From NCBI RefSeq assembly GCF_949628265.1, contig NC_088789.1, positions 23,739,883-23,803,882 on the forward strand: 64,000 nt of DNA, written 5' to 3'. The position numbers were made by a program, and so were the translations under genes. The notes under the pieces were generated by a model. The model had not been told where the DNA came from. It did no database searches and was given only the letters and a program-made list of their open reading frames with translations. Source of the stretch: Cloeon dipterum (lineage: Eukaryota; Arthropoda; Insecta; Ephemeroptera; Baetidae). This document shows positions 1-64,000 of this stretch, piece by piece; the stretch's first letter is position 1, and the number at the start of each line of letters is the position of its first letter.

Positions 1-3000
1 TTTGCTCAGCTTGCGGTCATGCATACTTTCGCGGCTCATTTAAATTTCCTCGTCACGATCTTCTCATTGAAATGTGCCTTTTGAAGGAAATTTTGCATCG
101 AAATAAATAACAACTTTCGGTAGGCAAACAATGAAAAGCATTCAAACTTTGTAGCCAATTGATCTGGAAATTTTTTAGCTCTCTCCAAATATATATGAGA
201 AAAAAATCTACTGTCAATAATTGTTTCCTTGTCTGTGTTAAGGTTGGAATTTTAACACGACGAAATAGCACCTGATCCACTATTAAATACCAAATGAGGA
301 TGAATCATGAAATGTCAAGAACTTTCAACCACATTTAAACGGTCTTATGAGAACTTAAAACCACAAAAATTGCCAAAAACCGCTGAAACGCCTTCAAAGC
401 CTGCTAAACCACGCGATTTGGTCTAAATTTTTGTTGGTAATTTTGTAATATTTTTCTAATTTAACTTCAGAAGTTTTATAATTAACAATGTAAAAGAAAA
501 TGGAGACTAATTTCCACATCTCTGCTATCAAGACATTACAAAACTCGCACATTAAAATCTTGCTGCCACATACGCCTTGCAGAGGGAGGGAAACTGTGCC
601 GCACAACAGTCTCTCAGTGCGGCTGGCATATATTTCATTTGGTTCACAAGTTTTAGTTATAATTATCTCAGCATTTTTAATTCCATAACTTTTCATCACG
701 GTATATAATTGTAAAGGCTATGTAGTAAGTTGTTGACTTATGCAGAGTTTTGGAGGACAATCCTAAGTCTAATATTATTTTTTGTTTTAATTAAACTTAA
801 TTTCCAAGCAATCCCTTTTGAAGCAAAATTACTCGCGTAAAAAACTACTACTCAAGAAAATTTGTAAACAAAAACTGGTTTGAATTGCGTCTATACCGAG
901 TCCAGAAACGTCTATTCATCTTTATCGTTGAAAAAAGCTGTCATCATCAACACGGATGTGCTATTTGAGGTAAAAAGTAATATCTGGCAATTCACGCAAG
1001 AGATAATATCAAATGGGGAAATTCACTTTTAGGAACAATGAATTCTTGCGGTACATTTATTTTATTCGTCTGGATTTTTCGCAAGCGACAATTGCAGTCA
1101 GCAATGTGAATTGCCGCGAGGTATTGAACGGCCGGCAGGTGAGCCTCGTTTTGTGCAAGTAGCAGAAGAAAAGAGACGTTTATTACTTTCCTTCTTGCAC
1201 AGCGGGTTGCCAATGTTAACTTTTTCGCTGTAACGTAATAAACCATCTCGCACAATTTTTGCCGCGTGAGTAACAACAAAGTTTGGATTTCTTTTCAAGT
1301 TCCAAGCCGCAGATTTTTATCTAATAAGAATAAGAAGAACTTTCGTCGCAATTTTACGGCGTCAGCCGGGGATTTATACGTGTCAGGAAAATTTATTGCT
1401 CTCGCGTTGCGCGAGTGAACGCCCGCGGCTGTTAAATAGAATTTTTCCGCCCGAAAAACCAGTGCTTTCGGTTTCCAATCGAGAGTGGCAATAATTTGCC
1501 CCCATTTTCATCGTAATTCATGCATCGTGCATTATAATTTGCTCGGTGAGCCGCTTATTAAATGCACCGATCTGGAGCACGAGCGCCGTCTTTGCCCCTG
1601 GAGGACACGACGCGGCATTAAAAGAGGAGTGCTCCCAGCCCAAGACCCAAGACAGCTCGTTTCATCATCTGAGACGCGGCGTTTTATCTCCGCAGCGTTT
1701 GGCAATCCGAAAACACACACAAGCGGCTCTTTTAATTGGTGACTAAGGCGCGCGCGATGTGTTATGAAGCTCTCCTCCGGGCTAGGCGTATCTCGCTTTC
1801 ACTCGCAATGTTTCGGTACTGCGTGTTTGTTGCTTTTTGGTGCACTTTTGGCGGATAAGTCGAATTGCAACCAGAGCACAACAACTCCGCAATGTTTCCT
1901 GGTGCGGTTGCACTCTTTCTTTAAACAATGCGCGTTTTGTTGGCTTCTGAGATTTAGATCTTGGCGTGGCCTATTGTAATTCGTGTCGTTAGGCGTTGTC
2001 AAGGCGCACCATTTGCTTTGAGCCTTTTTAGGAAAATGATGGCAGTGCACAGAGGTTTCCCTAAAAAATGGTAATACACTTTTCCTGCCCTTGACACAGA
2101 ATTAGGGCGAGCTCCACATTATTTTGAAATTGTTGAAACATAATTTATCATGGGATTTTTCCTTAAAGAGTTTGTCCCGATTTGCGTCACTTTATAATAA
2201 ATCGGGTTAACTTGGATATAATTTATTTACGTCTGTCATTTCAACTCCACCATTGAGAATAGGATAAAAGTTTAAGCTGGTCAGCTTTTTCTTATTATCT
2301 CTCTTGACGTCTCCTGACACGAAATTACTACAAATCACAGAATAAACGTGGGAACTCACAAAATATTAATATCCACTAATTTTTCAAAGATTTTGGGGCT
2401 TAAAATGGATAAAAATAAATCATAAATAGATTAATAAGGCAAACAATTGAAAATCATATGCATTGATGGATTCTGCAAGCGATCGTTTGAGTTCGTTTGT
2501 TTTAACAATTGATCTCCGACGAATTTCATCAAACAGAACAGAGCCAAGCTAAAAAAACAGATTATGCCAAATTTCTTGAAAATATGCGGCACTCGAAATT
2601 TTTTTAATGGCACTGTTTTAAATTATTTCAGATTTTTTTGTAGGGAGACATTAATGAAATGAAATTATAAAATGTTTTTAAATCAATATATAAACAGTGG
2701 GGTTTCACAGTATTTTCCCATTAAATAACTTTAAAAATTGCGCGTCAACCATTCATAAACTGCGGAAAATATTAGTTTTTACATTTTGTGCACCGCTTTT
2801 CCCGTTTTTAAAAGAAAAAGTTTTTACTTTGAATTCCGTGTGATTGAAATGACAGTCTATATTTAAAGCAAATATTTCGTGGAAATCATAATGGATAAAA
2901 GTCGCTCCTAGTTCAAATATATACCAAACTTTGATTATTAATTAACTACAAATAATTTTATGCAACCATTTTTTATGTTTAAAAACAAGGAAAAATGACT

Positions 3001-4839
3001 GGTAAAATTAAGAAAAATTAAAATTTAATAAATAAATAAAATTGTGTTTTTTTAGTAACTAATTTTTAAAGCAACTTTTTGGCGAGAAAATTGAGCAACT
3101 TAATTTAATTTTAACTTTATAGTTTCAAACAAATGCATAAACTTGTACTGTATTTGGTTAAGGCCCTTCAGGTGCCAAAACACTTGGTAAAAATTAACAT
3201 TAGGATTTACCTGAATCCTAATTATTCTTACAAAATAAAAAATCCTACTTCAAAAACCCCATTTCTTATAAGATAAATTATTAATAGCGTTTTTGTGCAT
3301 CAGATGATTCACCTTTAGGCTTATTGAAATCATATTGGCTATCAATCGCATCTGCTGCGAATGTTAAAGATCCGGCGGCGGGCCCACGGATTATTCTTTT
3401 GTGAGTTGAAGCAGAAACTTGCTCCACGCACGCCTGTTTTTGAATACCAATCGCGCGTACAATGTGTGTTCGCTCCGTCGGCCGCATATATGCGAAATTG
3501 ATAATCTTGGCGCACCTTGCAAATAAAATTAGAAATGATATTCGGCTTGGCAGGCCGGGCGCACGTGTGTTCGCAGGCTCACGTATAAACATAAAGGGGA
3601 AAGAAAGGTACGGTCTCCTCGACATCCTAGCAAGCCTCCGCGTGCGTAATGCGAAATTCAAATAAGGCACATCACACGGACGGACGGACTGAGAGTCTAT
3701 ATCGATTGATCTCAAATTCGCGCGAACGGAATGAAAATCGTGCTGCGGCATTCTTTCTCGCGGCCAGAACAATAAAATTCTGGTCGCCGCGAACACGAGG
3801 CGAACATTGGCGAGTTTAACGGCCTCTCGCCTTCATTTGAGAAAGAGAGACGCAGCTCACTCAACTCTCAGCATTTTATTTATATATAAATTTTTTGTTT
3901 AGTGCGCTGCATGCAGGTATTCTCTCATCTCCGTGGCTAACGAGAGCCACAACAGCAGCAGCCATTCTCTTCAGTTCTGGTTTGCCTATTTATTGTGAAC
4001 GGTCCGTGAAATACACAATTTTCAATTTTAGAGAAAGTTGCTTCTCCGAGCGGCGGTAGCGGCGGCTAAGTAAGAGCAGATGATTCCCTCGCCTACAGAT
4101 GCCTACGTACACATTAGCCGAAGAAAGAAAGAACTGACTGACGTGTCTGCTTGCTTTTCCCGACCTTTCTTTCCATCCAGTGTTTTTTATGTGTGTGCGG
4201 AAGAAATTTCTACAATATACGATACAGCAACATCTCATGTATGAGAAATGGCCTCTGCGCGCGGAATGATGAGCAGCTCGCCATTTACTTCCGACTCAAC
4301 TTTGAACTAACCGCGTAATAAGGAATTCTCCGAAGCGCTCCGTGTGTTTGTGTGTGCAAAACAACATCACTCATTGGGCAGGTGGTTTCCGGCTAACCTC
4401 CAAAATTGCACATAGAAGATGATCCTTCAAAAGCGAGAAATCCAACCAGCATGGTTGTAATGGGAATTCCTGCCTGTTATTATGCTATAACAACACGCGC
4501 GTTACTGTCGTTATTAAACCTAACATAAATGAAAATGGCTAACATTAAATAATTCATGGTGAAATATGACTTAGGTAGAAATAAAATTTTAACGCCGGCA
4601 CAAAATGGGCATATTCATTAACGTGTTTCCAAACATTTTCGACAAATTTCAAATATAAAAAGTAAAAATTAGGCAGTTATGAAAAATTAAAGTGGAATGA
4701 TACTGGGCAACAATTGAAAATTATTTAAATTGTTGGATGCCTTAAACAATTGACCGATAAACAATTTATTCTACAATTTGCAATAATCAAATAAGGATTT
4801 TATAAAAGTAAAAATTCAAATTTTCTCCAAAATTTCCAG

Positions 4840-5130
4840 CGCTTGGACCGCATTTTCTTGGCAGAGTTCGATTTCTCTCGTCGAGATCTGTCCATCAGCT
4901 GCATAAATTCTTTTAGGGAAGCCATTGTTTTGAAATAAAATCGGATTTCAAATAAAGAGACAGTCCTCACTATTTAAAAAGCATGCTAACTTCGCACTTT
5001 TCTCAAAATTTCGAAAGTTTCAGCGCTATCTAGGTCAATTTTGACTTTAACTGTATCCATAGGATTGTTTTATGCATCGTCAAAAAGAATTTTCAGGGTT
5101 TTTGCAATATCAATTCTCTTAAATTGATAA
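4840..5130 (+). repeat. Dispersed repeat, copy A
   Basis: About 290 bp resembling 11835-12085 on the same strand and the reverse complement of 49425-49695. Shared landmarks in order are ATTTTCTTGGCAGA, GTTTTGAAATAAAAT, GAGACAGTCCTCAC, AAAGCATGCTAACT and a TTTTATGCAT segment followed by a GATTTTC-like and a GGGTTTTTGCAA-like block. The copies are diverged with small gaps. No terminal repeats or coding potential were seen. Confidence 0.6.
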
Positions 5131-5556
5131 ATAATTCTCACAAAGGAAAGAATTAAATTTTTATGCGCCATTAATCATTACCTAAATATTCAGAATTGTA
5201 ATCAAAATGTCCTCGTGCAGAAGCCAATCAATGAGCCAATATCCTCTGTGGCTTGATACGATCCCAACGTAATTTTCCAGCCAAATAAGTTTGAAAACCC
5301 AATCCATGTAATTAAACATTTGATTATTTTGATATTTCCAACTGATTTTCGGCATGATGAAAAAATCATCTGAGTGCACAATTCTGCTCATGTAATTCCT
5401 CCCACGATCACGCGAGTAATAACTGTCGCAGGCAATTAGGATGACGAGCCACGAAATTGGAAAGTCGCCTGCGTGGATAATAAAAGAAGTAATAGTAGTG
5501 TCGTTTTATTCGCCGTCATGCCATCACTCGCTAAAAGCGGCTGCTGTTATCATTAA

Positions 5557-5663
5557 CACGAAAGAAATGAATTAAATGCGCCGCCTGCAATGTTCAAATG
5601 AAAGTAAACATCTTTAGTGAGAGTAATGCATTGTTGACAATCATGAGGCCTGAAAAGCTGCGC
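5557..5663 (+). repeat. Local duplication, unit 1
   Basis: This segment resembles 6412-6542 in the same orientation. Matching pieces include ACACGAAAGAAATGAATTA, CTGCAATGTT, ATGAAAGT and GCCTGAAAAGCTGCG. The second unit carries extra bases in the middle. It is an old tandem-type duplication about 860 bp apart, of unknown function. Confidence 0.5.
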
Positions 5664-6411
5664 AACGAGTTGGCTATAAAATTTAATATTTTTGTTTTCT
5701 CAAGACATCAACGAAAATAAATAATGGATTGGGTCAATTTTGTTTTAAAAACAAACTTAAGATTAGATAATTTTGGTCTAAATTAACGACCAGGAAAGTC
5801 TCTTTTATGGGGAAAATATTCGATTCAGGTCCTGAAAACGAAAGAAAAATATTTTAGGCACTCTAAATTATCTCTTTGCAGCTTTTAATAAATGCCTGCG
5901 ATTTTTAAAATGGTCGGAAATAAACCTTTTTACTTTATGTTTTTAACGTCAGATCTGAAAAATAATTCAATTTAACGGTGTCCTGATAGGGGAATAATAT
6001 TTACTCTCGACGGAAGAGATGAAAAACTTTTTTTCGATTTTACTGTGATCCACGAACCTATTTTAAACTCCCGGAGGTTACAAGTGATCAACAGTGCTTT
6101 TTAAAAACCTCATGAGGGCTTAAATTACATCTCATACCCACTGGTTTTAATACATGCGATGGAAAAAATACAGAAAATGACGTTTGTTATTTATGAGAAC
6201 GGAACACTAGAGTTATAATTTGCTATTAGAGATTGTAGTAACCATTAAAATAAAAAAACAATTATTTTTGCACACTCATTAATTAACAATTAAAGAGTTA
6301 GAAATTTTACGGCAGCTTAGTGGTCTTCTTTTTAAGCTAAATCAGTGATCCAAATATTTCAAGAACACGAAATTTATCACAATGACTTAAATTAATGGCT
6401 TAATTCTGCAG

Positions 6412-6542
6412 CACGAAAGAATTGAATTAGAGGTTGGCTGCAATGTTTTGATGAAAGTTAACACCTTCAGTGGAGAGGCGTTTGTTCGGAAACACGCTCA
6501 TTGTTTGCAGTACTCGTCGACAATTAGGCTTGAAAAGCTGCG
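6412..6542 (+). repeat. Local duplication, unit 2
   Basis: Partner of 5557-5663, about 25 bases longer because of insertions around TTTGTTCGGAAACACG. It contains the matching blocks GCACGAAAGAATTGAATTA, CTGCAATGTT, GATGAAAGTTAACA and GCTTGAAAAGCTGCG. Confidence 0.5.
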
Positions 6543-9500
6543 AAAGCATCGCAGAGGCTGACTGTGCATTTCAACAATCAACGTGCAGCGCTGCGGCTGC
6601 ATCGTCAATTCGATTAGTTTCGCGTGTTTCGCCTCTCGGTGTTGCCAGCAATTGTACACATGCGGTGAGAGCCGGTCAAAATAAAAATATCACGACGGGT
6701 TCATTATGCGGCGCGCCAGACAAAGGTGGAATTGAATCGGGCCAATATTTGTGAGATTGTGAAAAGTCTCATTATTAATTTCACTCACAGCCCGGCCGAC
6801 GCTAATTGTAAGAAGGCAGCGCGATTGAATAGCTGCTTTCCCTTTGATAGTCGAGCACGTCCACGTCCGAAAGTGTACACAGCCTAGGTACGTGCTGGTC
6901 GGGGGGCCCATTGTGCCGAGATCATCGCTCGCCGCGCGCGCGCGCGATTCAGAGCGGCCAATTATAAAAAAGAGAGACCGCGCCGACGACGATGGCAAGC
7001 AAAGTGATGCAACAATCGAGTTCTCGCTTTGATGGCTCAGAACAATGCCGAACTATAATCTAAGTACGCATGCAGGAACGCATTCGGCAAAAAAACTGAT
7101 GTACTTTTGGCTGGTGCACCCACTGTGACCGCGGCTTATTTAGTCGGGTTCGCCTTAATAGAGTTTGCTGGGCTGCTGGCGCAATCGCCGCCGCCGCCAC
7201 CGCCGCCTCCGCGATATGCTTTTTTTGCTGAAAAGGCGGAAAATCTAATTGCACCCTCGGGCTTCCGGCGACCGAGAAGCTAATTTCCGAGCTCGCAGTA
7301 AAACACTTTTCTGCGGCAATAATTCACACTCGCCGGAGCATTGGATTTTCCTACGTGCTGCAAATTTGAATTGCTCATTGTCGCTCTCCGGAAAGTGAAA
7401 AATTGCTCATTTTCCTCTGGGCTGCTCGACAATCATCTGTCATCAGGAAAAGGTGAAAATTGAGAGCAAAATTTATGGCTAACCTGCAAGTTTTTTTTAT
7501 TGGAGCACAAGAGGGATAAAAAAATTAATTTTACTCAAAATATAATATTTATTTTTAATTGAGTGCAAACCAGTTGCATGAATGAATTTGTTTAAAATGA
7601 ATTTCTTTGGAATAGAGCAACAGTTTGAAAAAATTTCAGTGCACATTTTCTAAAGCTTTTGCAGTTGAACAGATGAGGAACGAGTAATGTAGAAATTTCT
7701 CGCAGAGGTTGCAGTTTTGGCCGCATGGTTAATCTAGCTATGTATTTATCTTTTTTTGTAAAAAAAGATCTTCAACATAAATGCTGTTCTCGCTTTGAAA
7801 TATATAATTATATTTTTGTAAATTTTTAGCATTATTCAAAAGACTTTTTATTTATTTTAAAATGCTACTGTCAAAAGATAATTAAAACTTAAAAAAAAAG
7901 TTAAGAAACTATACACGACGTCACAAAATTTGATAAATAGTTAATAAGAAAAATATTAAAAAAAAACTTTAAAATTTGTAATAGCTATTTATTTTGATGT
8001 AAATTAAAATAAATGTTGTATATTTTGCAATCATCAAAGCTTTAAATTTAAAATTAATTACATTGCACCATTTTTAAATTACTCGTTCCGACAGTACAAT
8101 CAAAAATGCAAAATGCTCATTTCTATAATCTATGAGATGAAAATCCACTAATTTGGGGAAATTCAATTAGTGAAATGAACCATTAAATCCCAAACGATTT
8201 TAATTGAAACAATTTTCCACTGTGAGAGCACAGTACCATCTGTAAAACTAATTAATTTTCACCTCCTTCTAACAAGTTAATATTTAAACTAAATTATGGC
8301 TATATGGAATTTCCTGTGGGATGAGTGTGGAATATTGAAACCATATTCGATTGCGAACGTTGCCCACGTTCGTTGCTATCGTGCTTGCGCAAAGCAACAA
8401 ATCCAATTTTTGCCTTCACGCGTGATAATCCTTCAAATTGAGCGGAAGTCGCTCGGTTCATCGTTTTATACAATTCGAATTTGATAGCCTCCATTATTTC
8501 ATGGTGCATCTCTGGCAATAACTCTCGTTTCTCTGTTTCCTGTTGCAAATAAATGGCTGGTTGCAGAAATAACGAAGGTCTGCCGATCAAACACGCGTTT
8601 TGCAACGTGCGTTGCAGGCAGAAGGGCCAATTATCGCGCGATCGTAAATAAAAATTTTACGATCAAACACATTAAAAGAGGCACCGCCGCGTGAACAGTC
8701 TCGTGAGATTCGAGTATTGGCCTGATTTTGTGCCGATTGTGTCATACGTGAACGCATATACATATTATATAAAACGCGTGTGTCAAAAAGCAGCCAGCGA
8801 TCATCAATTGTGCAAAGCGAGGCCGTCGGCGCCGCTCGATATTAAAAATTGATCTCTTTTGCTCGCTTTTCTCTCTGGAAACTGGGTTGGAAGAAAATGG
8901 TTATTTGCATAGATGCCGCGCAACGTGCGTGTGTAATTTTGAAAGCGAATCCACTTGTTCACATAGTGTCTTCTATTTGCCACTAAAAAACGGGAGACCA
9001 TGGCCTATTTACAAAAAATAATAATCGAGAGCCTGTGAACCTCATAGCCATTGTGGCCAGATGGTTCGTTTGTAATTCATCTTGAAAGAGCTGCCTTCTC
9101 ATGAATAACATCGCCGGTCCCATAGATCTAGATTTCACCAGAGTCACAAAACATTAAGCCGCTGCTGCGCTTGGCGCTTGGCACTCAATCAACTTGCACT
9201 TTCCAAAGGTGTTCAGGTTAATTGATAGATGCGTGATGAAACTCGATTTTTTGAAAATTAAATAGAGAAATTTACTGCGAGTTGGCTCTAATTAATGTTT
9301 ACCAGGAAATATATTCTTGTATAATATTTTTATTGACAGAAGGAATGTGTTTGATGTTTGATGCCCAGATTTACCTAGAAAGCAGTACGAATTTTCGAAG
9401 AGATCAGCGTTAATTTGTTTGTTTGCTTTTCAAATGGCGAGCTCGAGCACCTGTCTGCTGCCTATTGAGAGTCGTGATTTATTTCACCAAAAGAAGAAAG

Positions 9501-11834
9501 TGCCTCGTAAGGCACACCGGTTTGTAGATCTCAACGAGAGGATTGGCAAGCGGGTCGAATCGGGGAAATTTGTGAGAAAATTTTGGCAAAATGAAGACTT
9601 AGAAATTATTTGGTAAAATTAATTGTTACTAAGCAATTGTATCAATCTTTAATTATAAAATTTAAAAATGGCGTCCCGTAATTGCTGAAACAACAACAAT
9701 ACCGAACCATAAACTAACTAAATCACTGACACGCAGACTAATATCTACGATTTGCCTTGAAATCTTAATTTTCCTTTAATGCTGTGAATATTAAGGCTCA
9801 GGAAAAAGGACCCATTTTTCAAGGAACACAGTTTAAGATTGTCATCATTAATGTGAATTATAGCAAAAAATAAAAAATAAATGTTTAAAAAAGTGCCTTC
9901 AAAATTTAAACGAATGTTTAAGTCCTCTTAGAATTCAAATTTCAGCTCCATCATAGAAGTAAACCCACGGAAAGTTAAGCCTGTGTGTGTATTTCTTGTT
10001 TGCATTTTTTAATGTGTTTGCGCTGACTCAATTTTTGTCTGTTGATAAATTCCAATGAAGGAGGAAACACGCCAGTGTAAAGCTTCCTCGGTTATATCTA
10101 CAGAAATATCATTTTGTCATACTTTTCTGTGGAAATAATGCAAAATAAACACCGTGAAAGTGGCTCCACTGTCAATATTTGTTGTGAAAAATATTTAGCA
10201 TCTCTGAGAATTATTATCGTTTTTTTCATAACTGAGAACTACAAACTTTGGAAGAACATAATTATCTCGTTACAAATTTCTTGACTTTTCTACTCATAAA
10301 AACGCACAAATTACTCAACTAAACAATTTGTCCTGACGAGAAAAATATTCAAGAATTAGTTCATTGCATAATTAATTAGTTTTCGACTCTCCCACTTTGC
10401 AGTCTGCACTGATCGACATTTATGGCATATAGTAGAAATAATTGCGCATTGCAATGTAAATTGATAACAGTCAATAAACTCTGTCATTGAACTTCAGGTC
10501 CATGTGTGTAACTGAATGCACCGTGTGCGGCGTGTTGTAGCGCAATTTCTCTCCGAAGGGCACGATCTCTAAACGCCCGACAACGCGGCATCATAAATAA
10601 AGAGTCGATCTCGTTTTCTGCTCCACAGATTTCACCGGCGCGCACTTAGCGCAAAAAAATAATAACGCAGCGTTCGAGCGATGCCGTCATTCAATATCGG
10701 CGTTGGTAGTCAAAATAATATCGGAAATTTCCCTTTGTTGTTGTCACCGTCGTCAAATTCCAATGTATTTTATTTATTATATTGCTTTTTCTGATGCGAG
10801 CTTCCTTGTGCGACGAATTTATCTCGTTGTCAAGGTTAATCGCTTTGGGAAAGTAGGCTCCGCGCGACGTTGAGAAAACTCGAATAGAAACAAAACTCTA
10901 ATGATGCGCATGAGGCTAGATTATTTATCATTATCATCGCTGAAGAGGCAATTTTACGCTGGACCGAATTTGACGAGTTCATCGTCTTATTGCTACAGAG
11001 AACTAAAGCGAGAATAAGTTCAACACTCTCGTTTCCCCGCGCATGGAAACGTCACATACCATTTTTGGAACGGTCACTTATTATGTTGTGTGAGTGTGGA
11101 AAATTGTAGACTAATCACAATTTCTAAGACCTTGCCCTTGTGTGTTTCACTCCAAAAGGACTGTTAATGTGACTTTCGTTTTCTTTTTTTACGCATAATA
11201 TTCTGAAGTGAATTAAATCTGTTCCAGGCATTTTAAATTATAGCCAATCATATTTAAGCGTATTTTCTAGGAAATATTTGATTGGTGTGTTTGTACAATT
11301 TTGTACCCTGAAAATATATGATAAAATTAAAAGAGTTTATTACTTTCAGTCGATTTACCTTCAATAAATTTGTCCATTCTTTGCCACACGCTCAAATCAA
11401 ATAAAAAAATTGATCATTTATTTTACTTTAAATTAAAAAATGCATTAGTACATTAAACGGATTAAAAAATTTTAAATTGCGAAATATTTAATTTTAAACA
11501 GCTAACAATTTTGATCTTGCGTAATATATTTTTAACTACAAAAATTTGTTGCTGCATTGATTTGTTAAAATTTAGACATGGTAAGAATGGGCAAACAAAT
11601 GCTAGCAGAAAACTGCTAAAACGCTTGAAAACAATAGTTATCTCACGCCGCATTGAGCAACCACCATTTGTCTAGTAGATTGGTATAGGGTTTTATTTGA
11701 AATTCATTATAATTGACAAAAACGATTTTGTTGATCAAATGTTTCAGTTTTAGCAGTTTCTTTACAATGTTTGGTGATTGCAAGAGGACCTTTACCAGTC
11801 AAAATTCAAATTTTGACCATTTTCTATTAAATTT

Positions 11835-12085
11835 ACAGCATTGAACCACATTTTCTTGGCAGATTGTGATTCCTCACGCCACTAAATTGAGAAACTCTTT
11901 GTTCTGAAATAAAATAAGATCTCAAGTAGCGAGAGTCCTCCCCATTTGTAGCCAGTTTTTCCAAAAAAATATACCTTGGTAAATATTGGCTTGAACTGAA
12001 TGGTTTATGCATTGGCAACAAGGATTTTCCGGGGGTTTGTATAGTATAAATCCTCCTTAAGAGCTTTGCAATCAATTTTAATGAG
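11835..12085 (+). repeat. Dispersed repeat, copy B
   Basis: Same family as 4840-5130. It shares ACATTTTCTTGGCAGA, TTCTGAAATAAAAT, GAGAGTCCTCCCCATTTG and the end block TTTATGCATTGGCAACAAGG followed by GATTTTCC and GGGGTTTG. The central part is shorter than in copies A and C. Confidence 0.55.
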
Positions 12086-13896
12086 ATCGATATGAGGAAA
12101 GTTGAAAGTTTTCGTGACTGTGAGTCATGCCTGCTTAAATCCCAAATAACTATAATCCCTTTGGTACAAGTTCCGTGGAAAACACTCTGTCCATTGAGGA
12201 AGCTGTAAACGAGTTTATGCGCGTTTATCCGATCAAGGGATTCCCGGAGTGGGCGTTCGAGTCTTGTTTTTGCGTCTCTCTCTCACTCAGCACCGGCCAC
12301 AGGTGCGAGGAAAGCTTTTTTGCCACGGCGGTCACTGCTGCTGCTAAGCTGCACGTGCGTCATTGTTATTCAATTCTCATTTACATTGCACCAGGACTTT
12401 ATTATTATTCCAATTTTAATCTCTCAAGTTTATCTGCTGCTGGGGCTGGCAAAGGAAAGTGCTGAAACGCAGCCAATTAGTCCCGATCCTTGGCGGAAAA
12501 ATCATTGACCCATACACATTTTCTGGCGGCGTGCATTTAACCGAAAATGCGTCGAGTTTTGATTTTATGCCGAGTAGCGTGAACTTGCCTGTTTGTAATA
12601 AAACCGCTCATGAATAATGTCATGCTTGACACACTTCACAATGCCGAATTTGTAAACATTTCCATGCATAATTGCCGCAGTTATTAGGCTGCAAATTAGA
12701 AAAAAATACACCTCTGAATGCCATTGAGAAGAGGAAAACAAAGGAGAGGCCGCCGTGAAATTAGCATAAGGGAATTATTCTGTAAAATAATTAGAAACTC
12801 ACACGCACTTAGTTTTTCCTCATTAAAAGGGCTGTAAAATTCAGAGAGTTGACTAATTTTGTGAGCTTCGACGCAATTATTGGAAGCATCTAGGGCTTGG
12901 AGTTTTATTTCTGTGCATCTTTAATTTGAGACGTACAAGATGAGCATGAAACTCGTGATATTAAGACAGACTATTGAGCCACATTTAACGTCTCTAAAAT
13001 CGTCAAAATTAATTCTAAGCCTAAAGGCACCTTAAAAATAATTTAATATTTTGGATTTTTCAACAAATTAAATGTTGTTTTTTAAACCTCTTTGAAAAAA
13101 TTTAATTTGGTGTTGAAATTTCACCATTTTAGCCACTTTTTAGTTTTCAATGCAATATACACGAAAATTGGGCTTCAAATCACAACTTTTCCTTGTTTGA
13201 ATGTGTTTTTTTTAATTTGTTGGTTTTTTAATTGTAAATAGATACGCATTTAAATTATGTTAATCAATCAATTTTTTAAGATTTAAATAAGCTATCTCTT
13301 AAAATGAAATAAGAGAATTTAAATATTGTGCATCCACTAAATTGATATAAAATGAAAGTTTAATGTTCTTGCAGGTTTCAAGGATTCGATTTGTTTCTAC
13401 GAAAAAAATAAACGTAATTTTTCATTCTTACTTTTATTTAATTTTAATTTTCTTTCATTCAATATTCCGGCCGTATGATTCTCATCTTATTCCATCTAGA
13501 ATTTATTTTACTGTGCTACCGTTCTAGTCTTTATTCTATAAATTCCTGTGCAGTTTAAGTTGGAATTATAGCAACATTTGAAATGCTTCTTCAATAAGAA
13601 TTACTGTAATAAGATTACTTGTGAGGGCAGCAGCCGTGTCTCGAACATAAATAACTGTTTGAATATAATTCATGAGTAAATTCTAAATTTACGGCATGGA
13701 AAATTAGAAAAACATGGCTATTTTGTCTTATTTTCAGCTCCTTTAAATTAATTTTATTGATTTTAAACGTCAGTAAATCATTAAAAGCATCAAATTTGGT
13801 GAAAAATTTGTTTTATAATTTTATATTTTATTTTAAATGTTAGAACAGTCATGCAGTGGCCAATAATTGTAAGTCAACCACAAAGGGTCTACATAC

Positions 13897-14053
13897 CTGC
13901 TGGTGTCGTGGCGACGGTCGAGTTTGAGTTTTCGACTAGCGCTGTGGGTTGACTGGCACTTATTGTAAGTCCAGGTGTCCAAAGGAGGCTCAGGCAGATG
14001 GTGAGCAGCACGGCGAACCCTGACCCCGGCGGAAGTGCTGCACTATTGCCCAT
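13897..14053 (-). CDS. First coding exon of an unidentified secreted or membrane protein
   Basis: Reading leftwards from ATG at 14053, the exon encodes 52 residues beginning MGNSAALPPGSGF. A hydrophobic core (AVLLTICLSLLW, residues 14-25) and a small-residue region (TISAS) follow, as in a cleavable signal peptide. The chain then becomes Ser/Thr/Asn-rich with two possible N-glycosylation sites (ENSNSTV). It ends at a good 5' splice site, CAG|GTATGTAG, at 13897/13896. No acceptor or further exon is recognisable to the left in this window, so the gene continues past base 1. I do not recognise the family. The GC-rich DNA just upstream fits its 5' UTR and promoter. Confidence 0.6.
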
Positions 14054-14560
14054 TATATGCCATTCGTAGGCAACTTGGCATGGCTACATCCCTTTCGGCA
14101 GCCTGCTTTGCGTGTGTCTCGAGCTGGCCGCTGCAGTTACTGCGATGAAAGTCGGCGCGCGGACGACAGACGAGAAACTTTCACTTTATAGCTCGCTTCG
14201 TAAAGAATGGAGAAGGAGGACTGAAGTGACCCTAAATCGAGCCGCGCACCGCACACCGTCTCGCTGCCTCTCCCGCCACACGGCCCCGAAAGGTTCGACC
14301 TGAGAGAGCAGCGCGAAAGGCGCCAAGTTTGAATGCGCGCGAAATCGCCCCGCGGCATTCGCTACTTCTTGAATTTCGAGAACGTGGTTTTTCTTCTTCA
14401 GCAGAGTTTCCCCCTCTTGGATTCGCGCCTTACAAAGCACGGGTGGCTATCGTTCGGCCTTCCGCCGCCTAGTGTCGCTAGGTGTTGGATCGGTGGGGAG
14501 GGAAGCTGTCACAATCATAACATTGCCGAAGAACTTGCGTCAGGAAAGTGACAACTGTAC
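14054..14560 (-). promoter_or_regulatory. GC-rich promoter and 5' UTR candidate for the minus-strand gene
   Basis: This CpG-containing block sits directly upstream of the signal-peptide exon and contrasts with the AT-rich DNA on either side. It carries overlapping open frames on both strands but none with recognisable protein features. I interpret it as promoter plus 5' UTR. From about 14570 to 15039 the DNA is AT-rich and I see nothing definite. Confidence 0.4.
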
Positions 14561-15144
14561 ACCAGTGCACCGGCAAAATTCTTGCAGTGGGTATTTTTTG
14601 TGTTAATTTTTGCAGAAATTTAATATTAATAACAGCAGAAGTGAATAAATTTGTTTCGCTTTATTTTTCTTTGTGAATTCACAGAGGACAAACTCAAATA
14701 ATGCGACTGCTATATATGGACAAAAAAATCGAAATACATTACATACATAATATAAAATTATACAACTACATTTTATTTATTGAAATTGATGATTATTGCA
14801 GTATATTTTGCAGATTAATTTGAATTGACAGTTTTAAGTGATTTTCTAAGCATTTTCTATTTCCAGAAAATATAAAAAAACAATTTCCTTCTTCCTCGCA
14901 ATTTTTTCAAATTAATTTTAGAAGTGCGGTCTTCATATTAACCATCGATTTATAGCGAGAATCAATAAATATGTTATATAGGAAGTCCTATTGCTAATTA
15001 TCAACTTATCTTTCTCATAAAATATTTTTATCTTCCACAGATTGCATGCACACCCTTATTCGCAGCTTAGTTCCACGTACTCCATTCTTTCATTTTTCCT
15101 CTTTTCACAAACAAATCCAGATAAAGTTTGTTGGCACTTCAGCA

Positions 15145-16111
15145 ATGAGTGGAAAACGGATTATTTGTCTTTTTGACGTGGACGGCACGCTTACAGCGCC
15201 CCGAAAGGTAAATTTTAAATACAAAAATGTATTGTGAACGCTTACGCACTAAACTGTAAATCAGGTGATAACGAAAGAAATGGAAACATTCCTGTTTGAA
15301 AAAGTGAAGCAAAAGTGTGATATCGGCTTGGTTGGAGGATCTGACTTGAGCAAAATTGCTGAGCAAACTGGTGGCATGGATAGTAGGTTTTTGTTATTAA
15401 AAAGAAAACTATTGTGTTTAAAATAACACATTTTTTCCAGTTGTCAAAAAGTGCAATTTTGTCTTTTCTGAAAATGGACTTGTTGCCTACAAAAATGGAG
15501 AGAAAATCGGCCAAGAGGTAATTCTAATCTTGAATGTGACATGAATAATTACTGAAAAGATCAAATTAGTCCATCCAAAACTATGTCGGTGAGGAAAAGT
15601 TGCAGCGCTTCATCAACTTCTCCTTGCGATACATGTCTGAAATCGAACTGCCTGTGAAGAGAGGCACCTTCATCGAGTTCCGCAATGGTCTGGTCAACGT
15701 GTGTCCCGTAGGAAGAAGTTGCAGCCAAGCCGAAAGGGACCAATTCGGCGAATACGACGCCGTCCACAACATAAGAAAGAAGTTTGTCGAAGCGCTTCGG
15801 ACGCAGTTCCCTGACTTGGGCCTCACCTACAGCATTGGTATAAGGATTTAAATGGTTAAAGTTAATTTTCTAAAATTATATCATCAGGAGGGCAAATCAG
15901 CTTTGATGTTTTTCCAACTGGATGGGACAAAACCTACTGCTTAAAATACATTTTGCCTGAAAACTATGATGAAATCCATTTTTTCGGTGACAAAACCGAC
16001 GAAGGAGGAAATGATCACGAAATTTTCAACCATGAAAAGACAGTAGGCCACAAAGTCACATCCCCTGATGACACAAGAAAGCAGCTTTCCGAGCTTCTGG
16101 GAATTTTGTGA
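15145..16111 (+). CDS. Pmm2: Phosphomannomutase
   Basis: The enzyme converts mannose-6-phosphate to mannose-1-phosphate in the cytosol, feeding GDP-mannose for glycosylation. Exons are 15145-15207, 15265-15382, 15441-15517, 15570-15837 and 15888-16111, giving 249 residues, close to the usual eukaryotic length of about 250. The HAD nucleophile motif [11 protein letters not shown] has the nucleophile at D11 and the acid/base at D13. Family blocks follow in order: [71 protein letters not shown] and the metal-site segment [16 protein letters not shown]. The ATG at 15145 fits the family start. An in-frame ATG at 15046, after an apparent acceptor at 15038-15039, would add 33 basic, Ser/Phe-rich residues. 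The next gene, AUH, is convergent. Identification is secure. Confidence 0.95.
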
Positions 16112-16571
16112 AAAATATTTCCCGATTTCGCACATATATTTTTCCAATCAGTTTGAAGACTGATTTTCTTTTGCTGTGAGTTAAAATTATACCCATATTA
16201 TTCAAAAATAATAACGATCTCGTTTCATTTAATGATACAAGACAAATATTCATTTACAATTGAGCGACTGGAAAATGCTATAAAGCGTTGATTTGTAACA
16301 ATTCGCCGATTATTGGGAAATTCTGTGGTGATCACAGCTGCCAAAAGATGGTAATTTAAAATTTTGAAGTGGTTTTCTTGTTTGATGTGCCGAAAACCAA
16401 AATCGGTCAAAAATTATTACTAATTACATTTTTTGCGCCAAGAATTAAATCTGAAATCACAATGGAAGTACCCGAGAACTGTTTACAAACGGTGGCGCTA
16501 TCTGTTCACCAAGACTTTCCCAAATAACGAATATTGGCACCTTTCAAATATCAAAATTAGGACGGATTTAA
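16112..16571. other. Convergent 3' flanks of Pmm2 and AUH
   Basis: 460 AT-rich bases separate the two stop codons. They should hold both 3' UTRs. I see no perfect AATAAA on either strand close to the stops and no additional coding sequence. Confidence 0.5.
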
Positions 16572-17629
16572 TCACTCGCCGGTGAACCTCGGGGCCCTTT
16601 TCTCCTTGAAAGCCAGGAGCCCCTCAATTCTGTCCCTGGTGGGCACGACGTGCGCGTAGCACTGCTCCTCGATTTTGTACCCCTGGTCGATGCTCGTCTG
16701 CAGTCCCGCGTCGACGGCGGTCTTGATCAGATTCAGGGCGATCGGCCCTGACGGCAGGATCTCCTCGGCCAGCTGCATGGCCCTGAGGAAGGCTGCGTCC
16801 TTGGCGTCGTTCTGCTCAGGCGCGTGGTTGGCGATGCCGTATTCGCGGGCCTTCTTGCCGTCGAAGATGCGTCCGGTGAAGAGCAGCTCCTTGGCCAGCG
16901 GCCCGCCGACGATCCTGGGCAGACGCTGCGTGCCGCCGGCGCCGGGGATGATGGCCAGTCTGCTCTCCACGAGGCCCAGCTTTGCGTTGGAGGCCACCAC
17001 CCTCAGGTCGCAGCCAAGGGCCAGCTCGAGCCCGCCCCCGAGGGCCGCACCGTCCACGGCCGCAATCGTTGGCATCGGCAGCTTCTCCACCGACGTCGTC
17101 AGCTTCCGCAATCGGTTGACGAACTCGACCACCTCCCTGCAAAAAAATCACATTGTTCATTAAGAAATACAGAGCAATTTCTTTCAGTTATAAATTTTCG
17201 ATCGAAAGATGTAAAATTAGAAAAAACCTTTTTGCTGAATATATTCCAAGAATTTTGAACATTTTATTTAAAAAATGGCACTCAGAAAGGAATGCAAGCC
17301 TGCCTGTCTGTCATGGTGGCTCGCTCCTTCAGGTCGGCGCCGGCACAGAACACGCCAGGCACCAGGCTGCGTACGATCAGAATCCGGATGGACTGGTCGT
17401 GCTTGACGATCTTCACGGCGTCCGTGAACTGCTGCACAAACGCCTTGCCGAACGCGTTCTTCGCCTCCGGACGGTTCATGCCCAGCACGGCGATGCCATT
17501 GTGTTTGTCCTGCAGCCGGCTGATGACCACCGAGTCGGACGCTTGCTGCGCGAACCACCGCTGCAGCAACACGCCGGATGCTGGCCGGCACAGCTGGACC
17601 AGCTGCTTTGTCGCGGCGGAGGCCAACAT
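16572..17629 (-). CDS. AUH: Methylglutaconyl-CoA hydratase, mitochondrial (AUH)
   Basis: An enoyl-CoA hydratase/crotonase-fold enzyme that hydrates 3-methylglutaconyl-CoA in mitochondrial leucine breakdown. Vertebrate AUH also binds AU-rich RNA. The two exons are 17629-17304 and 17136-16572, giving 296 residues. The N-terminus (MLASAATKQLVQLC, then LLQRWFAQ) looks like a mitochondrial presequence. Crotonase landmarks are FCAGADLKERATM (first oxyanion-hole region), DGAALGGGLELALGCDLRV (second) and LGLVESRLAIIPGAGGTQRL (catalytic Glu region). The C-terminal EGLLAFKEKRAPRFTGE matches AUH. The only phase-consistent join uses donor CAG|GCAGGC, so this appears to be a GC-AG intron; a GT site further on lies behind an in-frame stop. 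The zinc-finger gene lies head-to-head to the right. Confidence 0.93.
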
Positions 17630-19116
17630 TTTCTTACAATTATTAACTTTAAATAATGTCCAGCCAAACTGTTGCTTCTCGACCTGTTCTAGACGGATTT
17701 AAAGTGCGAGATGATCAGCTGATGCACAATAATAACAGAGAGCTGCGGCCAATCAGGAAACGCTGTTAGTGGGTCAGTGAACTCTCAGCCAATAGCGTGC
17801 GAATTTGCTGACAGGGCATTTAAACTCACGTGGTTGCTTTGTTCAGCGTTGCGCCGGTAAAAATCCGACAGGAACTCATACAAACTGTGATTTATTTTAT
17901 AATGCGTCGGTTAAGACATTGAAAATGGGAAGAAAGCATTCAGTGTGGCAACATTAACGCACTTCACAACAGATTGATTCAAATTCTCGGTCTGATCGCC
18001 ATTAAACGAATCCTCTTGCAGAAATTATTGTCGCAAAGAAATTTAATTTTTTACTCGCAGAGTAGACTGATAATTTTTTTCATTTAGAAACAGCACGATA
18101 ATTAAAAAGCGAGTCTCGTATCTTAGGGTTTGCATTTTTGAACGAAGTTCGGAACCTTGAACTTAAGTTGTGACGTGCAAAAAGAAGAGACGCCATAAAG
18201 CATCGGCCAAATGCGTTGCACGTTCTTGCAATGCATATTTTTGCTCAACGGGGAGAGGGGCGAGAGGAGTCTTGACCTTGCTTTAACGGGCGGAACGTGA
18301 GACAGGCAGGGGATCAAGCAACCAACTTGCTGGGCAAACAGCCCAAAAATGCCAAAAACAAGTCGAAAGTTGAGTTCCGGTCGGTAGGGAAAGAGGAAGT
18401 TCTATCTCATACAGAAGTTCTCATTCAATGCTCACGCGGAATGGAGGCAGGCGTATGAAAATTGTTTTATGGTAATAGCTTATTTTCGTGATGGTTTTAA
18501 ATTTAGTCTGCAATTATGTTGGGAAAATTAATTAAGAAGAATAGATGCCGTATTTCATTTGCGGCAGCAACTTTTAAGTTTTTGCCACCCATTTATAAAG
18601 AGTGACAATTCACATAAAACTGTAATTTTTCAATAAAATTGCAATTAAAATTCAATCTAGTGATGAATAGTATAAAAAATGTACTGTAAAAAGCGAAATT
18701 TGTATTTTTTTAGAGTTATTTCTACATGTGTACGCGGAACTGTTATGCATGTGTGTACTTGAGCTCGATTTCTTACTTGATTTAATTAATTTAATTTTCA
18801 GTTTGCCAGCTTTGATCTCTTTTTTAATTTTGGTGGCGTGCAGCAATACGGCAAGGAAGAAATAATATCAGGAAATGGTAAATAATTTTAATCTAAATTA
18901 TTTACTGTAACGAATTGTGTTATGAAATTTACAAATCGGCTATAAATCAGACAGTTAGATTTTTAATTAAATTTTCATCAGAAGCTTAATATTAAGTAAA
19001 ATTTACTAAATTAAAAATATTTTTTAATTTAAACTTAATTTTACAATTATTTCAGATTTTTTCCGCAGTTAAATTGCATCCCAGAAATTTAAAGAAACAC
19101 ATTTTTTTTCTTCTAA
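17630..19116. promoter_or_regulatory. Intergenic region with a CCAAT-box promoter between AUH and the zinc-finger gene
   Basis: CCAAT boxes at 17749-17753 and 17789-17793 lie 120-165 bases upstream of the AUH start, a normal distance for a housekeeping promoter. A second balanced block at about 18110-18460 may be the 5' exon or promoter of the zinc-finger gene. The rest (18470-19080) is AT-rich and I see no exon in it, although an upstream coding exon for the zinc-finger gene could be hidden here. Confidence 0.4.
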
Positions 19117-21224
19117 ATGCAGGAGTCGATATTTTGCTGCTTGTGCAACGCGCAGCCGTTCGACTGTCTGCTCTCCCTGCAGCACCACCTGATGTTCCAG
19201 CACACGCAGAACGATCTGTGCCTGGCCCTGATCGTGCTGGCCAACAAATTCTTGTACGCACCCGTTCCGCTGCGCACCCCGCAGTTTGACGACTTCTTCA
19301 GCAGACACCCCTACCTGTTGGGTCTGTCGGCGCCGACGCCGACGCTGGACCCGTTTTACAGCATCTTCGGCCCAGGCTGCCAATCGCCTGTGATGCCGAA
19401 CGAGAGCAATAATAGTCCTCCCGCCTGTGGCAACCAGCGGAGGACCACAATCTCACTGCCGCTCCCAGACAGCCCCAGCACCTCAGGTCTCGAAATTTGC
19501 ATTTTATAATTAATTTTATTTCATTTTAAGCATTGGCCAGGCTTTGAAGTTTGAAATATGGGCAATTTTGAGCTCTCTTTTTTTGCTTCCTGTAATTTTG
19601 CGAGTTTTTTCTGGCCCAATTAGCGTAATTAATTCATTTTTTAAAAAAACTTTGCTGGTATTTTTCAGTAATTTTTTACTTCATATCAAATTCCTGGTTA
19701 ACTACTTCCAATTATTGGAGGAAAAATGCAACGTTTTCAATTTTCACAAATTTCACAAAATAATCGATGAAATTTCTAATTTGTTAATTTGTATTTTAGT
19801 GCCTATATTAAATTTTATCGCACGAAATCAAGACAGGTTGAAAGAAGTACAAGTTGTTTTTTAATTTTAAAGCGTTTAAAATATTCCTAACAAAAATTAA
19901 AAAAAAAAACAGTTTCTTTATCAGAACCGCGTAGCGGACGTACAAAAAATATCATCATATTATTGGAGGGTCAAAAGGTTGTTTATTTTAAGGGTCATAT
20001 CTAGAGCAAATACTTTGGCATTTGGAAGGGAAGTCAATGTTCCAAAGAAAATCCCATGTTTTTGTTGCGATTGGGCCAAATTTAAATCAAAATTTCAAGA
20101 TTAATTTTTAAAGATATTTTGACGCTTGCCGTCTACAGAGCAATTATAAATTAAATAACATTATTATGCAAACACATGTACATATCACTTACTGACGAAT
20201 AAGAGTCGCACAATAAATACTGCCTGGTGGCTTCAATCGAATTTTTAAGCCAAAACAATTTATGCTGCGGTGTGAAGTAAAAAATCTGTAATAAAATTCA
20301 TGATTCCTGGGACTGTATATTTTCAAACCCTTACTCAGATCAATTTTTGTCTTCCATTCTATAATGACAAATTCTAATTTATTCAAAATACGAATTTGCT
20401 GTAAATTTTATTTTTAAGAGATTTGCTGTTGCTGGCCCATTTTTGGTGCATTTTTTTTAAATCTTAAATTACCGACTTGAAGATTTAAGCCAATAAATTA
20501 TAAATTAAATTTTACATTAAAAATCGCTGATTTTTACAAATTTGCAGGTGTCCAGAACCAGAGCAACGAACGCATGTTCGGTCGTCCAAGGCTCCCCTCA
20601 TCGCAACAAACAACGGAAATCGACGTGGTCAATTTCTCATCCCAAGACTCCGCCGTCGCCGTGGACACTGGATTGACAGAAACATTCGACCCCTTTCAAG
20701 AACTATACGTGAAAAATCCTAATAATCCGCGCAAATTCGAGTGCGACGAGTGCAGCAAGAGTTACAAACTCAAGTCGCACCTGACGAGACACAAGGCCAC
20801 TGTGCACTCGGAGGAGAGCCCGCACGAGTGCGAGTTCTGCGACAAGAGATTCAAAGTGAAGGAGCGGCTCAATACGCACTTGCGCTCGCACAAGGTGCTC
20901 AATCCGTTCAGCTGCAGGCTGTGTCCCAAGAAATTCGCCAAAGCCACCTTCCTGAAACACCACATTCGAACCAGCCACGAGAAATTGCCACTCAAGTGCG
21001 GCTCCTGCTCCTACGTGTTCACCTCCGAAGCGATGCTGCGGCTGCACGCGAGCAAGGCTCACCACCAGGACAAACCGGCGAAGCGCGAGAAACAGCGCAT
21101 TATGCACGACAACGCGAAGGAAAACGACGCAGCTGCGGCACTCGTCTTCTGCGACATGTGCAATAAGGCCTTTGAGAGTAAATACAGATTGATTAGTCAC
21201 CTCAAGTGTCATCGTGACGAGTGA
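19117..21224 (+). CDS. C2H2 zinc-finger protein, probable transcription factor
   Basis: Two exons, 19117-19486 and 20548-21224, give 348 residues in frame. Exon 1 encodes an N-terminal C2H2-like finger (FCCLCNAQPF, with HH and H spaced after it), then a Pro/Ser-rich linker. Exon 2 encodes five tandem fingers: FECDECSKSYKLKSHLTRHK, HECEFCDKRFKVKERLNTH, FSCRLCPKKFAKATFLKHH, LKCGSCSYVFTSEAMLRLH and FCDMCNKAFESKYRLISHLK. The array ends two residues before the stop. Its likely role is sequence-specific DNA binding in the nucleus; I do not recognise a named orthologue. The start is uncertain: the ATG at 19117 is part of ATGCAG preceded by a pyrimidine tract, which also reads as a 3' splice site, so an upstream exon may supply the true start. 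A polyadenylation signal lies at 21320-21325. Confidence 0.8.
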
Positions 21225-21329
21225 CTTCAAGTTTAAATGTGCAACATTATGTCGAAGGAAATACATTTTTCTTTGTTTTAAGCTAAGCCAGAATCTAGGT
21301 TGTATTTATTTTTATTTGGAATAAATTGA

Positions 21330-22640
21330 TTTTTCTGACCAAAAGGCAATAGTTAAATTATTTTAGCTCTCATTGCAAAATATAATTTTAATTATTTTTA
21401 TTTCAGTCTGAGAAAAGGCATCCTCCGCGGTGGGAAATATAATTATTGTTAAATTTAATCTCCAGTTCGTTTCGACTGCTCTGACTGAAGTCATAATATT
21501 GAGAAAAAAATTTGTCCAAAAGGGTTGGGAATTTAAGACATGCATATTATATAGAATAACTTTTTCTGTGTTTCAATTACTTGTATAGACACCAAAAGAC
21601 CAAAAAATAAGCGCAAATCACACTTTAGGTATTTTTAGCCAGACTTTACGCAGGAATTTGGTTACTTTATCGTCTTTTGACTCTCAGGGTCACGTCAGGG
21701 TCGGATCTTGAAGGTTAGTTTTGAACTCAATTACGCTAAAAAAAAAACATCTGGAAATCCCAACTTACCCAAAGATTATACTTATTATCATTTCTAAATT
21801 GCGAACTATATTTATTTTTATGGAATTCACACGTTTTAGAAAAATAATACAAACATAAATCCAATGGCGTGATTCATGATGAATTGCACCAACCACTATG
21901 GTTTCCAAGCATAAATTAAATTATCTCACGTTCTGTTTCGTCTATCGATCTATTTTCTTTAAAAAAATATTTTTTCATATTTTAAAGATATTGTTCAAGG
22001 CTTGCTAAACGAGGAAACTCGAAGACGTGTCTCATTATTATCTTTCAACTTAAGTGTCTGCTGAAAAAAAACTGTAGCGGTACATAAATTATAGTTTACC
22101 GTTACGAAAAAATCGTAAAAATTCATATTGTTGTTTTAGAGAAACACCCATCTGGTCTGTCTGTGCAGAAAAAAACTGCTGAAGGTGATAAATATGATTT
22201 CGTCCTGGTCCCGGCAAAATTACGCAACGTTCAAAACAAACACCCAAATTTTCATTGTCGAATTGATTGTTGACCTTTTCTTGCAACAAGGAAATTCGCG
22301 TTTGGTTGTTGAAAGTTACGCAATTTTGCCGGGACCAGGACGATTTCAAACTCGTAAATGAACAATAGCCTATTTTTCGTTCTGCGAAAAAGCAGACAAG
22401 GCAAAAATAATAAAAAATGCCCTTTTAAAAATGTCCAGTTTTAAAAAAATATTCCTCAACGTAATTCAATTTCAATTATAAAACAAGATCTCTAGTATAG
22501 TAGTTGTTACGCAACACGTTAGCACTAATTAGAGACACGCGCGTAGGATTCAATTCATGGAATATTTTGGAGGCATGTAATAGTGTTACAATAAATGACA
22601 CGATAAATGGAGTAGGGATAGGCATCTTTCACAGGCTGTT
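21330..22640. other. Intergenic AT-rich DNA with one short inverted-repeat element
   Basis: Apart from the element at 22201-22342, I see no gene. From about 22600 the sequence becomes GC-richer with CAGT-type initiator motifs (22770-22795). I take this as the promoter and 5' UTR of the cathepsin F gene that starts at 22897. Confidence 0.5.
22201..22342 (+). mobile_element. Short terminal-inverted-repeat element (MITE-like), copy 1
   Basis: 142 bp bounded by near-perfect inverted repeats of about 28 bp beginning CGTCCTGGTCCCGGCAAAAT. ATTT flanks both ends directly, consistent with a 4-bp target duplication. The interior carries a second imperfect inverted pair with ACAAACACCC and GGTTGTTGAAAG segments. 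There is no coding capacity. Related copies are at 42667-42806 and 59798-59958. Confidence 0.8.
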
Positions 22641-22896
22641 GAACCGCACGACTGCGCCCAGTGCGCCCCGCACCGCACAGCAACCAGCGTCTTGACTGCA
22701 GGGCGGAGAGGAGAGAGAGGAGTAGGAGTAGTAAAACACTGACGTAGCCAAGCAAAGCCGAAAGCAGCAGTCAGCAGTGAAGTGAGCGAGCAGTGATTTG
22801 CGTGGTAGAGCAAAACATGAGACTGCTGTTGTTATAAGAGGAACTTTGGCGAATTTGGGTTGTAACTTCCTCTGTCAGTTGATTTTGTCGAGAGCA

Positions 22897-25800
22897 ATGG
22901 TGCGAACGGGCAGCAAAGCCCTGCTCCTGTCCCTCGTCACCGCCGCTTTGCTTTGTTCGGCCCTGGCGAACGAGGACACAGTGACGAATCAGCAAATCTC
23001 CAGCAAACTGTTGCAGTTCCTCCAAGGACAACAAGGCAACAGATACGATTTCAAGCAGGATGCCGACGTCTTTGAGACTCAGTTGGTCGTAAGTTTCGAA
23101 GTTTGCCTGTTGAATCTTAGAGTGAAAGAATGATTTTCATGAATTGCGTCGCAGCTTGGTACTAAAATCAATATTATTGGCTGTCTTCACAATGTTTGTT
23201 TATGTACTGCTTTGAAAATCATGACATGTTTTCCTCTGCAGAATACATAACTAGGGATCAATAGTTCAACTTTTTTTTGCAATTATATGAATTGGAATTT
23301 AAATCATTTATTGGTCAATAAATAATAACTGCGCACATAATATTATTGCCCTTGAAGAATAAATTTTTAATGTAATTATATTTTTAATCTTTTTCTATTG
23401 GTCATTGCCAGAGATGAGTTTTAATTTCACAACCATACAACTCATAGTTTTACTCAGCTGGTTGAAAGAAAAGATAAAACTATTTCTTGGAAATAGCTTT
23501 TAATTATCTTCTTCGTTTATGTATTTTTTTTCTTAAACTTGAATTTTACCAAATTTAATTTTAAATTTATTTTGAGCCTGTTGTTCTACTTGATTCACAA
23601 ATTTTTACAACGCCATATAATATCTCATCCAGAATAGCAGATTAAAAAAATCTATGGTTGCTTTCATCTCATTTTTAGGGTGACACGACCTTTTTCCTGG
23701 CCGAATTGAGTCCCAAATGCAAGGACCCTGAAGATGCCCTGTGCATCGAGACGGGAATGGTGTGTCAGGGTGGCATTCTGGCTGGTGAGGTGTCGGACGT
23801 CAAGTGCTTCATTCGCGAATCTGACCCTCCGGCGCCCCAGTACAAAGAGGGCTACCTGGTCAAGCACTCCAACAACTTCGTCTCCAAAATTCTGGACGAC
23901 GGCCTTATGAAGCTGCAGAGAGACACCGGCCGCAAGAGAAAAGTCATTGACATCTTGTCCGTGAAGAAAAGGGTAATTATTTTAATAGGGTTTTGTTTTC
24001 TAGAGGCTTATCTACAAATAGTCTTGAATTTACAATCACTTAAGAGGTTTATTGTGTTAGTCAGCTATTTATAATCACCTCCTGTTAATTATTACTATTT
24101 TTTAAAAATAATATCTCCCTCCAGCTGGTAAAAATTGGATTAAATTACTGTAAATATGAAACTATTTTTATTAAATCTGGCTATCAAACCAAATATTTAT
24201 TTTATATTTATGAAAAATGGCTTCAATTCATGCCATTCAGGGGCCTTTAAGACAAACTTAAGCTCCCTTTTTCTAACTCTCCTAATTTTATAATTAGGAA
24301 ACCTCTGCTGGAACCGAGGTTTACATCACTTCCAAAGTGACCGCTGGAACCGGCGACGTCATGGAGCTGGAAGTGTGCGAGCTCTCTTCAACCCTCGGCG
24401 CCCCTGGCACGATGCAAGTGATGGAGATGGAAACCACCTGCTTTGCTTTGTCAGACGACTTTTCGTCCGCAGGAAACAAGATGCTCACTCCTGACGAGAT
24501 CAAGTCTCAAATCAACTGGGCCCTGGAGAACATCAACTCTGATACTGATTCCGTTTTTAACTTCACTGTCCACGATACCCTGGAGGCCTCTGAAATAGTA
24601 CGACTGTTTTAAACGCGGCTCCTGCAAATTAAATTTGTCCCTTTTAAGATGACTCACGGCTCTGGAGGAACCACAACCTTGCTCAAACTGGAGTTGTCTG
24701 CGACCAGATGTCCCAAGGACGCTCGCGGGCTGCAGTGGCAGTGCGAGCCAAAGGGACAGCCTTACTTCTGCACCCTGTCAACCTGGTCCAGGCCTTGGAA
24801 GAATGATATTCTGCTCTCTCGCCCTTACTGCAAGCTCATGCCCACTGCCCCTGATGCCAGAAAAGGTTTGCTGTCTTTTTAATTTGGATGAAAAGTCGTT
24901 TTAATGGTCAATAATTAGCTGATTTTGTTGGGGATGCAATCAAGCGCCCTGGCTACTGCACCGGCTGCCTTCAGGAAGTGAACAAAGAGGATGAAAAGGT
25001 TACTGAACTTGCCAACTCTGCTGTGAATGACATAAACGCTGGACAGTTGGTCTCCAGTCCGCATAAACTCGTCAGGGTGCTGTCCGCCCACCGACAGGTA
25101 CAATAAACAATTAAAATCCACAATTATTACACAATTGGGAAAGTCCCCAAGTGTTTTTAAGTACTTAGATCTTTTTATTTTACGTACTCAAAATAAAAAC
25201 TAAAAAATAAGAAATAAATCGTAGCTGTCAAACATGGAGCACTTTCTCATTTTTTTATTAATCCAAAAAATATTTAAAGGTGATTAACGGTGTCCGCTAC
25301 GTTTTGAACGTCGAACTGACGCCCTGCCTGCAAGAGACTGAGCCTTGTGAAGTGGCCGAGGGGGCTGAGAGCACTTTGACATGCCGCGTTGAGGTCATCG
25401 AAGGTGCCGTCGACAGGAAGAGGAAACTCTCCAGCGCCCTGTGCAAGCCGATCAATGAAGTAACGACCGTTGAGCCTGAAGTGACCGAGCCATCCCCTCA
25501 GGAGCGAGAAATTTACAGCGAAGAAGACAAGTCAGAGGAGGCCCAGCAGTTTGCTGAAGTTCCTCAGACAAGGGCGAAACGATCAAACCTCTTGGGCAGC
25601 CCTGAACCCATCGATTTGGAGAAGGAAGGCGATAAGATGAGGGAACTGGCTGAAATGGCCCTCAAGAATATTGATGACATTGACGACGATGTCAGCAGAA
25701 GGAAGCTGATTGATGTTATTGAAGCGAAAAAACAGGTTTGTAAACACCAGTACTTGGGATTAATTGCCAGCTAAACCAATTGATTGGAAAACATGTACTT

Positions 25801-28800
25801 GTGGTGGCTGGAATAAAGTTAAAAAATTGCAGAACATACACTTTTAACTCTCCTTTGCCTTTTTTGTTCTCATGAATATTTTCCTCTTTCTAAATTCAGC
25901 TTGTAAATGGCGTTTTGTACCATCTGTCCATGCGAATTGCGGTGATGCCCCCTTGCGACAACGGAGGTGAGGACTGCATCGCCGGCGACTCCCTTCCCAC
26001 GCTCCTCTGCAAGGTGCAGGTGCACCAGTCCCAACCTGACACGCCCAGAGGCAAACCAACGACCAAGGTCATGCGATCGGAATGCGAACCCGAGGGTATG
26101 GAATCAACCAATCAGTCCGTGAATTTAACCCAATGTCATTTATCAACAGGCGCCTTTGAAGTGCACGAGGCTGAAAATCCTGGCGTCGCACCTGCGACAA
26201 GTGGAAGAACCAAGCGTGGTTTAGTTGGTGGCGTGTCACCAGCCGACGCGAACGACCCTAAATTCAAAGAAATCGCCGATCACGCCGTGCTTGAGCTGGA
26301 CAAAGGAACCAACGCACTCTACCACAGAACAGTTGTCAAAATTGTCTCTGCCAGGCAGCAAGTGGTTTCTGGAGCTTTGTACTACCTGAAACTGGAGCTT
26401 GGCTACAGTGACTGGGCAAAGAACACGCCCAAGCCGACCAAAATCCAGCTGACTGAAGGCTCAGAAAGGGAAATTTGCGACGTCCAGGTGTGGGATCGAC
26501 CCTGGTTGAATGCAAGGGAGGTGACTAACTTTACTTGCACACAGTCTGTGTCGAGGACAAGGCGGGTGAGTTGTTTTTAGAAAATTTTTAATTGGACTTT
26601 TGTGACTCATTAAATACAGTGCAACTAGATGCATTGATATAAATAGATAAATATAATGGGACTATTAAATTTCAAAGTTAAATAAAGATGAGCTAGCTCT
26701 AGTAAAATTTGAAGAGAAAAAATAATCTGCGTGTTCTTTTTACTGTTGATCAAGCTGTTTGGGAGTTTGAGTCTACTGAAGAATTAATTTATGAATTTTT
26801 TCTTTAAAAAATCTGGTCCATTAAAATTTCCTTCCATCAAATTAAGAGACATTAAAATTATTCTATTCTCTTTAAATAAGTTTTTAATGAAAAAAAATTA
26901 TTTATTGTCATTTGCAGTCTGTCGGAAAGATTGGTGGAGGCACCCATGACATCCATGTTGGAATTTTCCTCAAGTACATTGAGCGTCACGGCAAACATTA
27001 CGAATCAGAGGAAGAATTCCACAGGCGATACCGCATTTTCCGCGCCAACATGAAGAAGATCCAGTACCTGCAGGAAACCGAGCAGGGCACCGCCAAGTAC
27101 GGGCCAACCAGATTTGCCGACATGACAAGTAAAATTGATGATGAAATCTTTCAAATGATTTTAATTAATGTGATATTTGTGTCAGGCGAGGAGTTTAAGC
27201 GAAACTACCTAGGACTCAAACCCACTTTTGAAAAGAAGGGAAAGCTCATCATGAAGAAAGCTATTATTCCGAATATTACCCTCCCTGATGAGTTCGACTG
27301 GCGCAACTACAATGCTGTCACTCCAGTTAAAAATCAGGTTTGTTGAAAAATAAATGGGGGGTTCCCAACCTTGTCCTAAAACAAAACTTGATTTTGTTCT
27401 CAAAAGATAAATATTTAAAAACTTGGTCAGTTTCTTTTAATTTTTTGTTTGGTTGATAAATAAAATCGGCGTATCGGTTTAGAACTGCAGCTCAGTTATC
27501 ACGTTAAAATATTTGGACTATATAAAAAGGTTCAGGAGAGCAAATATTTTGAATTTCAGCTCATTCAAGCTAAATTAGAAGCAACCTGCCTGAGAGAAAA
27601 TTGGATTAAAACGCCATCAACCCATATGAGAATAAGAAATTAGTTTTGAAATTAATTTTGCACAGTCATTCTCCTCTTAATTATTAATTCCAAAGAGATG
27701 AAAACCGTGCTCTTGGAGGGTTTTTATTTTTCCACAGTCCCATCCTGTTTGCAACAGCCTTGTTGAATAATTATTCACATTTTAGGGTCAATGTGGATCT
27801 TGCTGGGCTTTCTCAGTCACTGGCAACGTCGAAGGTCAGTGGGCCATCCGCAAGGGAGAACTTCTCTCCCTTTCTGAGCAGGAGCTGGTCGACTGCGACA
27901 GCCTGGACAGCGGCTGCAACGGAGGTTTGCCTAGCAACGCCTACGAGGCTCTCTTGAACATCGGTGGTCTGGAGACTGAAACCGACTATCCATATGACGG
28001 CAAGGACGAAAAGTGCCACTTTGACAAGACCGAGGTGCGCGCTACCGTCACTGGCGGAGTGAACATTACTTCAGACGAAGACAGCATCGCCAAGTGGCTC
28101 GTCAAGAACGGACCTATCTCTATAGGCATCAATGCGAATGCCATGCAGGTTGGTTTTACCTTAAAAAATTAATTTAACTGAGGTTTCCTGAATTGACGCC
28201 CTTTCTCTTATATTCAAATGATGTATTTGTGACTGATTGTGAGACTAAACAAACATCATAATAAATGATAATAATTATTCTTCTTTCAGTTCTACTTTGG
28301 AGGCGTGTCTCACCCTCCAAAATTCTTGTGCAGCCCCAAGGACCTTGATCACGGAGTCCTCATTGTCGGCTTTGGTGTTCACAGTGAGTTATTGGTCTTT
28401 TTTTACAAGGACTCCTTATTAGCAGAATTCAGTAAAATTTGCATAAAAAAACTCAAGTTAAAATTGGTAGACTTGGGAATTGTTGCCAGTTTTCAAAACA
28501 TGCGATAATTCTTAATTTTTCATTAAGTTTAAAACCCAGATTTCATTTTGTGAATTCCGACTTAAAAGGAACAAAAATTCGTCTTGTCGGAATTTGATCT
28601 TTTTTTCTTTAATTTAGTATCAAGCCAAAATATTATTTGTTAATCTGCCTCTATATAAAGTTTCAAAAATATTTCTTGAACTCTTCTTGTGGTACAATAT
28701 TAAGAGATTTTTGTCCATCAAATTAGCGATTTAAATGCATTTATTTTTATAACCAAAGAATTTAAAAAAGTTAATTACAGTTCCAAAAAGATAACCAACA

Positions 28801-29354
28801 CCGATTTTTAAAGCCAGTTTGAAGTCTCTTTGATTAATAAAATACCAAGTCTACATAACAATTGGCCAAGAAATAAAAAATTTCTCATTCGACTCTGATA
28901 AGGACCCACTTTTCGCTTTGGGGACGTATATCCAAACGGCTGGCCACCTAAATCATCTACTAATACCCATTCCCATGAGTGTGTGCGCTAACAAAGGCCC
29001 TGTTCTATTGTTGTTCCAACAGCAACCTCTATCCGCCACCGCAAACTCCCTTACTGGATCGTGAAAAACAGCTGGGGTCCCAAATGGGGTGAAAAGGTAA
29101 GCTAGACACTGATTTTTGCGCCTTTTTTTCAGCGTATCCGCTGTTCAACAAGACGCTCCCCTTCTGGACTGTAAAGAACAGTTGGGGACCGCAGTGGGGC
29201 GAACAGGTACCAAAGCGGCTAAATTTTGCATTGCTTAAACATTTTAAAGGGCGTGGATTTATTTAAATTTTTCTTCCAGGGTTACTACCGAGTGTACCGC
29301 GGTGATGGAACCTGTGGTGTCAACATGATGGCCACCTCGGCCACGGTGGAGTAA
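22897..29354 (+). CDS. CtsF: Multicystatin-cathepsin F precursor (papain-family cysteine peptidase)
   Basis: A secreted or lysosomal peptidase C1A zymogen fused behind a cystatin array, as in insect CG12163-type proteins. Exons: 22897-23088, 23679-23972, 24298-24597, 24649-24865, 24919-25097, 25280-25735, 25900-26095, 26150-26565, 26918-27128, 27186-27337, 27786-28148, 28290-28383, then 29023-29096 or 29133-29206, then 29280-29354. The product is 1072 residues. Residues 1-24 are a signal peptide. Five cystatin-like units follow; the last three keep QVING, QLVNG and QVVSG versions of QxVxG, and RPW and RPWLN pieces are visible. The propeptide has the EEEFHRRYRIFRANMKKI signature. The catalytic domain starts near DEFDWRNY, with Cys877 in GQCGSCWAF, His1013 in LDHGVLIVGFG and Asn1039 in VKNSWG. 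It ends GDGTCGVNMMATSATVE. A polyadenylation signal lies near 29505. The 54-nt intron 26096-26149 is in frame and stop-free, so a retained form is possible. Confidence 0.93.
29023..29096 (+). CDS. CtsF: Cathepsin F alternative exon 'a' encoding the catalytic Asn segment
   Basis: A 74-nt exon with acceptor CAACAG and donor AAG|GTAAGC. Joined to the phase-1 end of exon 28290-28383 it reads TTSIRHRKLPYWIVKNSWG then PKWGEK and continues in frame into GYYRVYRG. It supplies the catalytic-site Asn, Ser, Trp and Gly. It has the same length and phases as 29133-29206, which encodes the same segment, so only one can be used per mRNA without shifting the frame. Confidence 0.8.
29133..29206 (+). CDS. CtsF: Cathepsin F alternative exon 'b' encoding the catalytic Asn segment
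   Basis: A 74-nt exon with a strong acceptor (CCTTTTTTTCAG) and donor CAG|GTACCA. It reads TYPLFNKTLPFWTVKNSWG then PQWGEQ. It matches exon 'a' at 14 of 25 residues, concentrated around the NSWG active site, and differs in the loop before it. The two exons are separated by 36 nt, shorter than any other intron in this window. Confidence 0.8.
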
Positions 29355-29580
29355 GAAGCTTAGCTGGGGTAAAAAATAGCAAGTTTTGTGGGATCAATTG
29401 TTTCCGTGCCAACGTAATTACAGAACAAAACGAATTTCTTTAGATCTGACATAACTACTTGTGATCAAAATATATATTGATATAATCTCTGTGACGTTAC
29501 AGTTTTAATAAAGCTATTCTAATTATTATTTGTCAATCTTTGAGTTTTAATTGCAATAACAAATCATAATACTGTTGCTA

Positions 29581-29960
29581 GCCTCCAAATGGGAGAACGA
29601 AGCGTGCTACCGTTGGTGGCGTGTCGCCTACCAGCGCGAATAGCCCAGAAATCTAAGAAATCGCCGATCAAAACACCAAGTTTCAAAGATAAAATTTCCA
29701 AAAAAGTTTGATTGACGTGCCTTTTAATGAAAATGTTCTAAACTTCTTTATAACAATTGTAATAATCCTTTACTGGCAAGTGAAGAACAACTGGTGTGCA
29801 ACATGTGGAGAAACGGTCAGCTAAACCCACTCTTTTCGAAAAAAATTACCTGGGAATTTACTGTTTTGCAAGATCTCAGGAATAAAAAGAACGGTTGCAA
29901 CCTAATTGGGGCAAATACTATGTACCGAAACGTCAACAATAATTGCAACACCTAAATCTA
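29581..29960 (+). pseudogene. Decayed partial copy of the cathepsin F gene
   Basis: Downstream of the gene three fragments echo its exons in order. At 29592-29678 translation gives GRTKRATVGGVSPTSANSP, an in-frame stop, then EIAD, matching the last cystatin unit (GRTKRGLVGGVSP, then KEIADH). At 29769-29823 it gives LYWQVKNNWCATCGE, a degraded version of the NSWG exons. At 29885-29935 it gives PNWGKYYVP after a frame break, resembling the NSWG exon joined to the terminal exon. Stops, frame breaks and loss of the SWG signature show it is non-functional. It looks like the remnant of a tandem duplication. Confidence 0.7.
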
Positions 29961-30076
29961 GAGATTATAAGATAAATCTCAGTTTGTGACAAAAAAAAAT
30001 GTGAAATATCTGTGTAACGCACAAATTTTAATAGTTATTATTTTAGACAAACTTTTGATTTTAACTGTACACACTT

Positions 30077-31434
30077 TTAGCTGTTGTGGACTGACAGCAG
30101 TTCTTGTCTCTGAAGGGCTGTCTGTTCAAAAGTTTCAATCGCGAGACTCAAAGCTCCCTGCTTCAGGCTGTCTGTGTTTGTGTAGTTCTGAAATAATTTT
30201 TAATTATTTTCTACTTCAATTAATAAATATTGTGGTTTACCTTGATGAATTCCATGTGGTTGTTGCCATCAAACTGGACATTTATCGACTTCGAGTCCTG
30301 ATGAATGATGTGGAGCAATTGAATAGCGCGAACAGCATCGTCAATTCTTAAAATATGAATTTTTAAATCTAATTTTGAATAGGATTTAAACTTGATGTGT
30401 ACCTTTCCTTCTGCAAACACTCTAAAACCAGATTATCGATCTGCTTGTTCCAAGCAAGGTGGAACGCCAACGGTCCAAAATGTCTGGTCGATCGCAGTTT
30501 ATCAAAGGACTTCTTCTCGTTGATTGTTTCATACGTTTTCTGAGTGATCTCGATATATTTTGGGTGGTTTGGCTCGAATTGGACGCAGGCCCTGTCCAGG
30601 ATGAATACGTACTCTTCTCTTTTCATAAGATCCTGAGATTAAAAACGTGAAAAACATGCTTTATCACTACATTTTTCAGCATTACATCAAAATATTCAGG
30701 CTCAAACATCTTGGGCAGCGTCCATTTCCTCCCTGGGAACGGGAAATAGACCTGATTGATATTATCTCGCTCCTCCCAAGTCACTTTGCTCAAAGTGCCG
30801 TCCGGTTCTCTTTTCACAATCAGTCGGTCCTGCAGTAAAATTTAGTTAAGTTTGAATTATATAGAAATTAGAAGAAACTTTACATGATCTGATTTTCCGA
30901 ATGTGATGTCTGTGAAAACGTAGGTCGAGTTGTCAGGATCGTAGCCCTTTAAAATCGGATCCCTAGCGAGCACTTCAGGATTTTCTTTTCTTGCCAGCAA
31001 CACTGGAGGCATCTGCAGTTTCTCGGCACTTTGCTGCACTGCTTTATTACGCGCCTAGAATTATATTGCAAATTTATTTTTATCGCTTAAGTTGTCTTCT
31101 TTCAATATTACAATTTCCACTTCCTCGTCTGTCATGAATTTGTATTTTGGAGTGCCAAGTTTCTCCTGGTATCTTTTAATCTCAAAGACCTTGCCCAAAT
31201 TTACAGCCGTTAATTCTTTCAGCAAACTCTGGACTTCTGGAGAAATAAATGTCTGACTAGGGTCCCTCTCAACTCCTGAAATTCATTAGTCCGTTATTAT
31301 TTGTCGGAAATTATTTACTGTCCATACTAACCACTGTTCATCGCATCGGAATCTTTGGAAAAGTGTCTCACTACCTTCAAATGATTTCTTGCCTCAGTTC
31401 TGAGAGCATGCCGCAGTAACCTCATCCCAATCAT
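30077..31434 (-). CDS. mRpS22: Mitochondrial ribosomal protein mS22 (mRpS22)
   Basis: A component of the mitochondrial small ribosomal subunit. Exons, reading leftwards: 31434-31332, 31275-31112, 31054-30884, 30829-30671, 30632-30403, 30346-30241 and 30187-30077, giving 347 residues, near the usual 350-370. Recognisable family segments are SPEVQSLLKELTAVNLGKVF, KYKFMTDEEVEIARNKAVQQ, AEKLQMPPVL, YVFTDITFGKSDHDRLIVKR, PEYFDVMLKNDLMKREEYVF and the C-terminal helices. The N-terminal residues (MIGMRLLRHALRTEARNHLK) are basic and amphipathic, as expected for mitochondrial import. All junctions are GT-AG and in phase. The gene is head-to-head with the RhoGAP gene, 571 bases between start codons. Confidence 0.9.
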
Positions 31435-32005
31435 GTTTGGATTTTATGAATAAAAATTACGCAGGATGAGTGCACAACAAAATTTTGTAAATAAACTGGC
31501 GAACCAATTAAATAGAAAAATAGCCCTGAAATCTATCAAACAGTGTCGACGTTTTATCTGAAAGCTGCAAAATATTTGGTTTTCGGTATTGTTGATAGAA
31601 ATCACATGTTCATTTTTGAGTCGAGCTCTTCAGGGGCAGCGGCAGCAAGCACCAACGTAACAAAATCAAAATAATGGCCAGAGATCCTTTAGGTCATGCT
31701 GGTACAACTGCGAAGTGACGGTTTGTTTTACAGCTTATCTGGATTCGACCTTGCGTTCCGATTGGTTGGACGAAACGTTTTGACCAATCTGCTGCTCCAA
31801 TTAATTTTGCCCGCCAATGGGAGCAGAGCGATAAAATTCTAGTTTTGAGCGGAATTCTGTCGCGGTGTCGCCGCTAAATCGTTGCTCGAGCTGTTACCTT
31901 GCAACTGGTGACGATGTTGAAGGGATTACATTTTTAGTTATTTCGCCGATTTTTTGAGTTGAAGGCACCATAAATTCACACGAAACAAGGTGACGGAATT
32001 CCACG
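31435..32005. promoter_or_regulatory. Bidirectional promoter between mRpS22 and the RhoGAP gene
   Basis: Four CCAAT-box pentamers, one in reverse orientation, lie within 58 bases: ATTGG at 31761-31765 and CCAAT at 31784-31788, 31797-31801 and 31814-31818. Clustered CCAAT boxes are typical NF-Y sites and are common between head-to-head housekeeping and cell-cycle genes. No TATA box is apparent. Confidence 0.55.
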
Positions 32006-35000
32006 ATGCACGTTTTTTCGCTGGAAAACAGGGAAATCCTCCTGGGTCACCTGGAAAAAGAACTGCAGAGAAGATTGGGAGTGAAGGCCAGTGCTTTGAA
32101 AATTAAAAAAGCTAAAAAGGTATGTCCAGCGTTTGATTATTTAAGTGAGCGTGATATTTGATTTGAATTTGCTGTTTTCTTCCAGCGTCACTCAACGCTG
32201 AAGACAAGAATTTTCCAGCGTCCCTTGGAGGCTCTTCCAAAACAACCAATTTTGCTGAAGTCAGGAGGAGTTGTTGACGTGCCTTGTTTTGTTGTTGATT
32301 TGTGCCAGGAAATCGGAAAGCACTTGGACACTGAAGGGATCTTTCGAAAAGCAGGCTCATCCACAAGGCAGAAAGAAATTAAGGCATGGCTGTCTTTTTG
32401 TTAATACATACCTGCCAAGAATTTTGTTATTTTTTTCTCCCATTTTTAGACGCACTTTGAAGCCGGTGGAACAGTTCAGGAAAACTTCCATGAAGTTGAT
32501 TTGGCCAATGTTCTAAAACATTTCCTTCGGGAGTTGCCAGAGCCGCTAATTTCTCCTGCATTTCAAGATGTTCTCTCAAAGTATTATTTATTTTAAAATA
32601 ATCTACTTGATATTAAAATTTATTCAATTGCAGGGCTCAGAAGCAAAGCAATGAATTCATGATTTTGCTGTGCACGTTGCTACCAGCATCTCATTTGCAC
32701 CTGCTGGCCTTTTTGACTGAGGTAAATTATTCAGCCTTGGTGGAAAATACCATCATTTTACCTTTTTTTCTTTTAATAGTTTCTTCTTGACGTGGCCTCT
32801 TTCTCCAAGTGCAATTTGATGCCCGCCAGTAATCTGGCAATCGTCCTTTCCCCTTCATTTATGCCCATTTCAGAGCACCGCCACGACAAGCTGACAAATC
32901 ATGCTCTGCAGCATGATAACAACATCCGGATCCTCGAGGTGCGTGTTTTTCAAACGTCAGGATTTTTAACCTTATCGAGATTTCAGGTCCTAATTAACGA
33001 GTCCAAAGACATTGGAGAGATCCCAATGGCCCTGGGTTACCAGCTTGGCCTAATTGACGACGAAAAGTCTGATGAAGTCGCCAGCAATGCCAGCATGGAC
33101 TCTGTGAGCTCCAAAACCAAGCCAAGGAAACGACGCAGTGGCTCTTTGACAAGTAATTATTTGCTTACTAAAATTAGAGGGAAATTACTGAATTTATTTT
33201 CTAGAAATGTTCAATGGAATTCGGAAAATCGTTGGTGGCGGTGGTGCTCGACCCCCATCACCCACCGAAACAGAAACTCCGTGCAAAGCTGTGCACACAC
33301 CTGTCATCAAATCAACCAAAAAACGGAAGGCTGATACGCCTGCACCAGTAGCCATGTCAGCTAAAATGAAGTATGTAATTTTTCTTCGTACTGCACATAA
33401 TTTTGCCTGGTGTTTTCCTTTTTTATGTGTGGTAACTCGAGTAGATAGACGCTTGCACGAATTGTGTGAATTTGTGTTGCAGATTAGATGTACTGCACTC
33501 TATTCCTGACGGCGTGCTGCTGTCAAGCACACCTTTCAAACCAGTCAGTATGAAGCCAATGCCCTCTGATACGCCCGCTAAGTCGCACTTAACTATTACC
33601 CCCATTCTTAAGCCCAAAAGGTAAGGTCTCACTGCTCTAGAAGTGTGTGTGCGTATCTAGATTTAGGAGATGAACATTATATTAACTCGGTGCTTTTAAT
33701 TCCAGCCCTCCAAAACCGGTGAAAAAGAGTCCTCACCCTCAGGGAATTAAAGTCAAACAGAAAAGTAGATTTTTCACTCCTCGTTCAAAGTCTGAAAGGT
33801 AATTTTATACTAATTTGTGTGGAAACTGGTTTTTAATTTGATCTTTATTCTTAAGCATTTTGCAAAGAGTGATGGGACAGCCAGAGCTGAAGAAGCCTCG
33901 TCTGAGTTTTGGCTCAAAGAAGACCTCAAAGAAACAGGTATGAAAATTGTGTTTCTTTTTCGTGATTATGGTTTAGTGGACTTGCCATTAAAATTTGGGC
34001 TTTCTTGGAAGTTGCCACCATTTTTTTCATCCCACAGTTCTAATTTAAAGAAAGTTTTTCAAAATTTTCATGGTTTATGAGAGAAAACTAATGTGGTAGA
34101 TTCATTGCGATTTAAGGATTAGAAAAAAGTGGTTGAAAATTCACAGCCCTCGGTTACAAGGATTTAAACACCACTCCTTATTAGTATGTTGAAAATAAAT
34201 AAAATTGCTGCCGTTGTAATGGATTTGTGGAGCAAACCCTAGAAACAAATTGTGAAAACACGCAATTCTAGTTTAAAAAGGGACTCTGAGCTTTCATATT
34301 TTGATTTTTGCCCTCTTTTTTCAGCAACAATTTTATTATAGTATTTAAAGATTAAAAATTCAATCCATCGAATATGATTTTAAGAACTTCAACAATTTCA
34401 GCTGGTGAAAGCTCCAAACTTGTCCCCGCCCAAGTCAGAAGTTGAGCCTAAAGTGGAGCCAGCGCCACCAGTTTCGCGGACACTGCGGCGCAAGAAAAGC
34501 TGGAGCTCGCTGAGTGGTTCCCTGGGCCGAAACATGCGCCGTTTGGCTCCGATAACTTTCTCAGACACCCCTCTACTGTCGTCTCCCTACGCCCCGCGTC
34601 TGCGAGGAAAAATTCCAGAAGGCCTGGGAGGGGCGACGGCCATGGTCGACCTGTCGCCAGCCCTGAACCTGCAGTCGCAGTACGATGAAATCAAAAACAA
34701 AGTGGCCTCTCTGGAGAGCCAGCTGAACCAAGTCCTGAGCCAGGCGCAGCAGCAACAGCAGCCAGAGGAGATGGACACAAATGGCCACACGGCCAGCTTC
34801 GTCCAGACCGAGTACGAGAAGACCATTGAGGACGCCGAGCCCTTCAACACCTGCCAGACGACGGACCAACTGGCCAAACGTCTTAGCAGGGAGCTGAAAA
34901 TCCGCCGCTCGGCCGAGAACAGGATCATCCGCTCGCCCAGTGCGAGGAAAATCGGCACTTTGCGGCGCAGGTCCAAGGAGACCGGCCGCATCGTGAAGAC

Positions 35001-36981
35001 TAATTCAAGCACTAGGCTGTCCAGAAGTCCGCAGAGGAGCGTCACCGGCACCGGCCAGACAAGCAGGAGTCTGCAGAGGGGCCGCCCCAATAGCATTACC
35101 TCTGGGCTGACCCAGCCAAGCCCTGGCCAACTGCAGCGGCAAAATGCTCCCTCTGAGAGCAATCTGTGCTCCGCTGTCGCATCAAGCAGCACATCACAGG
35201 TACGTGGGTGGAATGCTGTAAATTTGCTTCTTTCAGTTTGTGCATTCATTTATTTATCATTTTTAACTATCGAAGAAGGATGGGAGGAAGTAATTTGATT
35301 TCTTCTGTTCTTAAATAATAGAAATTTGGAATTATATTTTCTCAACAATGATTAAATTAGTAGTTCAAGTACCTTTAGGATCAGTGTAAATGTATGATTA
35401 TATAAAAAAATTCCTGGGTATCTGTTTTAGTGCACGCTGTGGATAGTTTTTTTATTATCTATTTATTAAACTTCAAGTAAAATAATATAGATGAAATAGA
35501 AGGCATTTTATTCATTTATTTAATGTAATCTCGAAAACTAAAAAAATTAAATTGATGAAAATTCGCAAATTAAAATTTATAATAATTTTAATATCAAACA
35601 CATACAGCAATTAATTAAATATATTTGTGGAAAATAATGAAACATAGCTTATAAATGAATCATCTATTAACATTTCTTCTTAACTTTGAGTACTGCTTTT
35701 TAATTTTTTCTTCTTCACGCCTGCTTGTATACACTTAATTTATAATTATTTTTGTATTTTTAGCAAGTGTCAACGCCTGTGGTGACTGAAAAGGTCGCTT
35801 GGCCGACGGCAGAGCAGACCAAGTCGCCTAAGTTCGCCATTCCCATGTCTTCCGTGAGGGGCATGTCGACTCGAAGCGCCGTGCGCAAGGCCTCCTCGTT
35901 CCACGCGCCAGAGTCTCCAATGAGCCATCTTCACGTGCGAAAGACGCCGAGCTTCCGCAACGCCAGCAGCCAGGACGAGTCGTGGCTGGATGCCAAGTCC
36001 TTCCTCAGCCACAACACTCCCAGTAAACTCGACTCGGTCGGCCGGCCCTCGATCGCTGAGATCAAGAACAAGAGGGCCGGCATGGTGTTGGCCAGTGTCA
36101 AGCTGTTTGAAACCAGTCCTGTGGAGGAAAAGCGCAAGGGCGGCGCTAAATCCAAAGATACATCCCCTCTCATCAGCCCAAAGTCGAAAAGCCCAAAGAA
36201 AAGGTAATTTGGAAAATATTGATGCGTATGTTTATTTACAAAGGAGAACCTGCAGGGATCGTTCCGCTCTGACATGCCAATTTTTTCCTTCTATAGACCC
36301 TAGAACAAAATTAAAGTCACAGACCATCAAAAATAAATTTCTGTTGGCTTAACTAAAACATCACTCTTTAAAGTATCATAATTTTGTATTTTATTTTGTG
36401 GCTATTAATTCAAACGATTTGTCTTGAGTACCTCCGTAAATAACTATAACACATTTTTTAACGTTAAATAATTTTTAAAAGTTTTTTTAATAATCAAAAG
36501 TTAGACATTTGTATGCATCATGCAATATATTTTTCCTCTTTCATTTTTCAGGCTCAGTGCTGGTTGGAAGCCGACAAATACAGTCACCCCAGAGCGCAGG
36601 CGGTCAGCAAACTTCCCCCGTCGTTCAGTAACCCAGGAAAAAGAGAACGTCTCCTCGCCCTGCGACACCCTGAAAGCCATCAAAACCCAGTTCTCCCCGA
36701 AAATGGAGCTGCCAATGTGTCTGAAGGAGACGATCTATGACGTGTGCACCCCGAAAGTGCCGCAAGTGAAGTCTCCCCTGGCCGCCGTGGACGTCAACAA
36801 AATCAACCCCTCGACACCAAAGCAATGCCCCACGATCAAGAGGCCGCTCAGCGTGAGACCTGTCGCGGCCAGTGCCTTCAAGAGAACCCCGTACCAGTCT
36901 TACGCAACCCCGTGCGGCGCCACGCCTGTCTCAGTCAGAAGATCTCCGCGGTTGAACGGGGTTGCCCTGACATTCTCTTAA
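32006..36981 (+). CDS. ARHGAP11A: Rho GTPase-activating protein, ARHGAP11A type
   Basis: Probably accelerates GTP hydrolysis on a Rho-family GTPase; the vertebrate relative is a cell-cycle and cytokinesis protein. Exons: 32006-32119, 32186-32383, 32450-32580, 32634-32721, 32780-32938, 32987-33152, 33205-33370, 33483-33620, 33706-33798, 33856-33937, 34402-35199, 35764-36203 and 36552-36981, giving 1000 residues. The RhoGAP domain covers about residues 50-245, with the arginine finger in DTEGIFRKAGS, then NVLKHFLRELPEPLI and SNLAIVLSPSFM. A basic KPRKRRSGSL segment follows, as in ARHGAP11A. The rest is a low-complexity, Ser/Pro/Lys/Arg-rich tail with many S/T-P sites and a short coiled coil with a Gln run (YDEIKNKVASLESQLNQVL). 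It ends RTPYQSYATPCGATPVSVRR. Intron 2 appears to use a GC donor (AAG|GCATGG), the only phase-consistent choice. Confidence 0.88.
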
Positions 36982-38520
36982 CAAGTCTGTAAAATACAAT
37001 ATGATATGCTCAATTCTTATGGTTAATCCAGCAGTTTTTATTACTTTGCGTGTGGATTTCATTGATTCATTTGAAGATGTTTTACTGCCAAAATGCTGTT
37101 GCACTTATGCCAGAATCCTCATGAATTTTACATCTCTGTTGGAAGTCTCACTGGCATTCAGGCGCTGCGCAGCGTAGAGTCATTCCCATTGAAATCTTTT
37201 TGTTAGCCATAAGTTACGAGGTAAGAATCTCATCATTTTAGACTTTATTATTTCCTTTGATCTTTCATTTACTTAAAATCAAATGATCTGATTTTTGTTC
37301 TGTTCTTGCCAATATCTAAACTTAAAATATTAACACTTATTATTTTTGGTCACTTTTTGCAAACAACTGTAAAATAATATTGTTTTAATAAAGTGCCATC
37401 ATCTCAATATAAAATTGATCTAATATTTTATTTTTGGAACTGCGGGAGAATATTTTTCAATCCTCTCTCACCCAGCAGGCCTGCCGAGATCGCCGGTATA
37501 AACACCATCGAGACTATTGGCCACCCACAAATATAACAATTTTATTGGTGCCTCGACACCTTCCTCTTTCAGGAGAGGTATCAGAGAGCGGTGAAACACC
37601 TGTACAGATTATTTGGAGCGTAATGATCGTCCAGTGTGGAAGATAATTGTGACTTAAGGTCCTCAGGACTATAACTGGACTTGAAACAGATCGAATTAGC
37701 AGGTAAAACAAGGAAATAAAATTATTTTTAATATAAAATGGCTTCTCAATATAGGAGAGAGCGCAAAAAATCTGATTTTGCCACACTATCTTGATAAATT
37801 TTAAGAATTGTCACATGAATTCATTAGTAACAGCAAAATTCCACTGTTAGACGATTGGGATTATGAAATATTATTTTCTCTGTAATTAAAAATATTTTTA
37901 CATCTTACACGCGCATCTCTGTCATAGAGTCTATGATGCCAAAAGCCTTTCAAAAGTTAGTTCCCTGATTAAGCTCAAAAATAGAGTGGTCACTTTTGTG
38001 ATTGTTGTTTTAACCCCACTTTAGCGCAATACATATAAGAACAAAATGCATCATTTTCGAACATGCACAAATTGGATGTTTTTTACCCAAATCTTTTCTA
38101 TAAATAATTGTATTCTTTATAATACTTCAATCTTTTTATATCTTCTTTAAATTTAACTGCTGACACATTTTCTCTAATAATCATTTTTATAAATATGTAG
38201 AGCGAAAACTTTTAATATTGCAAATTAATTCATTTAATTGAGCTCGATATTTTTAGGGGAAAATTCGGTAAAATAATAAAAATATTTCAATTACGTACAT
38301 AATATGAAAAACCTTTTTTTGAAAAAATAATATTAGCTGCGCAGATAAATACCACAAACGGACAAAAGTTGCAAAACCTTGCGGTAAATACGGGATGTAA
38401 ATACCACAAGCAGGATAAAAATACTTGTTATAATTTCGGTGAAATGGAAAAATCAATTAAAACACAAACTTAACGTGAAAACCTAAATATAACCTATATC
38501 AAAGCGAACGCCGAGCAGTT
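36982..38520. other. Intergenic region after the RhoGAP gene
   Basis: AT-rich DNA. A polyadenylation signal (AATAAA) at 37387-37392 may end the RhoGAP transcript. The only structured part is a balanced block at about 37430-37690 that includes ATAACAATTTTATTGGTGCC, which resembles the LTR and primer-binding junction of insect LTR retroelements, but I see neither LTR pairs nor reading frames. No gene is evident from 37700 to 38520. Confidence 0.4.
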
Positions 38521-39448
38521 GCCGCCTTAATTATCGATAATGATCGCTGTGTTGAGTGAATAGCCGATAGATGTCGTTTGTCAATGTTTCAAGGTCACCT
38601 TGATAGCCAATAGTAGCGAAGGATTCCCACAGCAACCTTTAACAAATTACGTGCATATTTTTAACCGGATGATTGCATTTAAAAATTAAAGTACATTAAA
38701 TTCTCATTTTCAAAAGGCGAAGGCATAGTTTAAAAGTGATTGTTTACGACAATTACATAGTCTTCTAATTAAGTCGAGAAACTCTTAACGATAGCAATAA
38801 ACAACTGCATGGTTGGTAGCACTGCCGAGGTCCCCTAGTGATAAGTTGAAAGTGGACTCTTCCGAAAGCTGCACACAAAAGAGCCTAACAGCCAGAGGAT
38901 ACGATTGAACTGTAAGTCCAACACTCGCAACAATACTGCTTCATTGTTGCAACTAATTGCGCATCTCATTAATCGCGTCTTCTCCAGCTCGCTGTCGTAG
39001 CCTGCAACTGCTGGAGGAACTGAAGTTGTCAAAATAGAACAAACTGTGCATTATACAGACGAATCGCTGGAGGTTGGAAATTAGAGCGAGTATTTCGTCT
39101 AGAATTTCTGCGCCACCGTTGAGCGAAAACTGACGGAAAGAGGCACGTCGATCCCTTGGCTGTCACTTCGCATCCTACTACCCTTGAAGACGAAATTCGA
39201 CGCACATCCGAGGTTTGCAAACACAAGGAAGAAGCAGTGGGCGCCCAGTTTATTTATAAACACTCAAGGGACGCCTGTAATGTTTTTACCTGCAAACCGA
39301 AACCTCTGCCAATTGATGTTCGCATTGCCAGTACACTGCAGGAGAAAAGGACACGGAATAATAAGTTGCAACACCTCATCGAGAAAATATTAAGTGATTC
39401 ACAAGACTTGTAAATTTCCTTGCCGCGCATTAGAGATCTTCTACGAGA
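38521..39448 (+). promoter_or_regulatory. Maf1 promoter and 5' UTR
   Basis: A perfect DRE-type core, TATCGATA, at 38532-38539 resembles the DREF site of insect housekeeping promoters. A likely 5'-UTR intron runs from GTAAGT at 38912 to a strong acceptor TCTTCTCCAG ending at about 38988. A frame without ATG is open from 39123 to a TAA at 39411-39413, only 35 bases before the Maf1 start. I treat it as UTR. Confidence 0.5.
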
Positions 39449-42400
39449 ATGAAACTTTTGGAAAGTACCAAGTTTGAGGTTGTCAATACAGCTCTCAATA
39501 TCGAAACTGGAGGATCAAAAATCATTGGAAGGTACGAAATTTTGTGTTCGCCCTATTTCCATTAAACATTTCGTTGCGGTAGCGGCTAATGACTGTAACT
39601 ACACTTGGTAGCGAGCGGCGAATGACTGGTAATTCAAATACCTCGGCGTTTTTTACCTTTATTTACATCGATACCGATTTTACAGGAGAGACTTAAAACG
39701 AGTTTATTAAATTTGCGTTATGAGTTGGTAGAATCGATATCGATATTTAAAATCTGCATTATCGTGAAGCTATTTTCATACCGTCACACCATAAGAAATC
39801 TTCGTCTCACTAATTTATTTTATAGCCAAAACTTGACCCTGAAGGTGGTATTAAACATTTGAGTTTGATTACCAAGTGATTATGCTGCCTTAAGACATTG
39901 ATTTGTGCAAATAATTAAAGATACAGCTATGCAATTTGATATTTATTATGGTTATTATCGTAATTATGTGATAATTTGACAAAAAATATTAGCAAAAATA
40001 CATACCATACACGCATACATAAAATTTGATTTTTGCCAACATTGTCATCGCTAAATCTCGGGTTCAAAGTGTCAGAAATGCAAAAACGGCACACCGTTCG
40101 ACTCGTCTAGAGCTTAGAATACGAGATTTAGGGATGACTATGTCGGCAAAGATCAAGTTTAACGTTATATTATGAGCGCGTGCATGCATTTTTGCTAACA
40201 TTGCCACCGCCAAATCTTGGGTTCTAATTATAAAAAAATGTAAAAACTGCACACCGTTCGACTCATCTCAATTTCCTATAGATAGCCAATGCAATTTAGG
40301 GTAGTATTTTTTTAATTTAAGAGACTTGTTTTGTAGAGAAAAAGTGTCTGAAAGTGCTAAGCAACGCGATTTTTATCTTATCTGTAGTGCACAGGGTGGA
40401 AGGGGGATGAGGGTTGATCACCTTCCAAACCCTTCGGCTATCTAGGGAAGGTTTAGACGAGTTGAACGGTGTGCTGTTCTTGTAATTCTGATGTCTTAAA
40501 CCCGAGATTTGGCGATGACAATGTCGGCGATTATTGAGTTTTGATTTCTGCGATTGCTGCATGTATTGTCATCGCATACACTAGATGGCATAAAAATCAC
40601 GCTTCTAACCATCATAATGGTGTAAAATTTTGTCCTGGTGTAGATCATTGTAAAAAAAAACAAAAGACGCACGAAACCGTGTTTGGTAACGAAGTGCAGT
40701 TAAAGGTAAAAAACGCCGAGGTATTTGAATTACCAGTCATTCGCCGCTCGCTACCAAGTGTAGTTACAGTCATTAGCCGCTACCACAACGATTTGCCTTC
40801 ATGACAAAGCATGTGTCACAATTGAAGGTTAAAGGTGAAAGTATCATTCATTAAAGGCTTGTTGCTATGAGCACAATGTATGTATTTATAGTTTTCTTTT
40901 TTCAAACCAAGCCTTGTTATGATTTACCTCACGCTTTACTTTATTTAATTTCCGTCGCTCTATTTGTGTTCCAGAATTGAAAGCTATTCATGCAAATTAG
41001 CTGGTGGCGAGAAACAGATGTACAAGAAGTTCAACAACACCGAGAGCGGAGCGAAGCCAAACGACCTGCAAGCCCTGTCGCCTCCGCGGTCGTCGTATGC
41101 AGGGTCGCCCTACAGCCAAAGCTTTTCGGGCGACGAGGAGAATCCCCTGTGCGACACAATTTCCCGCAAGACCCTCTTCTACCTGATTGCCACTTTAAAC
41201 GCCGCGTTTCACCCTGACTACGACTTCTCAGACACATCCAGTCATGAATTTAGCAAAGAACGTTCAAATGAGGTAGAAATTTATTTGTTTCAATTCATTT
41301 TATTCATGCTAAAAAAAGGCACGAAAATCCGCAATATTAAAAAGCGGAAAAAACACTAAAATATCTTGCAGATGACGTTTGATTTGATTTTGCACAAGTT
41401 GAATTTTTTCAAATCAGTCAAGGTTGAGAAATTGCGTTTTTGGAGAGTTTTTAGCTCAAGATTTCGAAGGTTGCTTATTTGAAATAAGTAAACAAATAAT
41501 GAGATTTAAAAGTAGCATAATATCATGTTGTCTAACATTAAATATTATTTCCCCCCCCCTTTTTGCCGAATGAGTCACTTTCATGTCCACAAATGGAATT
41601 AAAAATATAAACACGATAAATACGATCAATTTTGAAAAAATTCTTTATTATGGAACTGAAATTTTTCGGGAATTTTGCCTCGTTTTTGCAACAAAAAATT
41701 TCGAATCAATGGTGTTGAATATACCGGACAAAATGTTGCTAATTTTCAGAAAAAATCCTGACAACTATGTGAACCCAGGTTTTATTGCGTCTTAAATTAA
41801 TTCAAACTGTTTTTTGAATGGAAAGAAAAAACTTTTATGCAAATTGCAATGTCAATGATTGCCATAATAATATTTATAATTCAGTTTGCCTTCTTACTGG
41901 TCAATTTTGCAATATTTTGGTGATTTCTTCATCTGATAGAGGTAAAAACTATAACTATTACGATTTTAACACTGGTAAACCCCCTTTTATTTTATTTAAC
42001 TGACATCAAAATTTGGCAATCGCAGACATTGTTATGAACAAAATTTAAAAAAATTAAAATTGGAAAAAATAATTTTTGCCCTGCTGAAAATATTTCATGT
42101 GACATGCAGTTCTGGCTATTTGGAAAAAAATCTCAAATATTTTATATTATTTGTATATATTTTCAGTATGTGAAGAATGTCGTGGACAATTATCTGCAGA
42201 TGGCGGGTGCGCAGTACCAGAATGTCCGCCCTGAACTTTGGGCCGCCATTGATGAGGAGATCGTATTGAACGAAAGCGAAATCTATAGGTACAACGGCTT
42301 TTCGCCACATTGAAACACGGGTTCCCGTCAGATCACCACAGTTAAGCAATGTGGGGGCCGGTGGCGTCATTTCTATAAACGCCAGCCGGACTCGCTGTTG

Positions 42401-44358
42401 TAAACCTAAGCGAATCGCGGTGCTGCGGGAGACAAGAGAAGTAAAATGCTTGCATAATTCCTTATGCCCTATTTCAACAGCTACAATCCTGACCTCGCTT
42501 CTGACCCATTTGGTGAAGAAGGAAGCCTCTGGTCTTTTAACTACTTCTTCTACAACAAGAAGTTGAAGCGGGTTGTCTTATTTACATGCCGAGCAGTCAA
42601 GTAAGACATCTTTCATTTTTTCTAATTCGGGGGGAGGGGATTTTGAATTAAAATACAACAGGAATTCGTTCTGGTCCCGGTAAAATTGCGCAACGTTCAA
42701 CAAACACCCAAATTTTCATTTTTGAATTGATTGTTGACCTTTTCTTTCAGCAAGGAAATTCGCGATTGGTTGTTGAAAGTTGCGCAATTTTACCAGGACC
42801 AGGACGAATTCATAAAAAATTACAATTTAATCATAACCTTTAAAAAGAAAGGATTAAATGGCTTATTTTCTGGATTGAATTTTTGAGAAATATATCTGCT
42901 GGGGATTTGATCTAGCCAAGGAAATAATTTAAAAAGGGTTAGTTATTCTTTGTAATTTTAGTCAAGGATACAATTAAAGAGAAAAATCATTTTGAGGTTT
43001 TTTGCTGGATAACAGGATTAACAGGCCAATTTGCCCCTCAGGTGTCTATAGCAGTAATTGTACTGCCAAACTATTTATTGCTACTCTTACATATTCTGAA
43101 ATATGCGGTTTACAACACTCATTATTGAGCAAATATTATGTAAAAAAAAGGAAATGATGGCCAAGCTCATCTGCCGCCATTCAGGCCCGTGTTATCTACG
43201 CAGCGGTGAGATCATAGCCCACGGGAAGGACTCAAGGAAAAATACATAATATTTTTTTAGACCTTACCACTGCGACCGACAATTTTATCTCACAATAATC
43301 TCTCATACAATTTTTTATCCAGCTGAACAGTTAAGCATGAAAACATTTGAAACTATTTTTCTCTTCAATTGTTCACATTCTGGTATAAAATTTCCTTAAT
43401 ATAGTTTCTTTCACAAAAAAAGACTAATTATAGTCTAATTTCTCATTTGTATAACAGGCTGAATTCAATTTAAAAATGCCGTGATATTTAATAATTTTAA
43501 ATTTATGGTTGTGTTGTTTTTGCAGTAATAAGTAACAGCGTATTTTGTATCTAACTAAGGAATTTTATCGTGTTTTTATTTCCCCTTCCGTAGTTCTGTG
43601 TAAAAGTTGTACGCAGTTAAATACAAATTACAGCGAGAAACACATTTTTTTCTTGCGTGTAATATTTAAAAAAATAATTTTTGCTTCTTGGATGTTCTTT
43701 TTTAACAGCTGCTGTGTCGTACAAGAGCATAATGTGTTATTTTTCTGTTCCTACTTTTTAATTTTTTACCGTTCCATTCCTTGTAGCTTAGCAACTTTAA
43801 ATCCAATTTTAATAATAATTTTTATTCCTTCTTATTTTAAATTATCTTTTGGAATTATCTTGAGTATAAAATGAGCGCTGAGCCAATAATGCAACCCTTT
43901 TAACTAGGAATAATTGCACTGAGAAGCTCCCAACTGATTTCAAAGATTGAATTGGATAAAATATAGTATGATATCAAATTTCAGCTTAAAATATACTTCT
44001 ATTTTTATTAAGCTGAATTGTAATTTTAATAGGTTTGACTTTTAGTCCCTTTAAGCCCCTTTAAAATAGGTAATTTTGAAAAACCCAATGTTGCGTTTAG
44101 AAACTACTGAAGAGCTTACGGGAAAATCAGAATATTTAATATTTTTATTCTTTATTTACAGGAATTTAAATATAAATCAAATTAAATTATGGTAAGCTGG
44201 CTAGGATTTAATCTTTATCGGTTTTGGGCTCCATATTAATAAATTTTGCTAATTCATATATTTATCCTTTCAATTTTAGTCCAAACTCTACCGCGTACCT
44301 GGACTCTGGATTCTACTACTCGAGCTTCGCTGCTATGGAGGACGATGAGGAATATTAG
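39449..44358 (+). CDS. Maf1: Maf1, repressor of RNA polymerase III transcription
   Basis: A conserved nuclear and cytoplasmic protein that represses Pol III (5S, tRNA) under stress and TOR inhibition. Exons: 39449-39531, 40975-41272, 42167-42288, 42481-42600 and 44280-44358, giving 233 residues; human MAF1 has about 256. Family blocks are [36 protein letters not shown], a Ser-rich linker ([20 protein letters not shown]) likely to be phosphorylated, [73 protein letters not shown] and the acidic end [16 protein letters not shown]. Intron 1 contains a 1.2-kb inverted-repeat element, intron 3 a 5S-rRNA-like sequence at its donor, and intron 4 a short MITE-like element. Confidence 0.95.
39571..40791. 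mobile_element. 1.2-kb terminal-inverted-repeat element in Maf1 intron 1
   Basis: The 90-bp inverted repeats at 39572-39661 and 40701-40790 differ at one position (GCGG versus GTGG near the tip). Each begins CGTTG(C/T)GGTAGCGGCTAATG. ATTT flanks both ends directly. The interior has no open frame of note but contains alternating-orientation subrepeats: 40033-40065 and 40192-40224 in one direction, 40121-40150 and 40500-40530 in the other. CACACCGTTCGACTC-type motifs lie near 40090, 40250 and, inverted, 40460. It is best read as a non-autonomous DNA transposon or foldback element. The near identity of the ends indicates recent insertion or conversion. Confidence 0.8.
42289..42406 (+). ncRNA. 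5S-rRNA-like structured sequence spanning the 5' splice site of Maf1 intron 3
   Basis: This 118-nt stretch matches 5S rRNA, especially GGTTCCCGTCAGATCACC and AGTTAAGCAA, which are near-signature loop B/C sequences. Pairings: helix I, 42290-42298 with 42394-42402 (nine pairs, one G-U); helix II, CCACATTG 42305-42312 with CAATGTGG 42347-42354 (eight perfect pairs); helix IV/V, CCGG 42358-42361 with 42386-42389 and TGGCGT 42362-42367 with ACGCCA 42379-42384, an 11-nt loop and a bulged G. The 3' half that should carry the Pol III intermediate element and box C is unlike 5S, so independent transcription is unlikely. The first two bases are the intron's GT donor. Read-through gives a stop at 42311-42313. 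It could also be the relic of a 5S-headed SINE or a 5S pseudogene. Confidence 0.75.
42667..42806 (+). mobile_element. Short terminal-inverted-repeat element (MITE-like), copy 2, in Maf1 intron 4
   Basis: 140 bp in the same orientation as 22201-22342 and highly similar throughout. Ends are CGTTCTGGTCCCGGTAAAAT and its inverse, directly flanked by AATT on both sides, consistent with a 4-bp target duplication. It has no coding capacity. Confidence 0.8.
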
Positions 44359-45983
44359 AAAATCGATCGACGATAGAGCCAGACTGATTTCTTAGCACCC
44401 TTAGAGTTTTAAAAGCTGAACAGTTATTTGCCAGTTTGTTGACTTCCTTCTGGCTTTGTAGCAAAATAATAATTGCCGGTCGACATTTCAATGAGTGTGT
44501 TCTTTGAGACTGCTCCGCGTTTTAAACCCTATAGCAACGACCTTTTACTTTTCAAGAGTATTTTATTTACTCTTCAAATCAGCAAAATAATTAAATTATT
44601 GGACACTTTCCTGACTGGTATTGTTCAGTGAATTGAAAAGTGAGATAAAATAATGTTTGTTTTGAGTTGGTCTTCTCGGACAACGGGCTGATGAAAAACA
44701 GCCAGTTGGTCGGTTATTTATTTTCTAATTTAAGTCCAAGGCGTCGACACTTGGGAAGTAAAATCTTACTTAAAACAAATTCTAGTTATCCTGCGCGTGT
44801 CAACACGCATGCAATCTGATTTCATGACCAAATTGCTATTTTGGTGAGCGTGTTGTAGTTTCTGAGAGTTAGGTAAATTTAAATACTAACACTATTCACT
44901 TTTAATCTTCAACTTAGGTAGCACGGAAATGAAACCTCAGTTCACGTACGCTATTTAATATTTTAGCACAACTACTGAGACTGCTCTAAGAGTAACCGCA
45001 AATTCTATGTATATGCAAAGATGGAATGTTGTGCGTACAAGGTTTTTTCTCAACGTAGATGTATCATGCAGAGTACAAACGGTTGCTTGCGTCAACAAGG
45101 TTTTAGAGTGTAACAAATACTTGATTCCAGACCAGAGATTCCTTTCAAAGGAGCAGTCCTTGTTGCGAAGTATCTTAATTATATACATAAATAAATAAAT
45201 GTATCAATATATATGTATTGTGAAGAGAGATTTTATTGTAAACCATAATTATATTTCAATCTTCTTTAACGTACAATCTGATTGTTTGAATAGTTTCAGC
45301 CAGATCTCTTTTAATTGGATAGTTAGAAGTAATAAAACTGCAGATTTATGTGTATAGAAATAAATAGATTATATTATTAATCAGCCACTAACCAATATTT
45401 CAATAATAACTCTCAAAGCAACATGTAACAATTTCGTTTGTCAATTTATTGAAACTAATAAAGGTTTGAAAAGCATACATCACAGGGGTCAAATCATTTC
45501 TACGTGTATACATTCATTTAATCCTAGTTGACGCTCGTGCGTGTGTGTGTGTGTTTCACGTGTGTGCTCTTAAACACAGAAATATTACTTTTTTTGTGGC
45601 GGCAGACGACGAAAAACGAGGAGCAACGCGCTGTTACATTAATCAACACTTCTTGTGCGGTGATTGTTTTCAAGTTGAGAATACGGTTTGCTCGACAGAC
45701 ACGGCTATGAAAATATACCATTTTTTAAATGCTTTACAAGCATGATAAAGACGACACAAGCCGAAAAATACCATCGTGCTCTTTACTTTGTCAATTTAAA
45801 AGGGACAAAGAAGCCTCTCAAGCAAAAACAAAACGCAGCTGATCCACAACATTGAAAAGGAGCAATATAAAGCCATATTTATTGATTGGCTGTGATTCAT
45901 AGTGTGCTTGATTATTTAAATTTAAGTGTTTCTGAAACGCTTTCTCTCACCCACCCTGCTTCTTTGGATCACATTGTTACAGT
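44359..45983. other. Convergent 3' region of Maf1 and CYLD
   Basis: This holds the 3' UTRs of both genes. A short GT microsatellite lies at about 45539-45565. Open frames near 45528-45745 lack ATG starts or recognisable domains. I see no further gene. Confidence 0.5.
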
Positions 45984-48900
45984 CTAGTTGTACATGGCTA
46001 CTTGCGGGCTCTGGTAGAAACACATGTACGCATCACACAGCAGTCTTTTGGCCCTTTCTGGCAGCTGTCTCTCGTCTCGGACCAGCGGCAACCCCTCGGA
46101 CTGAAGCCACTTGGGCAGGTCTGGGCACAGCGAAACCTCGGGAATGTTGTAACCATTTTGCTCACCTGAGTAACAAAATTTATAATCACCAATAGTTTAC
46201 CAATTATTCTAAAATAAAAGACTAAGAAAGAGAACATAATAAATAAATCCAAAGTTGACCTTTATTGTATCTAAAGTAATAGTTAATTTCGCCCCTATAC
46301 CTCGTGAGGTGAGTTTTTGAGAAAAGGTTGGGATTGTCATAGAAAATTGAGCTCAGTGTCTAAATTTAGGTAATAAAACCTTGGTATTTTGATTTTACGC
46401 TCTGAGTATCCAATTTGCATAACAAAACCTTAAAATAGTGTGAAAAAACCGTAAAAATCGTCTATAAACTGTTTAAATTTCTGCAAAAATAGGTCTAAAA
46501 TTCACAGTCCAAGTCAAAAGGAATTTAAAACCATGAGAATCAGGGGGTCGCTTTTCATAGAAGAGATAAACAAAAAAAAACCCTTATTTAGAATTGGAAA
46601 AGATTGAGTAACAAAAATATAGCCGTACATTAGCCAGTCCCAAATATCTAAATTTCAATCGATTTAGCAATGTTAAATGTACCTCTGCGGTCTGCCATCG
46701 AGTCGAAAAAGAGCCATGGAGCGTCTGGTCCGGTGCCTCCTTTGATGAAGGCGACGTAGTGCGAGGTCTCGATGCACACGACGGCGAACAACTCCATGTA
46801 GATCCTGGGGATGGGCGGCAGCGCCTCTCGGCTGTCGGCAAGGTTCCTGCGCCTGTACCTCTCGGCCACGTCCAGGTACTCTTTGGGCACCGACAGCCGC
46901 TTCCACGCGTGACTCTGTCTGCGCTGGTGGTTGTGCACCTGAAACATTTTCCATCAGCGCGAATCAAAAGTCTGCTATATTTGAATTGAAGGGAAAATTT
47001 ACTTGGAAACTTTGCTTTCTCTCAAAATTACTCGCCCTTAAGTAAAAATGATAACAGAGGTCGAAAAAAAGACCTCTAAATTAATGTGCTAAAAGAGAGA
47101 GATGAATTTTTGAAGGGAAATGTTGAAAATTGAGTTAAATCTCCAGTTTTACCTGAAGGAAATTTATGGGTCTTAAAATTTTCATAATCTCATGGAAAGC
47201 GTAGAAAAAAATTAATGACCAAAAACTGTGTTGGGAGTCGGGAACAAAATTGTTGTAATTTTCTGTGTACTAATATTTGATATTTTTAACTGAACGCAAA
47301 TTAATGTAACAAATTCAGATTCAATCACAGATTATTTTAAATTAAAAAAAAAAAAAAAACAGATAAAAATTCATCCTGATTCCTTGCAGTTTTTACGGGA
47401 ACTTCTTAATTTTTCATCAGTTTTTTAAGTAATAATTGAACAAATAATAAATTAAAATGGAAAATCTCGTAAATATTAATCAAATAACAAACATTACTCC
47501 AGTGTCTGATGAGCTTAACCCAAACAATTTTATAACAAATTCTAAAAAGATAATATCTATCGCACACTTACAGTTTCTAGGCAAGCCTGGCAGAAGGTGA
47601 TGCTTTCGAGGCCTGAGCCGCACTCGCCGAAGCACTCTCTGCACTCAAAGTAGGCGAGTTTGCCGCAGATGATGCACTGACGAGGGCAATTCTCGATCAC
47701 GTCAGTCACGTCCAGGATTTGCGATGGCAAGATGCGCGGGTACATTTTGTAAGCTTTGCCGAAACGCGGCATTTGCAGGATCAATACCGGTGGGACCTGA
47801 TTTGGAGTACACTTAAATTAGAGGATTTAGAAATTACGGCAAGCAACTCACCTGTTTCAGTTTGATATCGCTAGAGAGAAAACTTTGTTCGAAAAGTTGT
47901 TGGACTGACGGCACGTCGATCTCCTCGTCCTTCTCGACAAACAACTGATGCATGAAAGCTTCTTGGCCAGAGCTCAGCTTCAAATACGGCTTGGCACGTA
48001 GGGTTTGCGTCACGAGCGAGGTCAGTAGCTCCTCAGGATCTGAGATGGATAAAGCCAAATTTAATAGTTGGAGCAAAGCAGGGTTTGATTTCTAAATTAG
48101 TTGATAAAATCCACAGGTTGACAGGCTGGGATTAAAAATTAATATAAATAGCTAATTGTAAGATGAAATAAGCACAACATTGAAATCAGATGATTTTAAC
48201 GTTTTGGCAAAAGATTAGCAGTCAACATAAAAGAAAAGTAAAACTACTAACCCTTTTCTTCGCTCGTCATGCCGGTGACAGAGCCGATTTTCTCCAACAG
48301 CTGCCTTAGGTGCATCACCCTGTCGGCCCTGACGAATTTGCAACTGCGCAGGGGATTGACGATTTCCTCCCTTAACACCCGCTGGACTTCCAAATAGTGC
48401 GGGCCGTCTTCTGGCGTTGGTGGTCGGAAGAGCAGACTGTCAAACACCCTAAAAATCCATAATATGTAATTTTTTCTTCCTATTCAAATTCAAATTCGTT
48501 TTTACGTTGTAAAGGCGAACATGCCGAAGAGGGTGGCGTCCAGGTAGCACGAGTTGTGGTGTCCTTGGATGCCGCGGAACTTTCCGCACATGGCCGCGAC
48601 GTCCTGCTCCGTTTTCAACGGCCGCACATAATCCCGGATTATTGGACACTCTGGCTGGCTAATGCCTGGAATTCAAAGGATAAATTTAAAAAGGATTCAG
48701 ACGTAGGGGGAAAACTCACCATTTTCTGCATTGCCGCTGTGGTTTGGAATTCCGTTTGGTAAGCTGGCCGCCTGCTCTTGAAACCGCCTGTCCAGCCTGC
48801 ACTGCGCCATGCTGACGAAAAAGCCTCGCTTCGGTGCACACTTGAAATATCGCCGGCCGTTGAAGGTGCCATCTGTTCCGCCGATGATATCTTCCTCCTG

Positions 48901-51900
48901 CGAAAAACGGAACATGGTCAACGTACTTTATAGTGTTATACGTCAAAATGAGAAAAAGACGCAAACGTGTTGCACGTAAAAGGCTTCAATTTGCTTGTTG
49001 GTATTATTTATCAGCATTGCACAGGAAACATTCAATATAGAAATAGAATAATTCTTGCCAATGTATATTACATAAGGAATATTTTATATCATTAGTAAGT
49101 GTTTTCTTAAATTAGTGATAAAACCTCTAATTAAAATTTTACCAAAACTAAAACCTAAATTTGACCACAATACACGATTATTTTAAATTTGAGGTTGGAA
49201 CTTCCGGTGATTATGTTTAATGGCAACCAACGAATGGAAATTATTCAGTAAAATTAACTATGTCACTGGAATGAGGAAATTTAAAATATGTTTTAAGGCG
49301 TGATGGCTCAGATTTCTAATCTCACTGGGTTAAATGACCGTGGCGAGAGAAAAAGAATAAAAATGAAAGATTTAACAAAATTGGTGAGTTTTTCAATACC
49401 AAAAAGTGGATACTTCTTTTAAAGAGGATTGATGTTGCAAACCCCTGGAAAATCCTGGTTGTCAATGTATAAAATAACCCCTAAGAATAATTTAAAGCCA
49501 AATTAGCACTGTAGGTTCTTTTAGAAAAGTGGCTGCTGAGTTAGCATGCTTTTCAAATGGTGAGCACTGTCTCTTTACTTGTAATCTAATTTTATTTCAA
49601 AACACAGTTTACCCAAAAAGTTGCATAAACTGCTGGATAGATCGAGACGAGAGGAATCAAAATTTGCCAAGAAAATATCGTCAAGGGCTATAAATTGTGA
49701 AGAAATATGGAAAAATAAACAGCTCAATATACTCCACGGAAGCTGAATTTAATTTCACTAAAAAAACATAGATTTTAGTTGCATTTATTTAATTTTTAAA
49801 ATTTTTGAGTTTCTAAAAAAAAAACGTAGACATTCCTCACGCCGATTTGCTAAATTTTGTTTATATTTGGACCGCTGATTAATTGTTACAATCATAATTC
49901 AAGTTTTTAGTATTAAAATTAAAATACAATGCGCCTGCCAATCCTATTAATAATCAGATGAAATTCCCCAAAAGTAAATTGCTAACAGAAACCCACCATT
50001 TCTATTCCGGCGACCAGTCTGTGCTGATGATCTTGGTGCAAGTGTCCAGCCCAGCGCACGACTCCGTAGTGGGGAACCTCGTTGACCGTAACTTCCACCA
50101 TGGACCCCACTCCGACATCACCGTATCCGTTGAAGCGATCTTCGTACGGCTCGGGCAAATCAGGGCTCGGTCCTTTGAAGAAAAGCGATAAATTGCAAGC
50201 ATGAAAATGCGATCTGTTTAATTTCCGGGAGCAAAAGGCGGAAGAGAGAGAGGTGGGAATAGGAACCTTCATCGCTGTACGGATACATGTAGGGCAGGTA
50301 CTGGGGCTGCCGGTGGCCCCAGTACTGATTCGAGTAATCACTGTTTGAGTAATCATTCGTGAGGAAAATGGGTATGTTGTCCATGGCGACGGCGGGCGGA
50401 GACAGCACCAGAGGCGAGAGATGGTGGTCGCCGCCGTGTTTGAATTTATTTTTAACCCGAAGAGCGAGCGAGTGAGTGAGCAAGCTGGATAAAAATAAAC
50501 GCTAGTAGGCCTACCTGCCACTGGCTTGCCGGTGCCACATGTCTCATCGTCTCCCAGTCTTGTCTTGTACACTTCATCGGCCAGCAGAACGATCAGATCC
50601 TCCGTCCGCTGCAACACAGGATGCAGATTAGCTGCTGGACTCGCTCGCGTGGCAGTGAGTTGGCCAACGTATTTTCGGACACGGGATTAAATATGAATCC
50701 TATAATCTCATCCCAGCCTTGAAGGACACGCGCGTAATTGACTGTGTAAACAAAGAGGCGCATGGGAAACTAACTCAATTAGGCTTCTTTGTTGCGCGCT
50801 CACTTATTATCTTCTTTAGGGAATTCCCACACGGGTGCGAGCATTTTGCCTGACTAAATGTTATGTCATACTGCGTGTTCGCAGTTTTTCTTTTTGCCAG
50901 CGGCAAATATTGCTCAATTTTAACTTAAGTTTCTTTTTTATTTAAAGGGGAGTAAAATAAAAGACCCATTTTTTCTAAAATAAATTCGGCATTGATTTAC
51001 GCATCTCAGGGTTAGTATTTTTTCTGTAAATATTATTGTTAGTAAAATCACACAGATTTCTACAAAATCGATGACAAATTAATTGCACCATCGTCGAAAT
51101 TATTTTCTTTGGAATCAGTGTTGCTTAAAATCTAAAAGCGATGAAATGCTTATTAAAAAATAAATTTTGTCCCAGCTCCACTAATTTATTTCAATGTTCA
51201 AACTTGATTTGTTTTTTTAGAATAAAAGCTGGACTCCAGAAATCACACAACAGGGCTGCAGAAACCCCATTAGAAAATTGTGCAATGAAAAAGCTATTTT
51301 TAATTCACATTTTTACCACTCTGTTGCATTTTATTAATGAATTGAATCTAAGGCGATATATTTTCTTAAAATATATTTCAATTTCCTGGCCGTAAAATCT
51401 TGGAAAACATCTCATTCTATCTAGATATTTTATTTTTCCTATTCAAAATCTTAAAAATTATGTAGCCACCTTAGGCATTCCAAAATTCCCTTGCGCATAA
51501 AATTGGAATTAATTTATAAACGTAGTTTTAATGTTTTTACTTTCTAAAATCCCGCTGACACAACAGCAAAACACTTATTTCATGTGCAATGAAGCCAATC
51601 ACTGTCATTTGAGCCCTATTTTTCCCTTCTACCTGGTGAAATTCATAAGAGAGACACAATACAAATCAGTTGCAAAAACCCTTTCAGCAACAAAAAATCC
51701 GCAACCAAGGAACAAATTTAAAGAATGGTTTCTCTCCGTGTTTTTGGTACATCTTTGAACGAAACCTTCTTTTTCGGTTTCACAGTGGTTTCCACAGGCA
51801 GCAGGTACGTTTTGTAATAATGGTCGACAGAATAGGACACGATACTCACAGGGGCTGCCTTCGGCACTGGATGGTGCACTTTGTGCTCTGGAGAGTTGGC

Positions 51901-53341
51901 CGCGACAAAGTCGACGGCTTTAATCAGCCCAAGCAAGGGAATGAACGAAGCGTGCTTCTTGCGAGTCAAGAACAGCTGCTGCCTGTTGTACAGACCCGTT
52001 CCCGTTCCGACAGGGTTATCCTGGGAAATGAGGGTTAAGTTTGACTCCTTAGTTAAATTATTAATTCTTACGAATTCCACGCCAGCCATGGTGTGCGACG
52101 AGGCGCCAGGCAGCACTCCAAGCCAGCGGACGGTCCCAAATTCCGGCCCATTGTCGCTTAGCCAGACGACCCTGTCGCCTAGCTTTAGTGGCGAGTAATC
52201 TGGTTCATCATCAAAATTCACTTCGCGTTCTGGCAAGGAGCTGGAGTGTGTCAGGTTGTTTTTTATGCTGGAGGAGGAGTTTGGCGTAATCGGTGGCAGC
52301 GGGTCCAACGTCGGCGAGAATGGGCAATTATTGTAGTCGTAAGAGGGAGAACCTGGGAAGCGAAATTTACTTTTTAACAATGTGAAGCTAAAATGTTATG
52401 AAAATCAGTGGGAATTATTGGAGTCATAAACACAAGCTGGATACAAATTTTCATTGATCGTTTAGGTGATTGTTGGGTTTTCCTTTATTGTCCATGCTTT
52501 TTAAACCAAACAACAGATGAAATTAGGGACTAAAATCTGGGCAGCAACACGGTATTCAGTTCCAAAATGTTATTTTGATTTCCCAGAAATTTATTTGTTT
52601 AATTAAAATAGAGCGGGATATTATTGTTGATTTAATCTAAAAATTAAAATTCCTAAAAAGGCCAGATTTTTATCTTGGCATTACATTTTGTTCCTATTTC
52701 ATTGTTAGTAATCGCCAATAATTTAATTTCATTCAACAATGTTTTAGAAATTATAAAATGGCAATTTTAGTGCACCGTCAAGGTCCTTTTAGAAAAAAAC
52801 TCAATTTTAAAGTTCACCTGTCGGCTCATCGTTTTTCTTCAAATGCAGGACCACGGATGTTGTGTTGGGACTAAGTTTGCTTTTCCGGCTCATTTCGTTT
52901 AAACTCTCTAAAAGCAGAAAATATTTAAAAATCAAAACGATTTCCCTTCATTACTTTCAATTTTAGAAAATTCCCAAACCTGATCTTTTATACGGCATTA
53001 GTCTGTTAGCACTGACAAAATTTCCGCTTCCCGGCTTGCATGTGAAGTATCTTTTGCCGAAAATCGTTCCGTTGCACACACCCTGCGAGGAAGGAACCTG
53101 AAACGCATTTAAGAAAATTTGTCAGTCACACCATTTTGACAGAATTTTTTTAAACCAAACCAGAATTTCTATGCCGTAGAAATTGCCCTGTCCGAGCCGT
53201 GGCACAGGTCCGCAGTATTTGACCAAGGCAGGCTCAGGGTCCTCGTCTGAATGCCGCGGTTTCAGGTAGACCAGGCTCCCCTCCCTGAATTGAAAGGAGG
53301 CGCCAGACTCATCATCTGAAAACGACATTGTCTCCCTCAAC
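45984..53341 (-). CDS. CYLD: Ubiquitin carboxyl-terminal hydrolase CYLD
   Basis: A cytoplasmic deubiquitinase that trims Lys63 and linear chains and restrains NF-kB/JNK signalling. Coding exons, leftwards: 53328-53161, 53097-52980, 52907-52818, 52352-52072, 52020-51751, 50608-50515, 50172-49997, 48897-48720, 48665-48506, 48448-48252, 48039-47852, 47796-47572, 46938-46683 and 46165-45984, giving 860 residues (the exon itself starts at 53341). Three CAP-Gly domains come first (for example RLGQGNFYGIEI/VCNGTIFGKRYF, then MAGVEFDNPVGTGTG, then GGTDGTFNGRRYFKC). The USP domain has Cys498 in HHNSCYLDATLFG, a B-box-like zinc insertion (CIICGKLAYFECREC), His775 in CIETSHYVAFIK and Asp794 in LFFDSMADR. 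All three catalytic residues are present. The first coding exon opens at a 3' splice site, so there is a 5'-UTR exon, probably near 53870-54150. The 51-nt intron 52021-52071 is in frame without stops. Confidence 0.93.
49425..49695 (-). repeat. Dispersed repeat, copy C, in a CYLD intron
   Basis: Read on the minus strand this matches 4840-5130: ATATTTTCTTGGCAAATTTT, TGTGTTTTGAAATAAAATTA, AAAGAGACAGTGCTCACC, GAAAAGCATGCTAACTCAG, then TTTTATACATTGACAACCAG, GATTTTCC and GGGGTTTGCAACATC. It is the closest partner of copy A. Confidence 0.6.
50267..50384 (-). CDS. CYLD: Alternative first coding exon of CYLD (short isoform)
   Basis: An ATG at 50384 in a strong context (GTCGCCATGG) opens 39 codons beginning MDNIPIFLTNDYSN and ending MYPYSDE, then a donor AAG|GTTCCT. 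It ends in phase 1, exactly what CYLD exon 50172-49997 requires. No AG acceptor in a compatible phase exists upstream of it, and the preceding CYLD exon (50608-50515) already joins 50172 in frame. It is therefore best read as a first exon used from an internal promoter. The product would lack the first two CAP-Gly domains but keep the third and the USP domain. Confidence 0.6.
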
Positions 53342-54706
53342 CTGTGAACAATGACGAAAAGCAGTGCGCGCCCGTGAGAAATCTAGCAAGGACATTCAAT
53401 TTCGCGGAAAGAACGACGCAAAAGCATAATAAATCATACGCGCATAGTTTAAAAATTTTATTATCGGAAGACGAGCACGGTTTCGTAATTGCAGCGTGGT
53501 GTGCAGTGTAATGAATGAGTCATTTTGTATGTTTTTGACAAGCATTTAGTGTTAACAGCGCACTAATCAATCTTTATCAGTAATTTAACACTTTCTGTAT
53601 TTTTATTTTTCCTTTCGTGTTTCGGCACGTCATGATGAGCTGTCATGCTTTTGTGGTTTTTAACCGTTTGAGTTATGCCTGAGTTAATGCGAGTTATTTT
53701 TCAATTTCGAAATTTGTTTCAATCCATGGCAATGGCTAAATCAGACCTCGTATTGAAGAGTGCGATTTTTAACAAAATATAATTCATGTGTGTATCTTCT
53801 AGAAATTGGGAAGATGAAAAACAGCCGCGTATACAAAATTAATGCAATTCTCGTGATTTATGGTGCTATTTAAATCCAGACCTCACCATTTGCGGTTGAA
53901 GTTTGAAGGTTTAACGCTGCATTGTTGCGCTTTGAAAGCCTGCTAGCTTTCTTTGTCGTGACACTTGCAGTGCTAACTTGTGTTTTGTGCTTGATATTCA
54001 ATCGAGACCTGACACCTGTCCACCTGAGGCATGAGTGTAAACAAAAGATCCAGATGCCAGCTGAACCGGAATGCAACTCGAATGATTTTGTGACGTTCGG
54101 GAATGTGCATGGAGTGTGTTGATCTACCAAGAGCCGGTTGTACGCAACTCATGAATTTAGTCCAAGCTACCTGACAAATTAAATTTTACTTTAATTTTTT
54201 TAGCTTTTAAAATCAAATTTATTAGTTTAGTGTGCAAAAGTATCGTAATTATTCATTGAAACAAAGTAAAGTTTTAAGCTCCTTTCCATTCTACACATCT
54301 AAAAAGCACGTAGAGACATAGCAACGCCCACTCTGGCTCATTCCAAGCATCAGTAGCGCCATCCTTAAATTTTGTAAACAAACAAACAAGGACAAGGAGA
54401 GAGTGGTCGCATTTTGCAATTCGCTGAACGCCGGAGCCCGATTTCACTGATTTTATTTTATTAAGCTCGCATTGGCATAAATCTGAAGGTATTTAGAGTA
54501 CTTTATTTTCCCACATGACGCACAATTTGATCGCAAACGAGATATATACATATGTAGATAAGAATTTAAGAATAATCACAGTTTCAAGGCACGTAAAAAG
54601 CTGGTCCAAGAGCCTGAGCTATTTTGACTATTTTTATCTAGATCTGTGCTTGAGCTATGACAGGAATGAATCTTTATTTAACCATTAAATTAAAATTTGC
54701 TTCCAG
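53342..54706. promoter_or_regulatory. Divergent promoter region of CYLD and USP39
   Basis: On the CYLD side, the balanced block at about 53880-54150 fits a 5'-UTR exon, because the first coding exon is preceded by a perfect acceptor (TTGTTCACAG). On the USP39 side, TTTGCTTCCAG ends immediately before the ATG at 54707, so its 5' UTR is also spliced; the likely start is around 54330-54480. The frame open at 53922-54122 has no ATG. The remainder is AT-rich. Confidence 0.45.
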
Positions 54707-57058
54707 ATGTCGTCAGAAAACAATGGAACCGAGCCATCTCTTGAGAAGAAGAGGAAAATTGAATCTGTTGAAGACGGGGATGATTATGCTGCCTATCAAG
54801 ACCCAAGAGGTATGTATAAATAAATATCTTTATAATCATCAACCTGCTCCATTATCCCATAAATTTAAAATTTTAGCAACTAGAAAGGCGGGTGCAGGAA
54901 ACAGATTATGCCCTTACCTGGACACAATCAACCGCCACGTTCTAGATTTCGACTTTGAGAAACTGTGCTCAGTCTCACTATCGAGAATCAACGCGTATGC
55001 TTGTCTAGTTTGTGGAAAGTATTTTCAGGGTATGTATTAAAGTCGGAATAAGTTAAATAAAATACTTATGGGGTGTTATGGTATAGGGAGAGGTCAAAAC
55101 ACGTACGCCTACACCCACAGCGTCGCCGAGAGCCATCACGTCTTCTTGAATCTGCTGACCCTGAAATTCTACTGCCTACCTGACAACTATGAAATCATAG
55201 GTAACTCTATAAATTGCTTGTGGAGTTTATGGTTATTCAACCTCTGCATATATTTTAGATTCTTCACTTGATGACATCAAATACGTGTTGAATCCGACAT
55301 TTGACTCGGAGCTGATTAAAAACTTGGACATTTCAAGCAAACTCTCCAGAGCAATTGATGGCACCATGTACCTGCCAGGAATAGTTGGTTTGAACAACAT
55401 CAAAGAAAACGATTACTGCAATGTCATCCTGCAGGTGACACAATATAAAAAATTTAAATTCCCAGAGTAATTTAAGTTTCTGCTTTTAGGCACTGAGCCA
55501 TGTTTCTCCCTTGAGAGACTACTTTCTAGAGGAAAAGAACTACTCCAGCATCAAGCGACCGCCTGGAGACAGCTCCTACTTGCTTGTGCAGAGGTTTGGC
55601 GAGCTGATGCGAAAGTTGTGGAACCCTCGCAACTTTAAAGCACACGTTTCGCCTCACGAAATGCTCCAAGCGGTGGTTTTGTGGAGTCGGAAAAAGTATC
55701 AAATCACAGAACAAGGTAAAGTCTGCATTGCTATATAATTCAGAATTTCTGGTGCCTTTTTGAGTTGTAAATTCGCCAAAATTAAAATTGATTTGTGTAG
55801 TACTTTATTTTTTCCAATCAGAAGATTCCTGTTCCTATTTGTATTTTTAAGCTAAGCGAATTTTGTCTGCTTTCGGGAATTGCAGTTAACTAACACTCCT
55901 CATTTGCATCAAAAGTTTCTGTCCTAATTCATAGACTTCATTTTTATTTATTTGCTTTGTTTAATTGCAGAAAGACACCAAATTTATCAAAATACTTTTA
56001 TTGTTTGCAATAAACCTTTTAGAGTGTGAAAATAATAAATTTTAACATTTTGTGTGTGTAGGGGATCCTGTTGAGTTCCTGTCTTGGCTTCTGAATGCTC
56101 TTCACATGGCTCTGAATGGAACGAAAAAATCGACATCATCAATCATCTACCGATCCTTCCACGGCTCAATGCGAATCTACTCGAGGAAAATTCCGCCTGT
56201 GGAGCTGGATGACCGGCAAAAAGCAGAACTGTTGCGAACCTTTGAATACCAGGAGACAGTTTCTGAGTCACCATTCCTGTACTTGACCTGCGACCTTCCA
56301 CCACCTCCACTCTTTCAAGATGAATTTAGAGAGAACATCATTCCCCAGGTGAGTTAATTGCTAGTGTTAATTGAAATATAATTTTCTATTATTTAATGAC
56401 AGGTCAATCTCTACTCTCTGCTGACCAAATTCAATGGCCAGAGTGAGAAGGAGTACAAGACGTACAAAGAGAACTTCATGAAGAAGTTTGAAATCACCAA
56501 GTTGCCCCCCTACTTGATTCTGTACATCAAGGTAAGCCACCTGACAACTCCAATAATTTAATGCTAATTAAATTATTTTCACAGAGATTCACCAAAAACA
56601 CATTCTTTGTGGAGAAGAACCCCACAATTGTGAATTTCCCTGTCAAGTAAGTCTAACTAACTAGTTTTCATTCTAATATCCTAATTTAAAATATTAGGAA
56701 TGTCGATTTTGGAGACATCCTGACGCCTGAAATGAAAGCAAAGCACAAGCATACCACGTATGATCTTGTAGCCAATATTGTTCATGATGGAGAACCAAAG
56801 AAGGGCACCTACAGAGTCCATGTGCTGCAAAAGGTGCGTTTTATAAGATTTGTAGTCTCGTTTTTCATTGTTTTCGCGCAGGGCACTGGAAAATGGTACG
56901 AGATGCAAGACTTGCACGTAACAGAGGTTCTCCCTCAAATGATCACTCTCACGGAAGCCTACATTCAGGTAATTTGTTTGTTTTCATTTGAATATTCCTA
57001 TAAAAATGCCCCTTTTCTTCAGATTTACGAGCTTCGCAAGGAAGACAGCAAAGCTTAA
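54707..57058 (+). CDS. USP39: U4/U6.U5 tri-snRNP-associated protein 2, pseudo-deubiquitinase USP39/Sad1
   Basis: A spliceosome factor required for tri-snRNP assembly and stability in the nucleus. Exons: 54707-54809, 54877-55029, 55087-55200, 55259-55434, 55490-55715, 56062-56348, 56403-56531, 56585-56646, 56698-56833, 56882-56968 and 57023-57058, giving 502 residues. A zinc-finger UBP domain comes first (RLCPYLDTINRHVLDFDFEK, YACLVCGKYFQGRGQ, HSVAESHHVFLNL). The USP fold follows. At the active-site position the sequence is GLNNIKENDYCNVILQAL, where canonical USPs have NTCxxN; the nucleophile is replaced by Asp, as expected for this inactive family. Nine of the ten introns are 48-67 nt. The start is at the second base after an acceptor, so the 5' UTR lies in an upstream exon. 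Confidence 0.95.
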
Positions 57059-57171
57059 TTTCCAGCGAATTTTGTAATTAAGGTAATAAAATTTAAGTTT
57101 ACTTTCAAATTGAAACAGTTTATTTGACTAGTAGCTAGTTTTTTGGTAAAAATCACATAAATTAGGGATTG

Positions 57172-60100
57172 TTAGTGGCTGAATGACCAAGATCCCATTT
57201 GACCAATACAGCGACCTGCAAATTTAAGATTAAACTTAGCTTTTTCTTAAATTGGAAAATTACCATCATCATCGAATGTGGCCAAAGTCAGTTTGCTTAG
57301 TTTGTTGCTGAGAGTCGATTGTAGGGGGATTTCTCTTCGCATTGGAGTCCTGAGCGGTGCGTGCAGCTCTGATAAAAATGGTGGCTCAATTAATCAAATT
57401 AATTCAGGGAAATGACATAAAGTACCGTCAGTGTCTGTGGCTGCGTCAAAAGTGGCCTTTTCTGCCTCTTCGCTTGCTTTTTGTTTCAATCGATCAACAA
57501 ATGTTGAAATTAAAGCATCCATCATGATGGCCTGGAATGCGGAACGATTTAAAAATTGCAAAAAAAAAATCTAAAATGAACTTGCTTGTTTAGAAAAGAC
57601 TTGCAGGATTTTCGACACTCTCGCTCCATTTTCCACGACCATAAATTGAATGAATAAGCAGGGCAGACAGTCCGGGCTGTCTTCTTGCGACGGCCGCGCG
57701 TACTCCCAACTCAGTTCCTCATATTTCAGTCCCAGCAACACAGTCTGAAATTGCAATGATTTAAATATTGACCTAATTTTAGTTGCAGTTTTACTCACGC
57801 ATTGAATTTCGTCAATGACGTGGATTCCTCTTTCATTCACAGCGACTAAAACCGGGATGTCTTGGTGTGTAATTAAAGAGGTCAGGCCCCGCACAGGTTG
57901 CTCAATTTGGCCGTTGAAAAAGGCACTCCTATTTAAAATGATTATTAAAAATTCAAGCCTCTTCTCAAGATTTACCCGTAATAAGGCAGTGCCCAGCAGA
58001 ATTCCAAATACTTCCTGATCAGCCTCTTGACCGGAGTTGCCGCTGGAACGCTTTTAAACGCCTCCAGCAGCCTCACCTCTGGCGACCTTTTGCTGCTCAC
58101 AGGCAGCCAGGCCCAGCCTGCACCGCGCCGAACGTGGGCTGGGAGAAAATCACCGTGTTGTTGCCTTTAAAGTGAATTTAAATTTTTGTTTCGATAGGAT
58201 TGGTTTTAGAAACAAACCGGAAAAACTCGGGGGTGTGATTGTGCGGGTCGTAAGGTCCGAGTTCAATTCTTGCTTGCAGCCCTCCTAACATTATGTAATG
58301 GGAAACTTCACACGGATACCGCCCTTCTAAAATGTTGTATTTCGCCTCTTCATAAAGTAATTCCAAAACCTTTTGCTCCCTGTAATTAATTATGGTCAAG
58401 ATTTGAAAATTTTTAGAGTTGGTTTACAATTACTTGATTCTCTCTTCGTCTAGTCTTGGAAGATAAACATTTCTTTGGAGAGCAATTCTTGGTTCATCTC
58501 TTTCCTTTCTCGACTCTGATGCGTCACTAAATCTGCTCAAAAGAAACTGCCAATTCTGTCTTGCTTCCAGAGGTTTGTGGTTTGGCTTCAGTTGAATTTC
58601 TAACATTTTCAAGATAAATTTTAATATTTTGCAAAACTAGTTTTCTTGAAAGGTCACCTAATAAGCCAGACGTCATCCAGATGGAAAAAGCGTCACCAGA
58701 GCTTCTGGGCAGGCCCAGTTGCTCCTCTTGCAGAACAGCGGTGGCCAAATCTGCAGCGGTGATATGCCTTGGCGCCTCTAATGATAAAACAACCGGGGAA
58801 AATAGAAAGACAGCCAATTGAATCGCTGAAAAATATATTTTTTAATTCACTTATCCTTCCTGGTGAATTTGAAAATACTTTTCTTTGGAGGAGGCATTGC
58901 AGCTTTTTCCGCTGCGATTTGTTGCTGTTGCTGCTGCTGCTGCTGTTGCTGTTGGCTTTGCTGCTTGGCAGCCAACTGCTCATTCAAGTTTTGCGCCTCC
59001 TGGTGAACAACCTGCTGGGGCTGCATGGCTTGTGCCTGTGGGACCACCTGGTTTGCAACCTGGCCCAGGCTCCTGGGGTCCCACTCGCGCTCTTGCCCCG
59101 CCATCGAGTTGTAGCTGGCAAGCGACTCTGCATATCGAGGCGCTAAGGTGTACATTGGACCAGTGTCCTCGTACTGAGGATCACTGTTAATATTGTAATC
59201 ACCCCTCAGGTACTCGTCCCGGGCCCTTTCTCGCAGGTACTCGCTGTACTGGTCCACCAGGTAGTCGGTGGTTGCTGTTGGGTAAGGGGAGCGGCGGCTG
59301 TAGTCGACGGGGATCACAGTTATGTACGAGCCAGGGGACTGGGCGTCCGCGTCCGAATGCCCGCACCTGCTGCTCAACGATTCGTCTCTGCCGTCCACAG
59401 CAGCCATGCGAATTCTCTGAATTGAAAATCATTTTTAACATAAAATTTAAGAGCTCTATTGAATTTATAAATTAAGATCAAATTATTTCCTATATCTTTG
59501 GAATTCAATTTTCTAAATAAGGTTAAATTCTTTACTTTAAATTCTTTTTCTCTGCAAACTTAATTTAGGCTTTATAGATGTTAAGTGAATATTTACGATG
59601 GATTCAATTGAATTAGAAGAGCCGGCGGTAGCCACTCAGGAAATTTACATTTACAATCCAAAAAGACAAATATTTTTAGGGTTTTGGAACCCATTTAAAC
59701 AGGATTTTTTCATATATTTCCAATCAAGAATAAAAATTTCAGGGAATTGAAAATTATTTTACCTGAATGCTTGTTTTCACTTCGGAAAGGAGGAAATCGT
59801 CCTGGTAGCGGTTAAATTGCGCATTTCTCAACAACCAAACGCCAAATTCCTTGTTGCAAGAATAGGAAACATGTTAATTATTAATTAATCAATTTGACAC
59901 TGAAATTAGGGCCGTGTTTGTTGAGAGCGATGCGCAATTTTTAACTGCTACCAGGACTGGAGAAAATCAAGATTTCTAAATGGTGAATGTTTAAATTATT
60001 TTGACCGTATTAAAGCATCAACAAAATTAGTTCGTTAAAAATCAGTTAGAAAAACACGATTTTATTTTAGGAAAATCATCAACTCGATCGAGATTGCAAA

Positions 60101-60456
60101 CATTTTTGATCATGTTAAACATGTCATCCGGTTTTGTGGGATCTTAATGAGACGAATTTAAATTAAACTATTTATCAATGTGTGATTTAAATCATTTATG
60201 CAGGGCACACAGAAAATATAAATAAATTAGATAAATTAGATTGTATCAAATTCCTAACTATAATATTTATCAACCTTTTACTTGATCAATGTGGTGAAAA
60301 AATAAATTAATTTCAATTTCGACAAATAAGACTCCAATTTAATAAAAGGTTAATACTCACACTTACGTGCTCATTTAAACTGCTGCTTGCCAAGCTGTGA
60401 GGCAGCTTCGACTCTCTCGAATCGGACTTCACGCGAAATTTGTCCCTTGAGTCCAT
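57172..60456 (-). CDS. FRMD8: FERM domain-containing protein 8 (FRMD8/iTAP; Bili in flies)
   Basis: A FERM adaptor that in mammals binds iRhoms and stabilises the ADAM17 sheddase complex, and in flies and mammals modulates Wnt co-receptors. Exons, leftwards: 60456-60367, 59416-58879, 58825-58658, 58599-58434, 58379-58218, 58164-57976, 57928-57799, 57744-57586, 57531-57426, 57368-57264 and 57215-57172, giving 618 residues. A long N-terminal region contains a Gln run (QQSQQQQQQQ) and a polybasic end. FERM F1 starts QLAVFLFSPVVLSLEAP, then AFSIWMTSGLLEIQLKPNHK. F2 has EQKVLELLYEEAKYNILEGR and YPCEVSHYIMLG, then the QQHGDFLPAHVRRG linker. F3 has LPYYGSAFFNGQIEQP and GIHVIDEIQCTVLLGLKYEE, ending LQVFSKQAIMMDALI. 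Intron 8 uses the perfect GC donor GCAAGT. The N-terminus differs from vertebrate FRMD8, but domain order and motifs agree well. Confidence 0.9.
59552..59645 (+). repeat. Duplicate of the PMS2 start region inside FRMD8 intron 1
   Basis: 94 bp identical to 60822-60915 except at two positions (59579 and 59585). It copies 46 bases of PMS2 leader, the ATG and the first 16 codons ([16 protein letters not shown]), then diverges abruptly. Same orientation, 1270 bp apart. Confidence 0.9.
59798..59958 (-). mobile_element. Short terminal-inverted-repeat element (MITE-like), copy 3, in FRMD8 intron 1
   Basis: About 161 bp. Its ends are CGTCCTGGTAGCGGTTAAAT and an imperfect inverse. The interior CAACAACCAAACGCCAAATT and CCTTGTTGCAAG is the reverse complement of the matching part of copy 1, so it lies in the opposite orientation. 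It is more diverged than copies 1 and 2, with a TA-rich insertion in the middle. Confidence 0.7.
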
Positions 60457-60867
60457 GCCCTAATCTTGAAAGGACAGTACAAGAGAGAACTTAAGGCTAG
60501 AAATAAATGGCACAGGCACAGAGAAGTAAACAAGGGTGGAAGCCAGAGCAGAGCGTTTATGGATTTCTGCAGCAGCAACAGCAGTGTTGGCATCTGCGCG
60601 CAACCCTTGTTTCCCCCATCGCCCTCCCGCGTCAACAAGCCCCGGCTGCGCCTGTCAGCTTTTGGAGAGCTCTGATTGGCTGCCGGAACCGCCAGGCGCC
60701 AAGCAAAACAAAAACACATGGGCAGCTTCACCGAGAGTCAAAGAGCAGGACCAGGACAAGAGATCCCTAGATCAGGACACTGTCACCACCTGTCAGCCTC
60801 TAATTCTTTATTTGAGACAGACTGCAAACTTAATTTAGGCTTTATAGACGTTAAATGAATATTTACG
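60457..60867. promoter_or_regulatory. Bidirectional promoter between FRMD8 and PMS2
   Basis: 411 bases separate the two ATGs. A CCAAT box in reverse orientation (ATTGG) lies at 60675-60679 and an E2F-like GGCGCCAA at 60695-60702. No TATA box is seen. This fits a housekeeping, replication-linked promoter. The PMS2-side leader (60822-60867) is the part duplicated at 59552-59645. Confidence 0.55.
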
Positions 60868-63800
60868 ATGGATTCAATTGAATTAGAAGAGCCGGCGGTA
60901 GCCACTCAGGAAATTGCAAAAGCAATCACTGGACTTTCTGCGGACACAGCCCACAAAATTTGCTCAGATCGGGTATTTTCATATATTTTATGTACGAAAA
61001 AAAAAAATTAAAACCCGTGATTCACATAATAGGTGATTGGCAGCATCGGTGTCGCCGTCAAAGAGCTGGTTGAAAACAGTCTCGATGCAGGAGCCTCCAG
61101 CATCACAGTTCGCCTCAAAGGGTACGGACTGGACAGCATTGAAGTCGTTGACAATGGTCGAGGAGTGAAGGATTCTGACTTTGAAACACTAGGTTTTTAT
61201 CACAATTAAAAATCCACTAGAACAGTAAAATTTGAATAATTTTTCTCTCTAGCCAAGAGCTTTCACACGTCAAAGCTGAGCACTTTTTCTGATCTGGACA
61301 GTGTCGGGACGTTTGGTTTTCGAGGAGAGGCGCTAAGCTCTCTTTGCAGAGTTTGCGATGGCATGGAAGTAGTCACTAGGCACGAAACCTCGGAGGTCAC
61401 AGTGAAACTCAAATACAACGCATGTGGCGAATTGGAAGAGAAAATCGAGGTTGCTGGGGAGGTTTGATTGATGATTTTTTAGAATCTCAGGTTTTTATAA
61501 TTCTTATTAACAGGCTGTTGGCACAAAAGTTACTCTGAAGAAGCTCTTCGGAACCCTGCCAGTGAGAAGAAAAATTTTCCAAGACAAATCACAGTTAGAA
61601 TTTGCAAAAGCGCTGAATTTGCTGCATGCATATTGCATTATTTTAGAAAAAGTCAAGTGAGCTCCCAAATTTTTATTTTTAATTAACACCTAATTTTTCC
61701 TATAGATTTCAGGTGTTTCATCAAGTTGCAGACGGCAAAGAAAATAAAAAGCTGGTATTCACAAATGGGACCAGCGTGAAAAACAACTTGATTCAAGTTC
61801 TGGGCAACAAACTGGTGCAAAATCTGCTGGAAATCAACAGTGACGGATCTCACCCTAATTTTGAAGTCAAAGGGTTCGTCAGCTCCTGCGCCCATGACAG
61901 TGGCCGAAGAGTGCCTGACAAGCAGTATTTTTATCTGAACACCAGACCAGTCGACATGCCTCAGGCTAGTCTTGATTTTTTAAACACTTCTACAAATTAA
62001 AATTTTTAGATTTCCAAAGCAATCAACAATGTCTACAAGCAATTCAACAAGAACCAGTTTCCGCTTGTTGTTTTGAACGTCACAACCAAAGAGTCCGACT
62101 CTTTTGACGTCAATTTGGCGCCGGACAAGAGAAGCGTCATCATTAGAGATCAAAAATCGCTACAGACTTTGATTGAGGTCTGATAATTTCTATTAAATTT
62201 AATTATTAATTTAATTGATTTACATTCAGGACCTGTTGAACAAGTTGTATGAAAACATTCCAAGCACGGTGAACCTCAACACGTCAATCTCAACCAAATA
62301 CAATGACTGCAGTAATTTTTTTGAAAGATTTGCTCAAGGAAGTCAAAAGAAATCGAATGAGGTGTCGACTCCGCCAGCGGCAAAGAAGCCCAGGTTTACT
62401 GTTTACGAGTCTCCGTCCCTGAAACTGGACAGCTTTTTTGTGCGACTGCCTAGAAGGTCAACTGAGCCTTCTGAGGAGGTCAGAAAACCAGAAGAATCGC
62501 AAGAATCTAGTCCAACCAACACATCTTTTAGTATTGAATTTGTTTCACCTGGAAATTTGGACAAAGAGGATAGTCCTGCTCCTCAAGCAGAATCCAAAGA
62601 GGAGAATAAGGAATCAGCGGCTCGCACTAATAGTCAAGGTACTTATCAGGATTTAACAATTTTGTGTGCACAACTAGAAAATTATTAGTTTTAGTGAACC
62701 CTGTTTGAAATTTTTGTCAAAAATTGTAAATTTATATTTACAGAAAGTCCCTTGGCGCGCTTTAAAATGTCGAGAAACAAGTTGGTTCAGGTGGAGAGCC
62801 AAGTTGTCAGTGAAAACAAAGTCGTAGAGGTTTCTAAAGAAGACCCAAGCGCTAAATCTGCGAATATTGCCTCTGTAGAATTTCATATTGAAGAGCAAGA
62901 TGAAGAAGTTAAGCCAAAAACCCAAGATTCACCTGTTCTAATCGAAAGAAGAGAAACAAAAACAGTTGTTGAAGCTTCTTCGCCAGGCAAGACTGATCTC
63001 AAATTCACTGCTGGCTTGGATCCTACCAAAGGTTTGCTGGCAGAAGAGGAGCTAAACCGAATTTTCATGAAGGGAGACTTTTTAAAGGTAATGAGAAAGT
63101 TTTTAAATTTTAAGAAATGCTATTTTTTCTCTTAAATAGATGAGGATTGTTGGCCAGTTCAACCTTGGCTTTATCATCGCAAGATTAGGGGAAGACGTTT
63201 TTATCATTGACCAGCATGCTTCAGATGAAAAGTTCAACTTTGAAAAGCTATGCAGAGAAACTAAAATCAAATGCCAACGATTGGTTTTGTAAGATTTTTC
63301 TATTTGTTGAAACTGACGTTAAATTGTAATTTTCAACTTGATCATTTTCAGACCAATGAAGTTGCACTTGAACACCTCACAGGAGCTAGTTTTCAGCCAT
63401 CACAGCAAACTTTTCAAAGATAATGGCTATGAGTTCAACATTGTTGATGACGGTGAGTAAAAAGTAAAACAAAAAATCTTCATCCAAAGTGTGAGATAGT
63501 TTGCTCAATGTATAAGTTTCTTCTTGTAATACAAAATAATCTTAGCTCCTGCGGGTGAGAGGATCCAACTGACTGCTGTGCCATCTTTGCTTCATGCCAC
63601 ATTTGGAAAGGACGACGTCCTAGACGTTATTTACCAGCTGCAAGACTCGCCTTACAGTCAAATCAAGAGCAAGAGAGTCCGATCTATTCTGGCCTCAAAA
63701 GCGTGCCGGTATTCCGTCATGATCGGGAAACCAATGAACCATGCCGGAATGAGACGTCTGGTTAATAACATGTCTACAATGGACCAGCCATGGGTAGGCT

Positions 63801-63969
63801 AATTAATTCCTTGAGTGGATTTGCTCATACGCTTGGTAAATTTTAGAACTGCCCTCATGGGAGGCCGACTATGAGACATCTTTTTAATCACAAACTTGTT
63901 ATGGATCAGCACAACATCAAGAAAGATGAGAAGCAAAAGCCTCGTCTCGGCCGCTTTGTTACAAAGTGA
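60868..63969 (+). CDS. PMS2: DNA mismatch repair endonuclease PMS2
   Basis: The PMS2 subunit of MutL-alpha, which with MLH1 nicks the error-containing strand during nuclear mismatch repair. Exons: 60868-60972, 61033-61192, 61253-61461, 61514-61656, 61706-61964, 62010-62177, 62230-62638, 62744-63087, 63140-63288, 63352-63452, 63546-63793 and 63847-63969, giving 805 residues (human 862). GHKL ATPase motifs: [32 protein letters not shown]. The transducer domain includes [15 protein letters not shown] poorly conserved acidic linker follows. The C-terminal endonuclease has [12 protein letters not shown], the metal site [24 protein letters not shown] and [12 protein letters not shown], ending LGRFVTK. 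All endonuclease motifs are intact. The intron after MPQ appears to be a 45-nt GC-AG intron (CAG|GCTAGT). The last exon ends 31 bases before the window edge. Confidence 0.95.
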
Positions 63970-64000
63970 ATAAATGTTCTAGAATATTTTCACTGTTTAC

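Follow-up and report, generated by a model that had tools for sequence, protein, structure and literature searches.

Intron 3 of the Maf1 gene in Cloeon dipterum begins with a sense-oriented sequence whose descent from 5S rRNA is, judged by sequence comparison, firmly indicated, and whose predicted fold takes in the 5' splice site. Maf1 is the general repressor of Pol III, the enzyme that makes 5S rRNA, and control of the Maf1 protein by signalling is already known. We put at about even chances the reading in which this intron carries a structured cis element, kept from a diverged 5S sequence, that is the counterpart of the 5S mimic in plant TFIIIA, where L5 reads the RNA and controls splicing. 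The analysis covered a stretch of 64,000 nucleotides (the window).

A 5S-like element in Maf1 intron 3

The Maf1 exons (39449-39531, 40975-41272, 42167-42288, 42481-42600 and 44280-44358) join into one intact open frame of 233 codons, and the alignment to PDB 3nr5, a MAF1 homolog, runs uninterrupted through the exon 3/4 junction. Intron 3 is the shortest of the four Maf1 introns (192 nt vs 1443, 894 and 1679). The features are as follows.

39449-44358, + strand: Maf1 coding span, joined frame (Pfam PF09174, E 9.9e-62, profile 1-174 of 174; PDB 3nr5, E 4.9e-58)
42289-42480, + strand: Maf1 intron 3, 192 nt, GT donor TAG/GTACAA (slash at the border), acceptor TTTCAACAG
42290-42403, + strand: 5S rRNA-like element (5S mimic), RF00001 39.7 bits, fold z -3.54 / -3.15 / -3.42
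42400-42405, + strand: possible second donor, GTT/GTAAAC, a candidate that, if used, would lengthen the mRNA by 111 nt and bring in an in-frame stop

The first-pass annotation had claimed that a sense 5S-like sequence opens this intron, and had proposed a search with the Rfam 5S rRNA model. The element lies at the very start of the intron and matches RF00001 over model positions 1-120, above the gathering cut-off of 38 bits; this is the sole gathering-level Rfam match within the 64-kb window, where ARAGORN found no tRNAs. A search for the telomere repeat TTAGG, by a method that passes over simple repeats, gave 0 matches. The portion of the alignment displayed holds one non-standard pair (two marked positions). 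Chance resemblance to 5S is unlikely because the E-value, rescaled by our own arithmetic to one family over 190 Mb, is about 8e-5, and we ruled it out on the RF00001 score. If the intron is retained, translation continues as RYNGFSPH* and stops at the ninth codon, the distance given in the first-pass annotation.

Helices I-III survive in the element, as do loops B and C for the most part, and the loop E/helix IV-V arm of 5S has been exchanged for an unrelated GC-rich hairpin. The internal promoter had been described as unrecognisable. That holds for the C box region, but GTTAAGCAA is retained.

Predicted fold

The elements of the predicted fold, all on the + strand, are these.

42286-42298, + strand: extended helix I, 5' strand; last three exon bases, GU donor, UACAACGGC
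42305-42312, + strand: helix II, 5' strand, CCACAUUG; pairs with 42347-42354
42315-42343, + strand: both strands of helix III with the enclosed loop C; collinear with 5S over 29 nt, a single pair broken (C-G to G.A)
42347-42354, + strand: helix II, 3' strand, CAAUGUGG; pairs with 42305-42312
42355-42393, + strand: hairpin replacing 5S helices IV/V and loop E; 13 bp, two single-base bulges, z -3.38
42394-42408, + strand: helix I, 3' strand; GCUGUUGU, 2-nt bulge AA, ACCUA; contains a second GU at 42400

Helix I has 9 bp, helix II 8 bp and the arm 10 bp, the counts already reported in the first-pass annotation, and the arm gains 3 more pairs past a bulge. The fold of the element (z -3.15 to -3.54) is stronger than that of six distinct 5S genes (-1.8 to -2.5). 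On the other side, 8 of 998 windows of the 64 kb reach a z equally low. For the replacement hairpin, 2 of 200 shuffles were as good. When the element is folded with its flanks, exon bases pair with the intron and z falls to -4.38.

In this pre-mRNA context, helix I is predicted to span the exon-intron border with 13 bp, UAGGU (42286-42290) pairing with ACCUA (42404-42408) beside the 2-nt bulge. The earlier claim that the U of the donor is paired in helix I is thus right as far as it goes but understated, as the entire donor is paired in context. A paired donor is not distinctive, however, because pairing is predicted for the donor of intron 4 as well, and most of the intron 3 donor is still paired when the flanks are cut to 80 nt and the 3' strand of helix I is left out. 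On these two grounds we rejected donor accessibility as proof.

The two GU sites (42289 and 42400) sit on opposite strands of helix I. This arrangement and the stable fold would suit a structural splicing element that works free of protein, helix I weakening the donor or toggling between the two sites to give a constant or temperature-dependent Maf1 level with no sensing. We think this improbable. It would leave unexplained the retention of loop C/helix III sequence, 34 of 42 bases agreeing with 5S across the aligned blocks of helices II and III.

The register of helix I affects how its changes are counted. The strands UACAAC/GUUGUA correspond to 5S positions 4-9 and their partners (alignment read by eye, pairs tabulated). 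The 9-bp helix I is not positionally the 5S helix I, having lost the outer three 5S pairs and gained three inner ones, and the Rfam register therefore overstates its compensatory changes. Four double compensations read in that register were rejected, because a register displaced by three fits the sequence better.

Origin of the element

The genome carries both 5S genes at scattered sites (34 matches, scoring 102-114 bits) and a large family of 5S-derived SINEs (40 scored of 2019 candidates), and we compared the Maf1 element with each. An RF00001 score above the cut-off would be expected if Maf1 housed a 5S gene that had diverged but was active. A functional 5S gene has an internal promoter that includes a C box, a T-run terminator and no internal T4. 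In the Maf1 element the arm that includes the C-box region is replaced, no T-run follows downstream, and a potential Pol III stop lies inside:

42299-42302, + strand: internal TTTT, potential Pol III stop, absent from 30/30 5S genes examined

All 30 of those genes show the reverse arrangement. We rejected an active gene on the internal TTTT, the missing T-run and the replaced arm, and regard it as scarcely credible.

SINEs of the SINE3 type, derived from 5S rRNA, are a known class in the literature as far as it was accessible. They share a 5S-like head with the Maf1 element, and the family in this genome joins that head to a common tail, present in 12/12 low-scoring 5S-like loci fetched, in many copies. 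The Maf1 element could be a remnant of such a SINE that lost its tail, and it has A at 5S position 40, as in the SINE consensus. Counter to this, the Maf1 intron gave no convincing match to the tail, and no second copy of the element was found in this genome; many identical copies elsewhere was the outcome that the first-pass annotation had named as telling against its proposal. In addition, of four diagnostic sites that fall within the aligned blocks, the element agrees with 5S genes at three, two of which vary from one 5S gene to another, and the helix I strands resemble 5S rather than the SINE head (by eye). A SINE copy was rejected for its absent tail, its absent sister copies and the diagnostic sites, and a SINE remnant seems very improbable to us.

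Selection on RNA shape

The pattern of substitutions bears on whether the fold has been maintained. In helix II there are 4 substitutions, and two pairs are altered on both sides with none broken (P 0.004). Across the helix I core, helix II and helix III, 7 substitutions have broken 1 pair where 4.7 breaks would be expected (P 0.007, or 0.002 with doubles). Adding the three lost outer pairs of helix I raises P to 0.03 (0.02 with doubles). Among 12 SINE copies pooled, from which L008 and L026 were omitted as both are 5S genes, 33 substitutions gave 21 broken pairs and 4 double changes. One decayed SINE copy, L040, equals the Maf1 element, with 7 substitutions, 1 break and 2 doubles in helices II and III, and the folds of three SINE heads reach z values of -2.9 to -3.9. 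The first-pass annotation had read the stems as the product of selection on shape and not of neutral decay. Helix II speaks for this, but the similar score of L040 and the P of 0.03 with the outer pairs weaken it. We consider selection on RNA shape moderately supported, P ranging from 0.002 to 0.03 by what is counted in a single genome.

The equal retention of pairs in a decayed SINE copy argues for another history, in which a decayed 5S pseudogene landed in intron 3, or founded it, and is functionless, its fold a matter of inheritance and chance and its tie to Maf1 a coincidence. It is favoured, too, by how common 5S-like DNA is in this genome, which has the two sources described above. Against it stand the unbroken compensations of helix II, the three new inner pairs of helix I, the new 13-bp hairpin and the exon-intron pairing. 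Further, this pseudogene would have to lack any other copy and to lie in sense, one of its ends coinciding with a donor of a Pol III regulator. We regard this history as less likely than a kept cis element, but as a serious rival to it.

Discussion

The host gene of the element is the Pol III repressor itself, and we count this in favour of a structured cis element kept from 5S. The closest known system is P5SM, the plant 5S rRNA mimic in TFIIIA pre-mRNA (Hammond 2009 and Fu 2009, via the accessible parts of PMC6164485, PMC5972288, PMC12857756 and PMC8617911). Both are 5S-derived and sense-oriented, both fold like 5S within the pre-mRNA of a regulator of Pol III or 5S output, and both have an unproductive, stop-containing product. 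L5 is the known reader in the plant and the proposed one here, with a proposed feedback of the same sign. The two differ in host (TFIIIA in plants, the Maf1 repressor here) and in position, the plant mimic being a cassette exon and the Maf1 element sitting on the 5' splice site of intron 3. They differ also in that L5 favours productive splicing in the plant and would need to block it here, and in that the Maf1 element, known from the sequence of one genome, has its loop E/helix IV-V arm replaced.

What remains of 5S in the element points to a candidate sensor. According to the part of PMC6164485 available to us, L5 binds 5S at helix II and loop C, and the site of TFIIIA includes helix V and loop E. 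TFIIIA would be the least likely sensor because helix V and loop E are not preserved, and binding by L5 would be the likeliest. A similar element at the RPL5 locus was sought, and none was found at E <= 0.5 in 6 kb. Loop C carries a C-to-A change; this, the broken helix III pair, the negative result at RPL5 and the one-genome basis weigh against the best explanation. The Maf1 protein found no relative in two contig collections, one of them viral, where 39 and 4 (viral) stretches matched a pattern; both collections consist of non-animal sequences by design, and the result has no bearing on conservation.

We tentatively propose, at somewhat less than even chances, that Maf1 pre-mRNA directly senses the balance of 5S and L5, through an exapted 5S sequence of independent origin that lacks the TFIIIA arm and locks the donor under L5 excess. 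L5 (uL18), alone or with L11, would bind the retained half of the element. With too little 5S to match L5, unbound L5 would keep helix I closed and U1 would be unable to use the donor. Intron 3 would then be retained, or the donor at 42400 used, and translation would meet a stop (nine codons on if the intron is retained). Less Maf1 would release Pol III and 5S would rise; once plentiful, 5S would take up L5, the donor would open and Maf1 would be made. The direction of this loop is our own proposal, the first-pass annotation having given none. Its sign would match that of the plant: L5 promotes productive splicing of an activator there and would block that of a repressor here, both raising 5S.

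A literature search, whose reach excluded most subscription papers, returned no report of a 5S-like element in a Maf1 gene. Plant MAF1 introns carry a structured MAF1 motif and a neighbouring tRNA-like element, CPIR-1, to which the accessible part of PMC12218528 assigns no function. Like the element in Cloeon dipterum, this conserved plant structure resembles something that Pol III makes and sits within an intron of the gene for its repressor. The plant structure is tRNA-like rather than 5S-like and belongs to flowering plants, and there is no sign of common descent.

If the proposed switch is real, it would be a second and independent 5S-mimic switch, the mirror of that in plant TFIIIA, with wiring inverted to suit a repressor, and a clean example of a splicing element made from ribosomal RNA sequence. 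Taken with the tRNA-like element of plant MAF1, it would suggest that regulators of Pol III have on more than one occasion come to carry, in their pre-mRNAs, mimics of Pol III products. It would place product-level feedback on Pol III within its general repressor, besides the signalling control of the Maf1 protein, and would make testable the long-standing question of how cells match the 5S made by Pol III to its carrier ribosomal proteins. The 5S look-alike that appears to mask the Maf1 donor suggests that cells may adjust Maf1 by sensing their supply of 5S.

Results

Maf1, which encodes a repressor of RNA polymerase III (Pol III), is intact in Cloeon dipterum. Its five joined exons give a 233-codon frame, the protein matches the Pfam Maf1 family at 9.9e-62, and its alignment to PDB 3nr5, a MAF1 homolog, runs unbroken through the exon junction flanking intron 3. 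The initial 114-115 nt of this third intron, which measures 192 nt, form a sense-strand 5S-like element. The first-pass annotation had proposed as much, and the Rfam 5S model recovers the element at 39.7 bits (cut-off 38 bits) with the full model covered.

42289-42480, forward strand: intron 3 of Maf1
42290-42403, forward strand: 5S-like element

The C box and T-runs have established roles in 5S genes. In the Maf1 element an unrelated hairpin stands where loop E, helices IV/V and the C box would be expected, which bears out, for the C-box part, the earlier remark that the internal Pol III promoter is unrecognisable. TTTT occurs within the element at 42299, and no T4 follows as far as the end of intron 3, whereas 30 of 30 5S genes examined have a T4 run at most 40 nt downstream and none internally. 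Together, these features all but rule out an active 5S gene in Maf1.

Across the 190 Mb (10 contigs) searched, Rfam 5S scoring gave at least 34 strong matches (101.8-113.9 bits), one at 78.8 bits and 12 spanning 71.8 to 41.4 bits; this survey scored 47 of 4,585 candidates, and the Maf1 element lay outside those 47. The 5S genes are scattered singly or in small groups, in mixed orientation, on four of the five large contigs, with 16 distinct sequences among 30, in contrast to the uniform tandem array that is usual. All 12 lowest-scoring loci were fetched, and because their similarity extends past the 5S part in every case, they are copies of a 5S-derived SINE of about 380 nt, composed of a 5S-derived head and a tail of about 260 nt. 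Forty copies were scored among 2,019 candidates. One locus also holds a tRNA gene (L034:2018-2089; Rfam, 69.0 bits), 2.7 kb from the SINE copy.

Sequence comparison indicates that the Maf1 element is almost certainly derived from 5S. In the aligned helix II/III blocks, 34 of its 42 bases agree with the 5S consensus. Of the four sites there that separate 5S genes from the SINE, it is 5S-like at three, two of them variable within the 5S genes, and SINE-like at one. By eye, its helix I strands, UACAAC and GUUGUA, correspond to positions 4-9 of 5S and the bases paired with them, and are unmatched by the SINE. The possibility raised earlier, that this is one of many copies of a 5S-derived SINE, found no backing: a search for the SINE tail at the element gave no convincing match, and genome searches with the 118-nt element and with 461 nt around it found no second copy.

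Is the fold under selection? Relative to the genome's 5S, helix II carries four substitutions that form two double compensations and no breaks, and loss of one base closes a 5S internal loop. Against simulated neutral change, P is 0.0037 for helix II with doubles included, and for the helix I core, II and III it is 0.0071 on breaks alone and 0.0021 with doubles; counting the three lost outer helix I pairs raises it to 0.034, or 0.020 with doubles. The replacement arm again forms a hairpin that is stable (z -3.38, matched or bettered by 2 of 200 shuffles). Three computations place the element's fold at z -3.54, -3.15 and -3.42, compared with a range of -1.78 to -2.52 across six 5S genes of differing sequence, and with flanks it reaches -4.38 (0 of 200 shuffles as good). 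SINE heads mostly break pairs as expected (21 breaks, 33 substitutions in helices II and III of 12 copies). Copy L040 is an exception (1 break, 2 doubles, 7 substitutions), and 3 of 12 heads fold at z -2.9 to -3.9. These copies were selected by a score that favours retained pairs. Among 998 windows from the 64 kb, z is equally low in 8 and energy lower in 15. The first-pass claim of shape selection is thus upheld in part: the helix II compensations, the P values on breaks, the new arm and the low z of the element with and without flanks favour it, and the full helix I value, the SINE folds with L040 and the 998-window comparison weigh against it. We consider support for selection on RNA shape moderate, and retention of the element for its shape likely.

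Folded with its surroundings, helix I extends to 13 pairs. The donor, whose U had earlier been placed in helix I, is predicted to be paired in full: UAGGU (42286-42290), made up of the final three bases of the exon plus the donor, pairs with ACCUA (42404-42408), adjoining a 2-nt bulge. Since the intron 4 donor is likewise predicted to be paired, donor pairing by itself proves nothing. Conceptual translation of retained intron 3 reads RYNGFSPH and then stops, in agreement with the stop annotated nine codons on. The opposite strand of helix I holds a second GU at 42400 (GTT|GTAAAC), which, if used, would add 111 nt and reach the same stop.

Other features lie elsewhere in the window.

42643-42830: long hairpin within intron 4 of Maf1, with a pair of 64-nt arms that are 80% complementary and spaced by 60 nt
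22798-27343: exon run with a cathepsin propeptide domain (I29) at its end

The hairpin has sub-threshold miRNA-precursor matches. One portion shows 70% similarity to sequence adjoining a 5S gene (L032), which suggests that it is probably a small inverted-repeat transposon. Exons upstream of I29 resemble repeated cystatin-like units by eye; a Pfam search with two ORFs from the run gave no match. A CAP-Gly domain is also encoded in the window.

Discussion

Our partial coverage of the literature yielded no 5S-like element in any Maf1 gene. Flowering-plant MAF1 introns contain a conserved structured motif with the tRNA-like CPIR-1 alongside, assigned no role there (PMC12218528). Thus, a look-alike of a Pol III product in a Maf1 intron has already been noted in another kingdom.

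According to the plant studies, L5 binds a 5S mimic in TFIIIA pre-mRNA and thereby promotes excision of a stop-containing stretch, which increases TFIIIA (PMC6164485, PMC5972288, PMC12857756). On 5S, L5 is described as contacting helix II and loop C; the contacts of TFIIIA comprise helices I, III and V together with loops A, B and E (PMC6164485). Of these parts, the Maf1 element retains helix II and the greater part of loop C; helix V and loop E are gone. Judging from sequence and predicted fold, this would make L5 its natural reader. Repression of Pol III by Maf1 extends to 5S genes, and effects of Maf1 loss on 5S are reported in PMC12262857. By shutting the intron 3 donor, L5 would therefore lower Maf1 and raise 5S. 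The proposed loop would share its feedback sign with the plant system, as both raise 5S, but the plant mimic sits in an unproductive exon, whereas that of Maf1 sits on a productive donor. We regard L5-gated feedback on Maf1 as the best single explanation, with roughly an even chance of being correct.
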